Source: Pyrinomonadaceae bacterium
GTDB taxonomy: Bacteria > Acidobacteriota > Blastocatellia > Pyrinomonadales > Pyrinomonadaceae
Assembly: GCA_021228405.1 (NCBI GenBank)
Contig: JAJQRF010000002.1
Coordinates: 806,001-870,000 of the forward strand
Direction: 5' to 3'
DNA: 64,000 bases
In this document: in pieces, positions 1-64,000 of the stretch
How the letters are laid out: the number at the start of each line of letters is the position of its first letter
Numbering within the stretch: the first letter of the stretch is position 1
Translations under genes and position numbers: made by a program
Notes under the pieces: model-generated
Told to the model about the DNA's origin: nothing
Database searches by the model: none
The model's input: only the letters and a program-made list of their open reading frames with translations

Positions 1-1092
1 GTGTGTTTGCCCGTTGAAAACGCCCGTTCCGACGATAATGTTCGTGTCGCTGATGCCGAGCGCGGACGAGGATGTGTTGGTTGACAAATCCCAACCCGTT
101 CCTGCCGGAATCAGATCGGCTAAACGGTAAGTCGCAATGCCGTTATAAAGAAAAGGAATCGCAAATGCCGACGAAGCCGTTCCGACCGCCCAACCCGACG
201 AATTTACGGCGCGCGCCGAACCTTGCGTCGTATCGACGGGAAGCGGAATTGCCGTCATTCCGCCGCTTTGCGTCCAGATGAACGGAAGTCCCGAACCCTG
301 ATTCTGCATAGATGAGCCGACGACGTGACCCGCGTTGCTGATGCTGAAAGCAAGTGCGCCGTTGGCGTTCGGCAGTGCGCCGACTTCCGTCGCGGAATTA
401 CTGCCGATGTCGTAAACCATCCCGACATTTCGCGCCGCGTTTGACGGGTCGATTCCTGTTCCGATGACGCGTCCCGAATTATTGATGCCGAAAGCCGTCG
501 TGAAAAAACTGCCGCCCGAAGTCGTTTGCGTAATGACGGTTGCCGTGTTGCCGGTGTATACAACGGCGCGTTGCAAACTTCCCGAATTGACCGAACCGAC
601 CGCCACGCCCGACGAATTTACGTCGTTCGCGTCGCCGAGCGTTTCACCTGCGGGAAGCGGAAGCTGTGAAACCGCACCGCTTCGCCAGACGACAGGCAGA
701 CGGCTCGTCCCGAAAAGCGTGTTCGCACACGTTCCGACAACGACTCCCGCATCGTTTGCACTGTTTGAAACGCAGAAAGTGCGTCCCGAAATGTTCGGCA
801 AACCGACGATTCCGCCGCCCGAAGTCCAGGAAAACGCCTGCGCTCCACCCGTTCTGATCGAACGTCCGACGGCTATACCGTTTGTTGAAATGCCGAAACC
901 TTGCGATGCGGTGTCGCCTGTCTGCACCACGCCGATGTCGAAAATCTGGTATGACGGCGGTATCGTGCCCAGGTTTTCAGAAGATTTTTGCGCAAAAGCG
1001 AAACCGGAAAAAGTTAGAACGAACGAAGAAACGATGCAGTAAACAATTGCGAAACGGAAATTCCGGTTTAAGCCGGATTTAATTTGCTTCAT
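1..1092 (-). CDS. HAF-repeat secreted protein, 3' end outside the window
   Basis: Secreted repeat protein cut by the left edge. Reading leftwards from ATG at 1092, the frame stays open for 364 codons to base 1, so the C-terminus is missing. The N-terminus has basic residues, a hydrophobic core and an AFAQ cleavage site near residue 36, which is a signal peptide. The rest is a run of repeats with the HAF-family core N/S-SG-x-x-VG: GINNSGRVIGTG, SISNAGHVVGSS, AVNSSGWAVGTA and GISDTNIIVGTG. HAF-repeat proteins are predicted extracellular repeat proteins with no assigned reaction. A GGAG lies 11 bases before the ATG. The helicase terminator upstream implies an independent promoter within 1093-1212. 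The family call is firm and the function unknown. Confidence 0.85.
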   Translation of the reverse strand, partial: MKQIKSGLNRNFRFAIVYCIVSSFVLTFSGFAFAQKSSENLGTIPPSYQIFDIGVVQTGDTASQGFGISTNGIAVGRSIRTGGAQAFSWTSGGGIVGLPNISGRTFCVSNSANDAGVVVGTCANTLFGTSRLPVVWRSGAVSQLPLPAGETLGDANDVNSSGVAVGSVNSGSLQRAVVYTGNTATVITQTTSGGSFFTTAFGINNSGRVIGTGIDPSNAARNVGMVYDIGSNSATEVGALPNANGALAFSISNAGHVVGSSMQNQGSGLPFIWTQSGGMTAIPLPVDTTQGSARAVNSSGWAVGTASSAFAIPFLYNGIATYRLADLIPAGTGWDLSTNTSSSALGISDTNIIVGTGVFNGQTH

Positions 1093-1212
1093 TGATTTCA
1101 AGACTCCAGGAAAGTTGATTTTGTGAATCAACTTTAGAATGCTTGAATAGTAAAGTCAAAAAAAATCGGAATAATAATCGGAGTTACCGAAAAAAGACGC
1201 AAACAAAGGAAA

Positions 1213-1248
1213 AAGGAGAATTTTTGAAATCGTCCAAAAATTCTCCTT
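1213..1248 (-). terminator. Rho-independent terminator of the helicase gene
   Basis: A perfect 14-bp inverted repeat (1213-1226 with 1235-1248) closes an 8-base loop. On the minus strand it is followed by a T-rich tract. It lies 39 bases past the helicase stop codon and upstream of the HAF gene. Confidence 0.85.
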
Positions 1249-1286
1249 AATTTGACCAAAAGCTTCCAAAAGCATCAATCCTGATA

Positions 1287-3077
1287 CTATTTGCCTTTTT
1301 TGCGTTTCGGGAAAGGTTTTTTGCTGTCTTTGCGCTTGGCTTTTCTGCCTTTGAATTCTTTGCGCGGTTTGAAATCGCGCCCGCGTCCCGGCTCTTTGTC
1401 ACGGCTGAAACCTCTTTCGCTTGCAAAATCGCGTTCGCGCGGTTTTTCGCGCGGCGTTGAAACGTCCTCGGTCGAAGCCAGACGAACATTCATATTTTGT
1501 TTACGAATGCGGCTGCGCTTCATTCGTTTCAAAACCTGTTCGACAAATTCCGACGGAATATCGACCAACGTGAAACGGTCGTATACGTCAATTGCGCCGA
1601 TGGCTTTGCCCGGAATGTCGGCTTCGTTGGCGATCGAACCGACAATGTCGCCCGGGCTGATGTGATGCCGGCGACCGACATCGATAAAGAGCCGCACCAT
1701 TCCTTCTTCGGAAAACGAAAACTGTTGCGGTTCGGGTTCGACGGCAACTTCCAAAGGCTTATCGCCGACCGACAAAAAGACCGCCGCCGCCGCGATTTCG
1801 GCGATGTCGCAAGTCGTTTCTTCTGCCAAATCCTCGACCAGTGAAAGGTAAAGTTCCAAATCCTGTTCGGTCAGAGTATTGATGATCTTGTCTTTCAACA
1901 ACGCCACACGCCGCGCCGCAACGTCGGCTTGCGAAGGGAGTTTGATCGGGGAAATTTTCTGTTTCGTATAGTTTTCGATGTCGCGGAGCATTCGCTGTTG
2001 GCGCGGCGTGACGAAAAGAATCGCTCTGCCCATCCGTCCGGCGCGTCCCGTGCGACCGATGCGGTGAACGTATGATTCGGTGTCGGACGGCATATCGTAA
2101 TTGATAACCGTGCTGATGCGCTCAACGTCCAGACCGCGTGCGGCAACGTCCGTCGCAATGACGATCTCGACCTTGCCGTTCTTCAATCTTTTGATGACCG
2201 TTTCGCGTTGCGATTGGCTCATATCGCCGTGCATCGCTTCCGCCGCGTAACCGCGTGCCTGTAACTTATCGGTCAGTTCGGCGGCTCCGAGCTTGGTACG
2301 GTGAAAAACGATTACGGCTTCGCCCGAAGTCGATTCGGTTTCCAAAAGTCTGGTCAAAGCGTCGGTCTTTTGGCGTTCGGAAACGTTCAGATAAAACTGT
2401 TCGATGGTCGGAACGGTCAGGGTTTTGCGTTCGATCTGGACGTTGATCGGTTCTTTCAGGTAACGTTCGGCAATGCGGCGCACTTCGCGCGGCATCGTCG
2501 CCGAAAAAAGCGCGGTCTGGCGCGTTTCGGGCGTGTGCGACAAAATCCATTCGACATCTTCGAGAAATCCCATTCTGAGCATTTCGTCCGCTTCGTCCAG
2601 CACGACTGCTTTCAGATTTGAAATGTCGATCGTTTCACGCCGGATGTGATCCATCACGCGTCCGGGCGTTCCGACGATGATCTGCACGCCGCCGCGCAAA
2701 TGGCGGATTTGCTGGCTGATAGATTGCCCGCCGTAGACAGGCAAAACGCGCACTTTGCCGAGATGTTTTGCGTAAGAGTGAAATGCTTCGGCGACCTGAA
2801 TCGCCAATTCGCGCGTCGGCGTTAAAATTAACGCCTGAATTTCAGTGCTTTTAACTTCGATATTCTGCAAAACGGGAAGTGCGAAAGCCGCCGTTTTTCC
2901 CGTTCCGGTCTGCGCCTGTCCGACAATGTCGTGATTTTCCAAAAGTAAGGGAATTGTTTTCTGCTGAATCGGCGACGGCGTTTCGTATCCTAAATCGTTG
3001 ATCGCTTTGATAAGTTCGCCGCTTAGACCGAATTGCGCGAACGTCGTATCGTTTGTTTCTTCTATTTGTATATCCAT
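1287..3077 (-). CDS. deaD: DEAD-box ATP-dependent RNA helicase, CsdA/DeaD type
   Basis: ATP-dependent RNA helicase that unwinds structured RNA in the cytoplasm; family members act in ribosome assembly, mRNA turnover and cold adaptation. Of its 596 residues, the helicase core shows an N-terminal Q motif (TPSPIQQ, about 34-40), Walker A AQTGTGKT (55-62), PTRELA (87-92), TPGR (137-140), DEAD (161-164), SAT (192-194) and HRIGRTGR in the second RecA lobe. Residues about 455-530 resemble the DbpA-type RNA-binding domain. The tail is rich in Arg, Lys and Gly, as in long CsdA-like helicases. It is a single-gene unit with its own terminator. The assignment to DeaD rather than another long DEAD-box subfamily rests on length and architecture. 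Confidence 0.93.
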   Translation of the reverse strand: MDIQIEETNDTTFAQFGLSGELIKAINDLGYETPSPIQQKTIPLLLENHDIVGQAQTGTGKTAAFALPVLQNIEVKSTEIQALILTPTRELAIQVAEAFHSYAKHLGKVRVLPVYGGQSISQQIRHLRGGVQIIVGTPGRVMDHIRRETIDISNLKAVVLDEADEMLRMGFLEDVEWILSHTPETRQTALFSATMPREVRRIAERYLKEPINVQIERKTLTVPTIEQFYLNVSERQKTDALTRLLETESTSGEAVIVFHRTKLGAAELTDKLQARGYAAEAMHGDMSQSQRETVIKRLKNGKVEIVIATDVAARGLDVERISTVINYDMPSDTESYVHRIGRTGRAGRMGRAILFVTPRQQRMLRDIENYTKQKISPIKLPSQADVAARRVALLKDKIINTLTEQDLELYLSLVEDLAEETTCDIAEIAAAAVFLSVGDKPLEVAVEPEPQQFSFSEEGMVRLFIDVGRRHHISPGDIVGSIANEADIPGKAIGAIDVYDRFTLVDIPSEFVEQVLKRMKRSRIRKQNMNVRLASTEDVSTPREKPRERDFASERGFSRDKEPGRGRDFKPRKEFKGRKAKRKDSKKPFPKRKKGK

Positions 3078-3200
3078 ACTAATAAATCCTGTAACTTGCC
3101 AAAACTAATAGTGTATCGGAAAAACCGCGCAAAGTAACTGTGAAAAAGAAAATAAACGAAAATCTTGCAATTAGTGCATAAATGGGCTATTGTTTCACAG

Positions 3201-4205
3201 ATGCGATACGTCAATAATCCGCCGAATCCTTATCAGAAATATTCCGCCGAATTTCTCGGCGAACCGCCTTCTGCAAAACTCGAAATTTACGAAGAATTCA
3301 CGACGAAAAAGATAATTACAAAAGCATATTCGTCGGATTTCGGCTATCGCTACACGGTCAATTGCTATCGCGGCTGTATTCACGCCTGCACTTACTGTTT
3401 TGCGCGGCAATATCACGAATATCTCGGCTACAGCGCGGGAACGGATTTTGAAACGAAGATCGTCGTCAAACCGAACGCGCCGATCTTGCTTCGTGAAGAG
3501 CTGAAAAAAACGCGTGAAAAGATGAAAACGCTCGATTTTTCGTTTGCGACCGACCCGTATTTGCCGCTTGAAGCAAGCTACGAGCTGACGCGCAAATGTT
3601 TGCAGGTTTGTCTTGATTTTCAGATTCCCGTCGCGATCATTACGAAATCGCCTTTGATTACAAGAGATTTGGATATTTTGACGAAACTGAAAAATTTGTT
3701 CGTTTTCTTTTCGATACCGTTCCCGACCACCGAAAAATCGAATCCGTTCGAGCCTTTCACGCCGATTCCCGGTGCGCGTTTTCGGGCGATGAAAACCTTG
3801 ACCGATGCGGGAATAAAGTGCGGCATCGGCATCGCGCCGATCATTTTAGGCTATAACGATTCGGACATTCCCGTTTTGCTTGAAAAAGCCCGCAACGCAG
3901 GCGCGACAAAAGCATTCATCAACTTTATTCATTTCGATACCGATTCGATCGAAAATTATTTCGTCGAAAAGCTCTACGAAAAGATTCCGACAAAAGCCGA
4001 AAAAATCCTCAACCAGCAAAAACGCGAGCGAAACGGCAATCTGCGTCATAAAAACTTCGCCGAACGCAATCAGGGAAAGACCGAAAAATGGGAAATCGTC
4101 GTGAAACTTTTCGAGCTTCACTTCAAGCGTTTGGGCTTTGAAAAGTTTGAAAAAACGCCGAAACCCGAAGAAAAACCTTTACCGGTTCAGCAGAAACTTT
4201 TTTAA
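3201..4205 (+). CDS. Radical SAM protein, spore photoproduct lyase-like family
   Basis: Radical S-adenosylmethionine enzyme of 334 residues. The cluster-binding motif is C59-x3-C63-x2-C66, inside CYRGCIHACTYC, the form typical of SplB-like (Rv2578c-type) proteins that occur widely in non-spore-formers. Substrate unknown: true spore photoproduct lyase repairs thymine dimers, but most relatives in non-sporulating bacteria have no proven role. I chose ATG at 3201 because family members begin shortly before the NPPNPY stretch; an in-frame TTG at 3165 would add 12 residues, and neither start has a strong ribosome site. The C-terminus is charged and Pro/Lys-rich. It is divergent from the helicase gene, with about 120 bases between them. 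Confidence 0.85.
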   Translation: MRYVNNPPNPYQKYSAEFLGEPPSAKLEIYEEFTTKKIITKAYSSDFGYRYTVNCYRGCIHACTYCFARQYHEYLGYSAGTDFETKIVVKPNAPILLREELKKTREKMKTLDFSFATDPYLPLEASYELTRKCLQVCLDFQIPVAIITKSPLITRDLDILTKLKNLFVFFSIPFPTTEKSNPFEPFTPIPGARFRAMKTLTDAGIKCGIGIAPIILGYNDSDIPVLLEKARNAGATKAFINFIHFDTDSIENYFVEKLYEKIPTKAEKILNQQKRERNGNLRHKNFAERNQGKTEKWEIVVKLFELHFKRLGFEKFEKTPKPEEKPLPVQQKLF

Positions 4206-4209
4206 TTTT

Positions 4210-4291
4210 ACGCAGATGAAAACGGATTTTTGATGATTTTTGCTGTCACCGCATCAAACACCGATCTTTTCTTATCCGCATTTATCTGTGT
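4210..4291. repeat. Imperfect inverted repeat between two genes
   Basis: Arms at 4210-4227 and 4274-4291 match at 14 of 18 positions when one is reversed. The wording (ACGCAGAT..., ATCTGTGTTAATCTGTGG) is of a type often seen as dispersed intergenic repeats in unrelated bacteria. It fills most of the gap between the radical SAM gene and the TPR gene. Confidence 0.6.
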
Positions 4292-4320
4292 TAATCTGTG
4301 GATAATTTTCTTATAAAAAT

Positions 4321-4638
4321 ATGCAGAACAGAATCGAAGTTTTCAAACAAATACTCGAAACCGACCCGACCAATACGATGGTTTTGTTCGGTTTGGCGAA
4401 GGAATACGAAAAGCTCGGACAAGCCGAAGAAGTTATCAAACTGCTGGAAGAATACATTGCCAAAGCCGACGACGAAGGCAACGCTTACGGGAGCCTCGCA
4501 AAGGCTTACGACGCGCTCGGAAACCGTGAAAAGGCAAGGGAAGTTTATGCCAAAGGCATCGAAGTTTCGCTCGCCCACGGGCATCCGTCGATGGCTGGCG
4601 ATTATAAATTCAATCTTGAAATGCTGGGTGACGATTAA
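4321..4638 (+). CDS. Small tetratricopeptide-repeat protein
   Basis: Cytoplasmic protein of 105 residues built almost entirely of TPR helices. Two repeats are clear, with the W/L-G-Y/A-P pattern positions filled by LFGLAKEYEKLGQAEE (about 22-37) and AYGSLAKAYDALGNREKA (about 55-72). There is no signal peptide or membrane segment. TPRs mediate protein contacts, so it is probably an adaptor; no partner is evident. It lies in the same direction as the radical SAM gene, but the 115-base gap holds an inverted repeat, so co-transcription is uncertain. Confidence 0.75.
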   Translation: MQNRIEVFKQILETDPTNTMVLFGLAKEYEKLGQAEEVIKLLEEYIAKADDEGNAYGSLAKAYDALGNREKAREVYAKGIEVSLAHGHPSMAGDYKFNLEMLGDD

Positions 4639-4692
4639 TTTGACCCTAAAAATTCATCTCAAAATCCTTTTCAGAAAAACACGCTGAAACGA

Positions 4693-4747
4693 TTTCGGTT
4701 GAATAGTAGCCACAGACGAAATCCGCGCGGCTACTATTCAACCGAAA
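4693..4747. terminator. Bidirectional terminator between convergent genes
   Basis: A perfect 19-bp inverted repeat (4693-4711 with 4729-4747) encloses a 17-base loop, exactly between the convergent TPR and MATE genes. T/A-rich flanks on both sides suit termination in both directions. The long arms could also be a dispersed repeat used as a terminator. Confidence 0.7.
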
Positions 4748-4752
4748 TTAGA

Positions 4753-6228
4753 TCAAACGACTTTCAGCTTCCATTTTCCCTGTTTGAAGATCAGCGCGGC
4801 GACGACTGCGAAAAGCGAAAATGCAATTGTGATCGCCCAGAAAACTCCGTCGGGACCGAATCCGAATTTGTATGAAAGTATATACGCAAGCGGAATCTCA
4901 AACACCCAGAAAATAAACAGGTTCAGAAAGGTCGGTGTCCAGGTATCACCCGCGCCGTTGAATGCCGATTCCAACACCATTCCCAACGCGTAAAATATGA
5001 AACCGTAAGCGACAATGTGCAGAGCGTTTGTGCCGTAAGCAATAACTTCCGGCTCATCTGTAAAAATTCTGATGACCCGGTCTGAAAAGAAAAGGAGCAG
5101 CAAACCGACCAAGCCTAGAAATGCGACATTGACAAAAGCCGCGATCCAGACGGCTTTTTCGGCGCGTTCGGGTTTTTCCGCCCCGAGGTTTTGCCCGACA
5201 AGCGTTGCCGCCGCATTACTCAGACCGGCGGCAGGAAGAAGTGCGAAAACGATCACACGCAAACCGATGACATAACCCGCAATCGCTGCGTTGCCGAATC
5301 CGGCGACCACTGCCACCAAAACACTCCAACTCGCCGTTGCAATCGTGAATTGCAAAACGGCAGGCATCGCAATTTTCAAAAGATTCAACAATAAATCTCT
5401 GTCAATTTGCCAATGTTCCTTGTGAATCGTGATGCGTCCGCCCGGACGAACGAGCCAATAAGCCGCAAACAAAACGCCGATACCGCGCCCGATAGTCGTG
5501 CCGACTGCCGCACCCGTTACACCGAGATGGGGAAAAATCCAGTTATCGATCAGCCATTGCGGTGCGTCGATTCCAAAAAAAGCGAAGATGTCTGGACCAT
5601 AGATAAAACACGGCGCAAGAATAATGTTCAGCAGATTTGCGAGAAACAAGACGCGCATTGCGATCGCCGCATCGCCCGCGCCGCGAAAGATGGCGTTCAG
5701 CAAAAACAGGAAGACAACGACGGCATTTCCGCCGAGCATGATCCGCATAAAGGTCGTGCCCTCGCTGATTATCGCTTGTTCTGCACCTAATAATCTTAAG
5801 ATCAACGGCGCAAAAACGATTCCGACCACGCTCATCAACAGAGAAACGACCACGCCGAGCATTATCGCGTGTGCCGCTGATTTCGCCGCCCCGTCCTTAT
5901 CCTGTTCGCCGTAACGCCTTGCGACGGTTGCCGTTGCGCCGACGCTCAAACCGATTGCAACGGCATAGATTATTGCCATTATCGATTCAGTCAAACCGAC
6001 AATCGCCACCGAATTTGCCCCTAAATGTCCGACGAAATAAATATCGACAACCGCAAAAACGCTTTCCATAAACATTTCCAAAATCATCGGAACTGCTAAC
6101 AGAAAGATTCCCAAACCTATCGAATCCTTTGTGAAATCACGCGAGGAACCTGAAAATGCTTCACGCAAAATTGACCAAAACGAATTATCAAACGTCTTTT
6201 CAGACGTTGTTTCAACGTAGTTAGACAT
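4753..6228 (-). CDS. MATE-family multidrug/cation efflux transporter
   Basis: Inner-membrane antiporter of 491 residues that exports drugs or metabolites in exchange for Na+ or H+. The sequence shows about 12 hydrophobic segments in two homologous halves, with the family's early motif (LAVPMILEMFMESVFAVVD, about 44-62) and the second-half counterpart around ALPAVLQF-like residues (about 285-300). Length fits NorM/DinF relatives. The N-terminus has a roughly 35-residue soluble extension before the first membrane segment. It is a single gene, convergent with the TPR gene and divergent from the secreted-protein gene at 6606. Substrate cannot be told from sequence. Confidence 0.9.
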   Translation of the reverse strand: MSNYVETTSEKTFDNSFWSILREAFSGSSRDFTKDSIGLGIFLLAVPMILEMFMESVFAVVDIYFVGHLGANSVAIVGLTESIMAIIYAVAIGLSVGATATVARRYGEQDKDGAAKSAAHAIMLGVVVSLLMSVVGIVFAPLILRLLGAEQAIISEGTTFMRIMLGGNAVVVFLFLLNAIFRGAGDAAIAMRVLFLANLLNIILAPCFIYGPDIFAFFGIDAPQWLIDNWIFPHLGVTGAAVGTTIGRGIGVLFAAYWLVRPGGRITIHKEHWQIDRDLLLNLLKIAMPAVLQFTIATASWSVLVAVVAGFGNAAIAGYVIGLRVIVFALLPAAGLSNAAATLVGQNLGAEKPERAEKAVWIAAFVNVAFLGLVGLLLLFFSDRVIRIFTDEPEVIAYGTNALHIVAYGFIFYALGMVLESAFNGAGDTWTPTFLNLFIFWVFEIPLAYILSYKFGFGPDGVFWAITIAFSLFAVVAALIFKQGKWKLKVV

Positions 6229-6605
6229 AGAAAAATACCCTAAAAATAATTAAAAGCGCACGAGATGTGCCGGGACGGTGCGTTTCGCAAAGAATTGAGA
6301 AACGAGGAAACGAACCAGAAAGTTGCGGCTAGTTAGCGGATGCGAACAATGATTTCCATAATGAAAGAGAGTTTAGCAAACCTGTTTGGAAAAGTAAAAA
6401 TTCGGAAATTACTTTTCTGCGAATAATTTCTTAAACTGCAGACAATTATAAAAATTCTATAATAAACTTCGTTAAAAAACATCTAGACAAATTTAAGTGC
6501 ATTTAATATAATAAACGCAGGAGTGATCAGGCTTTAATCCCTCACTTCCATTTCTCCCAGCCAAAACAGCCCCGTATAAACTACAACTAAGAGGATTCCA
6601 AGATT
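6229..6605. other. Intergenic region with divergent promoters, no gene seen
   Basis: 377 bases between two divergent starts. AT-rich stretches around 6420-6520 are the likely promoter area. I find no convincing open frame, RNA gene or long repeat. An AGAGGA 10 bases before 6606 is the ribosome site of the next gene. Confidence 0.5.
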
Positions 6606-7559
6606 ATGAAAACTTCGCTCTTCAGCACGAAGATCACTAAGCTTTTGCTTGTCAATTTTACTATCGGCTTATTATTTTTTGCTTCGATCCTGACTGTCAG
6701 CGGTCAGACGACGACTTTTGCACAGTTTCTCGAACAGAACGGAACGCAGGATTTTGTTTTTACGAACAATACGTCCTCAGCGACATTTAGAACGATCAGC
6801 GGCGGTTCACCGATCGCTTTTCGTTATCAAAACATTGCCGGACTGCCGCCCGCATTGCAGGGATTTCAAGATGCGCATATGTTCGTGACCGCCACGACGA
6901 CTGTGCCGGGCGCACCGAACGGCGGAAACGTCGAACAGTTTCTTAATCAAACGGTAACGGTTCAGATTTTCCGCGACACTCCGGCTCCGATCGGTGTCGG
7001 CAGCGGTTCGCGCGTCAATCTGCTCACCGCGATCTTTTCACCGAATGCGAATGCCCCGACGATTTCCGGCTCGAACGGCGGAAACTCGGCAACTTTGTCG
7101 GCAACCACTCCCGACCACAATGTTACATTTACATCCGATTTCATCGGGTTTGGCTTGACGACCGACCGTAATCTCGGATTGAGTTTTTCGTCGGTTACGC
7201 CGTCGTTGGGTTTGGGTGCGGGTAATTTTCTAAGAAGCTTTACCGCCGCCGGCACAGGAACCTTCGCTTCTAATCCGCCGCCGGTTTATGTTCCGCCGAC
7301 CGCCGCCGGAGCGACCATCAGCGGACAGGTTTTCGCGGCGGAAGGCATCGGCTTGCGTAATGCCAAAGTCCTTTTAACGGAATCGAACGGCACGACCTAC
7401 AAAACCGTTACGGGAAGTTTCGGACAATACAGCTTCCCCGAAATTCAGAGCGGTCAAACCGTGATCGTTACAGTCATTTCGCAGCGTTATACCTTCCAGA
7501 CGCAGGTTGTCACGTTGCAGGAAAACATCAGCGATCTGAATTTCTTTGCAAACGAATAA
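6606..7559 (+). CDS. Secreted protein with C-terminal carboxypeptidase-regulatory-like domain
   Basis: Exported protein of 317 residues. Residues about 1-34 form a signal peptide ending in TVSGQ. The middle (about 35-235) is Thr/Asn/Gly-rich and looks like a beta-rich extracellular region without a family I recognise. Residues about 237-315 (ISGQVFAAEGIGLRNAKV ... NLNFFANE-like end) match the pattern of a carboxypeptidase-regulatory-like Ig-fold domain, common at the surface of Acidobacteriota. There are no catalytic motifs. It is a single gene with its own ribosome site and a strong terminator. Role unknown; surface or matrix protein is an inference. Confidence 0.72.
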   Translation: MKTSLFSTKITKLLLVNFTIGLLFFASILTVSGQTTTFAQFLEQNGTQDFVFTNNTSSATFRTISGGSPIAFRYQNIAGLPPALQGFQDAHMFVTATTTVPGAPNGGNVEQFLNQTVTVQIFRDTPAPIGVGSGSRVNLLTAIFSPNANAPTISGSNGGNSATLSATTPDHNVTFTSDFIGFGLTTDRNLGLSFSSVTPSLGLGAGNFLRSFTAAGTGTFASNPPPVYVPPTAAGATISGQVFAAEGIGLRNAKVLLTESNGTTYKTVTGSFGQYSFPEIQSGQTVIVTVISQRYTFQTQVVTLQENISDLNFFANE

Positions 7560-7581
7560 TTGTTCGGATATAGACAAAAAT

Positions 7582-7615
7582 AAGAAGTCGGGGCTGAATG
7601 CAGTCCCGACTTCTT
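7582..7615 (+). terminator. Rho-independent terminator
   Basis: A 15-bp stem (7582-7596 with 7601-7615, one G-T pair) closes an AATG tetraloop. It is followed by TTTCATTTT. It ends the secreted-protein gene and faces the minus-strand cassette. Confidence 0.9.
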
Positions 7616-7681
7616 TCATTTTAAACTCAATTCTCTCCGCTCAATTATTTCGTTAAGAATAATCAAGTTTGTTTTATCTAA

Positions 7682-8371
7682 TCACTCGCTCACGAACAAC
7701 ATTCGCGGTTGTCCGCCGCAAAATTTCTTTAGCAGACCGATTAATTCATCTGCGGCAGATTTAAGATAATCGCTTTCGGTTGCCGAATTTCCTTGGATAA
7801 TGAAAAAGCAATCAGTTGAATTTTCAGTTACTTTGGTTTTTTCGACCTGTTTGGTTTCGAGGTAGCAGATTATGTCATCGTCATCATCGATATAAGCATA
7901 TTCTCCGATACCGACTTGCTTCAGGCTGTCAGAACCTAATGGCAAAAATTTCTCCGTTCCTTTTGTAAGACGCAAATGAATGTTTCCTGAAACTTTTTCC
8001 AGATCGTGCGCCCCGATAGCTAAGAAAAATTTAACCGATATTAAATTATAAATATCAACTATCAGGTTGATACTCGGCAATTGTTTGTTTTTTAACAAGT
8101 TGCGGTAAAGATTTTCCGGCGAAGATATGTTCTTTCGGTTTGATTTGCCGACTAATTGGTGGAGTTGGCGAAAACCCTCCAGGATAGGATTTTCTTTGAT
8201 CTTTTCTTCTGACAGATTCGGAAGCAGTTCCTCTATAAACTGCTCTTTCATCTTCTCAAATTCAGGGTCTGTCCGTTTGTTTCGCAGATTTCCCATACTA
8301 AAATAAATCCCTTTTAAGCCTAATTTTAAGACTTCATCGGAAACGTGGAATTCGATTCTTTCATAAATCAT
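7682..8371 (-). CDS. Solo PheRS-type B3/B4 domain protein (COG3382-like)
   Basis: Protein of 229 residues resembling the stand-alone B3/B4 domain of phenylalanyl-tRNA synthetase beta. The supporting core is NLYRNLLKNKQLPSIN, then IYNLISVKFFLAIGAHDLEK, then a short hairpin ending in GEYAYIDDDDDIICYL, the layout seen in the solo B3/4 family. In PheRS this domain removes mischarged tyrosine from tRNA-Phe; a trans-editing or tRNA/aminoacyl-binding role for the solo form is inference. It is the last gene of the AT-rich cassette, starting 9 bases after the methyltransferase stop and with no good ribosome site, which suggests translational coupling. Family call moderate. Confidence 0.72.
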   Translation of the reverse strand: MIYERIEFHVSDEVLKLGLKGIYFSMGNLRNKRTDPEFEKMKEQFIEELLPNLSEEKIKENPILEGFRQLHQLVGKSNRKNISSPENLYRNLLKNKQLPSINLIVDIYNLISVKFFLAIGAHDLEKVSGNIHLRLTKGTEKFLPLGSDSLKQVGIGEYAYIDDDDDIICYLETKQVEKTKVTENSTDCFFIIQGNSATESDYLKSAADELIGLLKKFCGGQPRMLFVSE

Positions 8372-8380
8372 ATGTATTCT

Positions 8381-9082
8381 TTAAGTTTTTTTTAGGACAA
8401 AAACCCAGCTTTCGTGCTCGTGCGGATATTCCCGATAACCTTCGTGAGGAGATTCTTTCCAGGAAACCAATTTCAAGGAAACCAACTCTGCGTTATAGTT
8501 TTTCAACAGGTTAATAACGCCTTCCTCATCATAAAATTTAAAGTAAAATTTGTCGCTGTAAATATATTCTTCGTTACCGATCGGGTCCATTTCTTTTCCG
8601 CGGGTAGAATCTCCGATAGAAAACAAACTGCCAATCAATTGTCCGCCCGGCTTGCAGATTCTTAACAATTCCGTAATCGCCAGATTAACATTATTAAGGT
8701 GTCCTAAAAGGTCCCAGCAAAGCACGCCGTCAAATTGGGCTTCTAAAAATTTATTGTTGAAAACATCTCCTTCCATCAATAAACAATTATCCGTCTGATA
8801 CGAGAGCAGTCTGTTTTTCGCTATTTGCAACCCGAGCATTGATGTGTCCGAGCCTATGACGAAAGGCAACGATTTTGCAAGATTAAGAAGATTTCGTCCG
8901 TCACCGCAGGGAATATCGATAAACTTGCTTCCGCCTTCAGACTTAAATAGTGCAATCGCTTCCGCGATGAACGGAACGGGCTCATCTCCCCATAAATTAT
9001 TCGCCTCTTTCAGATTATAGGACTGATCCCACTTAACTTTTAACAAGTCATCAATAATATGTTCGTTTGAATCAGACTGCAT
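8381..9082 (-). CDS. Class I SAM-dependent methyltransferase
   Basis: Soluble methyltransferase of 233 residues. Motif I is FIDIPCGDGRN (about 53-63), followed by an acidic residue after beta-2 (GSDTSM) and a motif IV-like stretch (FDGVLCWDLLGHL). These place it in the Rossmann-fold class I group, near the Methyltransf_11/25 type that acts on small molecules. The substrate is not evident. A GGAG lies about 8 bases before the ATG. It is coupled to the B3/4 gene downstream and lies 154 bases after the TIR-methyltransferase gene, within the same AT-rich cassette. Confidence 0.82.
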   Translation of the reverse strand: MQSDSNEHIIDDLLKVKWDQSYNLKEANNLWGDEPVPFIAEAIALFKSEGGSKFIDIPCGDGRNLLNLAKSLPFVIGSDTSMLGLQIAKNRLLSYQTDNCLLMEGDVFNNKFLEAQFDGVLCWDLLGHLNNVNLAITELLRICKPGGQLIGSLFSIGDSTRGKEMDPIGNEEYIYSDKFYFKFYDEEGVINLLKNYNAELVSLKLVSWKESPHEGYREYPHEHESWVFVLKKT

Positions 9083-9236
9083 AAATTTTCTCCATAAATC
9101 GAAAAGCTTTATTCAAATTATAAATTATCATCAACGAACTTCCTACAGTATCGGACGGCAGTAAAGAAATTCCGCCGGCGTAAACGGTCTGTCTGCATTT
9201 TGAAGCTCGAAACTTTAACTGTCACGTAAAAATCTT

Positions 9237-11168
9237 TCACGGCAATTCGATTGTAAAAACATATATGCCGCCAACATTTTCAAAATCGAGAGGACCTATT
9301 TTTTTCGGAGAGCCCTTGATTCTTAATTTTGCCTCATGCAGGTAATTTTCATATTGCTCAAGACTGACTTTATAATCACTCACATCACGATTATTCTCAT
9401 CTAACTTGGCATTCATCAAATTTATTTCCATATCGGCAAATTCGGGGGTTCCGCCCCTGCTGTTAACGGTTTCAATGATGTGTGTATGATATTCCCGCAA
9501 AGCCTTTGCGCGATCGTCCTTATCATTGCTGTCAAATTTCCGCAGGAAGCTGTCGCCAACAATAAAAAGTCCTCCTTTTTCAAGATTTTTCTCGACATTT
9601 TTGAGGTATTTAATCTTATCCTTTAATTTTATATGGTGATCTACAAAGGAAGAAAAGATATATTTATATTTTCCTTCGGGATTGACCTTCCGGGCATCCG
9701 CGTGTTCCAGTTTTATGTGGTCGTATTTAGAAAATCGGTATTTTGCTATGTTGTAGTATGCCCAATCAATCTCTAACGCCAAAACATCCACATTCGGTAC
9801 ATCGACCAGCCTTTCGGTAAAATTACCCGTGCCCGCGCCGAATTCTAAAATCCTGCATTTTTCCGTTTCATCGCCGCGATGTTCCTTAAATACTCGCATC
9901 ATTTCGTCGGTCATATCCTTATAATAAGGGTGCTTATCGGAATACTGATGATAGTCCCAAACGGAGGTATATATCGACATTTCGACAAATCTGCTCTGAA
10001 ATCGTTCAAAATCGCCAAATAATTCTTCCTTCAGATTGTTGAACGAGAGCGGACTATCTTCGGGCACTTCCAAAGGTGCTTCGATCAGTATCGAAGCACC
10101 TTTGATCTTTTCAAAGACAGTTTCATATTTTTGGACTCCTTTTACCGACATTGAATATTTGATCTTCTTTTGATTTTCCATTCGGTCGTAAAGCGCATAC
10201 AAACTGGAGTTTCCATTGTATAGAATACCTAAGTCTTTAGCTTCGTTCGGAACCAGCGCAGTCAGTGCCTGCATCGTAATTACCCTGACTTTATATAATC
10301 TGGAATGGTCGATAATCATTTCATAATGCCGACCGAAATCCGCTTCAGTATTAAAAACGAAAATTCGCTCGTCAGTTTCTTTCCTTGATAATCGAAGAAT
10401 TTCTCTGCCAATATCCTGAAGCCAGAACGTATCCTGCTGATCGATTATCGAAACCGCTTTGAGTTTCAGGCTATCGCCAAATTTATTTTTTAGTTTTACG
10501 AGATTATATGTCCACTGAATTGCCGGCGCGGAAAAGCTCTCTAGTTTTTTTCCGTCTTTGATCTCATCATTTAACTCTCTGATGGATTCGGTAATAATAA
10601 GTTTGAGAGAGTGGTTATCTTTTAACTGGCTGTTATATTTTAAGCCTTTTATTTCATCGAAAAGCGGTTCGGCTATATCGTGAATGTCCGCTTCCCACGC
10701 CAATTGATCTTTAGCCTTGTTATATTTCTCCAACCATTCTCCAAAGGCGAGATCAAGAATTTTGTCACGGGCTTCCGTTCCTACAATATCTTTCATAAGA
10801 GCGATCATCTGATTTTTATCTTCACCGCTGATTACATGAAAGTGCTTTAAGGGGATTTCATCTTTTGAATCAAGCAGTTTCTCTTTATCGCCCAGCAAAA
10901 CAAGCGTATATTCTCCGAGTTTTTTATGAATATATCCGGCTTCAAAGTTAAACCATATTTTTCGATGTGTTCCGGGCGTTACGAATCCTATGCAATAGTC
11001 GGCTTCTTCGATCTCTTCTATTATTTTGTCGAACCATTTACCGCGGATCAGATCACTGGATATAAAACATTCTATACCCGGATAATCGCCGAAGGTTTCC
11101 TTAAAAGCTTTGGCTAAATCCTCTCCGGTTTTACCCGACCAACCGATAAAAATTTTTTTCTCACTCAT
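9237..11168 (-). CDS. TIR domain - middle domain - class I methyltransferase fusion
   Basis: Protein of 643 residues with no membrane segment. Residues 1-130 are a TIR-like domain: beta-A KKIFIGWSG (4-12), SSDLIRGKWFDKII (37-50), IGFVTP (60-65) and WFNFEAG (72-78), whose E76 is the candidate catalytic glutamate of NAD-cleaving TIR enzymes. Residues about 185-365 form an alpha/beta region I do not recognise (RIFVFNTEADFGRHYEMI, 268-285); it has no HKD phospholipase motif. Residues about 435-560 carry a methyltransferase core with motif I ILEFGAGTGNF (440-450). An AGGAGGT ribosome site precedes the start. It is the third gene from the cassette's 3' end, after the membrane TIR-like gene. TIR domains in bacteria are often NADase effectors of anti-phage or stress systems; a methyltransferase fused behind one is unusual. 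Confidence 0.82.
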   Translation of the reverse strand: MSEKKIFIGWSGKTGEDLAKAFKETFGDYPGIECFISSDLIRGKWFDKIIEEIEEADYCIGFVTPGTHRKIWFNFEAGYIHKKLGEYTLVLLGDKEKLLDSKDEIPLKHFHVISGEDKNQMIALMKDIVGTEARDKILDLAFGEWLEKYNKAKDQLAWEADIHDIAEPLFDEIKGLKYNSQLKDNHSLKLIITESIRELNDEIKDGKKLESFSAPAIQWTYNLVKLKNKFGDSLKLKAVSIIDQQDTFWLQDIGREILRLSRKETDERIFVFNTEADFGRHYEMIIDHSRLYKVRVITMQALTALVPNEAKDLGILYNGNSSLYALYDRMENQKKIKYSMSVKGVQKYETVFEKIKGASILIEAPLEVPEDSPLSFNNLKEELFGDFERFQSRFVEMSIYTSVWDYHQYSDKHPYYKDMTDEMMRVFKEHRGDETEKCRILEFGAGTGNFTERLVDVPNVDVLALEIDWAYYNIAKYRFSKYDHIKLEHADARKVNPEGKYKYIFSSFVDHHIKLKDKIKYLKNVEKNLEKGGLFIVGDSFLRKFDSNDKDDRAKALREYHTHIIETVNSRGGTPEFADMEINLMNAKLDENNRDVSDYKVSLEQYENYLHEAKLRIKGSPKKIGPLDFENVGGIYVFTIELP

Positions 11169-11274
11169 TATGGGATTATCTTAACCTCCTGTAATTTTAT
11201 TTAATTTGTCTTCGCAATCATTAATTTAAAATGTCAATTATAATTTCGATCACCCTTTAAAATACCGGTCTCAG

Positions 11275-12465
11275 CTATTTTGAAAGCTGTCTGAAAGACA
11301 GGAAATTGCTGTGAGATATTACCCGCCGGGCATTCAGTTTCATATAAAAATATCTAAGATGAAGCGGAACGATTTGGAGAGGAAACAAGAAAAAGTTAAG
11401 CGACAATAATGTTGCGGCTCCGTATAAAATGCAATAAATAAAAGTTTTCACGCGGCTTAGATACAGACCGTGCCGCTTGAAATGCGGGCGGAGAGTTTCC
11501 CTTACAACGGTTGACGGCGACAGACAGAAGAAAAACTTTTTCCACTCGCTCGTTTCGATAAGACCCGGAGCCCAGTTTGCATCGAAAACCATAAAATTAG
11601 CTTTCCCGATATGCTCGGGAAGCTTGATTCCGACCTTTGCCTCAAATTTTTCCTTGAATTGCTCATAGTGAATTTTGCGGCTGTCCGCATTGAATAATTC
11701 CCAGAGAAAAAACGAGATGATTATTTTTGAAGGCGAATCTGTTTTTTTAGCCGCTTCCATTTCCCAGAGCAGAGATTCGGATGCGCCGGCGTGAATAACT
11801 ATCAATTGAGAAATCTCCATCAGATTTTGAACCGTGTCTTTCCACGTTTCGGTTTCTACATAGATTCTTTTCGCGCCGAGCTGAGATTCCGTATCTTCCG
11901 GTCTGCCGACCGCCAGCACGGGACCGATGTCCTGTAAAACGGAATTTAAATCCTCTTCGGGAGTTCGCTTGCTGATTTTTTGGATATTTTCCTCGGTGTC
12001 GGTCAGATACGAACGCAAATATAAAACGGGATCGCGGGAATCGTAACGCAAGTCGCGTTGGGTATTGATCCTGTATTTTTTGGCTGATCTGCGGGCATCG
12101 AAAAAAGCGGACAGCGTTAGACGGATTCCGCGGAACGCTACGATCGGAGTCAATAGCAAAACCGCAATCACGCCAACGGCTTGAATGATCGGGTATAAAA
12201 TAGTGTCTATAAAAAGAGCACTGAATATTGCGACCAGAATGGCAATGATAAAGAATGTCAGACATAGCGAGATAATTATGCCGACAGGCAACAGAACCCA
12301 GCTTAACAATTCGTAAATTATTCCCTCGAAAAGTCGGCTTGATGAGTTGCTGCGAACTTTGATGGGGATTTTCCGGAGGTTTTCATTTGCGAATTCCTCT
12401 TTCCCGAGAGTGAACTCTTTGAGATCGAATTCTAAAATTTTAGAGAAATAACTTTTTTTTTCCAT
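11275..12465 (-). CDS. Membrane protein with cytoplasmic TIR-like domain
   Basis: Protein of 396 residues. Two hydrophobic segments (about 55-82 and 90-111) and a third near 341-368 anchor it in the inner membrane. The soluble part (about 140-330) has DPVLYLRSY (145-153), GPVLAVGRPED (181-191), LGAKRIYV (196-203) and W208 ... LMEISQLIVIHAG ... LLWEMEAA (232-239). The order W, helix, beta strand, then W-E parallels the TIR domain of the neighbouring gene, with E235 in the position of its E76. I infer a divergent TIR-like nucleotide-binding or NAD-cleaving domain; this is not proven by recognisable family identity. A GGAGGA ribosome site precedes the ATG. First gene of the AT-rich cassette. Confidence 0.68.
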   Translation of the reverse strand: MEKKSYFSKILEFDLKEFTLGKEEFANENLRKIPIKVRSNSSSRLFEGIIYELLSWVLLPVGIIISLCLTFFIIAILVAIFSALFIDTILYPIIQAVGVIAVLLLTPIVAFRGIRLTLSAFFDARRSAKKYRINTQRDLRYDSRDPVLYLRSYLTDTEENIQKISKRTPEEDLNSVLQDIGPVLAVGRPEDTESQLGAKRIYVETETWKDTVQNLMEISQLIVIHAGASESLLWEMEAAKKTDSPSKIIISFFLWELFNADSRKIHYEQFKEKFEAKVGIKLPEHIGKANFMVFDANWAPGLIETSEWKKFFFCLSPSTVVRETLRPHFKRHGLYLSRVKTFIYCILYGAATLLSLNFFLFPLQIVPLHLRYFYMKLNARRVISHSNFLSFRQLSK

Positions 12466-12944
12466 TATTGTTCCTCCGTTAAATCTTATGCAACAATAAA
12501 TTTCAAACGTCGATTATAAACCGTCGATAAAAGACGTTTTTTTCATTGGGAGATCATCAACACTCAGAATCTCAAATATTTGACCTTTTCACGGTCTGAA
12601 ATTTACGACCGGAACGATACGCCCTGTGAAGGAAGATCGGTTTCCAAAGGATTAACCTGTAAATCAGGGAAACGCTCTTTAATTTTTTATGTTACGGGAA
12701 TGATAAACGTCACCAAGCCGAACCCACGTCTAACTCTTCGTTGATTTTTTAGTTTGAAGCCGTATCTATCCGTGAATGCGGAGCAATTTCTTTCCGCGAG
12801 GAAAAGCATATAATTCGCCCGATCTAACTTCATCACTTGTAAGATTATTCAATTGACTTAAAATGTCAATAAAAATTAAGCGCACACCCGAAATTAAGTT
12901 TTGTTAAAAATCTGAATGCGAAAGCCGCCGGACAGGTTTCAGGT
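12466..12944. other. AT-rich intergenic edge of the accessory cassette
   Basis: 479 bases upstream of the cassette and downstream of the hydrolase gene. I see no credible open frame. It presumably holds the cassette promoter on the minus strand near 12480-12560. A CCTG-TAAAT-CAGG hairpin near 12655 recalls a tRNA anticodon arm but the flanks do not fold as a tRNA. Confidence 0.4.
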
Positions 12945-13625
12945 CTATCTTTCCTTCAGCCATTTTCTCAAATCTTCGCGCATTTCTTCGGTAATGACGT
13001 GTTTGGCGGAATACTGTTTCGAGGTGTAATTCGGGAGTTTTTCGCGCAATCGTTTGTCGTAATCGGCAAATTTTTCGTTTGAATAAAATTCGTCGTCGTC
13101 GCCGTAAAGATAAAAAGTTTCGGCGGCAAGGTTTTTATAATTTTCGTTCGTTTCGAGGTCGGACGGAATGCCGCCGCAAACGCCGACGATGCCGCGCAGA
13201 GCTTCGGGAAACGTGAACGCGAAGCGGAAATTCAACGCGCAAGCCTGTGAAAATCCGTAAAGATAGATTCGTTTTTTGTCGATCAAGTTTTTGCTTGAAA
13301 GATTTTCGATGACATCGAGCAGAAATTTATGATGAAGCGCGACGGATTCGGGCGATTTGAAATCGGTCAGCCAGCCGAAACCGACGCGATAACCGTTTTC
13401 GGTCTGCCGGAAATGCTGATTCGGTGCTTGCAGTGATGCGATCACGAAATTGGCGGGCGCGATCATCTGTGCCTCGCGCATCATATAGCGTTTGTGCGCG
13501 CCGTAACCGTGAACGGCAACGAGCAAAGGCGCGTTTTCCGCCGCATTTTCGGGAACGAAAAGATCGTAATAAAGATTTATCTCGGCTTTGACGGAAAGAT
13601 CGCTTTGTAAATTTTCCTGAATCAT
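12945..13625 (-). CDS. Alpha/beta hydrolase, esterase/phospholipase type
   Basis: Cytoplasmic hydrolase of 226 residues. The oxyanion region is AVHGYGAHK (about 38-46), the nucleophile elbow is GFSQA (serine near residue 124), the acid is likely in YGDDDEFY (about 174-181) and the base histidine in SAKHVITEE (about 206-214). This triad order fits the phospholipase/carboxylesterase and PHB-depolymerase-like group. Substrate unknown. It appears to be a single gene; its upstream region carries the 20-bp tandem array. Confidence 0.82.
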   Translation of the reverse strand: MIQENLQSDLSVKAEINLYYDLFVPENAAENAPLLVAVHGYGAHKRYMMREAQMIAPANFVIASLQAPNQHFRQTENGYRVGFGWLTDFKSPESVALHHKFLLDVIENLSSKNLIDKKRIYLYGFSQACALNFRFAFTFPEALRGIVGVCGGIPSDLETNENYKNLAAETFYLYGDDDEFYSNEKFADYDKRLREKLPNYTSKQYSAKHVITEEMREDLRKWLKER

Positions 13626-13660
13626 ATTTTTTTCAAAAGTTTGAATTTTCCCACTGTTTT

Positions 13661-13840
13661 TCGCTTCTCATCGTGTAAATGAACTTTTCACGCCGTATAT
13701 GGATTTTTCCGGCTGTAAATGAACTTTTCCGGCTGAATATGGGTTTTTCACACGGAATATAAACTTTTCACGCCGTTTATGGCTTTTTCACGCCGAATAT
13801 GAATTTTTCACGCCGTTTATGGCTTTGTCCGCGGGACATA
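13661..13840. repeat. Degenerate 20-bp tandem repeat array, nine units
   Basis: Nine contiguous units of 20 bases, each built as RRmTTTTTCA followed by CGCCGwATAT. The units differ from each other at several positions but keep exact spacing, for example at 13681, 13761, 13781 and 13801. There are no spacers, so it is not a CRISPR. It lies just upstream of the hydrolase start at 13625. Confidence 0.88.
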
Positions 13841-13986
13841 GCTTTTACCCGCCACAGTCGCCCGATGCTGGCGCGGACGGATTATTTTCAGATAGTTTTT
13901 CAAACAATTTCCCGTTTATTATCAATTATCGAAGTTTAATTATCAATCGACTTTCGCGCCTGAACAATATATAAGTTACTTCAAAA

Positions 13987-14132
13987 AAAACTCCCCTCCT
14001 TAGAAAAGGAGGGGTGGACGCGCTTCGCGGACGGGGTGGTTAAATCTCAAGAATAATTACACGAATCATTAAACGTGAAACAACCACCCCGTCGCTTCGC
14101 GCCACCCCTCCTTAGAAAAGGAGGGGAGTTTT
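13987..14132. repeat. Long inverted repeat of two hairpins (MITE- or REP-like)
   Basis: The left half contains CTCCCCTCCTT-AGAA-AAGGAGGGG, then a GC-rich stretch and ACGGGGTGGTT. The right half is the near-exact reverse, ending AAGGAGGGGAGTTTT. Each half folds alone and the two halves pair with each other around a 40-base AT-rich centre. Sequences of this wording recur between genes in several bacterial phyla. No transposase is encoded. Confidence 0.8.
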
Positions 14133-14264
14133 ATTGTGATCTTATTTTATTTTGTGTGATTGCTTTTAGCGGTAAAAAATCAATTTATATTTATTACGGC
14201 GGCGCGAATCGGAGAAAAACTGTCAGTTATCAGTTATCATCTATCAGTTATTCCGAAGTTTTCT

Positions 14265-15875
14265 ATGCAGAGATTTTTAAATTGGCTTGACAAGCTTGCC
14301 GTCACGAACGAGGAAAATAAAACGGCACAATGGCTCGACCGCATCGCGTTTTTCTTTTTGATTCTGATGGCTTTGTCCGCGCCGCATTCGATCGCGGCAA
14401 CGCAGACCGCGTGGCTCATCGGCAATTTCGCGTGGCTGATCCGGCTTTTTATCAAACCGCGTCCGAAATTACTGAAAACTCCGCTCAATCTCGCGCTCTG
14501 GATTTTTTTCGCGTGGTCGGTCGTCACTTGTTTTTTTTCCTACGCGCCCGACATTTCGTTTGAAAAACTGCGCGGAGTCGCGCTTTTTCTCATCTTTTTC
14601 TACGTTGCAAACAATCTGCGCTCGTTTCGCGCCGTCAAATTTATCGTTTCAGCGTTGATCTTTTCGGCGATGGTCGTCGTTCTCTGGACACCGCTCGAAC
14701 GCATCATCGGGCGCGGCGTGGAAGTTTACGGCGTTGCGGCGGAAAGCCCGCTGACAAAAACGATCTACGTCGAAAACAACAACGAACCGATCGTCATCAA
14801 AGACGGCGATGCTTTACTCGAAGTCAATAAAAAGAAAATAAAATCGCCCGAACAGCTCGTCGAAGAGATCGAAAAAAACGAAACTGCGCGGCTGAAATTT
14901 TATCGTCCCGATTATTATCTGATCGTTCAGATAAAACGAAGCGATTTATTGGAAGGCGCGACGGCGAACGAAAAACTCGGCATCACGGCTTGGAAAAAAA
15001 GCCGAAACTGGCGTTCGATGGGATTTTACGGGCACTGGACGACTTTTTCGGAAGTTTTACAACTGATCGCATCGCTCGTCTTCGGGCTTTTGATCGCTTC
15101 GTTTTCAGATCGCAAGGAAGATTTTGAAAAGCGGAAATTCTCCGTTTTCGGCAAATTCACGTTTTCGCCGCTTCTGCTTTTCTGTTTTGCGGCGATGTGT
15201 CTGGCTTTGCTCTTAAATGTCACACGCGCTTCGCAATTGGGTTTGATCGCGTCGATGTTTTCGATAGTTTTTCTCGTCAATCGAAAAATGATCTTGGTAT
15301 TAGCGGTCATTTTTCTGCCCGTTGCGCTCGGCGGACTTTTGTTCATTCAGCAAAGCCGCAACGTCGGATATTTCGACCGCAACGACGATTCGATCAAATA
15401 CCGCGAATCGGTTTATCAGGAAGGCGCAAATCTCTGGACGCAAAACGCACGGCATTTTCTGGTCGGTGTCGGGATGGATTCGATCAAACGATACGCGAAA
15501 GACTGGCGTTTGTTTGAAGACGGCAAACTCCCGCTCGGACATTTTCACTCAACCTTACTCCAATTAGCCGTCGAACGCGGTTTGCCCGCACTTCTTTTGT
15601 GGTTTTGGATAGTCTGGCTCTATGCGCGGGAGATGAAATCCCGGATTTCAGATTCCGGATTCCAAATTAAAGAAAATCAGTCTGAAATCAGGGAGATAAA
15701 ATCCGGAATCCGGAATCTGAAATCCGGAATCCTACTGGGCGTTTTCGGCGGACTGGTCGGATTTTTTACGAGCGGAATCGTTCATTACAATCTCGGCGAC
15801 GCAGAAGTTGCGATGATCTTTTTTCTGCTCATGGGAATCGGCGTGAGTTTGAAAGGGATGAAGGATGAGGGATAA
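14265..15875 (+). CDS. O-antigen ligase / Wzy-like membrane protein
   Basis: Inner-membrane protein of 536 residues of the O-antigen ligase family, which joins or polymerises surface polysaccharide on its lipid carrier at the periplasmic face. About ten or more hydrophobic segments are visible, and the large loop carries the family-type region around HSTLLQLAVERGLPALLLW (residues about 428-446). Two oddities: residues about 165-232 resemble a PDZ domain (IKDGDALLEVNKKKIKSPEQ), and about 30 residues near 456-490 are encoded by a 23-bp inverted repeat of intergenic-type words. I prefer ATG 14265 over TTG 14160 because the upstream part is encoded by simple CAGTTAT words. It is convergent with the sigma-54 regulator gene. 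Confidence 0.82.
   Translation: MQRFLNWLDKLAVTNEENKTAQWLDRIAFFFLILMALSAPHSIAATQTAWLIGNFAWLIRLFIKPRPKLLKTPLNLALWIFFAWSVVTCFFSYAPDISFEKLRGVALFLIFFYVANNLRSFRAVKFIVSALIFSAMVVVLWTPLERIIGRGVEVYGVAAESPLTKTIYVENNNEPIVIKDGDALLEVNKKKIKSPEQLVEEIEKNETARLKFYRPDYYLIVQIKRSDLLEGATANEKLGITAWKKSRNWRSMGFYGHWTTFSEVLQLIASLVFGLLIASFSDRKEDFEKRKFSVFGKFTFSPLLLFCFAAMCLALLLNVTRASQLGLIASMFSIVFLVNRKMILVLAVIFLPVALGGLLFIQQSRNVGYFDRNDDSIKYRESVYQEGANLWTQNARHFLVGVGMDSIKRYAKDWRLFEDGKLPLGHFHSTLLQLAVERGLPALLLWFWIVWLYAREMKSRISDSGFQIKENQSEIREIKSGIRNLKSGILLGVFGGLVGFFTSGIVHYNLGDAEVAMIFFLLMGIGVSLKGMKDEG
15641..15727. repeat. 23-bp perfect inverted repeat inside a coding sequence
   Basis: Arms 15641-15663 and 15705-15727 are exact reverse complements around 41 bases. 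They are built of GATTCCGGATT-type words like those in nearby intergenic DNA. The element is in frame within the O-antigen ligase gene and adds a polar loop between hydrophobic segments. Confidence 0.85.
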
Positions 15876-15887
15876 AGGATGAAAATA

Positions 15888-15919
15888 AATCCCAAATCCA
15901 CAATCCCAAATCCAAAATC
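15888..15919. repeat. AAATCC word array between convergent genes
   Basis: Four or five repeats of AATCCCAAATCC-type words fill the gap between the O-antigen ligase stop (15875) and the sigma-54 regulator stop (15921). The same words occur at 57267-57300 and 57686-57711. Confidence 0.7.
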
Positions 15920-15920
15920 G

Positions 15921-18900
15921 TCAAGCTGCTTTTTCGATGCCGTAGCGGTCGATCTTCATATACAAACCGCGCCGTGTTAAGCCGAGTTCGCGGGCGACCT
16001 GCGAAATATTCCAGTTATGGCGCGAGAGCGAATCCTTAATCATCTGCGTTTCGAGTTGGGAAACGGCGGCTTCGAGAGTTCCGCCGGGCGCGCCGACGTT
16101 GAAAGACGAAAACGAACTGTTGTATGACGCGATCGTTTTCGGAGTCGGGTTTGAGCCGAAGGGCGAAAGCGGTTTGGCATTGCGCTTTAGTTCGGGCGAA
16201 AGATGTTCGGGCGTGATAACTTCGCCGTCTTCGGCACGGGCAACGATGCGTTGAATCTCGTTGCAAAGTTGGCGCACGTTTCCGTCCCAATCACAAACCA
16301 TCAGCAGGTCGATCGTCTGCGGGATTATCGTAATATCGCGTTTGCTGAAGCGCGACGAATAATGATTGATGTAGTAATTTATCATCGGCGGAATTTCCGA
16401 ACGCCTCTCCCGAAGCGGCGGAACGCGCAAACGAATTACGTTCAGACGATAATACAAATCTTCGCGGAAACTGCCGTCGGCAACCTTTTCTTCCAGCGGC
16501 ATATTCGTCGCTGCGATGACGCGCACATCGACTTTGATCGGGCGTTTTTCGCCGATCGGCTGAACTTCGCCTTCCTGCAAAAAACGCAATAATTTCGGCT
16601 GAACATCGAGCGGCAGATCGCCGACTTCGTCCAGGAACAAAGTCCCGCCGTCAGCCGCCCGAATCATTCCGGGCGAATCCGTCACCGCGCCCGTAAACGC
16701 GCCTTTGCGGTAGCCGAAAAGATGACCTTCGGCAAGTTCCTTCGGCACGGCGGTGCAGTTGAACGGGATAAAAATTTTGTCTTTACGGCTCGAAATCGTA
16801 TGGATCGCCCGTGAAACCAATTCCTTACCCGTGCCCGATTCGCCCGTTACCAGAACCGTCACGTCGGACGAACGGATTTTATAAACTTCTTCGACCAGCG
16901 CGGTCATTGCGGGCGAAGAATGAATAAAGCCCGACATCAAACTCTGCGAAGTGAACAGGCTGACATCGAGATCGTTCGACTGCGATTTGTCCTTTTCACG
17001 GAGAGAAATCACGTCCATTCCGAGTTCGACAACACGTAAAAGCGGTTGCAGTGAACTGTCGTCATTCAAAACCGCGCCCGATTGCGGCGCAATTATCAGA
17101 TAAGCCGGAACAGCGTTTGACGGTTTGAGATGAAAGAAAGTGATATTTTTCTTCGTCGCAAAACTCTTCAATTCATTTTTCAGCAAAGCATTTTGAAATT
17201 TTTCGACGAGTTCCATACTTTCATTCGGAACATAGCCGTGCGTGATGAACGGATAAAGTTTTTTCTCTTTGTTCAGTTCGGCAATGATGATCTTGTTGGC
17301 GCGGCTTTCCTGCTGTAAAACGGCGATAAGTTCGCGGAAAAGCAATTCGCGCGAAGCCGTCGCTTCGGCAAGGCGAACGGTCAAAAGTTGTGAAACGATT
17401 GACGACGGACGCGGTTTTTCGGGTGAAATTTCTTTGTGATTTTTGCGCTGTTTGATCTTCTCGACCGCTTTTTTCGCCGATTCGAGATAATTTTTTACGC
17501 CGAGCTTGGTAAAAATCTCCGTCGCCGAACCGAGATGTTTCAAAGCGCGTTCGGCATTGTTTTCGCCCAGATTCGTGCCGATCAGATAGTGCGCCAAAGC
17601 CGAATGATAAAGGTCGTCAGCGGCTTCAAAAATCGTCAGACTGCGGCTGAAATGATGAACGGCAAGCTCCTTATCGCCGTCATTTAACGCCGCCAGACCG
17701 CGCAAACGCTGAATATTTCCGAGAATGAAAAAATCGGAAGCCGGTGCAGCATCTTCGATAATTTGGAGCTGTGCTTCGTAGGCGTTGAGATCGCCCGTTT
17801 GCAGTAATCCTTCCGCCAGCACCAAACCTGCCGTGTTGAGCGTCTGTTTTTCGCCGATGCTTTTGCAGACTTCGATGGTTTCCCTGGCTTTCTCGATCGC
17901 GTCGGAGTATTTTTCTTCGGCAACCAGACAACGCGCCAGATTTCGCATTGCCATAATCGCATACCATTCTTTTTTGCGCTCGTTGGCAAATTCGACGGCT
18001 TTGTTGAGCAATTCTTCGGCTTCGGCAAATTCGCCGCGCAAATATTTGAGTTCGCCGAGCGAATCCAGAATTCCGGCAACGTGCACGTGATTTGCTTCCA
18101 TCGCCACGTCGAGCGCGCTTTTCATCATCTTTTCGGCACGCGCCCAATCGCCCAAAACCATCAGGTTCATTCCGAGATTGTTATACGCGATGACGGAATT
18201 TAATTTATGTTCGGTCTGCTCGAAAAATTTGATCGATTTTTCCAGACAGGCGATGCCGTCCTGCGGGCGGTGAAGCTGACAATACGCGCCCGACATATCC
18301 GAATAAACTTTTCCGAGCATAAACGGCGCGGAACGGTCGCCGATGATCTGGATCGCAAGCTGAAAATATTCGAGCGATTTTTCGTTGTTGCCTTCCTGAT
18401 AATGCGAAACGGCAATTGCCTGATAACTTTCCGCCATTCCGAGCCAGTTTCCCTCTTCACGAAAAGAGTTCAGGGCTTTTTCGGCAATGTCGCGGGAAAT
18501 CGAATATTCGTTCAATTTGCGGTAAACACGTGATAAGGCGATATAGATGATACCCAAGAGAGAGGGAAAGTTGTCGGCTTTGGCGCGTTTCAGATTGCGT
18601 TTGAGAAGTGTTACGGCTTTTGGCGATTCGCCGAGATTGTTATAGGAAATTGCCAGTTGCGTGACGACTTTCAGTTGCGTTTCGGGTTGAAGTTTCTCGA
18701 GAATTTCTTCCGTTTCGTAAAGTCTTACGGCTTCGATGGCTTCTTTGTAGCGTCCGAGCGTTTCGAGCGTATATGACAAAAGACGCTTCAGATTCGCCAG
18801 ATTATCGGGCGTGTGGTTATATCTTTCGATAGTTTCCATTAAGATTTTTTCCGATTCGCTCGAAAAACCGTCGGTCAGTTTTTGTTCGACGGCTTGAAAA

Positions 18901-19025
18901 ACGGCTTCGAGCTGGTCATCCGAAACGATGCCCTGCCGCTTTGCATACAATCCTGTTTTAGCCCCGCTCAAACGAGCGTTACCCGATTTTGCAAACGCCT
19001 TGGTCGTAAGAGAAATTTTATTCAT
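15921..19025 (-). CDS. Sigma-54-dependent transcriptional activator with TPR sensor region
   Basis: Transcriptional activator of 1,034 residues that would remodel sigma-54 RNA polymerase at -24/-12 promoters. Residues about 40-510 are a long series of TPR helices. About 545-690 look GAF-like. About 715-945 are the AAA+ domain, with Walker A GESGTGKE, the sigma-54 contact loop GAFTGA and Walker B LFLDEVGDLP. About 990-1034 form a Fis-type helix-turn-helix (NISQVARELGLTRRGLYMKI). There is no receiver domain, so control probably works through ligand or protein binding to the TPR/GAF part. It is divergent from the GH63-like gene at 19231, a possible target. Firm call; target genes unknown. Confidence 0.93.
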   Translation of the reverse strand: MNKISLTTKAFAKSGNARLSGAKTGLYAKRQGIVSDDQLEAVFQAVEQKLTDGFSSESEKILMETIERYNHTPDNLANLKRLLSYTLETLGRYKEAIEAVRLYETEEILEKLQPETQLKVVTQLAISYNNLGESPKAVTLLKRNLKRAKADNFPSLLGIIYIALSRVYRKLNEYSISRDIAEKALNSFREEGNWLGMAESYQAIAVSHYQEGNNEKSLEYFQLAIQIIGDRSAPFMLGKVYSDMSGAYCQLHRPQDGIACLEKSIKFFEQTEHKLNSVIAYNNLGMNLMVLGDWARAEKMMKSALDVAMEANHVHVAGILDSLGELKYLRGEFAEAEELLNKAVEFANERKKEWYAIMAMRNLARCLVAEEKYSDAIEKARETIEVCKSIGEKQTLNTAGLVLAEGLLQTGDLNAYEAQLQIIEDAAPASDFFILGNIQRLRGLAALNDGDKELAVHHFSRSLTIFEAADDLYHSALAHYLIGTNLGENNAERALKHLGSATEIFTKLGVKNYLESAKKAVEKIKQRKNHKEISPEKPRPSSIVSQLLTVRLAEATASRELLFRELIAVLQQESRANKIIIAELNKEKKLYPFITHGYVPNESMELVEKFQNALLKNELKSFATKKNITFFHLKPSNAVPAYLIIAPQSGAVLNDDSSLQPLLRVVELGMDVISLREKDKSQSNDLDVSLFTSQSLMSGFIHSSPAMTALVEEVYKIRSSDVTVLVTGESGTGKELVSRAIHTISSRKDKIFIPFNCTAVPKELAEGHLFGYRKGAFTGAVTDSPGMIRAADGGTLFLDEVGDLPLDVQPKLLRFLQEGEVQPIGEKRPIKVDVRVIAATNMPLEEKVADGSFREDLYYRLNVIRLRVPPLRERRSEIPPMINYYINHYSSRFSKRDITIIPQTIDLLMVCDWDGNVRQLCNEIQRIVARAEDGEVITPEHLSPELKRNAKPLSPFGSNPTPKTIASYNSSFSSFNVGAPGGTLEAAVSQLETQMIKDSLSRHNWNISQVARELGLTRRGLYMKIDRYGIEKAA

Positions 19026-19230
19026 AATCCGTTCAGCTAAACAAAACGATTAATTTGAATCTTTTTTCAGCAGAAAATTGCCGAAAACCGCAAATTGTAA
19101 AAATTAATGAAGGGGCTGGATAATTAATATGCAATTTAGCAGAAAAAAATGCTTACGTCTATTAATTTTTTATCTAAAACCGAACCGCTAGACGCTAAAG
19201 GCAAAAGTATGACAAACTTTTAGGAAAAAT

Positions 19231-21978
19231 ATGACGGATAAAACATTGAAAGCAGAAGAAATAAGGCTCGCAGAGTGTATTAATAAAAAAAATGATTGGA
19301 AAACGTGGGGCTGTTACGTTTCCGAACGCGCCTGGGGCACTGTCCGCGAAGATTATTCGGCGGACGGCGCGGCTTGGGATTATTTTCCGTTTGAACAAGC
19401 GCACCTCAAAGCCTATCGCTGGAACGAAGACGGCATCGCCGGAATCTGCGACCGCAAACAGAACATCTGCTTCGCCGTTTCGCTCTGGAACGGGAAAGAC
19501 GAAATTCTCAAGGAAAGACTTTACGGGCTCGGCGGCAACGAAGGCGTGCACGGCGAAGACGTGAAGGAATATTATTTTTACCTCGACAACACGCCGACGC
19601 ATTCGTATATGAAATTTCTCTACAAATATCCGCAGAGCGAATTTCCGTATCGATTGCTTCGCGAAGAAAACCGCAAACGCAACAAAACTCAAGCTGAATA
19701 CGAACTGCTCGACACCGGAATTTTCGATGAGAACAAATATTTCGACGTGTTTATCGAATATGCCAAAGCCGATACCGAAGACATTTGCATAAAGATCACG
19801 GTTTGCAACCGCGCCGAAGAAGCCGCGCCGCTTCATATTTTGCCGACCGTTTGGTTTCGCAACACTTGGAGTTGGACTGAAAATGCGGAAAAACCCGTTT
19901 TGGAACAGATAAAGACCGAAACGGAAAATATTTCGCAAATTCGCCTCGAATCGGAAAAGATCGGCGAATATCTTCTGACCTGCGCCGATTCCGCAAATCT
20001 GCTTTTTTGCGAGAACGAAACGAATTATCAAAAAATTTACGGCGGCGCAAACAAAAACGATTTTGCCAAAGACGGCATCAATGATTTTGTCGTGAACGGC
20101 AACGAAGAAGCCGTCAATCCTGAAAAAATCGGCACGAAAGCGGCGGCGCAATACGTTTTCGAGATCGCGCCAAAATCTTGCGAAACCGTTTATTTAAGAT
20201 TTCATAAAAACGCTCTGAACGATTTTTCGACACGCGCGGAATTTGTCGAAAACTGCGAGTCGGTTTTTCGGCAAAGAATCGATGAAGCCGACGATTTTTA
20301 CCGCGGAATCATCCCCGAAAATCTCTCCGACGATGCCAAAAACGTTCAGCGTCAGGCACTTGCGGGAATGCTCTGGGCGAAGCAGTTTTATCATTACGTC
20401 GTTAAAGAATGGCTCGACGGCGATCCGGCATTTTCGCCGCCGCCCAAACAAAGGAAAAAAGCCCGAAATTGTGAATGGACGCATCTTTACAACGACGATG
20501 TCGTTTCGATGCCCGATAAATGGGAATATCCGTGGTATGCGGCGTGGGATTTGGCGTTTCACTGCATTCCGCTTGCGATCGTCGATGCGGATTTTGCCAA
20601 ACGTCAGTTAATCTTGCTTTTACGCGAATGGTATATGCACCCGAACGGGCAAATTCCCGCGTATGAATGGGCTTTCGGCGACGTAAATCCGCCGGTTCAC
20701 GCTTGGGCGGCGTTGCGCGTTTACCAGATCGAAGCGAAACGCAAAGGCAAAGCCGACCGCGCATTTCTCGAAAGGGTGTTTCACAAACTGCTTTTGAATT
20801 TTACGTGGTGGGTAAATCGAAAGGACGCGGAAGGCAACAATGTCTTTGAAGGCGGATTTTTGGGTTTGGACAACATCGGCGTTTTCGACCGCAGTAAACC
20901 TTTGCCGAGCGGTTTTGTCGAACAATCCGACGGCACTTCGTGGATGGCGATGTTTTGTTTGAATATGCTCGCGATTGCGATGGAACTTGCGAAAGACGAC
21001 AAGGTTTACGAAGACGTGGCGAGCAAATTTTTCGAGCATTTCGTTTATATTTCCGACGCGATGAACAACGTCGGCAACGAAAATACCGAGCTTTGGAACG
21101 AACGCGACGGATTTTATTATGACGTTCTGCATCTGCCCGATCAGCGAAACGTGCCGATCAAACTGCGTTCGATGGTCGGTTTGATTCCGCTTTTCGCCGT
21201 CGAAACGCTCGAAAAGGAATGGCTTGAAAATTTTCCCGACTTCAAACGCCGCACCGAATGGTTCATCAAAAACCGCCCCGATCTGACCGACGACATTTCG
21301 TGTATGCAAAAGGAAGGAAGGGAAAACCGCCATCTGCTGGCGATCGTCAATCCCGACCGTCTGCGGCGCATTTTGCGCGTGATGCTTTCGGAAACCGAGT
21401 TTCTTTCTGATTACGGAATTCGTGCTCTTTCGCGGATTTACAAAGCGAATCCGTATGTTTTTCAGACCGACGGAATGCAGATGTCGGTCGAATACGAGCC
21501 TGCCGAATCGCGCAGCGGAATGTTCGGCGGAAACTCGAACTGGCGCGGTCCGATCTGGTTTCCCGTCAATTTTCTGCTCATCGAATCGCTTCAAAAATTC
21601 GATTTTTATTACGGCGACGAATTCAAAGTCGAATTTCCGACGGGTTCGGGAAATATGATGAATTTATGGGACGTTTCGCAGGAACTTTCGCGCCGTTTGT
21701 CGTGCATTTTCCTACGCGACGAAGACGGCAACCGCGCCGTGCACGGCAATTTCGAGAAGTTTCAAACCGATGAAAACTGGCGCGATTACATTCTTTTTTA
21801 CGAATATTTTCACGGCGACCGCGGATGCGGACTCGGCGCGAGTCATCAAACGGGCTGGACTGGTTTGATCGGGAAACTTTTACAGCAGATCGGCGAATAT
21901 GAGCACGAAAATCGCGGAATTAATATGGAAACAGCGATGCGCGAACGGTTTGCATCTAATCAGGACAACTCTGAATAA
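19231..21978 (+). CDS. GH63-like (MGH1-type) glycoside hydrolase
   Basis: Protein of 915 residues of the bacterial GH63-related glucosidase group. The conserved start ([21 protein letters not shown], in the first 50 residues) and the (alpha/alpha)6 barrel region with [13 protein letters not shown] (about 429-441), DGTSWMAMF and [13 protein letters not shown] (about 770-782) support this. Relatives cleave alpha-glucosyl or mannosyl-glycerate-type substrates; the precise substrate is not evident. There is no signal peptide, so it probably acts in the cytoplasm. An AGGA lies 7 bases before the ATG. It is divergent from the sigma-54 activator, with 205 bases between. Confidence 0.86.
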
Positions 21979-22066
21979 ACGTGCAATAACGGTCTTTAAT
22001 CGATTATTATAAAATGGATCAATCGTTAATTTGGCAGAGTTTTTTGGATACAAGCGGGGAAAGAAA

Positions 22067-23641
22067 ATGAAAACGACGATATTTTTAGCTTTATTTTTTA
22101 CTTTAAGCATAAATCTTTGGGGACAAAGTGTGTGCTTATCGCCCGAAGAAGCGAAAAAGATCATCGAATCATTTAATTCGCCCTTGCCGATTTCCGAGAA
22201 CATAAAAATTCGCAAAGAACTGCTTGCAATGCGGCTTGAACGCGAAACGCTGAACGAAAAGATTACTGCCGACACGACCAGAAATCAAAATCTCGTTCCC
22301 GAAGCCAATCAGCTCGGCGAAAAACATCTGGCGCGGGTTTGTCAAATAATCAAGGAAAACGGCTGGCTCACGAGGGAATCGCTCAAAGAAGACGGTTTCG
22401 AGGCATTGCTTTTTCTCGTTTCAAACAATAAAAATCTCAATGCCCAACGCGAACTTTTTCCCGTTTTTGCCGAAGCCGCAAAAAAAAAGCTGGTCGGAAA
22501 ACCTTTTATTGCTTCGATGATCGACAGCATCCGCGTCGGCGCGAGATTGCCGCAAATATTCGGAACACAAGCAGTTATCAGAAATAATGTCGTTTATTTT
22601 TACCCGCTTTTGAACGAAGAAAAAATCGACGAATGGCGAAAAGAATACGAAATGAGTTCGTTCAGAGATGAGGTTCTCGATTTTGAACAGCGTTATGCGA
22701 TGCCGGTTTTGAAATCGCATCGACCGCCGCTTATGTTACAAGCGAAAAACGGGAAGGACAGTGACACAGCGATTTTAGGAATTTCCGAAGATGACACCGA
22801 CACGCTCAAGATCGATACAAAGTTGGTCAATCTCAACGTCAGCGTTTTCACGCAAGACCTGAAAACTCCGAGCGGTTTGGCTCTTACCAAAGATGATTTT
22901 GCGGTTTCGGAAAACGGTGTCGAGCAGGAAATATCGTTCTTTTCAAACACCGATCAGCCTTTCGATCTGGTTTTACTGCTTGATTTTTCGGCTTCGACCG
23001 AAGAGAAAAGAGGAATGATAAAGAAATCTGCGCAGCGTTTCGTTGAGCTTGCGCGACCGACCGACCGCATCGCCGTCGTCGTCTTTGCGACCGATATTGT
23101 CGCCGTTTCAGAGTTAACGAACGACAAGAAAGCCTTGAATCAAAAAATAAAAGATATAAAAATAAACGGCGGTTCGCCGATCTGGGATTCGGTTCGATAT
23201 GTTTACGACAATATTTTCAAGGAAAAAAATCCGAACCGCCGGACGGCAATCGTAATGATGACGGACGGCGAAGATTACTCGCTGAAAACGACTTTCGCAG
23301 ATTTGATGGAAACCGTCAGACGCAACGACACGACGATCTTTCCCGTTTATTTAGGCAAAGAGCGGTCTTCCGGCAGTTGGCGCGACCGCGGCATCCGCAA
23401 ATGGCAGCAAACGCTTTCGATGCTTTCCGAGGAAAGCGGCGGGCAGTTTTACAAAGCAAAGGATGTGAAGGATTTAAGCGCGATCTATGCGGAAGTCATC
23501 AAAAATCTCGGACAAATTTACAGTATCGGCTACGAACCGAAAAACGAAATGCGTGACGGCGGTTGGCGCACGTTATCGGTTAAAATAAAAAATCAGCCGA
23601 ATCTGATTACAAAGACAAGGCAAGGTTATTACGCAAATTAA
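22067..23641 (+). CDS. Secreted VWFA protein, Acidobacterial type
   Basis: Exported protein of 524 residues. Residues about 1-20 are a signal peptide. The N-terminal 200 residues are helical and unassigned. Residues about 265-300 (LVNLNVSVFTQD, LTKDDFAVSENG) are the short beta domain that precedes the VWA fold in this Acidobacteriota-enriched family. The VWA domain follows, with metal-site motif DFSAS and MTDGEDYS. The fold binds protein ligands through a metal ion. ATG 22067 is preferred over TTG 22031 because GGGGAAAG precedes it and the signal peptide starts there. The next gene begins 4 bases after the stop, so the two are probably co-transcribed. Ligand unknown. Confidence 0.86.
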   Translation: MKTTIFLALFFTLSINLWGQSVCLSPEEAKKIIESFNSPLPISENIKIRKELLAMRLERETLNEKITADTTRNQNLVPEANQLGEKHLARVCQIIKENGWLTRESLKEDGFEALLFLVSNNKNLNAQRELFPVFAEAAKKKLVGKPFIASMIDSIRVGARLPQIFGTQAVIRNNVVYFYPLLNEEKIDEWRKEYEMSSFRDEVLDFEQRYAMPVLKSHRPPLMLQAKNGKDSDTAILGISEDDTDTLKIDTKLVNLNVSVFTQDLKTPSGLALTKDDFAVSENGVEQEISFFSNTDQPFDLVLLLDFSASTEEKRGMIKKSAQRFVELARPTDRIAVVVFATDIVAVSELTNDKKALNQKIKDIKINGGSPIWDSVRYVYDNIFKEKNPNRRTAIVMMTDGEDYSLKTTFADLMETVRRNDTTIFPVYLGKERSSGSWRDRGIRKWQQTLSMLSEESGGQFYKAKDVKDLSAIYAEVIKNLGQIYSIGYEPKNEMRDGGWRTLSVKIKNQPNLITKTRQGYYAN

Positions 23642-23645
23642 AATT

Positions 23646-24149
23646 ATGGCGGTTATCAGACATCATCTTGAATCATTGAAACAAAAGATTTTCGCATCTT
23701 TTGAAAATGTTCCTTATCCGAAAGGACGAATCGCGCCGCACGAATGCGCCGAATGTGAGGAAGTTTGCCAAACGTTCAAAAATAAAAATTGGAAAACCAT
23801 TGCGCCCGAAATTCTGGAAGAATATAACGGTGTCATTCCGTTGTTTTCCCCTGAAGCCTTTCAATATTTTTTGCCCGCTTATTTGATTTATTCGTTAAAT
23901 AATTTTCACGAAGACGACACCGTTTGTCAATTTACGGTCTATTCGATCACGCCTAGCAACAAAGATATAAATGAATCGCTCGCTTATCGGCGTTCAAAAT
24001 TCGTGCATTTTTCGTTCGAGCAAATGAGTTGTATTTACGAATTTTTAGACCTTGCGCGAATCGATGAGAATTTTAAAAATTCTGCCAAAGAAATTTCAAT
24101 CGGCAGACAGAATCTAAAGGAATTTATTGACCCGAATTTTATAAAATAA
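23646..24149 (+). CDS. DUF6714-like protein
   Basis: Soluble protein of 167 residues. The pattern resembles DUF6714: an N-terminal helix ending in AFxNVPYP-like residues, a Cys pair in HECAECEEVC (about 33-42), a W-based segment, then LPAYLIYSLNNF (about 78-89). No catalytic motif is visible; the C-x2-C-x3-C cluster could bind metal or be incidental. It begins 4 bases after the VWA stop and ends 5 bases before the dehydrogenase gene, so the three look like one transcript. Function unknown. Confidence 0.65.
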   Translation: MAVIRHHLESLKQKIFASFENVPYPKGRIAPHECAECEEVCQTFKNKNWKTIAPEILEEYNGVIPLFSPEAFQYFLPAYLIYSLNNFHEDDTVCQFTVYSITPSNKDINESLAYRRSKFVHFSFEQMSCIYEFLDLARIDENFKNSAKEISIGRQNLKEFIDPNFIK

Positions 24150-24154
24150 AAACT

Positions 24155-25273
24155 ATGAAAGCAGTTGCAGTTATTCCGAAAAAGGAAAAATCGGTTCATC
24201 TGGTCGAGATGGAAAAACCGAAATTGGATGAAATCAAAAACGGTCGCGGCGTTCTTGTCGAAGTTTTGCGCGTCGGTGCGTGCGGAACGGATCGTGAAAT
24301 AAACAATGCCGAATACGGCGTTGCGCCCGAAGGTTTTGAATTTCTCGTGCTCGGACACGAAAATTTCGGTCGCGTCGTTGAGGTGAGCGAAAACGTCAAG
24401 GAACTTCAAAAAGGCGATTTTGTTGTCGCAACTGTGCGTCGTCCGTTCGGTGCAAGCATTTACGACAAGATCGGTCAGCAGGATTTTACGACCGACGCGG
24501 AATATTGGGAACGCGGAATTTCGCGTCTGCACGGTTATATGGCGGAATTTTACGTCGAAAATGCCGATTTCCTCGTTAAGATACCGCCGAAAATTGCGGA
24601 AATCGCCGTTCTGCTCGAACCGCTTTCGATCATCGAAAAAGGTTTGAAGCAAGCCGAGGACATTCAAAAACGGCTCGACATCTGGCAACCGAAAACCGCC
24701 GCCGTTTTGGGAACGGGCAACGTCGGGCTTCTGACGATAATGGCTTTACGGATGCGCGGTTTTGAGGTTCACGGTTTCGGCAAACAGGCGCGTGAAGGCT
24801 ATCTGAACGCCCAACTTTGCGAAGCGATCGGCGCGACTTACGATTCGACCGACGGACTTTCCATCGTAAATTCGGTCGAAAAATACGGCGAATACGATCT
24901 GATTTTTGAATGCACGGGCTATTCGCCGATAATTTTCGATGCAATGCAGAGTTTGAACGAAAACGGTATTTTAATTCTCGCTTCCGTGACCGGCGGCGAG
25001 CGCAAAACCGATGCCGTTCCGTCCGACAAAATAAATCAGGAATTCGTTCTGGGAAACCGCGCGATGGTCGGAACGGTCAATGCAAACCGCGAACATTTTG
25101 AAATGGGCGTAAAGGATTTGGCTCTCTGCGAAGCGATGTATGAAGGCTGGCTGGCGCGAATGTTGACACACAAAGTTTCGGGTTTGGAGAATTATGAAAA
25201 GGTTTTTGAAATATTAGAAAATTCAGGAAAATACAACGCGATCAAAACATTTTTTGAGGTTAATAAGATTTAA
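24155..25273 (+). CDS. Zinc-dependent glucose/alcohol dehydrogenase family protein
   Basis: Oxidoreductase of 372 residues in the medium-chain dehydrogenase superfamily, most like glucose 1-dehydrogenases of the archaeal/Thermoplasma group. Zinc ligands are in GACGTDR (Cys near residue 42) and LGHENFG (about 67-73). The nucleotide fold has AVLGTGNVGLLTIMA (about 186-200). It would oxidise glucose or a related sugar to the lactone with NAD(P). Length and N- and C-terminal segments fit the Glu_dehyd family. It follows the DUF6714-like gene by 5 bases. The substrate remains inferred. Confidence 0.82.
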   Translation: MKAVAVIPKKEKSVHLVEMEKPKLDEIKNGRGVLVEVLRVGACGTDREINNAEYGVAPEGFEFLVLGHENFGRVVEVSENVKELQKGDFVVATVRRPFGASIYDKIGQQDFTTDAEYWERGISRLHGYMAEFYVENADFLVKIPPKIAEIAVLLEPLSIIEKGLKQAEDIQKRLDIWQPKTAAVLGTGNVGLLTIMALRMRGFEVHGFGKQAREGYLNAQLCEAIGATYDSTDGLSIVNSVEKYGEYDLIFECTGYSPIIFDAMQSLNENGILILASVTGGERKTDAVPSDKINQEFVLGNRAMVGTVNANREHFEMGVKDLALCEAMYEGWLARMLTHKVSGLENYEKVFEILENSGKYNAIKTFFEVNKI

Positions 25274-25276
25274 TTT

Positions 25277-25349
25277 AGCCACGAACAGACACGAAAAAAC
25301 ACAAAATAAAATATTATTTTTTCGTGAATTTTCGTGTCTGTTCGTGGCT
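25277..25349. repeat. 21-bp perfect inverted repeat before clpS
   Basis: Arms 25277-25297 (AGCCACGAACAGACACG...) and 25329-25349 are exact reverse complements around 31 AT-rich bases. It may end the dehydrogenase transcript. The wording belongs to a type dispersed between genes in many bacteria and is related to the element at 50302-50389. Confidence 0.85.
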
Positions 25350-25377
25350 GATTCTTCTTTGTGGTAAATTTTTATTT

Positions 25378-25695
25378 ATGCCCGAATTTCCAGACAGTGA
25401 GCACGACGGCGCGGTTTTGACCGAAAGCGAAACCAAAGTCGAAAAGCCGAAAATGTTCAAAGTTATATTGCATAACGACAATTTTACGACGATGGATTTC
25501 GTCATTTTTATCTTGAAACACGTATTTTTGAAAGGCGACATCGAAGCTATCAGCATAATGCTGAAAGTTCATAACGAAGGCATCGGCATTGCGGGCGTTT
25601 ACCCGTATGAGATCGCTAATATGAAAGCCGAAAAAGCAATGAATTTGTCCAAAGCGCACGAATTTCCGCTTCTTTGCACGGTCGAAGAGGAATAA
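25378..25695 (+). CDS. clpS: ATP-dependent Clp protease adaptor ClpS
   Basis: N-end-rule adaptor of 105 residues that hands substrates to the ClpA unfoldase. The core reads KVILHNDNFTTMDFVI (about 27-42), with the N/D residues that grip the N-terminal amino group, then a helix ending in FLLKGD-like residues and the conserved VHNEGIGIAGVYPYEIA (about 66-82). The C-terminus ends in CTVEEE, as in typical ClpS. ATG 25378 is chosen because upstream in-frame codons lie in the inverted repeat. clpA lies 1.4 kb downstream in the same direction, separated by two small genes. Confidence 0.93.
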   Translation: MPEFPDSEHDGAVLTESETKVEKPKMFKVILHNDNFTTMDFVIFILKHVFLKGDIEAISIMLKVHNEGIGIAGVYPYEIANMKAEKAMNLSKAHEFPLLCTVEEE

Positions 25696-25819
25696 AATGA
25701 ATTTTGCGGCGGTATTTAATTGAGCGCAAATTTACTTGAATCTGTTTTATCATGCTTTCTTTGATTTGTTTCAGTCCATCGAACCGAAAGGAGAACTTTA
25801 TCTGTAACCTTAAGACGAA

Positions 25820-26134
25820 ATGAACAGACATTTGCAAAATTTTTTTACAGTCTTTCGTTCGGTTGAGGATGAGGCTGATGCGGGGTGGGAAAAATGGTCT
25901 GAAGAACAAAAAAACAAATTGAAATTAAGTGAAGAAATCCCGCCGCCGTGGATTGTTTTTCCAAACAGTTCGCCGATCTACGGTTGGAATCAGGGTTATC
26001 AGGAAGCGTGGAAAAATAATGTTTGGACGATCTTTTGGCACAAATTAGTCGGTGCGGAAAAAGTAGATTACTTAAATCGTTGGAAACCGCCTTCTGAAGA
26101 ATGGCGTGAAACTATAACGATTTATTGGAAATAA
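25820..26134 (+). CDS. Tryptophan-rich hypothetical protein
   Basis: Protein of 104 residues that I do not recognise. It contains ten tryptophans, many in short W-x motifs (GWEKW, PPPWIVF, GWNQGYQEAWKNNVW), and no signal peptide or membrane segment. The composition suggests a compact soluble fold. It lies between clpS and clpA in the same direction. The ribosome site is weak, but the codon use matches the neighbours, so it is probably real. Confidence 0.55.
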   Translation: MNRHLQNFFTVFRSVEDEADAGWEKWSEEQKNKLKLSEEIPPPWIVFPNSSPIYGWNQGYQEAWKNNVWTIFWHKLVGAEKVDYLNRWKPPSEEWRETITIYWK

Positions 26135-26254
26135 ACCGAAAAATTTTTCTGAGTGTCGGCAATAGAAGAATATTTTGTTGAATTTGTCGATATTATTTGA
26201 ATTAGATCGGTAAACATTTGCCGTTAAAACCAATCTCAAGGGAGATAGATCGAT

Positions 26255-26962
26255 ATGTCGGGAAAACGATTTTCAAATAAGCTGAAATTTTTGTATTTTT
26301 TGCTTCTGGGCATAACTTTCTCCGTTTTGCTCACAGCCAATCCGATTTTCGGACAATCTGGACGGCGCACGCAGACCAAACCGTTACCGGCACCGATACC
26401 GGAAGCCGCGCCCGAAAAGAAAACGCCCGCGCCGAAGCCCGTTTGGAAACCTGAGATTTCCTTGAAAATCGTCAGCAATATTCAAACGCCGGTTTACAAC
26501 CGGATTCCTTTTCCCGAAAAAATGTTGCAATGGCTCAGAGAACGTCTTGAGAGTTCCAGACTTTTGGAAGTCAAGTCGCAACACACGGGTTCGATGAAAG
26601 ACGCAAAAAAGATGGCTGAAAAAGCGACCGAAGAATATGTTGTTTTCGTCGATCTGGATGAAAACATATATGCGGCAGGCACGCCGCCGCAACTTAGCAG
26701 GGAATGGGACGGCGAAATGTGGATCAGTTTTTCCGTTTTCGCTCCGCAAAATGCGAAAGCGAAACAATCGGGCAGGGCGTATCTGAAACCCGAATTGTTG
26801 CGGGGCAGAGGCATTTTGAGCAGTCGCACCGCGTCTTGTTACCCGACCTTGACCGATTCGGATTATTTGCTCTGGCAGGCTAGTTTCGAGGCAGGGGAAA
26901 AAATCATTGCGGGTTTCGGTTTTCCTGTTCCGGCGGCTAAATGCGGCGGACAGGGGAATTAG
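26255..26962 (+). CDS. Secreted protein with proline-rich linker, function unknown
   Basis: Protein of 235 residues. Residues about 1-34 are a signal peptide (hydrophobic core, cleavage near FGQS). Residues about 40-66 are a Pro/Ala/Lys linker typical of proteins that cross or bind the cell wall. The C-terminal 165 residues form a mixed alpha/beta domain (VVFVDLDENIYAAG, MWISFSVFAPQ) without a family I recognise; the repeated-strand pattern suggests a periplasmic protein. GGGAG lies about 14 bases before the ATG. It lies just upstream of clpA, but the extended -10 site there suggests a separate promoter for clpA. Confidence 0.65.
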   Translation: MSGKRFSNKLKFLYFLLLGITFSVLLTANPIFGQSGRRTQTKPLPAPIPEAAPEKKTPAPKPVWKPEISLKIVSNIQTPVYNRIPFPEKMLQWLRERLESSRLLEVKSQHTGSMKDAKKMAEKATEEYVVFVDLDENIYAAGTPPQLSREWDGEMWISFSVFAPQNAKAKQSGRAYLKPELLRGRGILSSRTASCYPTLTDSDYLLWQASFEAGEKIIAGFGFPVPAAKCGGQGN

Positions 26963-27022
26963 GATGAGAGATTAAAAAAAACGTCTGCGCCGGAAAAAAT
27001 CGGGCGTTTTGAGTGTTGCTAT

Positions 27023-27031
27023 TGGTATAAT
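27023..27031 (+). promoter_or_regulatory. Extended -10 promoter of clpA
   Basis: TGGTATAAT contains a perfect TATAAT (27026-27031) preceded by the TGn extension. It is 22 bases before the clpA ATG. No clear -35 hexamer is visible, which extended -10 promoters tolerate. Confidence 0.55.
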
Positions 27032-27053
27032 CAAAATATAGATTTGCAGTTTT

Positions 27054-29309
27054 ATGTTAACAAGAGAATTAGAAGAAACATTGAGCTATGCGGTTGATGA
27101 AGCCGTTAAATATCGTCATGAATTTGTCACTCTGGAGCATTTGCTTTTTGCTTTGCTCGAAGACAATTCGGCGCGTGATATTTTATTCAATTGCGGCGCA
27201 AAGATCGAAGAGATCGCCAAATCGCTCGAAGAATATTTCAGCGATGTGATGGAGAAGGTTCCCGAAGGCTCGCAGATGATGCCCGAACTTACTTCGACCT
27301 TTCAATCGACGATTCAATACGCGATCTTGCAAGCCGAAGGGAGCGGGCAAAAAACGGTTGACGGCGGAAACATTCTCGCTGCGCTTTACCAAGCCGAGCA
27401 ATCCTACGCCGTTTATCTTTTGTTTCAACAGGGCATTACGCGGCTCGACATTTTGAATTACATCGCGCACGGCATCTCGAAAGTCGATAATTCGATCAAT
27501 TTTGAAACCATTTCGGACGGCGACGAAGCCGACGAATTTGCCGACGAACGCACTCAGCAGAAAAAGAAAAAACCGCTCGAAGCCTTTACCGAGGAATTGG
27601 TGAAACGCGCACAGGACGGCGGAATCGACCCGATCATCGGACGCAACGAGGAGATCGAACGCACGATCCAGGTTCTCTGCCGCCGCAAGAAAAACAATCC
27701 GCTTTACGTCGGCGAACCCGGTGTCGGGAAAACGGCTCTGGCAGAGGGTTTGGCATTAAAGATTGCCGACGGAAACGTTCCCGAAGTCTTAAAGGATGCA
27801 AAGGTTTTCGCGCTCGATATGGGGGCGGTTTTGGCTGGAACGCGGTATCGCGGTGATTTTGAACAACGTTTCAAAGCGATCATCAACGATCTGAAAAAGC
27901 AGGAAAACTCGATTCTTTTTATCGATGAAATTCACACGATCGTCGGTGCGGGGGCGGTTTCGGGCGGTGCGATGGACGCGTCGAATATCTTGAAACCCGC
28001 ACTCGCCAACGGCGAACTGCGCTGTATCGGTTCGACTACCTATACCGAATATAAAGCGGCGTTTGAACGCGACCGTGCGCTTGCGAGGCGTTTTCAAAAG
28101 ATCGACATCGGTGAACCGACCGTCGAGGAAACTTACGAAATTTTGCAAGGTTTGAAGAAATTCTATGAAAAACATCACGGCGTAAAATATTCCGATGAAG
28201 CCTTGCGAACCGCCGCCGATCTCTCGGGAAAATACATCAACGACCGTCATTTGCCCGACAAAGCCATCGACGTGATCGATGAAGTCGGCGCGGCGATGAA
28301 GCTTTTGGCGGAAGAAGACCGCCCGAAATTCATTTCCGTTCAAATGGTTGAAAACACGGTCGCCAGAATGGCGAAAATTCCGCCGAAATCGGTTGTCGCG
28401 GACGAAAAGGAACAGCTTAAAACTTTGAAAGAAGATTTGAAAGGCGTGATTTTCGGTCAGGATGAAGCCGTTGACCGCGTAGTTGACGCGATTCAGATTT
28501 CACGCGCCGGACTCGGACACGAAACAAAACCCGTCGGCTCGTTTCTCTTTTCGGGTCCGACGGGCGTTGGAAAAACCGAACTTTCCAAACAGCTTGCACA
28601 GCAGTTAGGAATCGAATTTTTGCGCTACGATATGAGCGAATATGCCGAACCGCATACGGTTTCACGCCTGATCGGTGCGCCGCCGGGATACGTCGGCTTC
28701 GATCAGGGCGGACTGCTTACCGAAGCGATTATGCGGACTCCGCACGCCGTTCTGGTTTTGGACGAGATCGAAAAAGCGCATCCGAATCTTTTCAATCTGC
28801 TTCTTCAGGTAATGGATTCGGCAACGCTGACCGACAACAACGGCAAGAAAGCTGATTTCCGCAACGTGATTCTGATTATGACGACTAATGCGGGGGCGCG
28901 TGAATTGTCGTCGGGCGGACTTGGATTTCGCAATGACGCAAGCACGAAAGGCAGTGCGAAAGGCGCGATCGAACGGCTGTTTACGCCCGAATTCCTGAAT
29001 CGGCTCGATGCGCGGGTCGCCTTCAAAGCTCTCGACATCGAAGTTATCAAAAATATCGTCGATAAATTCGTCAAGGAACTCAACGGACAGCTTGCCGAAA
29101 AACGCGTTTTAGTAAAGTTAGACGAGGCTGCGCGTGAATGGATGGCAAAAAACGGTTTCGATGCCCGCTACGGCGCACGTCCGATGGCGCGTTTGATTCA
29201 CGAAAAATTAAAACAACCGCTCGCGCACGAGATTCTTTTCGGCAAATTAGTCGAGGGCGGAAGCGTTCTAGTGACTGAAAAAGACGGCGAATTGAAGCTG
29301 GATTTTTAA
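27054..29309 (+). CDS. clpA: Clp protease ATP-binding subunit ClpA
   Basis: AAA+ unfoldase of 751 residues that feeds substrates to the ClpP peptidase. Residues about 1-145 are the double Clp-N domain that docks ClpS. The first ATPase module has Walker A GEPGVGKT (near 220) and ILFIDEIHTIVGAG; the second has GPTGVGKT (near 501) and LVLDEIEKAHP. There is no coiled-coil middle domain, which separates it from ClpB and ClpC. The LGF tripeptide in SSGGLGFRND is in the position of the ClpP-docking loop. Length equals E. coli ClpA (758). Its ClpS partner is encoded upstream at 25378. Confidence 0.95.
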   Translation: MLTRELEETLSYAVDEAVKYRHEFVTLEHLLFALLEDNSARDILFNCGAKIEEIAKSLEEYFSDVMEKVPEGSQMMPELTSTFQSTIQYAILQAEGSGQKTVDGGNILAALYQAEQSYAVYLLFQQGITRLDILNYIAHGISKVDNSINFETISDGDEADEFADERTQQKKKKPLEAFTEELVKRAQDGGIDPIIGRNEEIERTIQVLCRRKKNNPLYVGEPGVGKTALAEGLALKIADGNVPEVLKDAKVFALDMGAVLAGTRYRGDFEQRFKAIINDLKKQENSILFIDEIHTIVGAGAVSGGAMDASNILKPALANGELRCIGSTTYTEYKAAFERDRALARRFQKIDIGEPTVEETYEILQGLKKFYEKHHGVKYSDEALRTAADLSGKYINDRHLPDKAIDVIDEVGAAMKLLAEEDRPKFISVQMVENTVARMAKIPPKSVVADEKEQLKTLKEDLKGVIFGQDEAVDRVVDAIQISRAGLGHETKPVGSFLFSGPTGVGKTELSKQLAQQLGIEFLRYDMSEYAEPHTVSRLIGAPPGYVGFDQGGLLTEAIMRTPHAVLVLDEIEKAHPNLFNLLLQVMDSATLTDNNGKKADFRNVILIMTTNAGARELSSGGLGFRNDASTKGSAKGAIERLFTPEFLNRLDARVAFKALDIEVIKNIVDKFVKELNGQLAEKRVLVKLDEAAREWMAKNGFDARYGARPMARLIHEKLKQPLAHEILFGKLVEGGSVLVTEKDGELKLDF

Positions 29310-29315
29310 GATAAA

Positions 29316-29406
29316 GGGCGGAAAAGCGGAAGCCGGAAAGCGTATCAAACCTTTCGGGTCTTAAGATTGCGATGGAAAAGACTTTCTAGCGACCGCATTT
29401 CCGCCC
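29316..29406. terminator. Inverted repeat between convergent clpA and cdaR
   Basis: Arms 29316-29329 and 29393-29406 match at 13 of 14 positions in reverse (GGGCGGAAAnGCGG). The loop is 63 bases, long for a simple terminator. Its place between convergent genes suggests a role in ending transcription. Confidence 0.45.
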
Positions 29407-29435
29407 GTGCAATTGCCGCTTCAAGTTAGCCTAAC

Positions 29436-30380
29436 TCAAGAACCGCTTGAATTTATTTTTGCTTCTTTGACCTGGACTTTTCCTTGCAGTTCATCGGGCA
29501 AATTGACCTGTGCGGTTTCGTTTCCGGCATCGTTTTTAGTGATCGAAATTTGCAAATTTTCAGCCTCGAGATTTTGCAGTAGCGACTGTGCGCCGTAAAG
29601 CGTGACTTTTACATTTCTTGTCTTTTCTTCGGTTTTTACCGCGACCGTGAAAGATTTTTCGATGCGTTTTTCACCGATCCGAAAGTAAACGTCAACTGCC
29701 GTGTCGAGTAGCGTTGCCTTCGGATTTGAAATGCTTAACGCGACCTGTTTTTCGGTGAAATCAGCCGTTCGGTTTTCGATGTTTATCTTTTCCGTCGAAA
29801 CGAAATTAAGCGATTTGATATAGCTCGAAGGCGCGCGAACGCGGACTTTGGCGGGCGTGACGACTTCATCGTAAATCTCAAAATTTTCGGGAACGTTTCC
29901 TTCGGTTTCAGCTTTCACGTTAAATTCGCGCTCTTCGACCGTTTCGATCTTGACGGCGATCTTACTCGGCTGAATTTCATCGAGTTTTACGCCCGAAGGA
30001 AGCTGTAAATTTACGTTTTCGGGCGTGAGATTTATCATCTGATCGCCGGGTTGAACGTTCGTCAGATCGAGCAAAACAGTGAAATCACGCGAGTTTAAAG
30101 TTTCGGTTTTGCGCTTGTCGCCGGTGACGACAATATCGACTTCGGTGACGGGCGCGTTGGTGACTTCGACATCGTTTGAAACCTGCAAATTGAGCGCGAC
30201 CGCCCGCAGACGAACCGTTTTCGGCGCGCGAAGCCCGCTCACGCCATACCAGAGCGCAAGCGTAATCAGCAGAGCGACCAACTTTGTCAGCCAATCTTCA
30301 AGAAAAATCTTCCGAAACAGCCGACTGAAAAAAATCTGCCGCTCTTCTTTGGAAGGTAATTTTTCACTTGGAATAAGCAT
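29436..30380 (-). CDS. cdaR: YbbR-domain protein, CdaR-like regulator of diadenylate cyclase
   Basis: Membrane-anchored extracytoplasmic protein of 314 residues. One hydrophobic segment near residues 33-50 is followed by repeated YbbR beta-domains (for example VEVTNAPVTEVDIVVTGD and PSSYIKSLNFVSTEKINIE). In Gram-positive bacteria CdaR binds and modulates CdaA, the c-di-AMP synthase; the cdaA gene lies directly upstream here. I use ATG 30380; an upstream TTG at 30395 is inside an AAGATTC word array. The last residues are Glu/Lys-rich. The call is firm as YbbR protein and good for the CdaR role through its neighbour. Confidence 0.85.
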   Translation of the reverse strand: MLIPSEKLPSKEERQIFFSRLFRKIFLEDWLTKLVALLITLALWYGVSGLRAPKTVRLRAVALNLQVSNDVEVTNAPVTEVDIVVTGDKRKTETLNSRDFTVLLDLTNVQPGDQMINLTPENVNLQLPSGVKLDEIQPSKIAVKIETVEEREFNVKAETEGNVPENFEIYDEVVTPAKVRVRAPSSYIKSLNFVSTEKINIENRTADFTEKQVALSISNPKATLLDTAVDVYFRIGEKRIEKSFTVAVKTEEKTRNVKVTLYGAQSLLQNLEAENLQISITKNDAGNETAQVNLPDELQGKVQVKEAKINSSGS

Positions 30381-30381
30381 A

Positions 30382-30427
30382 AGTTCAAGATTCAAGATTC
30401 AAGATTCTAATTTTGAATTTTGAATCT
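30382..30427. repeat. AAGATTC word array between cdaA and cdaR
   Basis: Three repeats of TTCAAGA are followed by inverted words TTTTGAATTTTGAATC. The array occupies the whole gap between cdaA and cdaR. It can form a weak hairpin and may set the ratio of the two proteins. Confidence 0.65.
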
Positions 30428-31273
30428 TTATCCGACCGTGATTTCCGTTTCCTCCGATTTCATCGTTTTCGTCGGTTCGCGTTTTTTGTCGATCACGGGA
30501 ATTTCCATCGCTTCGAGCAAAATTTTGCGAAGCTGATTTGTGTCCAGATTGCGGCGCATTTCGCCGTTTTCGATATAACTTATTAACCCCGTTTCCTCGG
30601 AAACAACGACCGAGATCGCGTCCGAACCTTCCGTTATCCCGATCGCGGCACGATGCCGTGTGCCGAGTTCACGCGAAATGCTCGGATTTTTCGTCAGCGG
30701 CAAAAACACGGAGGCGGCGGCGATGCGTTCGTTTTGAATTATCACCGCGCCGTCGTGCAAAGGCGTTGACGGGTTAAAAAGCGTGACGAGCAAATCGTAA
30801 CTGACCCGCGCATCGAGCTGAACGCCCGCATCGATAAAATTTCGCAAGCCGATGCTTCGTTCGATGACGATCAACGCGCCCGTTTTTTCCGATGAAAGCG
30901 TGGTCGCCGCCAAAACGATTTCGTCATAGATCGTTCCGCCGAATTGTCCGCGCTGACGGCGAAGCATCGGAAAACGCAGACGGTTTCCGAAATAAATCAA
31001 AGCCTGCCTGATTTCCGATTGAAACAAAACGATAATTAAAAAAGGATAAACGAAAACCGCCGATTGCAGAACGAATTCGAGCGTCGCCAAATCCTGCGCG
31101 ACCGCCAGCCAATACAAAAGCGCGAGAATCACCATTCCGACAACCGTCGGCACGGCGCGCGTGCCGCGCAAAAGTTTGAGCACGACATACACGATGATAA
31201 AGACGAGCGCAATGTCGAAAAAATCGCGCATCGTAGCTATATTCGGTATGTAATCGCTAATTTGCATCTGCAA
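30428..31273 (-). CDS. cdaA: Diadenylate cyclase CdaA
   Basis: Membrane enzyme of 281 residues that joins two ATP into cyclic di-AMP. Three hydrophobic segments occupy about residues 15-85. The DAC catalytic domain follows, with the hallmark DGAVII (near 171-176) and the GTRHRAAIGI stretch (near 203-212) that contacts ATP. It is the first gene of a pair with cdaR. In many bacteria c-di-AMP controls potassium and osmolyte transport and cell-wall balance. An unusual C-terminal tail rich in Lys, Thr and Glu follows the catalytic domain. Confidence 0.94.
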   Translation of the reverse strand: MQMQISDYIPNIATMRDFFDIALVFIIVYVVLKLLRGTRAVPTVVGMVILALLYWLAVAQDLATLEFVLQSAVFVYPFLIIVLFQSEIRQALIYFGNRLRFPMLRRQRGQFGGTIYDEIVLAATTLSSEKTGALIVIERSIGLRNFIDAGVQLDARVSYDLLVTLFNPSTPLHDGAVIIQNERIAAASVFLPLTKNPSISRELGTRHRAAIGITEGSDAISVVVSEETGLISYIENGEMRRNLDTNQLRKILLEAMEIPVIDKKREPTKTMKSEETEITVG

Positions 31274-31303
31274 AAATCGGGAGAGTTTTTCCGTCTAAAA
31301 AAA

Positions 31304-32251
31304 CTATTTGATTCTCTGCGAAGATTTCTCTTTGCCTTTAGATTCGGTCACGCTTGCCGTTTCCAGAAATATCATATCAACTTTCGGCTCGGCTTCCTTC
31401 ATATTTTTTTCGATTTCCGCGATCGTTTGGACAATTTGTTCGTTCGTCAGCCCTGATTTCAAGTTGACGTGCGCGTTCACCAGAATTTGCTTCGGCGCGA
31501 GGTGCATCGTCAAAAGTTCGATCGTATCAACCACGTTCGGATGCGAATCGATGGATTTTTTGATCGCTCTGCGCTCTTTCGGGTTTGCCGCTTCGCCCAA
31601 CAGCAAACCGCGTGAAGTCCGCGCCAGAACGAACGCAACGATTCCCAAAACAACGCCGATGGCAATCGACGCGATGCCGTCCCAATACGCGCCTTTGTTC
31701 GGTCCCCACTGAATATCGGTGAGATAAATGCCGATAAAGGCGAAAATAATACCGATCAGCGCGGCGGAATCTTCAAAGATAACGGTTTTCGCCGTCGGGT
31801 CTTTCGATTCGCGCAAATATTGCAGAAAAGACATCCCTTCGTGATGTGCTTCCTGAATTTCCTGATAAAGAGCCAACGCGATCGAACCCGATTCCAAAAC
31901 GAACGAAATTCCTAAAATCCAGTAAGCCCAAGCCAGATTTTCGGGCGGGTGCGGATGCGTCAGCTTTTGGAAGCCTTCATAAATAGCGAAGGTTGCCCCG
32001 ACACCGAAAATAAAAATTGCGGCGATAAAAGACCAAAAAAATCTTTCCTTCCCGTAACCGAACGGATGTTTTTCCGTCGCCGGACGTTTGTAGAAACGAA
32101 GTCCGAGCAGAAGAAATATCTGGTTTGTCGTATCTGCCAGCGAATGCAAGGCTTCCGCCATCATTCCCGATGAACCCGTCATTACGGCGGCAAGAAATTT
32201 CAAAATCGTAATCAAACAATTTGCGATAAGCGCGCCAACAACCGCTAGCAT
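31304..32251 (-). CDS. Cation diffusion facilitator transporter, ZnT9-like
   Basis: Inner-membrane metal exporter of 315 residues. Six hydrophobic segments are visible. The second carries ALHSLADTTNQ, the metal-site H-x3-D; the fifth carries FEDSAALIGI, in which Glu replaces the usual His of CDF zinc transporters, as in the ZnT9-like branch. A C-terminal cytoplasmic domain (about 225-305) has the usual alpha/beta form. Metal is probably Zn, Mn or Fe and cannot be set from sequence. It lies 30 bases downstream of... cdaA's start on the same strand, so it may be in the same transcript upstream of cdaA. Confidence 0.87.
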   Translation of the reverse strand: MLAVVGALIANCLITILKFLAAVMTGSSGMMAEALHSLADTTNQIFLLLGLRFYKRPATEKHPFGYGKERFFWSFIAAIFIFGVGATFAIYEGFQKLTHPHPPENLAWAYWILGISFVLESGSIALALYQEIQEAHHEGMSFLQYLRESKDPTAKTVIFEDSAALIGIIFAFIGIYLTDIQWGPNKGAYWDGIASIAIGVVLGIVAFVLARTSRGLLLGEAANPKERRAIKKSIDSHPNVVDTIELLTMHLAPKQILVNAHVNLKSGLTNEQIVQTIAEIEKNMKEAEPKVDMIFLETASVTESKGKEKSSQRIK

Positions 32252-32289
32252 TTTATTGTTTTCCTCTCAAAATTCTAATAGATAAATCT

Positions 32290-33390
32290 CTAATTCTTTT
32301 GCCTGGGCTTTCCTTGTTGAATAAAACCGACCAATTTACCCTGCGCGTCGATCACGCCGACTGCGCCGACATCGTTCACGCGCATCAGTTCACGCGCTTC
32401 GGCAAGCAGTGTCGTGGTTTCGACAAAATGATCGGGCGTGATGTGACGCATTACTTCCAGAATCTTTTTCTCGTGCCAAGCTTCGCGCGGAATTTTCTTC
32501 AAATCTTCGAGCGTGAGCATTCCGTAAAGCTGTTTGTCCTTGGCGACGGGAAAAACATTTTGGCGGTAAAAAGGTAAAATTCTATCAACAAAATGCTGTA
32601 TGTCGGAATCGGGCGCGACCGCAATCGGGAGTTTCATCACGTCTTCGACGATCAGATTTTCCATCTTACTCACTTCTTTGATAATGCCTTTTGCCGCGTC
32701 GAATAAAAAAAGCCCGACCAAAACCGCCCAGAATCCGTTAAAAAAATCTTTGCGGACGATTGCCGCGAAAATCCCGAAGATCATTAAGACGACGGCAATT
32801 ATCTGCCCGCATCTGCCGGTTAATATCGTCGCTTCGTTCAAATCCTTGCCGCGCCGCCAGAGATATGCACGTAAAACTCTGCCGCCGTCGAGCGGATAAC
32901 CCGGAAAAAGATTAAAGATCGCTAACAAAAAATTGAGCAAAGCGAGCATAAAAAGCAGATTTCTGAGAATGTCGAGACTGAACGAATCAGCGGCGGTCAT
33001 CAGAATTGCAAAAAGGATCGCGAGCAGAAAACTCACCGCCGGACCTGCGATGGCGATACGGAATTCGGCGCGCGGCGTGTCGGGTTCGCGCCGCAAACGC
33101 GCCAAACCGCCGAATGGATGAAGCACGATCTCCAAAACCTGCACGCCTTCCAGACGCGCCGCGAAAGCGTGTGCGTATTCGTGCAGAAAGATCGAAACGA
33201 AGAAGATCAAAGTCGTCAGCAATCCGAAAATAAAGCTCGTTAAATTGTTGCCGACCAGCGAATTAATACTTGCCGCCGTAATCCAGGACATCAGCGCAAC
33301 GACAAAAAACCAGCGGTAGTCGATGCGTACCGGAATTCCCGAAACGTGCATCAGCAAGAACTGTTGTTTGAAAAAATCGAAGTAGCGCAT
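32290..33390 (-). CDS. Site-2 protease family (M50) membrane peptidase with CBS domains
   Basis: Intramembrane zinc metalloprotease of 366 residues. The zinc site is HEYAHA (HExxH, near residue 70) with the second ligand region NLFPGYPLDGGRVLRA (near 161-176). About six hydrophobic segments form the protease core. Residues about 240-360 are two CBS motifs, which in this Rip3/SpoIVFB-like branch sense nucleotides. Such enzymes cut membrane-bound regulators; the substrate is not evident. It lies 38 bases upstream of the CDF gene on the same strand, which suggests one transcript toward cdaA-cdaR. Confidence 0.9.
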   Translation of the reverse strand: MRYFDFFKQQFLLMHVSGIPVRIDYRWFFVVALMSWITAASINSLVGNNLTSFIFGLLTTLIFFVSIFLHEYAHAFAARLEGVQVLEIVLHPFGGLARLRREPDTPRAEFRIAIAGPAVSFLLAILFAILMTAADSFSLDILRNLLFMLALLNFLLAIFNLFPGYPLDGGRVLRAYLWRRGKDLNEATILTGRCGQIIAVVLMIFGIFAAIVRKDFFNGFWAVLVGLFLFDAAKGIIKEVSKMENLIVEDVMKLPIAVAPDSDIQHFVDRILPFYRQNVFPVAKDKQLYGMLTLEDLKKIPREAWHEKKILEVMRHITPDHFVETTTLLAEARELMRVNDVGAVGVIDAQGKLVGFIQQGKPRQKN

Positions 33391-33431
33391 TGTTAAAATT
33401 AAACCACAGAAAGCCCTTTAGAAAAAAGAAA

Positions 33432-33463
33432 AAGGAGAAGCCGAAATAAACCGCCTTCTCCTT
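33432..33463 (-). terminator. Rho-independent terminator of mreB
   Basis: A 9-bp stem (33432-33440 with 33455-33463) is followed on the minus strand by TTTCTTTTTTC. It lies between the mreB stop (33489) and the protease start (33390). Confidence 0.75.
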
Positions 33464-33488
33464 CTCCAAAAATTAAATTTTTCAAAAT

Positions 33489-34562
33489 TTATGCTTCAAA
33501 CGGAATTTCAGCATTCTGTAAAAGCCCGAGCTCGTTGCGCGAAACCTTTTCAAGCAGTTTCGGTTCGTCAAACATTTTCAGAAGTCCGCGAACCGTCGCA
33601 TAACGCGGTTCGTCGGAGATCGTCACGGGCAAATTGATAAATCCGCGCAAATACTGATCCAAACCTTCGAGCAACGCACCGCCGCCGGTCAAAATCACGC
33701 CGCGATCAAAAATGTCAGCCGCCACTTCCGGGCGAAGCTCGGTCAAAGTATCTTTGATCGTCTGCGCCATTCGCCGGACGATATTTTCGACGATCGGGTA
33801 AATTTCTCCCGCCGTGACTTCGACCGATCCCGGACTGCCCGTCTGCACGTCGCGTCCGCGAATCTGCATCGATTTGTCGATGTTTTCGGGCAAAAAGGTC
33901 GAAGCAAAGTTTGTTTTCAGGATTTCCGTCGTTTCCTCGCCGACCTGCAAGCCGCGATGACGGCGCAGATGCGTCGCAAGCGCGGTATTGATCTCATGGC
34001 TTCCGAGTCTTTCCGAACGCGAATGAACGACCGAACCTTTTGCGATGACCGCGATGTTCGTCGTGCCGCCGCCGATGTCGATGACCGCCGTGGCGCGTTT
34101 ATCGCTCGGCAAAACGCCTGCGCCGAAAGCCGCCGCCAAACCTTCTTCCATCATATAAACCTTGCTGATGTGGGCTTCTTCAGCCGCATTCAGCAGAGCT
34201 CTCTGTTCGACGTGCGTCACGTCCGAAATCATACTCATCACGGCTTGCAGAGAAACCTGCGAACCACCGCTTTTCGCTTTTTTGACGAAATGCGCGAGCA
34301 TTTTTTTCGTGCGCTCAAAATCCGCCACAACGCCCGAACTCAAAGGTGCTTTGACAATAATGTCGCGCCCTTCGCGTCCGAGCATATCAGCCGCCTCCTG
34401 TCCGTAAGCGACAATTTCCTCGGTCAATTCATTAACGGCAACCAACGACGGCTCATCCAGCACAATATCGCGCCCTTTGACGGCAATAATCGTGCTTGCC
34501 GAGCCGAGATCAATTGCTATCGAATCGGTTACAAGCTTTTTTAGCGATGAAATTTTTAACAT
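33489..34562 (-). CDS. mreB: Rod shape-determining protein MreB
   Basis: Bacterial actin of 357 residues that forms membrane-associated filaments and guides cell-wall synthesis. Actin-fold phosphate loops are IDLGSAST (about 17-24) and VIDIGGGTTNIAVI (about 166-179), and the adenosine motif is LTGGGALLEGLD (about 294-305). The N-terminal MLKISSLKKLV is an amphipathic membrane-binding segment. mreC and mreD are not next to it, unlike the usual mreBCD order. Length is slightly above the typical 335-347. Confidence 0.94.
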   Translation of the reverse strand: MLKISSLKKLVTDSIAIDLGSASTIIAVKGRDIVLDEPSLVAVNELTEEIVAYGQEAADMLGREGRDIIVKAPLSSGVVADFERTKKMLAHFVKKAKSGGSQVSLQAVMSMISDVTHVEQRALLNAAEEAHISKVYMMEEGLAAAFGAGVLPSDKRATAVIDIGGGTTNIAVIAKGSVVHSRSERLGSHEINTALATHLRRHRGLQVGEETTEILKTNFASTFLPENIDKSMQIRGRDVQTGSPGSVEVTAGEIYPIVENIVRRMAQTIKDTLTELRPEVAADIFDRGVILTGGGALLEGLDQYLRGFINLPVTISDEPRYATVRGLLKMFDEPKLLEKVSRNELGLLQNAEIPFEA

Positions 34563-34645
34563 AGAGGTTTTTCCTAAAACTTTTAATCAAAATTACTTCC
34601 AATTTAGGAGCGCAAATACAAACCGTTAAAATTTGCCGACCAAAA

Positions 34646-36367
34646 TCAATTCCATTTTACCTCAAAAAGGCTGACAGGTTGCAAGCGATTTTTTACATTT
34701 ATCGGCTGGCGACCTATTAATGGAAATAAATTTCCGCTTTCCTTAGCCGTTGCCTCACTTATCAAAATCTGCCCGCCTTGTGCGTTCGATTCCAGCCGCG
34801 CCGCCAGATTTACCGTGTCGCCGATTGCCGTATATTCGCTTCGCTGTTCCGAACCGATATAACCGATCGTTGCTTCGCCCGTGTGAAGTCCGATTCCGAC
34901 CGCAATTTGTCCGAATCCTTTTGCTTTCAGTTCTTCGTTCAAGGTCAAAAGCCGTTTCTGCATTTCGACCGCTGTTTTGAGGGCATTTGCGGCATCTTCG
35001 GGCGTGGCGTTAGGTGCGCCGAAGATCGCCATTAAACCGTCGCCGATATATTTATCGAGCGTGCCGCCGTTGGCAAAGATTATTTCCGACATCGCCGAAA
35101 AATAATCGTTGAGAAGTCCGACCACGTTTTCGGGCTTTTCGTTTTCCGAGATTGCCGTAAATCCGCGAATGTCGGAAAAAAGCACGGTGATCGTTTGATT
35201 TACACCGCCAAGTCTAAACGAATCGGGCTTTTCCAGCAACTGTTTGACGACATATTCGGGCATAAAACGGCTGTAATTTGCCCGCGCAACTTCTTCTCTC
35301 GCCAACCGTTTATGCGCTTTGACGGTTTCGACCGTCACGGCAGTCTGCGCCGCGACCGCACTGATAAGCTCGAGATCGTCCGAACTGAACGTGGCAAACG
35401 GGTCGAGCCGATCTGCATAAACCACGCCGTGAACATTCGATTCAGTAATCAAAGGCGCGCAGATCGTCGAACGAACTCCTTGCGAAACAATCGAATTCGA
35501 GCCCATAAACTGTTCGTCGGTGCGCGCATCCTGCGACAAAAGCGCAACCTTTTCGCGCATCACTTTCTGCGTGATCGTGCGGCTGATTGTCAATTTTTCG
35601 GTCAGCGTTTCCAGATTTTTATCACGGGTTCTGACGGCAATCGGATAAAGACTGTAACCCAAAATTTTGCCTTCGAGCGATTCGTCCGCCAGAAGTGCCA
35701 CAACCCTGTCTGCCGGAGTGCCGCGAAATATCAAATCCGTTGCTCTCTCAAAGATTTCTTTTAAGTCAAAAACCGTGCCAAGCACACGGCTCATTTCGTA
35801 AAGTAATTCGAGAATTTTTGCCTTTCTCCGCAGGGTTTTAACTTCTTCGGGCGTGGCGGCGGCAGATTCGATGGAAAGATGCGAATGTCTGCCGATGATC
35901 TCGTTTGCCGAAATCAAAACCTGCGTATGTCCGAGCGGTTTGTCGTCGTAATTGACGTTTTTCGGCGGTTCGATGTTCAGTTCGCCGTCTTCTACCTCGA
36001 TGAGCTTGCTTTTTGATTCGCTTTGGCGCGGTTTTGTGATCTCTTCGACCGAATCTTTTAGAAATTCCAGCGTGCTTTGCCCGATGGTGATGATGTCGCC
36101 TTGTTCGAGAATTTTTTCAAATTGCGGAAGTCCGTTGACGAAAACGCGATTGACACTGCGCTTGATCTCGCCGTTTTCAAAATAACCGTCAATGATGCGA
36201 AAGCCCGCTTCATCATCGGCAATTTGGGCGTGCTTGCGCGAAACGCGCCGGTCGTTTAGCACGATGTCGTTGTCTTTGGCTCTCCCGAGGCTGTAAACTG
36301 CACCCGGAACCAAATTTATTTCCCAGGTTTTCCCGCTTGCTTCAATTATTTTTAAGGCTGCGTTCAC
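34646..36367 (-). CDS. FHA-GAF-adenylate/guanylate cyclase
   Basis: Signalling enzyme of 573 residues. Residues about 25-105 are an FHA domain (YSLGRAKDNDIVLNDRRVSRKH), which binds phosphothreonine. Residues about 190-355 are a GAF domain. Residues about 385-560 are a class III cyclase catalytic domain, with metal aspartates in LFSDIRGFTAI and YIGDGLMAIFG. It would make cAMP or cGMP in response to a phosphorylated partner and a small ligand. There is no membrane segment. It lies 83 bases upstream of mreB on the same strand and may share its transcript. Confidence 0.92.
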   Translation of the reverse strand: MNAALKIIEASGKTWEINLVPGAVYSLGRAKDNDIVLNDRRVSRKHAQIADDEAGFRIIDGYFENGEIKRSVNRVFVNGLPQFEKILEQGDIITIGQSTLEFLKDSVEEITKPRQSESKSKLIEVEDGELNIEPPKNVNYDDKPLGHTQVLISANEIIGRHSHLSIESAAATPEEVKTLRRKAKILELLYEMSRVLGTVFDLKEIFERATDLIFRGTPADRVVALLADESLEGKILGYSLYPIAVRTRDKNLETLTEKLTISRTITQKVMREKVALLSQDARTDEQFMGSNSIVSQGVRSTICAPLITESNVHGVVYADRLDPFATFSSDDLELISAVAAQTAVTVETVKAHKRLAREEVARANYSRFMPEYVVKQLLEKPDSFRLGGVNQTITVLFSDIRGFTAISENEKPENVVGLLNDYFSAMSEIIFANGGTLDKYIGDGLMAIFGAPNATPEDAANALKTAVEMQKRLLTLNEELKAKGFGQIAVGIGLHTGEATIGYIGSEQRSEYTAIGDTVNLAARLESNAQGGQILISEATAKESGNLFPLIGRQPINVKNRLQPVSLFEVKWN

Positions 36368-36458
36368 AAATTAAATCTCACTAACAGTTGATTATAGGGA
36401 AAAAACCGCGTATCACATTATCAGATAACTGAAGTTTTTTATCAATGATTTCAAGCAT

Positions 36459-37604
36459 ATGATTTATTTCGACAATAACGCGACGACGCGCATTGCGCCC
36501 GAAGTTTTTGATGCGATGAAGCCTTTTTTGACCGATTTTTACGGAAATGCGTCGTCGGCTTACGATTTTTCGCGCGAATCCAAAAAGGCGATCAGCCGTG
36601 CGCGTGAAAGCATCGCCGCACTTTTGGGCGCAAATTCGACGGATGAAATAATTTTTACTTCGTGCGGCACGGAAAGCGATAACTGGGCGATTCTCGGCGC
36701 ATTGGAAGCAAATCCCGAAAAAAATCACATCGTTACAACGAAAGTCGAACACGAAGCCGTCCGCAGTTTGTGTAAAAAACTCGAAAAGAAAGGTTTTCGG
36801 ATCACCTGGCTCGAAGTCGATGAAAACGGTTTTCTCGATTCGGAGAGGTTGAAAAATTCTCTCAACGAAAAAACGGCAATCGTTTCCGTGATGGCGGCAA
36901 ATAACGAAACGGGAATTTTGTTTCCCGTCGAAAAGCTCGCGGAAATCGTTAAAGAAAATTCCGGCGCGCTTTTTCACGTCGACGGCGTAAATGCGGTCGG
37001 GAAAATTCCGTTCAATCTGAAAAAAACGGAGATCGACCTTTTTTCCGTTTCAGGACATAAATTTCACGCGCCGAAGGGCATTGGCGCACTTTATATCAAG
37101 GAAAATATCAAACTTCCTTCGCATTTTATCGGCGGCGGACAGGAGAGCGGAAAACGTGCCGGGACGGAAGCCGTTCATCAGATCGCCGGAATCGGAAAAG
37201 CGGCGGAAATTGTTCAAGATTTTGAACAAATGAAAAGAGTTAGCATACTTAGAAACAGGCTCGAAAACGAAATTTTGAATAAAATTCCAAATTCTCGTTT
37301 GAATGGCACGAAAGACTACGAAAAACGTCTGCCGAATACGGCGAACATTTCATTTGAAAACACGAACGGCGAAGCGATTCTGGCGCGGCTAAGTGATTTA
37401 AAGATATACGTTTCGACGGGTTCCGCCTGTAATGCGGAAAGCCATCGAACCTCAGCCGTTTTGCAGGCGATGAACATTCCTTTTTCGGACGCGATGGGCG
37501 CGATTCGTTTGTCGCTCGGAAGATACAACACGGAAGCGGAAGTCGCTCGGGTTTTAGAAGTTTTACCGCCGATCATTGCGGAAATTCGCGGGTTTGCAGA
37601 ATAA
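36459..37604 (+). CDS. nifS: Cysteine desulfurase, NifS/IscS type
   Basis: PLP enzyme of 381 residues that takes sulfur from cysteine for Fe-S clusters, thio-cofactors or selenium metabolism. The N-terminal YFDNNATT, the cofactor region HVDGVNAVGK, the PLP lysine in SGHKFHAPKG (near residue 205) and the catalytic Cys loop STGSACNAES (near 321-330) are all present. The loop length fits the class I (IscS/NifS) group. It is divergent from the cyclase gene, with 91 bases between. It almost abuts the convergent LacI gene (3-base gap). No iscU or iscR is adjacent. Confidence 0.92.
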   Translation: MIYFDNNATTRIAPEVFDAMKPFLTDFYGNASSAYDFSRESKKAISRARESIAALLGANSTDEIIFTSCGTESDNWAILGALEANPEKNHIVTTKVEHEAVRSLCKKLEKKGFRITWLEVDENGFLDSERLKNSLNEKTAIVSVMAANNETGILFPVEKLAEIVKENSGALFHVDGVNAVGKIPFNLKKTEIDLFSVSGHKFHAPKGIGALYIKENIKLPSHFIGGGQESGKRAGTEAVHQIAGIGKAAEIVQDFEQMKRVSILRNRLENEILNKIPNSRLNGTKDYEKRLPNTANISFENTNGEAILARLSDLKIYVSTGSACNAESHRTSAVLQAMNIPFSDAMGAIRLSLGRYNTEAEVARVLEVLPPIIAEIRGFAE

Positions 37605-37606
37605 TT

Positions 37607-38671
37607 TTACGCGGCAACGGGTGCGGTCGAACGTCGAATAACGATTGTCGGTTCGACACTGAGTTCGGGCGGAAATTCGTCGGGTTTGTTTTTGTTGAGT
37701 TTGTCCAAAAGCGTCTGCGCGGCAAGACTTCCCATTTCAAAAAGCGGTTGGCGAATCGTGGTCAAAGCCGGATTATGATAGGCGGCGGCGTAAATGTCGT
37801 CGAATCCCAGAACCGAAACATCCGTCGGAACGCGCAGACCTTTTTCTTCGAGCGCACGAATCGCGCCGATGGCGGAAACGTCGTTGAAAGCAAAAACCGC
37901 TGTAAATTTTTCGCCTCTTTCGAGCAGTTTTTTCATCGCCACATAACCGACTTCGGGCGACGGCTTATCGCCTTCGAGTTGAATGCAGAGATTTTCGGCA
38001 ATCGGGATGTTTCTTTTTCCGGCGGATTCGTGGATGGTTGCCGAGCGAACTTCGGTATCCGAACTGAAATGCTGTCCTTTGAGAACCGCGATCTTGCGAT
38101 GCCCGAGCTCGTAAAGATGCCCGATGCCGAGTTCCGCCGCGTGTTGATGATTCAGGATGATATTTGTCACGCCTTCGATCACGTCGTGTCCCGAAACCGT
38201 CACGACGGGCAAAGCCGGCTGAAAACGAATCGGCGAATCGACCGCGATCAAGCCTTCGACGCGTCTTTCAAGCAGCATTTGCGGGTGTTTTTTGAGCAGA
38301 TCGGTGCGGTGCAGATGGCTTGCGGTCAAATAAAAATAATCCTCTTTTGCGAGAACGGCTTCGACTCCATTTAAAACCATCGCCGAGTAACCGTCGCTGA
38401 GTTCGGGCACGATCACGCCGAGCGTATTTGTTTTCTGTACCCGCAAAGAACGCGCGACATAATTCGGACGATAATTTAATTGTTTCGCCGCACTGAAAAT
38501 TCTCTCTTTGGTTTCGACCGGGATCGAGCTTGCCGAAGGCGCATCGTTCAAAACCAGCGAAAGAGTGGTTGGCGACAAGCCGAGATGCTGTGCCAATTGC
38601 TTTAGACTGACCGCTTTTCTTTCACCGGAAGAATTTGTTTCTGTCGCAGAAATATCTTGCTTGCTCGGCAT
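37607..38671 (-). CDS. LacI-family transcriptional regulator
   Basis: DNA-binding sugar-responsive regulator of 354 residues. After a roughly 20-residue extension, the helix-turn-helix and hinge are SLKQLAQHLGLSPTTLSLVLN ... RPNYVARSLR. The rest is the periplasmic-binding-protein-like effector domain (TLGVIVPELSDGYSAMVL, FNDVSAIGAIRAL, DVSVLGFDDI). ATG 38671 is taken; TTG 38704 would add 11 residues. It is divergent from the TonB receptor gene, and tandem CG-centred half-palindromes typical of LacI operators lie between them, so it probably controls that receptor. The effector is probably a sugar; which is not evident. Confidence 0.92.
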   Translation of the reverse strand: MPSKQDISATETNSSGERKAVSLKQLAQHLGLSPTTLSLVLNDAPSASSIPVETKERIFSAAKQLNYRPNYVARSLRVQKTNTLGVIVPELSDGYSAMVLNGVEAVLAKEDYFYLTASHLHRTDLLKKHPQMLLERRVEGLIAVDSPIRFQPALPVVTVSGHDVIEGVTNIILNHQHAAELGIGHLYELGHRKIAVLKGQHFSSDTEVRSATIHESAGKRNIPIAENLCIQLEGDKPSPEVGYVAMKKLLERGEKFTAVFAFNDVSAIGAIRALEEKGLRVPTDVSVLGFDDIYAAAYHNPALTTIRQPLFEMGSLAAQTLLDKLNKNKPDEFPPELSVEPTIVIRRSTAPVAA

Positions 38672-38752
38672 AGAGTCAAATATTCTCACATTGTATTTCA
38701 ACAATCAAGATTTTGATTTTCATTGAATTGCAGTATTCAAAAATAATAATAA

Positions 38753-38765
38753 TTGGTCTAACCAA
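38753..38765. promoter_or_regulatory. TTGGT-CTA-ACCAA palindrome
   Basis: A perfect 5-bp inverted repeat with a 3-base centre. It matches the TNGTnnnACNA form of FadR/GntR-type operators. It lies in the 347-base gap between the LacI gene and the TonB receptor gene, upstream of a TTGACA hexamer at 38804-38809. No GntR gene is in the window. Confidence 0.45.
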
Positions 38766-38841
38766 AAAAGTCGAAATAATCATCCAAACTTCCCTGAAAA
38801 CTCTTGACAACAAAAAACATATATTGTAAAACCAATGTTAC

Positions 38842-38866
38842 TAAAACGATTTACTAAAACGATTTA
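38842..38866. promoter_or_regulatory. Tandem LacI-type operator-like sites
   Basis: TAAAACGATTTA occurs twice (38842-38853 and 38855-38866) in direct repeat, 13 bases apart. Each is a near palindrome around a central CG, the hallmark of LacI-family operators. They lie 33 bases past a TTGACA -35-like hexamer and 150 bases before the receptor ATG, a position that suits repression. The rest of the gap is AT-rich leader with a small GCGA-loop hairpin near 38901-38914. Confidence 0.65.
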
Positions 38867-39018
38867 CTTTAATAAATAATTAAATTAATCCCCTGAAAAG
38901 ATACCGCGAGGTATTTTGAAAGATTTCGGAGTTCTGTTAAACGGCTGAATACTGCCGGATGATTTCGTTATTTTTCGATGCGCAATACTAACTGTTAATC
39001 AAATTCTGGAGGACATTT

Positions 39019-42000
39019 ATGCGTCAAGCAACTTTCCATTTTAAACGCTTGATCTTGTGTTTTGTAATTACGATCTCTTTTTCGCTGATTGCAAACGCAC
39101 AATTTAAGGCGGCAATTCAGGGAAATGTAACGGATTCGGCGGGAGCGACAGTTCCTGCGGCAACTGTGACATTGACCAATAAAGAAACCGGACAAACACA
39201 GCAAACCGTTTCAAACGACGAGGGTTTTTATCGTTTTCCGGGTCTTGCTCCCGGTTTATATTCGATCACGACCGAAAAAGAGAGTTTTAAGAAGAAAACC
39301 ATCGAAGACGTTAAGGTCGATGCCGAAACGCTTCGCGGCGTTGACATCGCACTCGAAGCGGGCGTAATCAGTGAAACCGTGACCGTGCAAGCCGAAAATG
39401 TCGGTTTGGAAACCGAAGATGCCAACGTCAGGCGGATAATCTCGAACGCCGAGATTCTTGAACTTCCGCAGGTCGGACGCGATCCGTATGAACTGGCGCG
39501 TTTGTCGCCGGGCGTTTTCGGTGCCGGCGCAAGAAGTGCGAACGGTTCGTCCGCCAACTTGCCGAATACAAGCGGTCCGGGCGGCTCGAACAACGGAATT
39601 TTCTCGACCGAAAATCAGGTTCAGATTTCCGCCAACGGTCAGCGGCTTTCCGCCAACAATTTCCAGATCGACGGCACGAGCGTCAACAGCCAGACGTGGG
39701 GCGGTGCGGCGGTTATTACTCCGACACAGGAGGCAGTTAAAGAAGTTCAGGTAACTTCGAGCACCTATTCGGCGGAAGACGGCAGAAACAGCGGCGCACA
39801 GGTCAAGGTTGTAACGCAGAACGGAACGAATCAATTTCACGGAAGCGCGTTCTTCAAATATAACGATCCGGGTTGGAACGCCTTCAATAAAGGTTTTACG
39901 ATTCCGGGAACAACGCGCGGCGCGGCTTCGCAAAGAATCGAAAACAGAGATAAAACGTTCGGCGGAAGTCTGGGCGGACCGCTCTATCGCGACAGGTTGT
40001 TCTTCTTTTTTGCTTATGAAGGTTTGCGCAACAAGACGAACAATACTTACCAATCGTTTATCGAAACGCCGCAATTAAGAAGCCTGATCCGCAGTATTCG
40101 TCCGAACAGCATCGCGGCGAAAATTTTCGGCACGGCGGGAATCGAACCGCGTGTCGTGTCGATCTTACCGAGAACCTGCGGTGATTTCAGTTTCCCGATT
40201 TCCTGTCAAAACGTGAGCGGCGGTTTCGACATCGGTTCACCGTCAGGCGCGCAGGGCACATACGTTCCTTTCAGCGCACCGCTCGGCGGCGGCTTTGACG
40301 GAATTCCCGATCTGCAATACGCGTTGCTGGAATCTCCTGCCAGCTACAATGGAAACCAATATTTCACCCGTATCGATTATCAGGTAACGGATAACGACAA
40401 ACTGGCGTTTACGGGATTTTTCACGCCGATCGACATTCTGACTCCCGACAATGCGGGACAGAGCCGTTCGATGAACGATATTCAATCGAATCGTTTCAAC
40501 TGGGCGACCGGGATTATTTACGGACGCAACATTTCTGCGAGAATTTTCAACGAAGCACGATTCAACATTACAAAATGGTCGTTCGATGAAACGAAAACCA
40601 ATCCGAACGTAAATTTCGGCATTCCGCGTATCGAGATCGAAGGTTTATTACCGAACGGTGACCGCCTTCGTTTCGGCGCACCGCGCGGTGAAAACACACC
40701 CGCGATCATCGCCGAAACCCAACTCGATTTCCGCGATACTTTGTCTTATGTGATCGGAAATCACAGTTTGAAATTCGGTGCTGAATACCGGAGAGATTTG
40801 AACGACAACACGGGTACGGGCGGCGCACGTCCTCTGTATTCGTTCGTCAGACCCTGGAATTTTGCCAACGATACGCCGATCTTTGAAGCGATCAATGCCG
40901 ATTTCAACGGCAGACCGCAGGCAAACGGTTCCCCGTTTTCGAGCGGTGAATTGGCATTTTTCGCGCAGGACGATTGGAAAATTCTCCCGAATTTAACGCT
41001 TAATCTGGGCTTGCGCTGGTCGTATTTTCAACCGATCAAAGCCGACAGCCTGGGAAATCTGGTTTTCGGAACGGCAGGCTTTGCCAACGCGCGAGTCGTT
41101 ACGGACAAAACTCTGACGAAATCCGATTACAACAATTTCGGACCGCAGATCGGTTTTGCGTGGACACCCGAAAGATTTGAAAACAAATTGGTTATTCGCG
41201 GCGGAGCGGGAATCGGTTATGACCGTTTGCCGAACGCTTTGCTTGCTAATGCGCGTGCAAATCCGCCGAACGGTGCGAGATACGGAATCTGTTGCGGCGG
41301 CGCGGGCGCGGCAGGCGGTGAAGATTGGGCACCGCCGTTTGTCAACGGGCAAATTCTTTACGCGCTCGGCACCAGCAACAGTCCGTTGAGCTTTCCGGCG
41401 AACCCGGTTCTCGGTGGCGGACAAAACCCGAACACGGGCGGTCCAAACGTCGGACAGATCGAAATTTACGGAGCCGACCCGAACCTGAAGACAAGCGAAG
41501 TTTATCGTTATTCACTCGAAGGTCAATACGAATTGCCGTATAAACTTGTCGGAACGCTCGGCTATCAGGGCAGTAAGAGCCGTAATTTCGTTCGTATCGA
41601 ACCGCTTCATTTAACCCAACCCGCCACGAACCCGGCATTTAATCCGGTTTATTACGCGTTCGGCGATGTCAGCGGAGATTATAATGCGATGATCGCCCGC
41701 TTACAGCGTCGTTTTGCGAACGGATTCCAGTTTGATGTCAATTACCGCTTTGCCAAATCGCTCGATTCTTATTCTTACGAAGCACCTTGCGGCTGTACGA
41801 ACCAAACGTATCCGGTCGATCAATCGCAGGAATGGGGACCGTCGGATTTCGATGTCAGACATTTTACGACCGCTTCGTTGGTCTGGGATTTGCCGTTTTT
41901 CAGCAAACAAAAATCGTGGACAGGAAAATTGTTGGGCGGCTGGCAGATCAGCAGTATCTTTACCCAGCATTCGGGATTTCCGTGGACGGTCAAGGTCGAT

Positions 42001-42474
42001 CGCGGCATTCGCGGACCGAACGGAAACTTTTTCGGACCGATTCGCCCGATCGGAGTTTTGGGCGGCGAGCCGAGCAGTAACACGAACAGCAATTTCATCC
42101 GTGCGGGCGGTATTTTCCCGGGCGGTGCAGGTCAGTATTTTAACACTAATGTAAACGGCGATCCGCCGACCTATCAGGCAAATCCGCCGGGAATCGGAAG
42201 AAATACTTTCCGCAGTCCGAAATATAAAAACGTCGATATGACGCTGACGAAGCGTTTCGGTTTGCCGAATGCGGGAATCCTGGGAGAAAGTGCCGGATTG
42301 GATTTACGGTTCAATTTCTTCAATATCTTCAACATTCAAAATCTGGCTCCGCTTCAGGCGGGCAGCGGTAATACGTTTGCCTTTCGTTTCGGTTCGATCA
42401 ATCCTTCGTTCGGTGAAGCCGAAGGAGTTTTGGCAGGTCGCGTGGTTGAGTTTCAGGCAAGATTCAGCTTCTAA
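39019..42474 (+). CDS. TonB-dependent receptor with carboxypeptidase-regulatory domain
   Basis: Outer-membrane receptor of 1,151 residues, the very large type abundant in Acidobacteriota. Residues 1-29 are a signal peptide (SLIANAQF). Residues about 30-115 are a carboxypeptidase-regulatory-like domain (AAIQGNVTDSAGATVPAATV). A plug domain follows (INSTWGG-like region, VKEVQVTSSTYSAEDGRNSG), then a long beta-barrel with alternating aromatic strands and a terminal FQARFSF ending in Phe, typical of outer-membrane insertion. There is no clear TonB box. It probably imports or senses a glycan: LacI-type sites precede it and glycosidase and ABC genes follow. Substrate unknown. Confidence 0.92.
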   Translation: MRQATFHFKRLILCFVITISFSLIANAQFKAAIQGNVTDSAGATVPAATVTLTNKETGQTQQTVSNDEGFYRFPGLAPGLYSITTEKESFKKKTIEDVKVDAETLRGVDIALEAGVISETVTVQAENVGLETEDANVRRIISNAEILELPQVGRDPYELARLSPGVFGAGARSANGSSANLPNTSGPGGSNNGIFSTENQVQISANGQRLSANNFQIDGTSVNSQTWGGAAVITPTQEAVKEVQVTSSTYSAEDGRNSGAQVKVVTQNGTNQFHGSAFFKYNDPGWNAFNKGFTIPGTTRGAASQRIENRDKTFGGSLGGPLYRDRLFFFFAYEGLRNKTNNTYQSFIETPQLRSLIRSIRPNSIAAKIFGTAGIEPRVVSILPRTCGDFSFPISCQNVSGGFDIGSPSGAQGTYVPFSAPLGGGFDGIPDLQYALLESPASYNGNQYFTRIDYQVTDNDKLAFTGFFTPIDILTPDNAGQSRSMNDIQSNRFNWATGIIYGRNISARIFNEARFNITKWSFDETKTNPNVNFGIPRIEIEGLLPNGDRLRFGAPRGENTPAIIAETQLDFRDTLSYVIGNHSLKFGAEYRRDLNDNTGTGGARPLYSFVRPWNFANDTPIFEAINADFNGRPQANGSPFSSGELAFFAQDDWKILPNLTLNLGLRWSYFQPIKADSLGNLVFGTAGFANARVVTDKTLTKSDYNNFGPQIGFAWTPERFENKLVIRGGAGIGYDRLPNALLANARANPPNGARYGICCGGAGAAGGEDWAPPFVNGQILYALGTSNSPLSFPANPVLGGGQNPNTGGPNVGQIEIYGADPNLKTSEVYRYSLEGQYELPYKLVGTLGYQGSKSRNFVRIEPLHLTQPATNPAFNPVYYAFGDVSGDYNAMIARLQRRFANGFQFDVNYRFAKSLDSYSYEAPCGCTNQTYPVDQSQEWGPSDFDVRHFTTASLVWDLPFFSKQKSWTGKLLGGWQISSIFTQHSGFPWTVKVDRGIRGPNGNFFGPIRPIGVLGGEPSSNTNSNFIRAGGIFPGGAGQYFNTNVNGDPPTYQANPPGIGRNTFRSPKYKNVDMTLTKRFGLPNAGILGESAGLDLRFNFFNIFNIQNLAPLQAGSGNTFAFRFGSINPSFGEAEGVLAGRVVEFQARFSF

Positions 42475-42488
42475 AACCTGAACGGCTT

Positions 42489-42521
42489 CGAGGTGAGAAG
42501 ATTTCTGATTTTCTCACCTCG
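42489..42521 (+). terminator. Rho-independent terminator of the TonB receptor gene
   Basis: A perfect 11-bp stem, CGAGGTGAGAA (42489-42499) with its reverse (42511-42521), an 11-base loop, then ATTTTTAG. It is 15 bases past the stop codon. Confidence 0.9.
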
Positions 42522-42581
42522 ATTTTTAGATCAAAGATTCAATCAACACCGAATGAATCTTTGATGTGAAAATTTATCGGG

Positions 42582-43907
42582 TTATTTTTTCGGATTACTC
42601 AGTTCTTTGAATATCGCCAATTCGCGGTCGGCTTCGGTTTTTTGTTTCAGATTTGAATAGGATAAAAACATTTGATAATGAACGTCCGCGTTTTGCGGAT
42701 TGAGCGCGGCGGCTTGTTTAAGATAGCCGAGCGCGTCACCGTATCTCTTGGTTTTGACCAGCAATCTGCCGAGATCGTTGAGCGCATTAAAGTTGTTTTT
42801 GCTCAGGGAGATCGCGGTTCGTAAAAGCTTTTCGGCTTCGGCAAACTCGCCGCGGTCGAGCTTGATCGCGCCGAGCAAAGTATGTGCGTCGGCATCGTTC
42901 GGTTTCAACGCCAGAGTTTTTTGCAGAGCCGTAACAGCCGCTTGCGAATCGCCCAAACCGCGTTGGACGACCGCCAGAAAATATTGAATTTCGGAGATTT
43001 TCGGAAACTTCGCCGAAGCATCTTCAAATATTTTCAGAGCTTGTCTGAATTCGCCGAGAAAAATATACATTCCGCCCAGACGAATATGATAGACGGCTTG
43101 CGAAGCATCGTATTTCAGTGCCGTTTCGTAATATTTTTTAGCTTCCGCGTAATTTTGATATTTGGCAAAAATCTCGCCCAACATAAAATTTGAGGGCGCG
43201 TGATCGGGTTTAAGCGCGAGCGATTTTTCAAAATAATCTCCCGCAAGCTCGTCGTTTTTTTTGTCGAAGGCGATCATTCCGAGCCAATAAAATGTTTCGG
43301 CGGAATTTGGCGAAAGTTCGGCGGCATTTATGAAATATGCTTCGGCTTCGTCGGCTTTTCCGGTTTGATAAAGCGCGAGTCCGAGATTGTAAACAATGTC
43401 GAATGAATCGGGCTGAAATTCGGTTGCTTTTTTTAGATAAGGAACGGCTTTTTGATAGTTTCCGTTTGAGCTGTATAAAATTCCTATGTTTATCGTGGCT
43501 TGCGGGTGATCGGGTCTGAGTTGCAGAACGGCTTCAAAAGTTTTGATCGCTTCGTCATTTCGTTTGTTTTTGGCGAGCAGAACGCCGAGATTGGCAAGCG
43601 GCGAAACGGCTTTCGGATTTGTTTTTAGGGCTTGGCGATATTCCCTCTCGGCTTCGGCAAAATTACCTTTTTGGTCGAGGACGATTCCTAAAAGATTGTG
43701 CGCGTCCGCATTTGAAGGCGCGGTTTTGAGAACGTTGCGAAGAATTTTTTCGGCTTCGTCAAATTGATTGTTTTGCAGATTTGCGGCGGCTTCGCGGAGC
43801 TTTTCGGCGATCTTGTCGGGTTGCGCGAAAACATTGAGTGTAAACAGGTTAGAAATGAACAAAAATATAAAAACCGACGTGATAAAACTGAAAATTTTCT
43901 TATTCAT
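42582..43907 (-). CDS. Secreted multi-TPR protein
   Basis: Exported protein of 441 residues. Residues about 1-28 are a signal peptide (FLFISNLFTLNVFAQ). The rest is about eleven TPR units with canonical positions, for example ADAHNLLGIVLDQKGNFAEAE, so it is a periplasmic or surface scaffold. ATG 43907 is chosen because the signal peptide starts there and AAAGGA lies 2-7 bases upstream; an earlier in-frame start would add 48 residues without a leader. The 5' end overlaps the divergent glycosidase gene by 53 bases. It is convergent with the TonB receptor gene. Confidence 0.86.
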   Translation of the reverse strand: MNKKIFSFITSVFIFLFISNLFTLNVFAQPDKIAEKLREAAANLQNNQFDEAEKILRNVLKTAPSNADAHNLLGIVLDQKGNFAEAEREYRQALKTNPKAVSPLANLGVLLAKNKRNDEAIKTFEAVLQLRPDHPQATINIGILYSSNGNYQKAVPYLKKATEFQPDSFDIVYNLGLALYQTGKADEAEAYFINAAELSPNSAETFYWLGMIAFDKKNDELAGDYFEKSLALKPDHAPSNFMLGEIFAKYQNYAEAKKYYETALKYDASQAVYHIRLGGMYIFLGEFRQALKIFEDASAKFPKISEIQYFLAVVQRGLGDSQAAVTALQKTLALKPNDADAHTLLGAIKLDRGEFAEAEKLLRTAISLSKNNFNALNDLGRLLVKTKRYGDALGYLKQAAALNPQNADVHYQMFLSYSNLKQKTEADRELAIFKELSNPKK

Positions 43908-46900
43908 AGTCCTTTTCTCGATCTCGACGATTCCCGCGTTCGCGCAAAAAGATGCGGTCGTCGAAAGAAAGATAAACGCACTTTTGGCACGAATGACTTT
44001 AGCCGAAAAGCTCGGGCAATTGCAACAGCTTGACGGCGAAGCAAACGGCAAATTTCGTCCCGAACATCTCGAAATGGCGCGGAAAGGCTTGCTCGGTTCG
44101 ACGCTGAACGTGCGCGGTGCAAAGATGACGAACGAATTACAGCGCGCCGCGCTCGAATCGCGTTTGAAAATCCCGATTCTTTTCGGTTTCGACGTGATTC
44201 ACGGTTATCGCACGATCTTTCCCGTTCCGCTCGGCGAATCGGCAAGCTGGGATTTGGTTTCGATCGAGAAAACGGCGGCAATCGCGGCGGCTGAATCGAA
44301 GGCGGCAGGCGTTCACTGGACGTTTGCGCCGATGGTCGACATCGCGCGCGACCCGCGTTGGGGACGTGTCATCGAAGGCGCGGGCGAAGATACTTTTCTC
44401 GGTTCAAAGATCGCTTTCGCACGGGTTCGCGGTTTTCAGGGAAACGATTACAGCGCGAACAATAAAATTTTGGCGACCGCGAAACATTGGGTAGGCTACG
44501 GCGCGGCGGAAGCCGGACGCGATTACAACACGACGAATCTGACCGAACGCTCTTTGCGGGAAATCTATTTTCCTCCGTTCAAAGCCGCGCTCGATGCCGG
44601 AGTCGATTCATTTATGACTTCGTTCAACGATCTCGACGGCGTTCCGGCAACGGCGAATCCGTTCGTTCTGAAAAAAGTCCTGCGCGACGAATGGAAATTC
44701 GACGGCTTGGTTGTCAGCGATTACACGGCGGTGATGGAACTGATGTTTCACGGTCTGGCAAAAGATGAAGCGGACGCGGCGCAGTATGCCCTAAATGCGG
44801 GAACCGATATGGAAATGGTTTCGCGTTTTTACAACAAACACGGCGAACAGCTTGTCAAAGACAAAAAACTCTCGATGGCGACGATCGATGAAGCCGTCAG
44901 ACGCATTTTGCGCATCAAATTCCGCCTCGGACTTTTCGACAATCCTTTTGCCGATGAAAAATTGGAACAGGCGGAGGTTTTTAAGAAAGCGAACCGCGAT
45001 TATGCAAAGCTTTCCGCCGAAAAATCGTTCGTTTTACTGAAAAACGAGCGGCAGACTTTACCGATCAATAAAAATACGAAAGAAATCGCCGTCATCGGTG
45101 CGTTGGCAAACAGCAAAGCCGATATGCACGCAAACTGGACGGGCGACGGGCGACCCGAAGATGCGGTCACGGTTTTGGAAGGTTTAAAGCAGAAATTTCC
45201 GAACACGAAAATCCGTTTTGAAGCGGGATGCGACGCGAAATGCGAATCGGACGAAGGCTTTAAAAAGGCGGTCGATGCCGTTAAGGATTCAGATTTTACG
45301 ATTCTCGTCGTCGGCGAATCGGGTGATATGTCGGCGGAAGCGGCTTCGCGTTCAAACATCGATCTGCCGGGCAAACAACTCGAACTCGTCAAACAAATCC
45401 ACGCGACGGGAAAACCGTATGCGGTCGTTTTGATGAACGGCAGACCTTTGACGATCAACTGGTTAGCGGAAAATTCTCCGGCGATCCTGGAAACGTGGTT
45501 TGCGGGAACGATGGCTGGACCGGCGATCGTCGATACGCTTTTCGGCGATGCTAATCCGGGCGGAAAGCTTCCGATCACTTTTCCGCGTTCGGTCGGACAG
45601 ATTCCGCTTTATTACAACCACAAAAACACGGGTCGTCCTTTCAAGGAAACCGAAAAATACACGTCGAAATATCTCGATCTGCCGAATTCGCCGCTCTATC
45701 CGTTCGGCTACGGTTTGAGCTACACGGAGTTTCGTCTGAGCAATCTGCAACTGGACAAAACGCAGATTTTGCCGAACGGAAACGTCAAAGTCAGCGTCGA
45801 AGTAGAAAATACCGGCAAGCGAACGGGCGATGAAGTCGTTCAGCTTTACATTCAGGATGTGGCGGCAAGCGTGACGCGCCCGGTCAAGGAATTGCGGGGC
45901 TTCAAACGGGTAACTTTGAAAGCGGGCGAAAAGCAGAAAGTCGAATTTACATTAACGCCGAAGGAACTTTCGTTTCTAGACCGCAATATGAAGGAAATCG
46001 TCGAGCCGGGCGAATTTCAGGTTTTTGTCGGAAACAGTTCTGAAAACGGTTTGCAGACGAGCTTTGAAGTCGTCACGAAACTCACGCCGGTTTCGGTTTA
46101 TAATCCCGATCCGAGCGAAAAGCCCGACCCTGCGCCGACCGCCGCCATCCCGACGGCGCAGATCAGCGCGGAAGATGACGCTTTTCTCGAAGACTTGCAA
46201 AAAAAAACATTTCAATTTTTTGGGGAACATTCAAATCCGAATACGGGATTAACGCTCGACCGCGCTAAAACCGACGGAACGCCGCCGCCGCCGAACGACA
46301 GCCATTACAAAATTGCGAGCATCGCCTCGACGGGTTTTGCTTTGAGCGGTTTATGTATCGCATCGGAACGCGGTTGGCTGACAACCGAACAAGCAAAAGA
46401 ACGAGCGCGAAAAACGCTCGATTTTTTTGCCAATCGCGCCGTTCATAAAAACGGTTGGTTTTATCATTGGATGGATGCCGAAACGGGCGAACGACGCTGG
46501 CAAAGCGAAATTTCGTCGATCGACACGGCTCTGTTGATGGGCGGCGTTTTAACTGCAAAGCAATGCTTTTCCGACGACAAGGAAATCGTCGCAAATGCCG
46601 ACAAAATCTATCGGAGAATCGATTTTCCGTGGATGCTCAACGGGCATCCGTATCTGCTTTCGCACGGCTGGCGACCCGAAAACGGTTTTATTCCCAATCG
46701 CTGGCAGGATTACAGCGAAGATAAGATTTTATACTTGCTTGCCATCGGTTCGCCGACCAAACCGATCTCGCCGAAATCCTGGTATGCGTGGCAACGCGGC
46801 TACATCGAATATGGCGATTACCGCTATTTAGCCGCCGTTTCGCCGCTTTTTATTCATCAGTTTTCGCACGCTTGGGTCGATTTCAGAAACAGGCGCGAAC

Positions 46901-47376
46901 GCCGTCCGCCGTATGTCGATTATTTTGAAAATTCGGTCAAAGCGACACGCGCACAAAGGCAGTTTTTTATCGATGTTCTGAGCAAGGAGTTTCCGAAATA
47001 CTCCGAAAATATTTGGGGTTTGACGGCTTCCGACGCAAAGAACGGCTATATCGCTTGGGGAGCACCGCCGCGCTCGCCCGAAACGGATGGAACGGTCGTA
47101 CCTTGCGCGTCTGCGGGTTCGCTGATGTTTACGCCCGACATCGCGCTTTCGGCTCTCAAGGAAATGAAAAATCGTTTCGGCAAAGACATTTACGGACGTT
47201 ACGGTTTCACGGATGCGTTCAATCCGCATAACGGTTGGGTAAATCCCGATGTGATCGGCATTGATCTCGGCATTACACTTTTGAGCGCGGAAAATCTGCG
47301 AAGCGGGAAAAACTGGTTTTGGTTCATGCAAAACGACGAAATCAGGATCGCGATGAAAAGAATTTCGCTTTTTTAG
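43855..47376 (+). CDS. GH3 beta-glucosidase fused to GH144-like glucanase domain
   Basis: Secreted two-enzyme protein of 1,173 residues. After a signal peptide (about 1-31), residues about 35-640 are a GH3 glycosidase with the catalytic aspartate D289 in LVVSDYTA and the second domain around GESGDMS; about 655-755 are a fibronectin III-like domain. Residues about 773-1165 match the glycoamylase-like fold (PF10091, GH144), whose characterised members are endo-beta-1,2-glucanases: FFGEHSNPNTGLTLDR, GFYHWMD-like WFYHWMDAETGERRW and GFTDAFNPHNGWVNPD-like end. Such a fusion would cut a beta-1,2-glucan and release glucose. A GTG at 43879 is an alternative start that keeps the leader. Domain calls are firm for GH3 and good for GH144. 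Confidence 0.86.
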   Translation: MNKNIKTDVIKLKIFLFIVLFSISTIPAFAQKDAVVERKINALLARMTLAEKLGQLQQLDGEANGKFRPEHLEMARKGLLGSTLNVRGAKMTNELQRAALESRLKIPILFGFDVIHGYRTIFPVPLGESASWDLVSIEKTAAIAAAESKAAGVHWTFAPMVDIARDPRWGRVIEGAGEDTFLGSKIAFARVRGFQGNDYSANNKILATAKHWVGYGAAEAGRDYNTTNLTERSLREIYFPPFKAALDAGVDSFMTSFNDLDGVPATANPFVLKKVLRDEWKFDGLVVSDYTAVMELMFHGLAKDEADAAQYALNAGTDMEMVSRFYNKHGEQLVKDKKLSMATIDEAVRRILRIKFRLGLFDNPFADEKLEQAEVFKKANRDYAKLSAEKSFVLLKNERQTLPINKNTKEIAVIGALANSKADMHANWTGDGRPEDAVTVLEGLKQKFPNTKIRFEAGCDAKCESDEGFKKAVDAVKDSDFTILVVGESGDMSAEAASRSNIDLPGKQLELVKQIHATGKPYAVVLMNGRPLTINWLAENSPAILETWFAGTMAGPAIVDTLFGDANPGGKLPITFPRSVGQIPLYYNHKNTGRPFKETEKYTSKYLDLPNSPLYPFGYGLSYTEFRLSNLQLDKTQILPNGNVKVSVEVENTGKRTGDEVVQLYIQDVAASVTRPVKELRGFKRVTLKAGEKQKVEFTLTPKELSFLDRNMKEIVEPGEFQVFVGNSSENGLQTSFEVVTKLTPVSVYNPDPSEKPDPAPTAAIPTAQISAEDDAFLEDLQKKTFQFFGEHSNPNTGLTLDRAKTDGTPPPPNDSHYKIASIASTGFALSGLCIASERGWLTTEQAKERARKTLDFFANRAVHKNGWFYHWMDAETGERRWQSEISSIDTALLMGGVLTAKQCFSDDKEIVANADKIYRRIDFPWMLNGHPYLLSHGWRPENGFIPNRWQDYSEDKILYLLAIGSPTKPISPKSWYAWQRGYIEYGDYRYLAAVSPLFIHQFSHAWVDFRNRRERRPPYVDYFENSVKATRAQRQFFIDVLSKEFPKYSENIWGLTASDAKNGYIAWGAPPRSPETDGTVVPCASAGSLMFTPDIALSALKEMKNRFGKDIYGRYGFTDAFNPHNGWVNPDVIGIDLGITLLSAENLRSGKNWFWFMQNDEIRIAMKRISLF

Positions 47377-47609
47377 GAAAATTTTTCAGTATAAGTTGCG
47401 ACTTTCGTAAAACTTTATGTTAAATTGAAAGACAAATTTCCAAAACCTATTTGGAAAAACTGTCTGTTCATATTCAGAAAATTAAGCCGTGAAGAGTTTT
47501 GTCTGGTCATCGAACAAAGTTTGAAGGCTGTAAAAACGGCTGACGGGTTTCGTGCAAAAAGTTTTCTAAACACATTTTTATTCAATAAATTAAAAACCAA
47601 TTTCCGATT

Positions 47610-49133
47610 ATGTCATTGCTCGAAATGAAACAAATCACGAAGGAATTTCCGGGTGTGAAGGCTTTGGACGGAGTGACGTTCGATCTTTCGGCAGGCGAAT
47701 TTCATTCGCTGGTCGGCGAAAACGGCGCGGGAAAATCGACGCTGATGAAAACTCTCTCGGGAGTATATCCGTTCGGCAGTTACGGCGGCGATATTGTCGT
47801 TGACGGGCAAGTTCAGCAATTCAAAACCGTTCGTGACGCTGAAAATGCGGGAATCGCGATCATCTTTCAGGAACTTTCGCTGGTCAAGGAACTGACCGTC
47901 GGGGAAAATATTTTTCTCGGTAAAGAGCCGGCGCGTTTCGGCATTATCAACTGGGCGGAACTATATCAAAAAGCTTCAAAGTTACTGAAAGATTTACATT
48001 TAGCGATTGACCCGCGCACGCCTGTCGGAAATCTCGGTATTGGACAACAACAGCTTGTCGAGATCGCTAAAGCCCTGTCGCAGAAAGCAAAAATTCTCGT
48101 TTTGGACGAACCGACCGCCGCTTTGACCGAATCGGAAGTCGAAACGCTTTTCAAGATTTTGACCGATTTGAAAGCGCGCGGTGTCGGGATGATCTATATT
48201 TCGCACAAACTCGATGAAGTTTTTGCGATGTCGGACAGGATCACGGTTTTGCGCGACGGCAAAACTGTCGGAACAAGCAATGCCAGCGATCTGACGAAGG
48301 ATAAAGTCATTTCTCTGATGGTCGGGCGCGAAGTCGGCGACATTTTCCCGAAAACCGCCCACGAATTCGGCGAAACGGTTTTGGAAATTAAAGATTTGAA
48401 CGCTTACGATTTCGACAATCCGAATAAAAAACTCGTTAAGGACGTTTCTTTTTCGGTCAAAAAAGGCGAGGTTGTCGGAATTGCGGGTTTAATGGGCGCG
48501 GGACGGAGCGAGCTTCTAATGTCGATCTTCGGTGCGTGGCAGGGAAAATCTTCGGGCGAAGTTTTTGTCGAAGGTAAAAAGGTCGAGATAAGTTCGCCGG
48601 CGGACGCGATCAAAAACGGCATCGGGTTTGTGACCGAGGATCGCAAACGTTTCGGTCTGATTCTCGAACAGACGATCATGGACAATTCGACGCTTGCCGG
48701 ATTGACGCAGATCGTCGGAAATTTTCTGACCAACCGCGCCAAGGAAACGATTGCGGCAAAACAGGTTATGTCTTCTTTGCACGTCAAGGCAAATTCGCCG
48801 CTGACGGTTGCCGGAACGCTTTCGGGCGGAAATCAGCAAAAGGTCGTGCTCGGAAAATGGCTCCTGACAAATCCGAAAGTTTTGTTTTTGGACGAACCGA
48901 CACGCGGAATCGATGTCGGCGCAAAACAGGAAATCTACGCCGAGATCAATAAATTGGCAAAGACGGGTTTGGCGATCGTGATGGTTTCATCCGAATTGCC
49001 CGAAGTTTTGGGTTTATCCGACAGAATTCTGGTTTTACACGAAGGAAAATTGACGGGCGAATTTACCAAAACCGAAGCCACGCCCGAAAAAGTGATGGTC
49101 GCCGCAACGGGTGAATCAAAAGTATTGGTTTAA
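47610..49133 (+). CDS. xylG: Sugar ABC transporter ATP-binding protein, XylG-like
   Basis: Double ATPase of 507 residues that powers monosaccharide import at the inner membrane. Walker A is GENGAGKST (36-44), signature IGQQQLVEIAKAL and Walker B LVLDEPTAA in the first half; the second half has a degenerate A site (GLMGAGRSE), signature SGGNQQKVVLGKW and LFLDEPTRG, the layout of RbsA/XylG/MglA. The early YPFGSYGGDI stretch is XylG-like. The permease gene starts 4 bases after the stop. The 233-base gap upstream is AT-rich and probably holds the promoter of xylGHF. Confidence 0.88.
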   Translation: MSLLEMKQITKEFPGVKALDGVTFDLSAGEFHSLVGENGAGKSTLMKTLSGVYPFGSYGGDIVVDGQVQQFKTVRDAENAGIAIIFQELSLVKELTVGENIFLGKEPARFGIINWAELYQKASKLLKDLHLAIDPRTPVGNLGIGQQQLVEIAKALSQKAKILVLDEPTAALTESEVETLFKILTDLKARGVGMIYISHKLDEVFAMSDRITVLRDGKTVGTSNASDLTKDKVISLMVGREVGDIFPKTAHEFGETVLEIKDLNAYDFDNPNKKLVKDVSFSVKKGEVVGIAGLMGAGRSELLMSIFGAWQGKSSGEVFVEGKKVEISSPADAIKNGIGFVTEDRKRFGLILEQTIMDNSTLAGLTQIVGNFLTNRAKETIAAKQVMSSLHVKANSPLTVAGTLSGGNQQKVVLGKWLLTNPKVLFLDEPTRGIDVGAKQEIYAEINKLAKTGLAIVMVSSELPEVLGLSDRILVLHEGKLTGEFTKTEATPEKVMVAATGESKVLV

Positions 49134-49137
49134 TAAA

Positions 49138-50286
49138 ATGAGTGAAACAGTAGAAAAATCGGGTTTCAAGATAGAAACTTCTTCTTTGCGCGCTTACACG
49201 ATGCTGGGCGCGATGATTTTGATTTGGCTTTTCTTTTATTGGCAGACCGACGGCATATTTCTAACGCCGCGCAATCTTTCCAATCTGATGTTGCAAATGT
49301 CCGTGACGGGCATTTTGGCGGTCGGGATGTTGATGGTGATCCTGACCGGAAACATCGATCTTTCGATTGGTTCGGTTTTGGGATTAGCCGGCGGAGTTGC
49401 CGCAATTTTGCTGACAAATCAGGGCTACGGACTGCTTCCGTCGTTTGCGGCGGCGATTGCGGTGGCGGTCGTGATCGGCATTTTGCACGGATTTTTGACG
49501 GCATATTTCAATATTCCGGCATTTATCGTGACTTTGGGCGGACTTCTGGCGTGGCGCGGCGCGATCAAAGGGATTTCGCAATCTGAAACGATCCCGATTT
49601 CAGACCCGACCTTTAAAGTCATCGGGCAGGGAAATATCACGCCTGCTTCGGGTTGGGTTATTGCGATCATTGCGATCGTCTTTGTTTTGTTTCTGGCATA
49701 CCGTCACGCCCAGGCGCAGAAAACCTACGGGCTCGGCGAGGCGAACATCGGCGGCGAGATGCTCAAAACCATTTTGCCGATAGGTGTCATCATCGGATTT
49801 ATTTACGTGATGAACTCGTCAAACGGCGTTCCGCTTCCGGTTTTGATATTTTTGGTCGTGGCGTTGATCGGAACGTTTATTACTAATTCGACGACATTCG
49901 GGCGTTATCTCTACGCGATCGGCGGAAATTCGGATGCGGCAAGGCTTTCGGGCATCGACACGAAAGTTAATATTTTGAAGGTTTACGCTCTTTTAGGTTT
50001 ACTGATCGGCGTGGCGGCGATTATCTTTACGGCGCGACAGGGAAGTGCCGCGCCCGATGCCGGAGTTTTGAAGGAGCTGGACGCGATTGCGGCTTGCGTG
50101 ATCGGCGGGGCAAGCTTGATGGGCGGACGCGGAACGATCTTCGGAGCGTGCCTCGGTGCGCTGATTATGGCGAGTCTGGACAACGGAATGTCGCTTTTGA
50201 ACGTGCGCGATTTTATGCAGGAATTAATTAAAGGTTCGATTTTGGTCGCGGCGGTCGGGCTTGATATGATTGGTAAGAAATCTTAG
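49138..50286 (+). CDS. xylH: Sugar ABC transporter permease, XylH-like
   Basis: Inner-membrane permease of 382 residues of the ribose/xylose class. About ten hydrophobic segments are visible, with the family motif GNIDLSIGSVLGLAGG (near 70-85) and IGGNSDAARLSGIDTK (near 262-277). ATG 49138 follows the xylG stop by 4 bases; an upstream GTG at 49111 lies within xylG and is less likely. Length matches XylH (393 in E. coli). Substrate class firm, exact sugar open. Confidence 0.9.
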   Translation: MSETVEKSGFKIETSSLRAYTMLGAMILIWLFFYWQTDGIFLTPRNLSNLMLQMSVTGILAVGMLMVILTGNIDLSIGSVLGLAGGVAAILLTNQGYGLLPSFAAAIAVAVVIGILHGFLTAYFNIPAFIVTLGGLLAWRGAIKGISQSETIPISDPTFKVIGQGNITPASGWVIAIIAIVFVLFLAYRHAQAQKTYGLGEANIGGEMLKTILPIGVIIGFIYVMNSSNGVPLPVLIFLVVALIGTFITNSTTFGRYLYAIGGNSDAARLSGIDTKVNILKVYALLGLLIGVAAIIFTARQGSAAPDAGVLKELDAIAACVIGGASLMGGRGTIFGACLGALIMASLDNGMSLLNVRDFMQELIKGSILVAAVGLDMIGKKS

Positions 50287-50301
50287 AATTTTTAGAAATA
50301 T

Positions 50302-50389
50302 TGCCCACGAAACAAACGAAAATCACGAAAGAAAAACACAATAAAATCAGTAAAGTCTTTTTTCGTTTCTTTCGTGTGTTTCGCGGGCA
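50302..50389. repeat. Imperfect inverted repeat between xylH and xylF
   Basis: The arms begin TGCCCACGAAACA and end with the near-reverse TGTTTCGCGGGCA. CACGAAA words fill both. It is related in wording to 25277-25349. Its place inside an operon suggests an attenuator or mRNA stabiliser that raises the binding protein relative to the permease. Confidence 0.7.
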
Positions 50390-50409
50390 AAAAACAGGAG
50401 AATAATTTA

Positions 50410-51507
50410 ATGCGATTAAAAGTTTTAGTCTTTTTACTTTTCGCGGTTTTCATTTCGGCGTGTATTCAGGCACCGCAGAACAATATGACGAGCAGTAATG
50501 CTCCGCAAGGTAATAAACCTGCCGATCCGGGCAAAAAAGTAAAGATCGGTTTTGCTATGGCAACCGTGAAGGAAGAACGCTGGCAGCGTGACCGCGTGGC
50601 TTTTGAAGATCATTGCAAGAAAATGAACGTGGAATGCGTTATCACGGTCGCCGACAATAAAGCCGACAAACAGGCAAACGACGTTGAAAACCTTCTCACA
50701 CAGGGAATCGATGTGCTCGTGATCGCCCCGCAGGATGCAACACAAGCGGCTTCGATGGTCGAAAAAGCGAAAGCACAGAATATTCCCGTGATTTCTTACG
50801 ACCGTCTGATCAATTCCGACAAACTCGACCTTTATATTTCACATCAGGTTCCGGTCATCGGTCGGAAGATTGCCGAATACGCGCTGAAAAATGCACCTGA
50901 AGGAAATTATGTGATGGTTTACGGCGCGGGAACGGACAACAACGCCGTCATTATGAAAAAGGAACAGCTTGCCGTTCTACAGCCTGCAATCGACAGCGGA
51001 AAGATCAAGATCGTTGCCGATAACTTTATCACCGACTGGAAGCCCGAAGAAGCCCTGAAAATGGCGGAAAACGCGCTCACGCAAAACGGTGACAACATCA
51101 AAGCCTTCGTCGTTTCAAATGACGGAATGGCGGGCGGCGTGATTGCCGCGCTCGAAAAACGCGGACTCGCGGGCAAAATTCTCGTGACCGGACAAGACGC
51201 ACAAAAGGATGCACTGCAAAGGATTGCCGAAGGAAAACAAACGATGACCGTTTATAAACCGATCATTCCACTGGCGAGCGGTGCCGTCGAAGCGGCGATC
51301 AAACTGGCGAAAAAGGAAACGCTGGCAGATGCCAAACCGTTTACGACCAAACAGGGCGATAAGGATTTAACCGTCCCGTCGATTTTGCTGGAAGTTACGG
51401 TCGTTGACAAGGACAATCTGCTGACGACCGTTATCAAAGACGGCTACGTTACTTTTGAAGACGTTTACGCCAACGTTCCGGCGGACAAACGCCCGGCAAA
51501 ACCGTAA
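50410..51507 (+). CDS. xylF: Sugar-binding lipoprotein, XylF-like
   Basis: Solute-binding protein of 365 residues anchored by lipid. The leader ends in a lipobox FISAC (Cys near 18), followed by an Asn/Pro/Lys linker. The type 1 periplasmic binding fold follows, with KIGFAMATVKEERWQRDR, PVISYDRLINSD and VSNDGMAGGVIAALE, all in the XylF pattern. AGGAG lies 11 bases before the ATG. It comes last, after xylG and xylH, unlike the E. coli order F-G-H. The ligand is probably D-xylose or another monosaccharide such as glucose. Confidence 0.9.
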   Translation: MRLKVLVFLLFAVFISACIQAPQNNMTSSNAPQGNKPADPGKKVKIGFAMATVKEERWQRDRVAFEDHCKKMNVECVITVADNKADKQANDVENLLTQGIDVLVIAPQDATQAASMVEKAKAQNIPVISYDRLINSDKLDLYISHQVPVIGRKIAEYALKNAPEGNYVMVYGAGTDNNAVIMKKEQLAVLQPAIDSGKIKIVADNFITDWKPEEALKMAENALTQNGDNIKAFVVSNDGMAGGVIAALEKRGLAGKILVTGQDAQKDALQRIAEGKQTMTVYKPIIPLASGAVEAAIKLAKKETLADAKPFTTKQGDKDLTVPSILLEVTVVDKDNLLTTVIKDGYVTFEDVYANVPADKRPAKP

Positions 51508-51535
51508 CCGATCGTATTTTTGGAAACACAAACCG

Positions 51536-51563
51536 AAAAGAGCAGATTTAATTCTGCTCTTTT
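51536..51563. terminator. Terminator of the xylGHF transcript
   Basis: An 11-bp perfect stem (51536-51546 with 51553-51563), a 6-base loop, and a T-rich tail running to 51572. The A-rich left side could also terminate the convergent methyltransferase gene. Confidence 0.88.
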
Positions 51564-51570
51564 TTATTTT

Positions 51571-52155
51571 TTAATGATTGATCGACCACGTCAGCGTGTA
51601 AGCCGGTGGCACGTTCTTGACGATTAGAGAGCTTTTCTGCGACTTTCCGTAGCGGTTTCGCATAAACTCCCGCAATTTGAGCGCGGACGGCATATAAAAG
51701 CCGTGAGCGTATTGGAACGTGCGAACCGTACAGCCTTCCTGCATAAATTTGTCGATCTCGACCAAAATCTGTTCGCCGACCTCGTTCGGAAGCGAAACGA
51801 ACGGCAGACAGCAAATGATGTAACCGACCTTGCCGAGTCCCGAACGGCGGTGAATGTCGTGAGCGTTTGCCGCATTTCCGCAAACGATCTTCAAATCTTC
51901 ATATTTATTGCGGAGCGAACGAACCAGATTTTTGTCGAGTTCGATACCGAGATACGAATCCTTGTTCGGTAAAACGCCCTGTAAATGTTTAGTGATCGCG
52001 CCCGTTCCGACACCGAGTTCGAGCACGATGTTGTTTTCGTCCGGGTTGATGCCTTCGATCATTCGTGCGGCAAGTTCGGGCGATGAAGGCGCGATCGAGC
52101 CGACCTTCAAAGGGTTTTTTAAAAATGCCTGAAGAAACTGAATATTTTCTTTCAT
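51571..52155 (-). CDS. Phospholipid N-methyltransferase-like protein
   Basis: Class I methyltransferase of 194 residues resembling PmtA/COG3963, which methylates phosphatidylethanolamine or ornithine lipids. The N-terminal AFLKNPLKVGSIAPSSPELA (about 10-29) is the membrane-facing helix and serine-proline motif of the family; motif I is VLELGVGTGAIT (about 44-55). ATG 52155 is taken; TTG 52161 would add 2 residues. It follows topA by about 10 bases on the same strand and may be co-transcribed. Lipid substrate inferred from family. Confidence 0.78.
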   Translation of the reverse strand: MKENIQFLQAFLKNPLKVGSIAPSSPELAARMIEGINPDENNIVLELGVGTGAITKHLQGVLPNKDSYLGIELDKNLVRSLRNKYEDLKIVCGNAANAHDIHRRSGLGKVGYIICCLPFVSLPNEVGEQILVEIDKFMQEGCTVRTFQYAHGFYMPSALKLREFMRNRYGKSQKSSLIVKNVPPAYTLTWSINH

Positions 52156-52164
52156 TGCCAAGAT

Positions 52165-54714
52165 TTATTTCGTCTGCGTGGTGACATCGGACGCATTTTG
52201 TAACGCTGTGTTTACATCACTGACGGCAATTTTATATCCACAACCCTCTTTTTGGCAATAACGCACAGTGCCTTCTTTTTTCGTCGTTTTTTCAAAGGTC
52301 AGCGGCGCGTTGCAATTCGGACACGGTTCAGCCAACGGTTTATCCCAGTAAACCTCGTCGCATTTCGGATAATTCGTGCACCCGTAAAAGACTTTTCCGC
52401 GTTTCGATTTCTTGACCGCAATTTCGCCTTTTCCGCATTTCGGGCAAGTAATTCCGGTGGTTTCGCGTTTGATGTAATCGCATTTCGGATAATTCGAGCA
52501 CGAAATAAATTCGCCGAAACGTCCTTGTCTGATGACGAGCTTCGCGCCGTCTTTCGGACATATTTCGTCCAATTCGACCGGCGGCGCAACGGCAACGGTG
52601 GCACCTGATTTTTTGTCGATCTTGCGAATATTTTTACATTCGGGATAGCCCGTGCAACCGTAAAACGCCCCGAAACGACCTTTTTTCAAAGCCATCTCGC
52701 GCCCGCAAAGCTCGCACGGCGGAACTTCCGTTTCCTCGGATTTGTTTTCTGCGCCTTCAGCCGCCGCTTCGCCGCTTGCCGAGGCTTTTTTGCTTCCGAC
52801 CTCTCTGGTAGTTTTGCATTCGGGATAATTTTGACAGGCAAGAAACTGTCCGAAACGTCCGAATTTGATAACCATCGGCGAACCGCAGGTTTGACAAACT
52901 TCGTCGGTCGCAATGACGGCTTTCTTTTTGTCCTTCAAACCTTCTTCGGCATTTTTCAGATCGACCGAAAACTTATCGTAGAAATTGCGCAGTGCATCGC
53001 GCCAATTTATCTTTCCTTCTTCGATGTTGTCGAGTTCGTCTTCCATCCGCGCCGTGTAGGTCGGGTTGAAAAGATCGGTAAAACCTGCCACCAGAACATC
53101 GTTAACGGTCGTGCCGAGCGCGGTCGGATGAAAACGTCCTTCGAGTTTTTCGACGTATTCGCGGTCCTGGATCGTCGTCATAATCGCCGCGTAAGTCGAT
53201 GGACGACCGATGCCTTTTTCTTCCAGAGCCTTGACCAGAGTCGCTTCCGTAAAGCGCGGCGGCGGTTCGGTGAAATGCTGTTCGGGCGTGATCTTGTTCA
53301 GCTTTAACTGCTCGCCCTTTTCCACTTTCGGCAAACTGCGTTCTTCGTCGTCGTCGTCCGAACCTTCTTCAACTTTTTCGTCGCGTCCTTCCTGATAGAC
53401 CTTCAAAAATCCGTCGAATTTCTGCACCGAACCCGTTGCGCGGAAGGTAAAGCGTCCGGCTTTGATGTCGATGGTCGTCTGGTCGAAGATCGCCGGATTC
53501 ATCTGCGAAGCGACGAATCTCTGCCAGATCAGGCGATAAAGACGGTATTCGTCGTTTGAGAGGTAAGATTTGACGCTTTCAGGCGAACGGTTCACGTCCG
53601 TCGGGCGAATCGCTTCGTGCGCGTCCTGTGCGCCGCCCTTCGATTTGTAGTGAATCGGTTTTTCGGGAAGATAATTCTGCCCGTAATTTCCGCCGATAAA
53701 TCCGCGCACGTCGTTCAAAGCCGTGTCCGAAACGCGGGTCGAATCCGAACGCATATAGGTTATCAAACCGACCGCGCCTTCGCTTCCGAGTTCAACGCCT
53801 TCGTATAATTTCTGCGCGGTGGACATTGTTTTCTTGACCGAAAATCCTAATTTGCGCGATGCCTCCTGCTGTAATTTTGAAGTGATGAAAGGCGGAACGG
53901 GATTGCGTTTGCGTTCTTTGGTCGTGACCGAATCGACGATGAAATTTTCCTTTTCGGCTTCGGTAACAATATCTTTCGCCGTTTTTTCGTCCTTGATGTG
54001 CGTTTCGTTCTTTTTCAAATCCTGATCGAAACCGCTCGTTTTGACCGTTAAATCTTCGATCTTATAAAGACGCGAATTAAAATTGGGCGGAAGTTTTGCG
54101 GCAAGATTTGCCGTGATCGTCCAATATTCGGTTTTGACAAAGGCTTCGATCTCGCGTTCGCGGTCAACGACGAGGCGCACGGCGACCGTCTGCACACGTC
54201 CTGCGCTCAATTTTCCGCCGATGTTTTTCCAAAGAATCGGCGAAACTTTGTAGCCGACCAATCTGTCTAAAATTCGGCGTGCCTGTTGTGCGTCAACTAA
54301 ATCCTTATTGACCTGTTTCGGGTGGTTAAAGGCTTCCTTGATCGCGTTTTTCGTGATTTCATTGAACATCACGCGGAAAACTTCCTTTTTCGGTTTTTTC
54401 GGCACGATCTCTTCCGCCAGATGCTGACAGATGGCTTCGCCTTCGCGGTCGGGGTCGGCGGCGAGAAAGATCGCTTCGGCTTCTTTTGCCGCTTTTTTCA
54501 AATCGGAGACGACCTTTTTATTATTTCTTTTCTTTGCGTCGGGAATGACTTCATAAGTCGGCTCAAAATTATTTTCGATGTCCACGCCCAAACCTTTGGA
54601 CGGCAAATCCTTGATATGCCCGACCGAAGCGAGCACTTTATAGTCGCTTCCGAGATATTTATTGATGGTTTTCGCCTTCGCGGGCGATTCGACGATTACT
54701 AAATTCTTTGCCAT
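52165..54714 (-). CDS. topA: DNA topoisomerase I
   Basis: Type IA topoisomerase of 849 residues that relaxes negative supercoils. The N-terminal toprim domain begins LVIVESPAKAKTINKYLG. The active-site tyrosine is Y320 in LITYMRSDST, one residue off E. coli Y319. The C-terminus has five Cys4-type zinc ribbons, for example CQTCGSP ... CQNYPEC and CELCGRE ... CTGYPEC, more than the three of E. coli. Zinc-ribbon number varies between lineages. The gene starts 15 bases after no other gene; its upstream region holds a multi-hairpin element. Confidence 0.96.
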   Translation of the reverse strand: MAKNLVIVESPAKAKTINKYLGSDYKVLASVGHIKDLPSKGLGVDIENNFEPTYEVIPDAKKRNNKKVVSDLKKAAKEAEAIFLAADPDREGEAICQHLAEEIVPKKPKKEVFRVMFNEITKNAIKEAFNHPKQVNKDLVDAQQARRILDRLVGYKVSPILWKNIGGKLSAGRVQTVAVRLVVDREREIEAFVKTEYWTITANLAAKLPPNFNSRLYKIEDLTVKTSGFDQDLKKNETHIKDEKTAKDIVTEAEKENFIVDSVTTKERKRNPVPPFITSKLQQEASRKLGFSVKKTMSTAQKLYEGVELGSEGAVGLITYMRSDSTRVSDTALNDVRGFIGGNYGQNYLPEKPIHYKSKGGAQDAHEAIRPTDVNRSPESVKSYLSNDEYRLYRLIWQRFVASQMNPAIFDQTTIDIKAGRFTFRATGSVQKFDGFLKVYQEGRDEKVEEGSDDDDEERSLPKVEKGEQLKLNKITPEQHFTEPPPRFTEATLVKALEEKGIGRPSTYAAIMTTIQDREYVEKLEGRFHPTALGTTVNDVLVAGFTDLFNPTYTARMEDELDNIEEGKINWRDALRNFYDKFSVDLKNAEEGLKDKKKAVIATDEVCQTCGSPMVIKFGRFGQFLACQNYPECKTTREVGSKKASASGEAAAEGAENKSEETEVPPCELCGREMALKKGRFGAFYGCTGYPECKNIRKIDKKSGATVAVAPPVELDEICPKDGAKLVIRQGRFGEFISCSNYPKCDYIKRETTGITCPKCGKGEIAVKKSKRGKVFYGCTNYPKCDEVYWDKPLAEPCPNCNAPLTFEKTTKKEGTVRYCQKEGCGYKIAVSDVNTALQNASDVTTQTK

Positions 54715-54908
54715 TATTTGAAAAAAATATGTCAGACGTAAAAACGTGCTGACATTCTGACTTCTAACACCTTTAATTGTTTCGTGTCAATCCGCGATTT
54801 ACACCTTAGCCAATTTGACGTGCATTTCCAAACTCTCGATTCGTGTTTCAGATGATTAATTAATAACTTGCGTTCGCCGCAAGATTGGAGCGTGAAAAAC
54901 CCACAAAA

Positions 54909-55089
54909 AGTCATCGAAGATGACGACAGCGTTTAGCCCCGCACGTCAGTGCGGGGAACAGTTTCTATCGAAGATAGGGGCGGAAATTCTATCGCCCGTT
55001 TCACAGGCTTCGGCTGTGTGTCGAATCTCGTCCACGGGGTGCACCGCCGCTTCACCCGTGGCTGCATTCTTTCCTCATCTTCGATGACT
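54909..55089. repeat. Multi-hairpin element closed by a 15-bp inverted repeat
   Basis: Outer arms 54909-54923 and 55075-55089 are perfect reverse complements (CATCGAAGATG). Inside are CCCCGCAC-GTCA-GTGCGGGG (54937-54956), CTATC-GAA-GATAG, GGGCG...CGCCC, CACAG-GCTTCGG-CTGTG and CCACGGGGTG...CACCCGTGG hairpins in series. The whole reads as one cloverleaf-like fold. Similar repeat elements with these hairpin words occur in many copies in other bacterial genomes. It lies upstream of topA on the opposite side from its start. Confidence 0.75.
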
Positions 55090-55210
55090 GATTGCGGCGA
55101 ACCGATCTTGAAATATAAAGAAAACAAATTTTTAGAGAAGCACCTTATCATTACTTTCGCAAATCGTCGGTTATTTTCCGCCTGACAATTGTTCTTTTAT
55201 ATCAGATTAT

Positions 55211-55398
55211 TGTTTTTCTCTATCAATCAACTGTTTTTCTGTATCTGTCACCTGTTTTTTTGTATCTGTTAGCTGTTTTTTCCTATCTGTCAGTTGTTTT
55301 ACTGTATCTGTCGTCTGTTTTTCTCATCTGTTTACTGTTTTTCCCTATCTGTCATCCGGTTTTTCGTATCTGTCACTTGTTTTTCTGCATCTGTCGGC
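55211..55398. repeat. Degenerate 21-bp tandem repeat array, nine units
   Basis: Units start with TGTTTTT and follow TGTTTTTCTGTATCTGTCAnC, at 55211, 55232, 55253, 55274, 55295, 55316, 55336, 55357 and 55378. Eight are 21 bases and one is 20. The array runs into the 3' end of the YkgJ-like gene (stop at 55373) and encodes its last residues. Confidence 0.88.
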
Positions 55399-56128
55399 GG
55401 TTTTCGACGAGTTGTGCGGCTTCTTCAAGCGTCAAAGCGTCAAATTCAAACTGCCGCCACGTTTCGAGTTTCGGATCGAAATTGTAAATCGTCTTTTTCG
55501 ATTCATCCTTTAAAGAAGCGACGATGTCCAGCGTTCCCGCATCGGTTTCGACAAATTTCACACTGTCGATCATTTCCGAACTTTCGCCGCGTTGCGGTCG
55601 GGCTTCGAGTTTTTCGAGCGCGGCGACGGTTTCTTTTCGCGGCAGATACGGCTCCAGACCCGAAATGCGGCGCAGGGCGTGGCATTTATCGCTTCCTGCG
55701 TCGAAATCGCGGCACATTTGCGGACGCGTTTCGTAGATTTTGCAGAGAATCTTTCCATTGTCGTTGGTCAATTGCTGACAGGCGAAAGTTTCGCCGTTGC
55801 GCCGCAGGTAGCGGTCAACGACGATCTCGCCGTTTTTTCCTTCAACTGTGATGTCCCAGTAATCTTCGGGCGCGATGTCTTCGTGCGGGCGAACGCCGAC
55901 GCACGGCATCATTTCACAGCAAAGACCGCACGTTATACAATCGGGAATCGGCGCGTCGGGCGGCGTGACGACATTTTTCGCGCGTTTGACCGTCAAAAGT
56001 TTGGTCGGAATCTCGGGCGGCAAACGGGTAAACCAAATTTCTTCATACATCTTATAGATCATCGGGTAAAATTCGTTTTCGGGAATGGTCGGTTGCCTGG
56101 TGATCTGAACAAAATCAGTTTTTTCCAT
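55373..56128 (-). CDS. YkgJ-like cysteine-cluster protein
   Basis: Protein of 251 residues with the Fe-S or zinc cysteine cluster of the YkgJ/UPF0153 family: CITCGLCC (near 63-70), then CQQL, CKIY and RPQMCRDF (near 127-151). Function in the family is unknown; metal binding is likely. The last eight or so residues (RRQMQKNK) are encoded by the 21-bp tandem array. It begins 4 bases after the dprA stop, so the two are probably co-transcribed. Confidence 0.84.
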   Translation of the reverse strand: MEKTDFVQITRQPTIPENEFYPMIYKMYEEIWFTRLPPEIPTKLLTVKRAKNVVTPPDAPIPDCITCGLCCEMMPCVGVRPHEDIAPEDYWDITVEGKNGEIVVDRYLRRNGETFACQQLTNDNGKILCKIYETRPQMCRDFDAGSDKCHALRRISGLEPYLPRKETVAALEKLEARPQRGESSEMIDSVKFVETDAGTLDIVASLKDESKKTIYNFDPKLETWRQFEFDALTLEEAAQLVENRRQMQKNK

Positions 56129-56132
56129 AATT

Positions 56133-57263
56133 TTACATCCTTTTCGCGTAGCATTTGCCAGGCAGAGCGCGAATCAGTTCGTTGATCTCCAGACCGAGCA
56201 GAGCCGCGTTGAGATCGCCGAAAGATAAACCGCTTGTTTCGAGCAAAATATCAAAGTGTTTCGGTTCATCTGACGATAAAATTTGCCAGATTTTGCGTTC
56301 GTCGTCGGATAAATTGGCGGGCATTTGTTCCTGCCGTTTCGATTTTTCTTTCGATTCCTGCTCGTCATCGAGCTTCGGCGGAAGAATCGAAGCCGAAATT
56401 TCGTCAGGAAGCTCGGCAACCACGTCCTGCCATTGCTGAACGAGTTTTGCGCCGGACTTTATTAAATAATTCGTGCCGAACGAGTTTTTCGACGTGATGT
56501 TTCCCGGAACCGCCATTACTTCGCGGTTTTGTTCGGTCGCCAATCGCGCCGTGATTAGCGAACCGCTCCGCTCCGATGCTTCGACGAGCAAAACGCCGTA
56601 ACTCAAGCCCGAAATTATGCGGTTTCGATACGGAAAGTTTTCTTTTAACGGCGGTGTTTCAAGCGGAAACTGCGACACGACCGCACCGCCCGAAGCGAGG
56701 ATTTCGTCAACTAATTTTGCATTTTCTTTCGGATAAACCTGATTGATTCCCGTTCCGAGCACGGCAATCGTGCGACCGTTTCCGTTTATTGCGCCGCGAT
56801 GCGCCGCCGTATCGATTCCGCGTGCCAATCCCGAAACTACGCAAATCCCGTTCGACGCGAGATCGTGAGCGAGCATTCTGGAAGCATTTTCGCCGTAGGT
56901 CGAACAACGCCGCGAGCCGATCACGCCGACGCACGGCGCATCGAAACAGGCTTGCCAGTCGCCTTTGACATACAAAGTTATCGGCGGATCGGCGATCTCG
57001 CGCAGTAAAAACGGATAACTGCCGTCATCCAGAATCAAAACGTCCGCGCCCGATTCTTTGATTTTTTCGAGTTCCTCGTCGGCTTTCTCGTGAAATTCGC
57101 GTTTGAGGATACTTTCGACGGTTTCGGCGCGAAGCCGTAAGGATTCGAGTTCACGGCGCGTGGCGTGAAAAACGTTTTCCGCCGAACCGAATCGTTCCAA
57201 AAGTTTCGTCGCTGCCCGCGGTCCGACCCCGGGTGTCATATTTAGAGAAATCCATTGTTTCAT
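56133..57263 (-). CDS. dprA: DNA-processing protein DprA
   Basis: Protein of 376 residues that loads RecA on incoming single-stranded DNA in natural transformation. The Rossmann-like core shows GVIGSRRCSTYGENAS, VVSGLARGIDTAAHRGAI and GTGINQVYPKEN; the C-terminal 60 residues form a winged-helix-like end (LSSDEPKHFDILLETSGL). An N-terminal helix-hairpin-helix (TPGVGPRAATKLLERFG) is also present. The start overlaps the four-helix-bundle stop by 4 bases (ATGA). Presence of dprA fits with, but does not prove, competence. Confidence 0.94.
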   Translation of the reverse strand: MKQWISLNMTPGVGPRAATKLLERFGSAENVFHATRRELESLRLRAETVESILKREFHEKADEELEKIKESGADVLILDDGSYPFLLREIADPPITLYVKGDWQACFDAPCVGVIGSRRCSTYGENASRMLAHDLASNGICVVSGLARGIDTAAHRGAINGNGRTIAVLGTGINQVYPKENAKLVDEILASGGAVVSQFPLETPPLKENFPYRNRIISGLSYGVLLVEASERSGSLITARLATEQNREVMAVPGNITSKNSFGTNYLIKSGAKLVQQWQDVVAELPDEISASILPPKLDDEQESKEKSKRQEQMPANLSDDERKIWQILSSDEPKHFDILLETSGLSFGDLNAALLGLEINELIRALPGKCYAKRM

Positions 57264-57649
57264 AACGATTTGGGATTTGGGAATTCGGATTTGGGATTTC
57301 GTTTTTCCTTCAAGGTTTTGATCGATGAAACGACGATTGCAAGAATTTGGTTTGCTTCATCCATCAAGTTTTCGAGTAAATTTTCTTTGATTATTTTGCC
57401 TTCGACGAGCAATTCCATCCAATAGATCGATTCGTCGGTTTCTTCTTCAACGATCGCTAATTTATGGATGAAATCTGCGTTGGATTTTGCCCGACACGAA
57501 GCACGGTAATTGGCACCGACCGAAGTTCCGCTTCGCAAAAGTTGTTTTCCGATAACATCTGCAACTAAGTTGGACGGCAAACTTTGAACCAATCTGATAA
57601 TCCGCAAAGCAAACTTTTTGGTTCTTGCTTTCATTTCATCTTGAGTCAT
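57260..57649 (-). CDS. Four-helix-bundle protein of the rRNA-IVS type
   Basis: Helical protein of 129 residues of the four-helix-bundle (TIGR02436/IVS-encoded) family. Signature patterns are TKKFALRIIRLVQSLP, then GKQLLRSGTSVGANYREA-like residues (RASCRAKSNADFIHKLAI) and ETDESIYWMELL. Function unknown; relatives occur as small mobile genes and in 23S rRNA intervening sequences. ATG 57649 with GGAGAG upstream is used. The C-terminus (RNPKSEFPNPKSL) is encoded by AAATCCC words. It overlaps dprA by 4 bases and lies between inverted word arrays. Confidence 0.84.
   Translation of the reverse strand: MTQDEMKARTKKFALRIIRLVQSLPSNLVADVIGKQLLRSGTSVGANYRASCRAKSNADFIHKLAIVEEETDESIYWMELLVEGKIIKENLLENLMDEANQILAIVVSSIKTLKEKRNPKSEFPNPKSL
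57267..57300. repeat. GATTTGGG word array, left side
   Basis: Tandem GATTTGGGATTTGGGAATTC-type words at the 3' end of the four-helix-bundle gene. They are the reverse complement in wording of the array at 57686-57711. Confidence 0.7.
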
Positions 57650-57685
57650 TTTATTCTCTCCAAAAATCAAAAAACAAAAAATCTT

Positions 57686-57711
57686 AAATCCGCAATCCTA
57701 AATCCCAAATC
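57686..57711. repeat. AAATCC word array, right side
   Basis: Words AAATCCGCAATCC and AAATCCCAAATC stand between the four-helix-bundle gene and the tRNA-Sec gene. Together with 57267-57300 they bracket the gene in inverted order. Confidence 0.7.
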
Positions 57712-57722
57712 TAAAATTGATT

Positions 57723-57821
57723 TGGCGGAGGCGTGTCGGAGTCGAACCGACCCGAGTTTGCTCTCACAAACTCACAAACGGTTTTGAAGACCGCGCCCGT
57801 CACCGGACAAGATGCGCCTCC
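57723..57821 (-). tRNA. selC: Selenocysteine tRNA, anticodon TCA
   Basis: A 99-base minus-strand tRNA with CCA encoded (57723-57725). The anticodon loop is CTTCAAA within GCGGT/ACCGT stems, giving TCA, which reads UGA. The extra-long variable arm (TTGTGAGTTTGTGAG region), T-loop TTCGACT in GTCGG/CCGAC, and G first base with CGCCTCC acceptor match SelC. The eighth acceptor pair is C-A rather than Watson-Crick. Presence implies that the organism makes selenoproteins; selA, selB and selD are not in the window. Confidence 0.93.
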
Positions 57822-57888
57822 GTTTTTTTATTAAAAATGAAACGGTTTTTAGAAACTAAGCGATTTAGCGAAGGATTGTCAAGTTTTT

Positions 57889-60657
57889 CTATTCTCCGTC
57901 ACCTATACCCTTATCGGCATACATATCGATCAATCGGCGCAGATCATTGGCTTTCCTGGTATCGTAATTGAGCAGGTTTTGATAAATTTTTTCCGCTTCC
58001 CATTTTTTGCCGAGCTTGAGATAACAGCTTGCAAGTTCATAATTGCTCTGAGGATCGCCCGGTGAGATCATCAAGCCGCGACTGAAGGCTTTTACCGCCA
58101 GATCGTATTTTTCCATATTTTTGTAGGTCAAACCGAGATTGTAATGTCCTTCAAAAATATCGGGTGAATTGCGCGTCAATAAAAGGAAAATCTTTTGCGC
58201 TTCATCGAATTTGTCCAGTTGTAAATAACTCATCCCGATATAGTTTCTCGTGTCGTAATCGAAGATTTTGTTATTCACGCTTTTCTTGAGAAATTCGATC
58301 GCTTCTTCATATTTACCGCGATTATAAAGAATGTAGCCGAGTTTATTTACATATTTTCTTTCATTCGGCTGAAGCTTGACTGCCAGACGCAATCTCTTTT
58401 CAGGCTTTTCATCATAACGCGAATAATCGCCGTCGGAGTTTGAGTAGGCAACCGTATTTGAATATATTTTTTCCGCCAGCTCCCTTTTTTTATTTTCCGA
58501 CATAAGATTTATCTCATCATCGGTTAAATCCACCGGCAAATAATCTTCGACAGTTGTAGGCGGAGGCGGTTTTGCGGCGGAGATACCGCTTTTGGTTCCG
58601 TATTCGTCGTAAACTTTGGGAGCTTGTTTGAGAACTGCTTTCGGCGGCTCGCTCAGAAACGAATTTCCAAAAACCAAACTCATTCCCGTCACGAACAAAA
58701 GCACGAAAACGGCGGCGGCATTGCTTCCGGCGGCTTTTAGATTTACTTCGGCTTGCATCAATTCCTGCGCGGTTTTTTCGGTTTGCGCAAGAATCTGCTT
58801 TTGTTTCTGGAAAAGGGAATTTGCGCTCATCCGCGCCGCCGTCAGCAGTTTTTCGATGTCTTTTTCGATTTTCCGGCGTTTCTCGTTAAATTCGTGCAAG
58901 ACGCGCTGGTGGCTCGACTCGGGAAGCGGAACATTCGGCTGATATTCAAAATGTCTTTCCAGATTTTTCCGCCAATCGAGCAGTTTAGTGCTCAAATAGC
59001 CGTCGATCTCAGGAATCGTTTGCAGGCGTTTTGTTTCAACATCCGCCGCGGTCTTGATGCCGTATTTTTCAATCTGAGAAATGCTTTCGGCTTTTATTCC
59101 GGCAATTTTCGACCCGGCAAGGGCATAATTGGAAAGATGTGTTTCCAGTTGATAGCGCAGGGCTTCGTCCTGCAAAAGTTTGATCTTCTGGCGGCTGTCT
59201 TTCTGTAAATTCTGGTAATCGTCAACTTTACTGCGAATCGTTTCGATGTCTTTTTCCAAATAGTTGGCGGCAGTTGTTTTCTCCCATTCATTGCGGAGTT
59301 TGTTCCAATCTTCATTCCTGAATTCGACCTCGGTTTCCAAAGCCTCGCGGATGGATTTGTAATTATTGACCACGTAGACAATTGCCGCCGACATCGTGAT
59401 AAGTCCGATAAAAAATGCCAGACCCGAACCAAAAGCAAAAGTCAGAAAAAGTATCAAAACAACCTGGACGAGTGCGATAATCGAAACATTTTGATATTGT
59501 TGCCGATTTTCCAGCTCGATTCGTTCTTCGGGGAAAATTGGTATGGTCGATGCGGGTTTCGACAAAACTGCGGGCAGGTTGCGCGGCGGACTTATCTGCG
59601 AAAGAAGCGTTTCGATCGTAAAGATGTTAAATACTTCGTCCTCTTCCAATGTTTGATTTCCGCTCGTAAACGGAAAGATCATCAAACCCGTTTTCGTTTC
59701 GAGTTCGCACCACGGACAAGACAGCAGATTTTGATAAAAATGATGTCCCGGATGGATTACGCATTGTTTCAGATTCTCTTTCAAATCTTCCAATGCCTCG
59801 ACCCATTCACGCGGTTCGGGACGGTCTTCGGTTAAAAAAGCGCGTTCGAGCATCAACGCGATGCGCGGCGAAACTGCCGAAAGCGAGAGCGTTCCCGGCG
59901 GCTGTCTGACACGGCGCAGATGTGCATTCGCGCCGTATGCAAAGCGAAATTCGCGAATGCACTCTTCGAGCGATTTGTCTTCGTCGCCGATAAAATTTCC
60001 CGCGAACGGGTGTCTGCCCAGAAAAAGAAGCTGGAAAATAATGACGGCAAGCCCGAAATTGTCGTGTTTCTTTTCGCGTTTCACTCCACGCAGATTCATT
60101 CCCTGAAGCTCGGGCGCGAGATGCGTCGCCACGCCGACTTCGCACGGATAACGGCGCGTGCCGTCGTTGATGCTGTAGCTGTCGCAATCGATCAATTTCA
60201 CGGTTCCGTCCGCCAAAACGACGCAGTTTCCGTGATTGATGTCGCCCATAATATGGTCGTTTTTGTGCAGATTGTAAAAAGCACGGGCTAAATTCCCCGC
60301 CGTGTGAACGAGAAAAATCCAGGTCGCTTCGGGAAAATGAATGCGGCGGCTTTTCAGCGAGTAAAGTTCGTGAATATCTTTGGCGCGAACGTTCGGCATC
60401 AGGAAACCGACCACTTTCCCGTTCGGTGCATCGGTCAAAACGTCGATTACCCAGGCGGCGATTTTCAGCAGATGTTCGTTTTTGTTTTCCGCCATCCAGC
60501 GAAGTTTGGCGGCTTTGTCTGCGGTGATCGGTTCGTGATAAATTTTGGCGACCATTGCACGGTCGAGCGGGCAGACGAAAACCGTTCCTTCACCGCCGCT
60601 GCCGATCTTTTCGCTCAAATCGTGAGCATTGCCTTTACTGTCGTAATAAGTGGGCAT
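57889..60657 (-). CDS. Membrane kinase-like protein with TPRs (TerY-P triad kinase)
   Basis: Protein of 922 residues. Residues about 15-300 are a protein-kinase-like domain of the YegI type: glycine loop IGSGGEGTV (18-26), K38 in VAKIYHEP, catalytic loop MGDINHGNC (in place of HRD) and LIDCDSYS (in place of DFG), plus a later CPWCELE zinc-type pair. Two hydrophobic segments follow (about 392-436), then a coiled coil (about 440-640), another membrane segment (about 644-665) and C-terminal TPRs (about 745-915). It lies downstream of PP2C and vWA genes, the YegI-YegK-YegL layout. It probably phosphorylates a membrane or vWA partner. Confidence 0.82.
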   Translation of the reverse strand: MPTYYDSKGNAHDLSEKIGSGGEGTVFVCPLDRAMVAKIYHEPITADKAAKLRWMAENKNEHLLKIAAWVIDVLTDAPNGKVVGFLMPNVRAKDIHELYSLKSRRIHFPEATWIFLVHTAGNLARAFYNLHKNDHIMGDINHGNCVVLADGTVKLIDCDSYSINDGTRRYPCEVGVATHLAPELQGMNLRGVKREKKHDNFGLAVIIFQLLFLGRHPFAGNFIGDEDKSLEECIREFRFAYGANAHLRRVRQPPGTLSLSAVSPRIALMLERAFLTEDRPEPREWVEALEDLKENLKQCVIHPGHHFYQNLLSCPWCELETKTGLMIFPFTSGNQTLEEDEVFNIFTIETLLSQISPPRNLPAVLSKPASTIPIFPEERIELENRQQYQNVSIIALVQVVLILFLTFAFGSGLAFFIGLITMSAAIVYVVNNYKSIREALETEVEFRNEDWNKLRNEWEKTTAANYLEKDIETIRSKVDDYQNLQKDSRQKIKLLQDEALRYQLETHLSNYALAGSKIAGIKAESISQIEKYGIKTAADVETKRLQTIPEIDGYLSTKLLDWRKNLERHFEYQPNVPLPESSHQRVLHEFNEKRRKIEKDIEKLLTAARMSANSLFQKQKQILAQTEKTAQELMQAEVNLKAAGSNAAAVFVLLFVTGMSLVFGNSFLSEPPKAVLKQAPKVYDEYGTKSGISAAKPPPPTTVEDYLPVDLTDDEINLMSENKKRELAEKIYSNTVAYSNSDGDYSRYDEKPEKRLRLAVKLQPNERKYVNKLGYILYNRGKYEEAIEFLKKSVNNKIFDYDTRNYIGMSYLQLDKFDEAQKIFLLLTRNSPDIFEGHYNLGLTYKNMEKYDLAVKAFSRGLMISPGDPQSNYELASCYLKLGKKWEAEKIYQNLLNYDTRKANDLRRLIDMYADKGIGDGE

Positions 60658-60792
60658 AACTTTTCAGAAAACACCGTCAAAAAATGCGACGGGAAAACAT
60701 CTCAAACCACCAGAAAAAAGACATCGAATTTTTGGAAATTCTCTTCTGTAAAAAACAAGCGGCAAATTTTAAAATCAATATTCCGAATTTTT

Positions 60793-60917
60793 AGAATCCA
60801 TCTCATAAACGATCGGAGCGAGTTTAGAGTCCCGCCTTCAGGCGGCAAAAACTTGCGCGAAAAGCCGCCTGAAGGCGGGACTCTAAACGCTTAAAAATCA
60901 TTTATGAGATGTGTTCT
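60793..60917. repeat. Nested inverted-repeat element inside the TerY-P operon
   Basis: The inner arms 60822-60846 and 60864-60888 are perfect 25-bp reverse complements (GTTTAGAGTCCCGCC...). Outer arms 60800-60809 and 60901-60910 (ATCTCATAAA) pair too, and AGAA/TTCT extend them. The element fills the 348-base gap between the PP2C stop and the kinase start. The inner wording is of a kind seen as a dispersed repeat in related genomes. The rest of the gap (60658-60792, 60918-61005) shows nothing else. Confidence 0.85.
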
Positions 60918-61005
60918 AATTATTCTTCGATCTTATCTGCCGAAAATAATTAAGAACTTATATTTTAGAATTGCTTGCTTCGATTCATTCATTTTCAAAA
61001 TCATC

Positions 61006-61812
61006 TCACGCTGAAAGATCGACCGTCTTTAACACCGCCCGCGAAGCCAGAATGATCGTTTTATCATCGTCCGTTTTTTCGTTCAACTTTGCCGACGCGA
61101 GAAAATTTTCGAGTTTTTCGTTCAAACCGTTCGCATTGTTCCCGTTTCTGAGCGGCGCGATCATCGGCATCAGAAACGGCTCGTGCGGCTGGTTCGTTTG
61201 ATAATCGACCGCGACCGAATAAATTCCGTCCGAAAATAAAATGATGTCTTCGAGTTTTTCATCGACCTTCGCAAATTTCAGTTTTTCATCCGCGTCCACG
61301 TCCGTCAGAAAATCGGTCATATTCACATATTCCGATTCGTGCGGCGGAAGCGCGAAACGATAACTTTTTGCTGTGCCCGACATTGAAATAACGATGCCGC
61401 CGTCGCCGATCTGAAAAAATACCGCGCATTTTTCACCCGCGACCGCCGCAACCAGAGTCGTCGCAAAATCGCGCGGAGTTTTCTTTTTCTTTTTCGCCAT
61501 TTCGACGATTCTTCGTTGAAAATATTCGAGCCAACGCATACCGAATTCGGCAGTTATCGATTCGACTGAAATATTTTCCGCATTTAAGAATGAAACGATC
61601 TGTTCGATAAAAAGTTCGCAAGCGACGTTTGCGCCGTGCTGTCCGTCGGTCGTGCTTCCCGCACCGTCGGCAACGACCGCGATTAGAACCGCGCCGTCGT
61701 TTTTGGTTTCAATCGTTCGGCAGGCAAATCTGTCCTGGCATTCCTTATTTTGCGAGAGATGCGACGCGCCGACCGCCGAAGCGTGCGCGACGCGCCAAAA
61801 CGCTGAACTCAT
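61006..61812 (-). CDS. PP2C-family protein phosphatase (TerY-P triad)
   Basis: Metal-dependent Ser/Thr phosphatase of 268 residues. Metal-site residues are in VVADGAGSTTDG (near 43-54), GDGGIVI (near 137-143), FSDGIYS (near 195-201) and DDDKTI near the end. It would reverse the neighbouring kinase's phosphorylation. ATG 61812 overlaps the vWA stop (TAATG) and has GGAAG 5 bases upstream, showing translational coupling; an ATG at 61827 would add 5 residues. Related to YegK. Confidence 0.85.
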   Translation of the reverse strand: MSSAFWRVAHASAVGASHLSQNKECQDRFACRTIETKNDGAVLIAVVADGAGSTTDGQHGANVACELFIEQIVSFLNAENISVESITAEFGMRWLEYFQRRIVEMAKKKKKTPRDFATTLVAAVAGEKCAVFFQIGDGGIVISMSGTAKSYRFALPPHESEYVNMTDFLTDVDADEKLKFAKVDEKLEDIILFSDGIYSVAVDYQTNQPHEPFLMPMIAPLRNGNNANGLNEKLENFLASAKLNEKTDDDKTIILASRAVLKTVDLSA

Positions 61813-62498
61813 TAAACTTCCGCCCATCCGTAAGGTTTATAATCGGGAATTTGCACGCCGTCGCCCGGATTCGAGCGCGAAACGGTTTTCAGCGAAGCCG
61901 ACAGCCAGAGGAAAAATTCCTTGAAGCGAACGCCGTTCAATTTCATCGGTTCGCGCATCGAAACTTGTTTCAGAACGTTGAAATCGGCATTGTTGACACC
62001 GAGCGCGAAGAACGAAAACGATTTATTTTCTTCGCCCGCCCGAATGATTTGCGGCAGATTTTGCCAATTATCGGTCGGCGCGCCGTCCGTTATCAAAAAT
62101 ATCCAGGGACGAAAAAGTTTGATGCCGTTTTTTCGTAAAACGTCTTTCCGTGCCTGTAACAAACTCAATCCGCGCTGAACGGCGGAGGAAAGCGGCGTGT
62201 CGCCCGACGCTTCCATCTGGATCGGGCGAAACTGATCGGCGGTCGTAAAATCGTGCAGAACGCTGACCGGACCGAACGTTACGACCGCGATCTCGACGCG
62301 TTTCATACTCAGCGAATCGTTGAAAAGCTCTTCACGAAACGCCCGAAGTCCGCGATTCAATTCGTCGATCGATTCGCCCTGCATCGAGCCGGAAGTATCG
62401 AGCAAAAGCACGCACGGACAGCGCGGTTCGGGATTTTCGGCAAATTCAGCGGCGGCGAAAGGCTGTTGCTCGTCGTAGTTGTATGTGTGATCGCTCAT
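61812..62498 (-). CDS. TerY-like vWA domain protein
   Basis: Protein of 228 residues consisting of one vWA domain. The metal-ion site is DTSGSMQG (near 34-41), with T in the GDTPLSS loop (near 98-104) and TDGAPTD (near 136-142). In E. coli-type YegL and TerY the vWA protein works with a PP2C phosphatase and a kinase; the same three genes follow here in order. It is divergent from nadK. Called as the first gene of the triad. Confidence 0.87.
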   Translation of the reverse strand: MSDHTYNYDEQQPFAAAEFAENPEPRCPCVLLLDTSGSMQGESIDELNRGLRAFREELFNDSLSMKRVEIAVVTFGPVSVLHDFTTADQFRPIQMEASGDTPLSSAVQRGLSLLQARKDVLRKNGIKLFRPWIFLITDGAPTDNWQNLPQIIRAGEENKSFSFFALGVNNADFNVLKQVSMREPMKLNGVRFKEFFLWLSASLKTVSRSNPGDGVQIPDYKPYGWAEV

Positions 62499-62526
62499 AA
62501 ATCAATTTTTTGGAGATAAATAATTG

Positions 62527-62532
62527 TATAAT
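62527..62532 (+). promoter_or_regulatory. TATAAT -10 element upstream of nadK
   Basis: A perfect TATAAT within TTGTATAATTGC. No clear -35 hexamer is at 17 bases. A transcript from near 62540 would have a leader of about 120 bases before the nadK ATG. Confidence 0.4.
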
Positions 62533-62659
62533 TGCTCTTACGTAAATGGCAATATTTTTTGCACCGATTTTTAACTTTTGGAATCCCGGTTTGTTGCAAA
62601 AGTTGCTTTGCACGCTAAACTTAGAGTTTGAGGCTTTCAGATTAGGCATTGATCTTAAA

Positions 62660-63541
62660 ATGACGAATAAAGAAATAAATTGCGTCGGCATCGTCGTCAA
62701 ACCGAAGGACGAAGCGGCGCGTCAAACGGCTTGCGAGCTTGCCGAATGGCTGGAAAAAAGAGGCATCGCGCTCGTCGGAAAACCGCACGAGGAAGCCGAG
62801 CGCGTCGATTCGGCGCAATGCGGGATCGATCTGGCAAATGCTGACGGATTTAAGGTCGATGCCGATCTCATCGTCGTGCTCGGCGGCGACGGAACGATGA
62901 TCTCGACTGCCCGTTTGACGGGAAAACGCGAAACTCTGGTGCTCGGGATAAATTACGGAAGCTTGGGTTATCTGACCGAATTCCGCATCGAAGAAATGTA
63001 TTCCGCGCTCGAATCCATTCTGGCGGGCGATTACGACATCGACAGCCGCGTGATGCTCGATGTCGAACATCTGCGCGGCGGCGAACGGCTTGCTTCGGGC
63101 AGGGTTTTGAACGATGTCGTGATAAATAAAGCTGTTCTGGCGCGAATTATCGAGATCGAAGTCGATCTGAACGAGCAATTCGTCAACAGTTTCCGCGCCG
63201 ACGGCTTGATCGTTTCAACGCCGACGGGTTCGACCGCTTACAATCTTTCGGCGGGCGGACCGATCGTTTACCCGACGATGAACGCGGTCGTTTTAACGCC
63301 GATCTGCCCGTTTACGCTGACCAACCGCCCGATCGTGATGCCCGACAACGCCGCGATCAATTTACACCTGAAAAACGAAAGCGACGGCGTTGTTTTAACG
63401 CTCGACGGACAGGTCGGTTATTCGATGCAGGTCGGCGACACGGTTTCGATCCGCAAAAGCGAAACCAATTTCAATCTCGTTCAGCCTTCAAACCGCAATT
63501 ACTTCGACGTTTTACGTAATAAATTGAAATGGGGAAGATAA
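62660..63541 (+). CDS. nadK: NAD kinase
   Basis: Cytoplasmic enzyme of 293 residues that phosphorylates NAD to NADP. Motif GGDGT (75-79), then GINYGSLGYL and STPTGSTAYNLSAGGPI, complete the NAD-kinase signature. ATG 62660 is chosen because family proteins begin directly before the Rossmann-like strand (INCVGIVVKP); an in-frame ATG at 62546 would add 38 residues with no homology-like content. It is divergent from the TerY-like gene. Downstream is a 21-bp array, not a clear terminator. Confidence 0.94.
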   Translation: MTNKEINCVGIVVKPKDEAARQTACELAEWLEKRGIALVGKPHEEAERVDSAQCGIDLANADGFKVDADLIVVLGGDGTMISTARLTGKRETLVLGINYGSLGYLTEFRIEEMYSALESILAGDYDIDSRVMLDVEHLRGGERLASGRVLNDVVINKAVLARIIEIEVDLNEQFVNSFRADGLIVSTPTGSTAYNLSAGGPIVYPTMNAVVLTPICPFTLTNRPIVMPDNAAINLHLKNESDGVVLTLDGQVGYSMQVGDTVSIRKSETNFNLVQPSNRNYFDVLRNKLKWGR

Positions 63542-63636
63542 TCAATCGAAAGTAAACTTCCATTTTATTTACGGAAATAAACAAACAACGGCAGGTCGGT
63601 TCGGAAACGATTCCTGATGTTTTTTTCAACACGCTC

Positions 63637-63846
63637 ATTTGCGTTTCCTGCACGTTGATTTGCATTGCCGATACGGTCATTTGAAATTCCGATACGGTCA
63701 TTTGAAACTCCAACACACGCGTTTGAAATTCCAATACAGTCATTTGAAACTCCGATACACGCGTTTGAAACTCTGATACACGCGTTTGAAACTCCGATAC
63801 AGTCATTTGAACTTCCTACACGTCCATTTGAACTTCCTGCACACTC
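63637..63846. repeat. Degenerate 21-bp tandem repeat array, ten units
   Basis: Ten contiguous 21-base units starting with (A/G)TTTG, in the form ATTTGAAACTCCGATACAGTC, from 63637 to 63846. Because 21 is a multiple of 3, both strands stay open and read as fake heptads. It follows nadK by about 95 bases. Confidence 0.9.
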
Positions 63847-63897
63847 TACACCGGTTTCTTGCCGCTATGCAAAAAAATTGATAGTCAGGCGGAAAAA

Positions 63898-63925
63898 AAG
63901 CGTCCTTCATTCTTGAAAGACGCTT
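63898..63925 (-). terminator. Terminator for a gene at the right edge
   Basis: AAGCGTC (63898-63904) pairs with GACGCTT (63919-63925), with TTCA/TGAA extending the stem across one mismatch. On the minus strand seven T follow. It therefore ends a minus-strand gene to the right. Confidence 0.75.
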
Positions 63926-63950
63926 AAATGTTTAATTTTCAATTTTTAAC

Positions 63951-64000
63951 TTAAATTGATTCTAAGCCTAAGCTCTTATTGAAATAGTGATAAAGATTAT
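63951..64000 (-). CDS. Possible C-terminal end of a gene beyond the window
   Basis: On the minus strand one frame stays open from the edge through NLYHYFNKSLGLESI and ends in TAA at 63951-63953, 26 bases before the terminator. With only about 16 codons the family cannot be told. The other two minus frames stop sooner. Confidence 0.35.
   Translation of the reverse strand, partial: NLYHYFNKSLGLESI

Follow-up and report, generated by a model that had tools for sequence, protein, structure and literature searches.

The glycoside hydrolase families GH192, GH193 and GH194 were created in 2025 alongside GH144, GH162 and GH189, and the hydrolases of this clan that have so far been tested are specific for beta-1,2-glucan (PMC12102758). 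XcSGL of Xanthomonas campestris (XCC2207, PDB 8XUL) consists of one catalytic domain and a disordered C-terminal tail, without a GH3 part (PMC12102758). BDI_3064 of Parabacteroides distasonis (PDB 5Z06) is a multidomain GH144 protein with a large N-terminal extension, which is exo-acting and releases sophorose from non-reducing ends (PMC8861115; PMC11842490). In our comparison, its N-terminal region gave no match to GH3.

On the GH3 side, a stand-alone beta-glucosidase of Bacteroides thetaiotaomicron (PDB 5XXL-5XXO) has been solved, also with sophorose and sophorotriose (5XXN, 5XXO); we take it to be the beta-glucosidase of the beta-1,2-glucanase gene cluster of this organism. The origin of a B. 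thetaiotaomicron beta-glucosidase from such a cluster has been reported (PMC8861115). Lin1840 of Listeria innocua (PDB 4ZO6 and related entries), a GH3 enzyme for sophorose, is likewise unfused and has a phosphorylase rather than a GH144 enzyme as its partner. Its residues Arg572 and Tyr583 hold sophorose in subsite +1, the arginine is common to the wider BglX-like clade, and the enzyme also cleaves laminaribiose (PMC4757417). GH3 together with GH144 has been found in metagenomic PULs (PMC6550366), and Bacteroidota loci of the type TonB receptor-SusD-BglX-glucoamylase (e.g. on the Bacteroides finegoldii plasmid NZ_OY725948) carry the genes for receptor, GH3 and GH144 in this order on one strand. 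The partnership of both enzymes is already known from neighbouring genes; in our literature search of open-access papers, we found no mention of a GH3-GH144 fusion.

Here we describe such a fusion in a window of 64,000 nucleotides (the whole stretch of DNA analysed) from a Pyrinomonadaceae bacterium, whose genome of 5.7 Mb is about 96% complete and in which the window occupies G000:C7:806001-870000.

Results

The fused gene is a single intact, stop-free open reading frame of 1173 codons that extends from the ATG at 43855 to position 47376 on the plus strand of the window. The encoded protein starts with a signal peptide identified by eye (residues 1-31, ending in AFA-Q; 43855..43947), as do, by similar starts, the fused orthologues with complete N-termini; a complete BglX-type GH3 enzyme, a Pro/Ala-rich linker of ~30 residues and a complete GH144 domain follow. 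Pfam resolves the GH3 part into the N-terminal domain PF00933 (residues 48-354; 43996..44916; 2.6e-69), the C-terminal domain PF01915 (residues 393-623; 45031..45723; 4.6e-56) and the Fn3-like domain PF14310 (residues 660-729; 45832..46041; 9.8e-28). The linker comprises residues 736-765 (46060..46149), and the GH144 domain residues 766-1170 (46150..47364), all on the plus strand. The Pfam match to PF10091 ('Glycoamylase') covers only residues 949-1160 of the latter (1.6e-63); the alignment to GH144 structures reaches beyond it, from residue ~763 to 1170. The original prediction of GH3 and GH144 enzymes on one secreted polypeptide is thus borne out by the reading frame, Pfam and profile matches, structure and catalytic residues, and the GH144 boundaries it proposed (773-1165) agree with the structure alignment to within a few residues. 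What is new is the domain architecture, built from known families; the chemistry is not.

The GH3 half aligns over its full length with BglX-type enzymes, unites the three Pfam domains of the BglX type, and scores 796 bits with the NCBIfam BglX model NF011678, whose cut-off is 666. In structural alignments, identity amounted to 45% with JMB19063 from compost, 44% with the B. thetaiotaomicron GH3 enzyme, 43% with Pseudomonas aeruginosa BglX and 40% with Lin1840. The nucleophile Asp289 (44719-44721, plus strand) and the acid/base Glu495 (45337-45339, plus strand) align with those of JMB19063 and the B. thetaiotaomicron enzyme and are conserved in Lin1840 as well. In subsite +1, Arg594 (45634-45636, plus strand) is equivalent to Arg572 of Lin1840 and R587 of JMB19063, and Tyr602 (45658-45660, plus strand) to Tyr583 of Lin1840. 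Hydrolysis of sophorose or longer beta-1,2-glucooligosaccharides is the activity predicted for this half; as the arginine occurs clade-wide and Lin1840 accepts laminaribiose, Arg594 backs beta-1,2 specificity without proving it. In BglX-type GH3 dimers, a loop of the partner subunit completes each active site. Since the partner subunit contributes the subsite +1 residues in Lin1840, a dimer with two GH144 domains is the probable form of the fused protein.

For the C-terminal half, XcSGL is the best sequence match (241 bits singly). A profile of 44 homologues gave 329 bits for XcSGL, 217 for CpSGL and 185 for BDI_3064 among GH144 structures and 216-223 bits for Bacteroides 'putative glucoamylases', as opposed to 62 bits for the sister family GH194, 38 for GH189 and 14 for GH192; GH162 was absent from the profile matches at E up to 1. 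The AlphaFold2 model of the domain (pLDDT 94.9, pTM 0.94) folds into a single (alpha/alpha)6-barrel, as in CpSGL and XcSGL, and superimposes on seven GH144 entries with Z scores of 49.9-52.1 over 384-393 residues (rmsd 1.7-2.1), compared with Z scores of 46.0 for GH189, 39.3 for GH194, 36.8 for GH192 and 30.1 for GH162. The superposition on XcSGL, the nearest characterised GH144 enzyme with only about 40% identity, covered 388 residues with a Z score of 50.9, an rmsd of 1.7 and 40% identity. We considered whether XCC2207 itself might be a GH192-194 member and rejected this, as it is classed as GH144 (PMC12102758) and the profile scores concur.

The general acid Glu955 (46717-46719, plus strand) lies opposite E239 of XcSGL (Q in the crystallised mutant), and Asp890 (46522-46524, plus strand), the candidate general base, occupies the position of E142 of CpSGL (residue roles according to PMC12102758). 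The clan aromatics are represented by Phe999 and Tyr1065, equivalent to F286 and Y367 of XcSGL, which thus shares acid, candidate base and clan residues with the fused protein. All four residues are invariant across the alignment of 44 GH144 homologues, which was matched by hand to the structure alignments. Profile scores, structural scores and residues, with GH193 not represented among the chains compared, therefore place the domain inside GH144, as had been anticipated, and speak against a position outside it; inverting endo-hydrolysis of beta-1,2-glucan is its predicted activity.

Endo action is not guaranteed, given that an exo-acting GH144 homologue exists in BDI_3064, whose GH144 domain matches our model with a Z score of 49.9. 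By analogy, the GH3 part might block part of the cleft as an N-terminal partner, and the GH144 half would then act exolytically and pass sophorose to the GH3 half. We consider this improbable: most homologues in relatives are single-domain secreted GH144 proteins, the linker is long and variable, and XcSGL is closest by sequence, the SGLs of that study being described as incapable of exo action (PMC12102758). A specificity altered in these Acidobacteriota toward another beta-glucoside, such as a substituted or sulfated glucan, would be conceivable in view of sulfatases in some marine GH144 loci (PMC6499787), of the laminaribiose cleavage by the BglX-like Lin1840 (PMC4757417) and of the fact that the papers searched contain no characterised acidobacterial GH144; yet every clan residue tested is invariant and the tested clan hydrolases act on beta-1,2-glucan only (PMC12102758), so that we regard a different substrate as unlikely.

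Fused genes and split neighbours

The survey covered three overlapping sets, with 119 genomes for the family, 162 for the class and a sample of 396 for the phylum. With reading frames called for each, GH3 and GH144 reside on one chain in 16 genomes of three Pyrinomonadaceae genera: besides the genus to which the window belongs, one sister genus contributes thirteen species and a second one two. In a 17th genome (G104, L116:8440-8640), GH3 and GH144 lie in different frames just past a run of nine A; its linker resembles that of its two fused sisters, and the case represents either a fused gene with a frameshift (real or a slippage site) or a sequencing error. The homologue of G116 is interrupted by a contig end.

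In most other genomes with a close GH144 homologue, the two genes are adjacent on one strand with GH3 first. Their spacing usually ranges from a slight overlap to about 350 bp, they often share a frame, and the GH144 protein here has a signal-peptide-like start of its own. Exceptions are G007, where the order is reversed, G011 and G035, where the genes diverge, and G056, G026 and G133, where sequence intervenes. Outside the Acidobacteriota, Bacteroides and Rhodobacter plasmid records also hold separate adjacent genes. The earlier expectation that the two enzymes are usually encoded by separate neighbouring genes therefore stands for most carriers outside the fused clade. When genome contigs were scanned with six peptide patterns, matches were mostly acidobacterial. 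A dozen further genomes had appeared to carry fusions by open-frame lengths, but reading-frame calls gave two open frames in each genome, often in phase and separated by a stop, and they were not counted; likewise, the long GH144 frames of G334 and G212 (955-1135 aa) were not accepted as other fusions, their upstream part resembling a spurious GC-rich frame. Among the plasmid and phage records examined that contain both domains, the genes are separate where annotated, and the reading frames are otherwise of separate size. The record MT835889.1 ('Bacteriophage sp.', human faeces, 15.8 kb) has adjoining matches to GH3 and GH144 at 9691-11619, with 33% identity; a fragment of a bacterial genome is the more probable source here, rather than a phage.

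In many relatives a mere 3-350 bp separates the two genes, often in one frame, which could raise the suspicion that assembly or annotation had joined two genes artificially. This explanation can practically be dismissed, as it is refuted by the single reading frame in 16 genomes of three genera, their similar linkers and the lack of a second signal peptide; recurrence as single frames in 15 further genomes means that the fusion arose neither by chance nor by misassembly.

Origin of the fusion and the linker

In the fused proteins, the second signal peptide is replaced by a linker rich in Pro and Ala, about 25-40 residues long. The fusion would have originated when a GH3 gene and a GH144 gene, adjacent and in the same orientation, lost the intergenic stop and the second signal peptide. 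The GH144 trees allow a single clade made up of the fused set and G104 (AU p 0.50), whereas the GH3 tree strongly rejects it (p < 1e-50). G111 and G135 (L103, L106) have GH3 halves that cluster with the split GH3 gene of G133 (L117) and with those of G100 and G103, away from the main fused group, in which their GH144 halves do fall. This suggests either repeated fusion or one fused gene that later swapped its GH3 half by recombination.

In the pairs compared, identity was 69-82% for GH3 domains and 70-77% for GH144 domains, as opposed to about 40-54% for the linker relative to that of the window, and dN was 0.13-0.25 against saturated dS for both domains where computable. Low dN in both domains combined with a variable linker indicates that both enzymes are under selection and that the tether is loose. 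The full-length model reached a pTM of only 0.63, despite the confidently modelled GH144 domain (0.94 alone), which suggests that the relative placement of the domains is poorly defined. These features would be in line with a mere joint synthesis of two enzymes that work independently, either because the linker is cut after export or because the domains make no contact, with co-expression and one signal peptide as the only gains. The split forms, which hold both genes adjacent in the same cluster, point the same way; the steady linker length among fused orthologues fits this picture less well, without being direct evidence against it. We regard such independence as a serious contender, albeit one with somewhat less than even chances. 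In the opposite scenario the tether would change catalysis, in that two tethered GH144 domains feed the dimeric BglX-type GH3 directly or the cutting pattern of GH144 is altered. This appears rather unlikely to us; if it applied, glucose would be formed without a free pool of sophorooligosaccharides.

Gene neighbourhood and LacI-type operator

Pfam and NCBIfam searches revealed a LacI-family regulator (37607..38671, minus strand) upstream of an Oar-like TonB-dependent receptor with CarboxypepD_reg and OMP_b-brl_4 domains (Pfam; 39019..42474, plus strand). A secreted TPR protein (reading-frame call and Pfam; 42582..43907, minus strand) is encoded divergently from the fused gene. Downstream of the fused gene, the plus strand encodes a monosaccharide ABC transporter (whole set 47610..51507; Pfam and NCBIfam) composed of a XylG-like ATPase (47610-49133), a permease (49111-50286) and a XylF/ChvE-like binding lipoprotein (50374-51507); models for xylose or multiple monosaccharides give the highest scores for its components, with two of the three below the cut-offs. 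A homologous TonB-dependent receptor is situated just upstream on the same strand in 39 of the 44 related loci whose upstream sequence extends over 3 kb or more. No SusD was found among the Pfam-scanned genes between 37.6 and 51.5 kb, and hence no SusC/SusD pair, nor was there any Rfam match in 36.0-52.5 kb. The Bacteroidota loci thus differ in having SusD and separate GH3 and GH144 genes, and the acidobacterial locus, unlike these, in its LacI regulator, Oar-like receptor and ABC transporter. Taken as a whole, the locus looks like a glucan-uptake regulon.

A strong terminator-like hairpin of 16 pairs is found at 42488-42522, between the converging TonB-receptor and TPR genes. As hairpin and TPR gene separate the receptor from the fused gene, co-transcription of the two is unlikely in the source genome. 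The fused gene and the TPR gene overlap by 53 bp at their 5' ends (43855-43907; ATG at 43855 on the plus and at 43907 on the minus strand), such that the two signal-peptide regions are encoded by opposite strands of shared DNA; AAAAGGA precedes the ATG of the TPR gene. In G109, too, an overlap was obtained by longest-frame call.

Comparison of 12 LacI/receptor gaps uncovered a common palindrome around ACTAAAACGATTTAGT with the shape of a LacI operator, its core TAAAACGATTTA being present in 10 of the 12. In the window, gap comparison and pattern matching locate two overlapping predicted LacI-type operators, ACTAAAACGATTTACT, in the LacI/TonB-receptor intergenic region (38840..38868, plus strand), both of which match the degenerate pattern without mismatch. 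Elsewhere in the 5.7 Mb genome, mismatch-free matches occur at two sites only. A copy on C10 lies inside a sigma-54 activator gene and is probably due to chance. The perfect palindrome GTAAATCGATTTAC (G000:C7:171648-171661; L181:8649-8662) closely precedes the gene of a ROK-family regulator, itself located behind a GH2-symporter-GH3 cluster; this copy may belong to a different regulator. A related 14-mer, CTAAAACGATTTAG, is found once each in 7 of 41 sister-genus genomes, all seven of which carry the fused gene; four of these sites share a contig with the fused gene, which they precede by a few kb, and the other three are close to contig ends elsewhere. In the source genome, the region directly in front of the fused gene itself contains no operator. 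These patterns support the notion that the divergently encoded LacI protein regulates the TonB-dependent receptor via the predicted operator.

Discussion

From the observed architecture and its recurrence, the family membership and catalytic residues, the neighbourhood and the operator, we propose a one-chain route from beta-1,2-glucan to glucose within a LacI/TonB/ABC locus, to which we assign a probability of about 0.78. The TonB-dependent receptor would carry beta-1,2-glucan or its oligosaccharides across the outer membrane. In the predicted compartment beyond it, the GH144 half would make internal cuts with inversion to yield short beta-1,2-glucooligosaccharides, from whose non-reducing ends the GH3 half, as a retaining BglX-type beta-glucosidase, would release glucose. 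Monosaccharide uptake would be accomplished by the XylFGH-like ABC transporter, glucose being its putative sugar, and the LacI regulator would control the locus through the tandem operator. The presumed benefit of fusion is that one export event would deliver both activities in equal amounts. The original suggestion that the two enzymes together could degrade beta-1,2-glucan completely agrees with all sequence and structure tests performed.

As to the source of the glucan, OpgG/MdoG was not found in the about 96% complete genome, and PF10091 occurs in a single gene, the fused one; with no second PF10091 gene, there is no evident cyclic glucan synthase. The lack of OpgG and the lone PF10091 gene fit scavenging of beta-1,2-glucans from other bacteria. 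Both cyclic and linear glucans are substrates of CpSGL. The source genome has only a marginal GH94 match, which fits hydrolysis rather than phosphorolysis.

The fusion is a real yet modest rearrangement of known parts. It nevertheless offers a natural one-protein candidate route from beta-1,2-glucan to glucose that is handy for testing the benefit of an endo/exo fusion, with unfused sisters bearing the same two domains as ready controls. Beyond the fusion itself, LacI operator, TonB receptor, GH3, GH144 and sugar ABC transporter together define a candidate beta-1,2-glucan utilisation locus over the Blastocatellia, a soil group with poorly known carbon sources.

Follow-up and report, generated by a model that had tools for sequence, protein, structure and literature searches.

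REP palindromes and their inverted pairs, REPINs, are known together with TnpA-REP (RAYT) transposases from E. coli, Pseudomonas, and Stenotrophomonas. The palindrome carries a four-base foot ending in TAG, the palindromes form inverted pairs, the transposase gene lies between the same palindromes, and compensatory changes keep the structure. In the passages of PMC8266576 that deal with TnpA-REP enzymes, their substrates are single stranded, their action is strand specific, and the GTAG foot is used. The sequence family described here shares the general features of these systems. It differs in having an NTAG rather than a strict GTAG foot, in an extra GNA-loop mini-hairpin before the foot, and in its transposases, which carry a Y---Q--HH motif instead of the Y---NP motif of class 2.

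The transposases are instead like those of TnpA-Y1 subclass 1.2, which the corresponding sections of Quentin et al. (2018, PMC6006769) describe as proteins of about 150 amino acids with the motifs [DN]H[VIL]H, WQ, and Y---Q--HH. The same sections tabulate the subclass as "REP: no" and place it mostly in Cyanobacteria and Bacteroidetes. In contrast, most of the subclass 1.2 loci that we analyzed carry palindromes, and their record titles point to many more phyla. Our family also resembles the TIRYT repeats (as outlined in PMC3733652) and the class 3 Y1 structures (as outlined in PMC6006769), which likewise occur next to genes for Y1 transposases, also in Acidobacteria; by its description there, class 3 differs in its CnGA foot and YV--EQ-type motif.

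Rfam already catalogues this sequence with its hairpins, taken from the other strand, as an RNA, Acido-Lenti-1 (RF01687), which we read here as a DNA element. Group II introns are neighbours of Acido-Lenti-1. The portions of the literature that mention these ncRNAs present them as little known and as suggested regulators of protease genes in Tannerella (2026, PMC13298647), and list them, in multiple copies, among the ncRNAs of Vibrio anguillarum (2023, PMC10059132). Within the literature covered, which was mostly open rather than subscription and in excerpt, we found no publication linking Acido-Lenti-1 to a transposase.

Here, we describe one copy of this family in a 64,000-nucleotide stretch of a Pyrinomonadaceae genome (the window). 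We consider it very likely that this copy is a diverged, gene-less REPIN that has single-stranded DNA as its working form and depends on a Y1 transposase of subclass 1.2.

Structure of the element

Fold prediction for positions 54909 to 55089 of the window (positive strand, 181 bp) yielded a closed stem with five inner hairpins, as a sequence-only reading of the window had proposed. The terminal stem consists of 15 perfect pairs (AGTCATCGAAGATGA / TCATCTTCGATGACT). That reading had also judged the fold too regular for chance, and comparison with shuffled sequences agreed. The minimum free energy of the positive-strand RNA was -81.4 kcal/mol, whereas the shuffles averaged -56.8 (z = -5.15), and the negative-strand RNA gave a z-score of -6.11. 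With DNA parameters, the z-scores of the two strands were -5.80 and -6.09, so that both strands fell between -5.2 and -6.1. None of 200 shuffles matched the fold, whichever strand and parameter set (RNA or DNA) was used.

We read the whole element (54909 to 55089) as a diverged inverted pair of REPs. The left REP (54909 to 54956, with the REP strand being the positive one) comprises a mini-hairpin of 6 pairs with a GAA loop found by DNA folding (54910 to 54924), a TTAG foot apparent in the sequence (54933 to 54936), and a main hairpin of 8 pairs with a GTCA loop supported by the folds (54937 to 54956), all on the positive strand. An inner mini-hairpin of 5 pairs, also with a GAA loop, is predicted on the same strand at 54965 to 54977. 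The right REP (55031 to 55089, negative strand) is diverged; sequences set side by side and DNA folds point to a mini-hairpin, a GCAG foot, and a large-loop hairpin. Set against the GT[AG]G foot by which REPs and REPINs are recognized, the feet of the element are TTAG on the left and GCAG on the right.

Copies in the source genome and in relatives

The left REP is the reverse complement of Acido-Lenti-1: the Rfam model matched 54909 to 54956 on the negative strand with 37.6 bits, just over its gathering score of 37. We then used a covariance model, R1, built from copies in relatives. Sixty-three copies (59 distinct) were taken, and 48 entered alignment A2 after 11 near-identical copies from one relative, G029, were dropped. 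Removal of 4 copies from the source genome and of 11 whose loops or stems differed in length left 33 in alignment A3, from which R1 was made. In this held-out test, R1 found the left end of the element at 45.4 bits, and the right REP gave no R1 match at E = 10.

The sequence-only reading had offered a repeat as one guess, and the genome contains more than a single copy. A second element on a different contig (L008, 200 bp, C18:346449-346655) is 70% identical, and its ends correspond to the two ends of the window element in the opposite order; its left end is similar to the right REP in sequence and in DNA folds. Across the 5.7-Mb assembly, six places contain the 14-mer of the mini-hairpin, including the two ends of the window element; the reversed control occurs at none. 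At E ≤ 1, the genome contained six Acido-Lenti-1 matches, one of them over the cut-off, and ten R1 matches. It also contained nine Y1_Tnp genes, one with an in-frame stop. Six of the ten R1 matches were 61 to 356 bp from a Y1_Tnp gene. Of the top four Acido-Lenti-1 matches, three were likewise close to such a gene, at 61 to 321 bp. Given the ten R1 matches and the one interrupted gene in nine, the family looks old in this genome, and the window copy may therefore no longer move.

Acido-Lenti-1 matches at E ≤ 0.01 were found in 49 of 60 genomes. In this set, which includes several incomplete assemblies, 41 genomes had both such a match and a Y1_Tnp gene (E ≤ 1e-8), 8 had only the match, 4 only the gene, and 7 neither. 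One relative, G010, had 20 matches and no Y1 gene. G029 had at least 144 matches, with no more than 150 candidates scored, and two of the five Y1 genes listed for it had no match within 12 kb. These matches formed 37 neighbour pairs less than 400 bp apart, 36 of which were inverted, in one sense; among the matches listed, the inverted pairs spanned 181 to 322 bp. Thus, the inverted doublet by which REPs and REPINs are defined is present in 36 of the 37 pairs and in the two ends of the window element. The edges of the latter agree with those of the G029 pairs, AG...CT in most of the 11 sequences listed, and G029 elements contain inner mini-hairpins similar to the one in the window.

Comparisons between relatives gave no clear-cut empty site. 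At one site (L248 of G050), both flanks had matches in G046, but these enclosed another stretch of about the same length, and no orthologous site spanning the element at L123 of G029 was found in six other genomes of its genus. Arrays at places shared by G050 and G054 differ in copy number, which fits amplification without proving a mechanism. In another relative (L098 and L140, G017:C57), palindromes recur every 257 bp in direct orientation in an array behind a transposase gene.

On the strand opposite to that in Rfam, the mini-hairpin of a copy is followed by a linker with NTAG at its end and then by a GC-rich hairpin. Among the best 150 matches, 141 of them distinct, the NTAG foot was found in 116 of the distinct copies and GTAG in 52. 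The mini-hairpin loop was GNA in 105 of the 118 distinct copies with a three-base loop. According to Yoshizawa et al. (1997), as cited in PMC11352879, GNA loops give extraordinarily stable DNA mini-hairpins; in our family, they lie on the REP strand. G-T pairs filled 16 of 1,829 cells in the 141 distinct copies; with no RNA family run as a yardstick, this rarity is only suggestive of DNA.

Compensatory changes among the copies, which the sequence-only reading had named as a check together with a covariance search and a copy count, were abundant. All 13 pairs changed on both sides, with 422 double-change cells compared to 110 after shuffling, in an alignment fitted to the model and of copies whose recovery with structural models favors good pairing. 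In the MAFFT alignment of A3, 10 of 13 pairs changed on both sides. These changes fit a DNA hairpin and an RNA hairpin equally well.

Association with Y1 transposase genes

We evaluated the association with transposases in the best 80 of 577 loci, which were fetched by transposase protein alone. R1 matched at E < 0.001 in 68 of these 80 loci. A palindrome was located within 300 bp of the transposase gene in 66 loci, and in 43 loci inverted palindromes were present on both sides of it. Of 192 R1 matches in total, 167 were within 300 bp of the gene and 4 were beyond 700 bp; on each side, the median distance to the nearest match was about 60 bp. The 80 loci contain no exact copy of any of the 33 training sequences. 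One training copy (L045) is close to a gene of this kind, and two of the test loci (L181 and L217) overlap loci examined earlier.

The 12 loci with no match at E < 0.001 were L156, L160, L174, L178, L183, L191, L195, L210, L212, L215, L221, and L230; some of them contained weaker R1 matches, up to E = 0.1. Two of 11 further transposase loci, L103 and L104, also had no R1 match at this threshold, and at L101 palindromes were present, though the tyrosine motif there is without HH. As a control, we searched 18 other Y1_Tnp loci (L076 to L093, the top Pfam scorers), none of which had an R1 match at E < 0.001; a tyrosine motif, without HH, was seen in 9 of these and the patterns matched none of the other 9, so that the subclass is established for only half of the control.

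Rfam's own model scored over its cut-off in 12 of 20 loci taken in order (L154 to L173) and, among 20 chosen loci, on either side of a gene from Lentisphaeria (L216). Across these 40 loci, RF01687 was the only family to reach an Rfam gathering score, and group II introns did not. By record title, the matched loci come from Acidobacteria, Planctomycetes, Verrucomicrobia, Lentisphaeria, Bacteroidetes, and Deltaproteobacteria, and also from Methylobacter, Nitrospirae, Chloroflexi, Zixibacteria, Hydrogenedentota, and Sumerlaeota. Most are metagenome bins; the records of Planctomycetes bacterium Pan216, Aeoliella, Gelidibacter, Geotalea, and Roseibacillus do not carry such a title. Among the fetched loci, titles naming isolates include Geotalea toluenoxydans and Aeoliella straminimaris.

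The Y---Q--HH signature of subclass 1.2 was found in 79 of the 80 transposases. The HUH and Y---Q--HH residues H55, H57, Y115, Q119, H122, and H123 were invariant in 19 sequences. In a profile search of solved structures, IS608 and ISDra2-type transposases were closest (E values of 1e-13 to 1e-16). NCBIfam names these proteins IS200/IS605 transposases. The protein of one locus, L068, scored 25.7 bits with the canonical RAYT model NF047646, below the cut-off of 80.

Interpretation and alternatives

Taken together, these data make it likely that Acido-Lenti-1 is a single-stranded DNA REP of TnpA-Y1 subclass 1.2, spread over many phyla and built as a two-hairpin unit, with the window copy as a diverged REPIN. 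The putative recognition unit in this reading is the GNA mini-hairpin plus the NTAG-footed hairpin. When the element strand is exposed, for example during replication, both ends would fold. A subclass 1.2 Y1 (HUH) transposase, encoded elsewhere and flanked by the same palindromes, would bind hairpin and foot; its tyrosine would cut, and the strand would then be joined to a new place. The fold, the copies, the geometry of the inverted pairs, the compensatory changes, the palindromes beside transposase genes, and the foot and loop motifs are observed, whereas binding, cutting, movement, and the lack of a transcript are what we infer. The Rfam family would accordingly be a reverse complement of the REP rather than a small RNA.

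The catalogued alternative is that Acido-Lenti-1 is a true small RNA family, transcribed here from the negative strand, whose two hairpins act as RNA. Rfam gives RF01687 the type "Gene; sRNA", the window exceeds its cut-off, the family is marked as probable RNA ("y") where it appears in Weinberg et al. (2010), and the compensatory changes would suit an RNA. However, the geometry of the inverted pairs is near constant and copies in opposite orientations flank transposase genes. Neither feature would be expected of an independent RNA gene. The GNA loops on the strand opposite to Rfam's and, more tentatively, the few G-T pairs also speak against a small RNA, as does the number of promoter-like sites (two in 721 bp versus 1.2 in shuffles). 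We regard a small RNA as very improbable. The sequence-only reading had listed a non-coding RNA among its guesses, and this part agrees with the Rfam label but runs against the inverted-pair and transposase-flank context. Its other guess, a recombination site, came close: the element is best read as a putative substrate of a strand-transferring HUH transposase.

A different view of the same association would make the element a MITE, in which the two ends of an ordinary IS200/IS605 insertion sequence persist in degenerate form, with no REP system involved. The NCBIfam name of the transposases, their closest solved structures, and the lack of genes in the elements are consistent with it. It is harder to reconcile with the unequal copy numbers (up to 9 Y1 genes among the matches listed as opposed to the at least 144 palindromes in G029), with clustered, inverted palindromes on both sides of the gene and their NTAG foot, and with the description of subclass 1.2 by Quentin et al. 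(PMC6006769) as being without IS properties. We consider this origin quite improbable. Least probable is a chance or local hairpin-rich spacer, such as a cluster of terminators between topA and the neighbouring CxxCxxCC gene. The spacer does contain three terminator-like sites, compared to 0.8 in shuffles, and a tandem array adjoins the element, but the shuffles never folded as well, a second copy lies elsewhere, and both Rfam and R1 recognize a family. The family match refutes this view as a complete account, and termination might occur as a by-product.

If the REP reading is true, what is catalogued as a family of small RNAs is a DNA substrate for transposition, and annotations that rely on Acido-Lenti-1 need to be changed. 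Subclass 1.2, described as having no REP, would gain a substrate, and its role could be tested directly with oligonucleotides.

Genomic setting

The element adjoins topA, as had been noted from the sequence. This gene (52165 to 54714, negative strand; Pfam Topoisom_bac, E = 2.4e-130) lies outside the element, which is 194 bp upstream of its start codon at 54714. The element sits in the 658-bp spacer between topA and a gene for a CxxCxxCC protein (55373 to 56128, negative strand; PF03692, E = 2.3e-08). An R1 search at the topA loci of 23 relatives gave no match at E = 0.01 in 22 of them and one weak match (20.3 bits) in the remaining one. Thus, topA seems irrelevant to the element. In G013, the sole one of the 23 relatives with a CxxCxxCC gene found beside topA, the order dprA, CxxCxxCC gene, topA is kept with a spacer of 26 bp versus 658 bp in the window. 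This short spacer shows the absence of the element, not its insertion.

A retron msr/msd and an attC site were also considered; for the retron, inspection by eye found no reverse transcriptase among the open reading frames beside the element. The element is enclosed by an outer inverted repeat about 11 bp long (54867 to 54883 and about 55091 to 55102; GTTCGCCGCAA / TTGCGGCGAAC), whose left copy also forms a terminator-like hairpin. The tandem array in the same spacer (55211 to 55395) consists of about 8.9 copies of a 21-bp unit, TGTTTTTCTGTATCTGTCACC. A 12-copy array of a similar unit is found on contig C9 (L002, 140 to 389), near a transposase gene with palindromes on both sides. Further along the window, a selenocysteine tRNA gene is predicted on the negative strand at 57723 to 57821 (Rfam, 69.9 bits; ARAGORN), and a gene for a protein of the 23S rRNA-intervening-sequence type (PF05635; 57263 to 57670, negative strand) lies between dprA and this tRNA gene.
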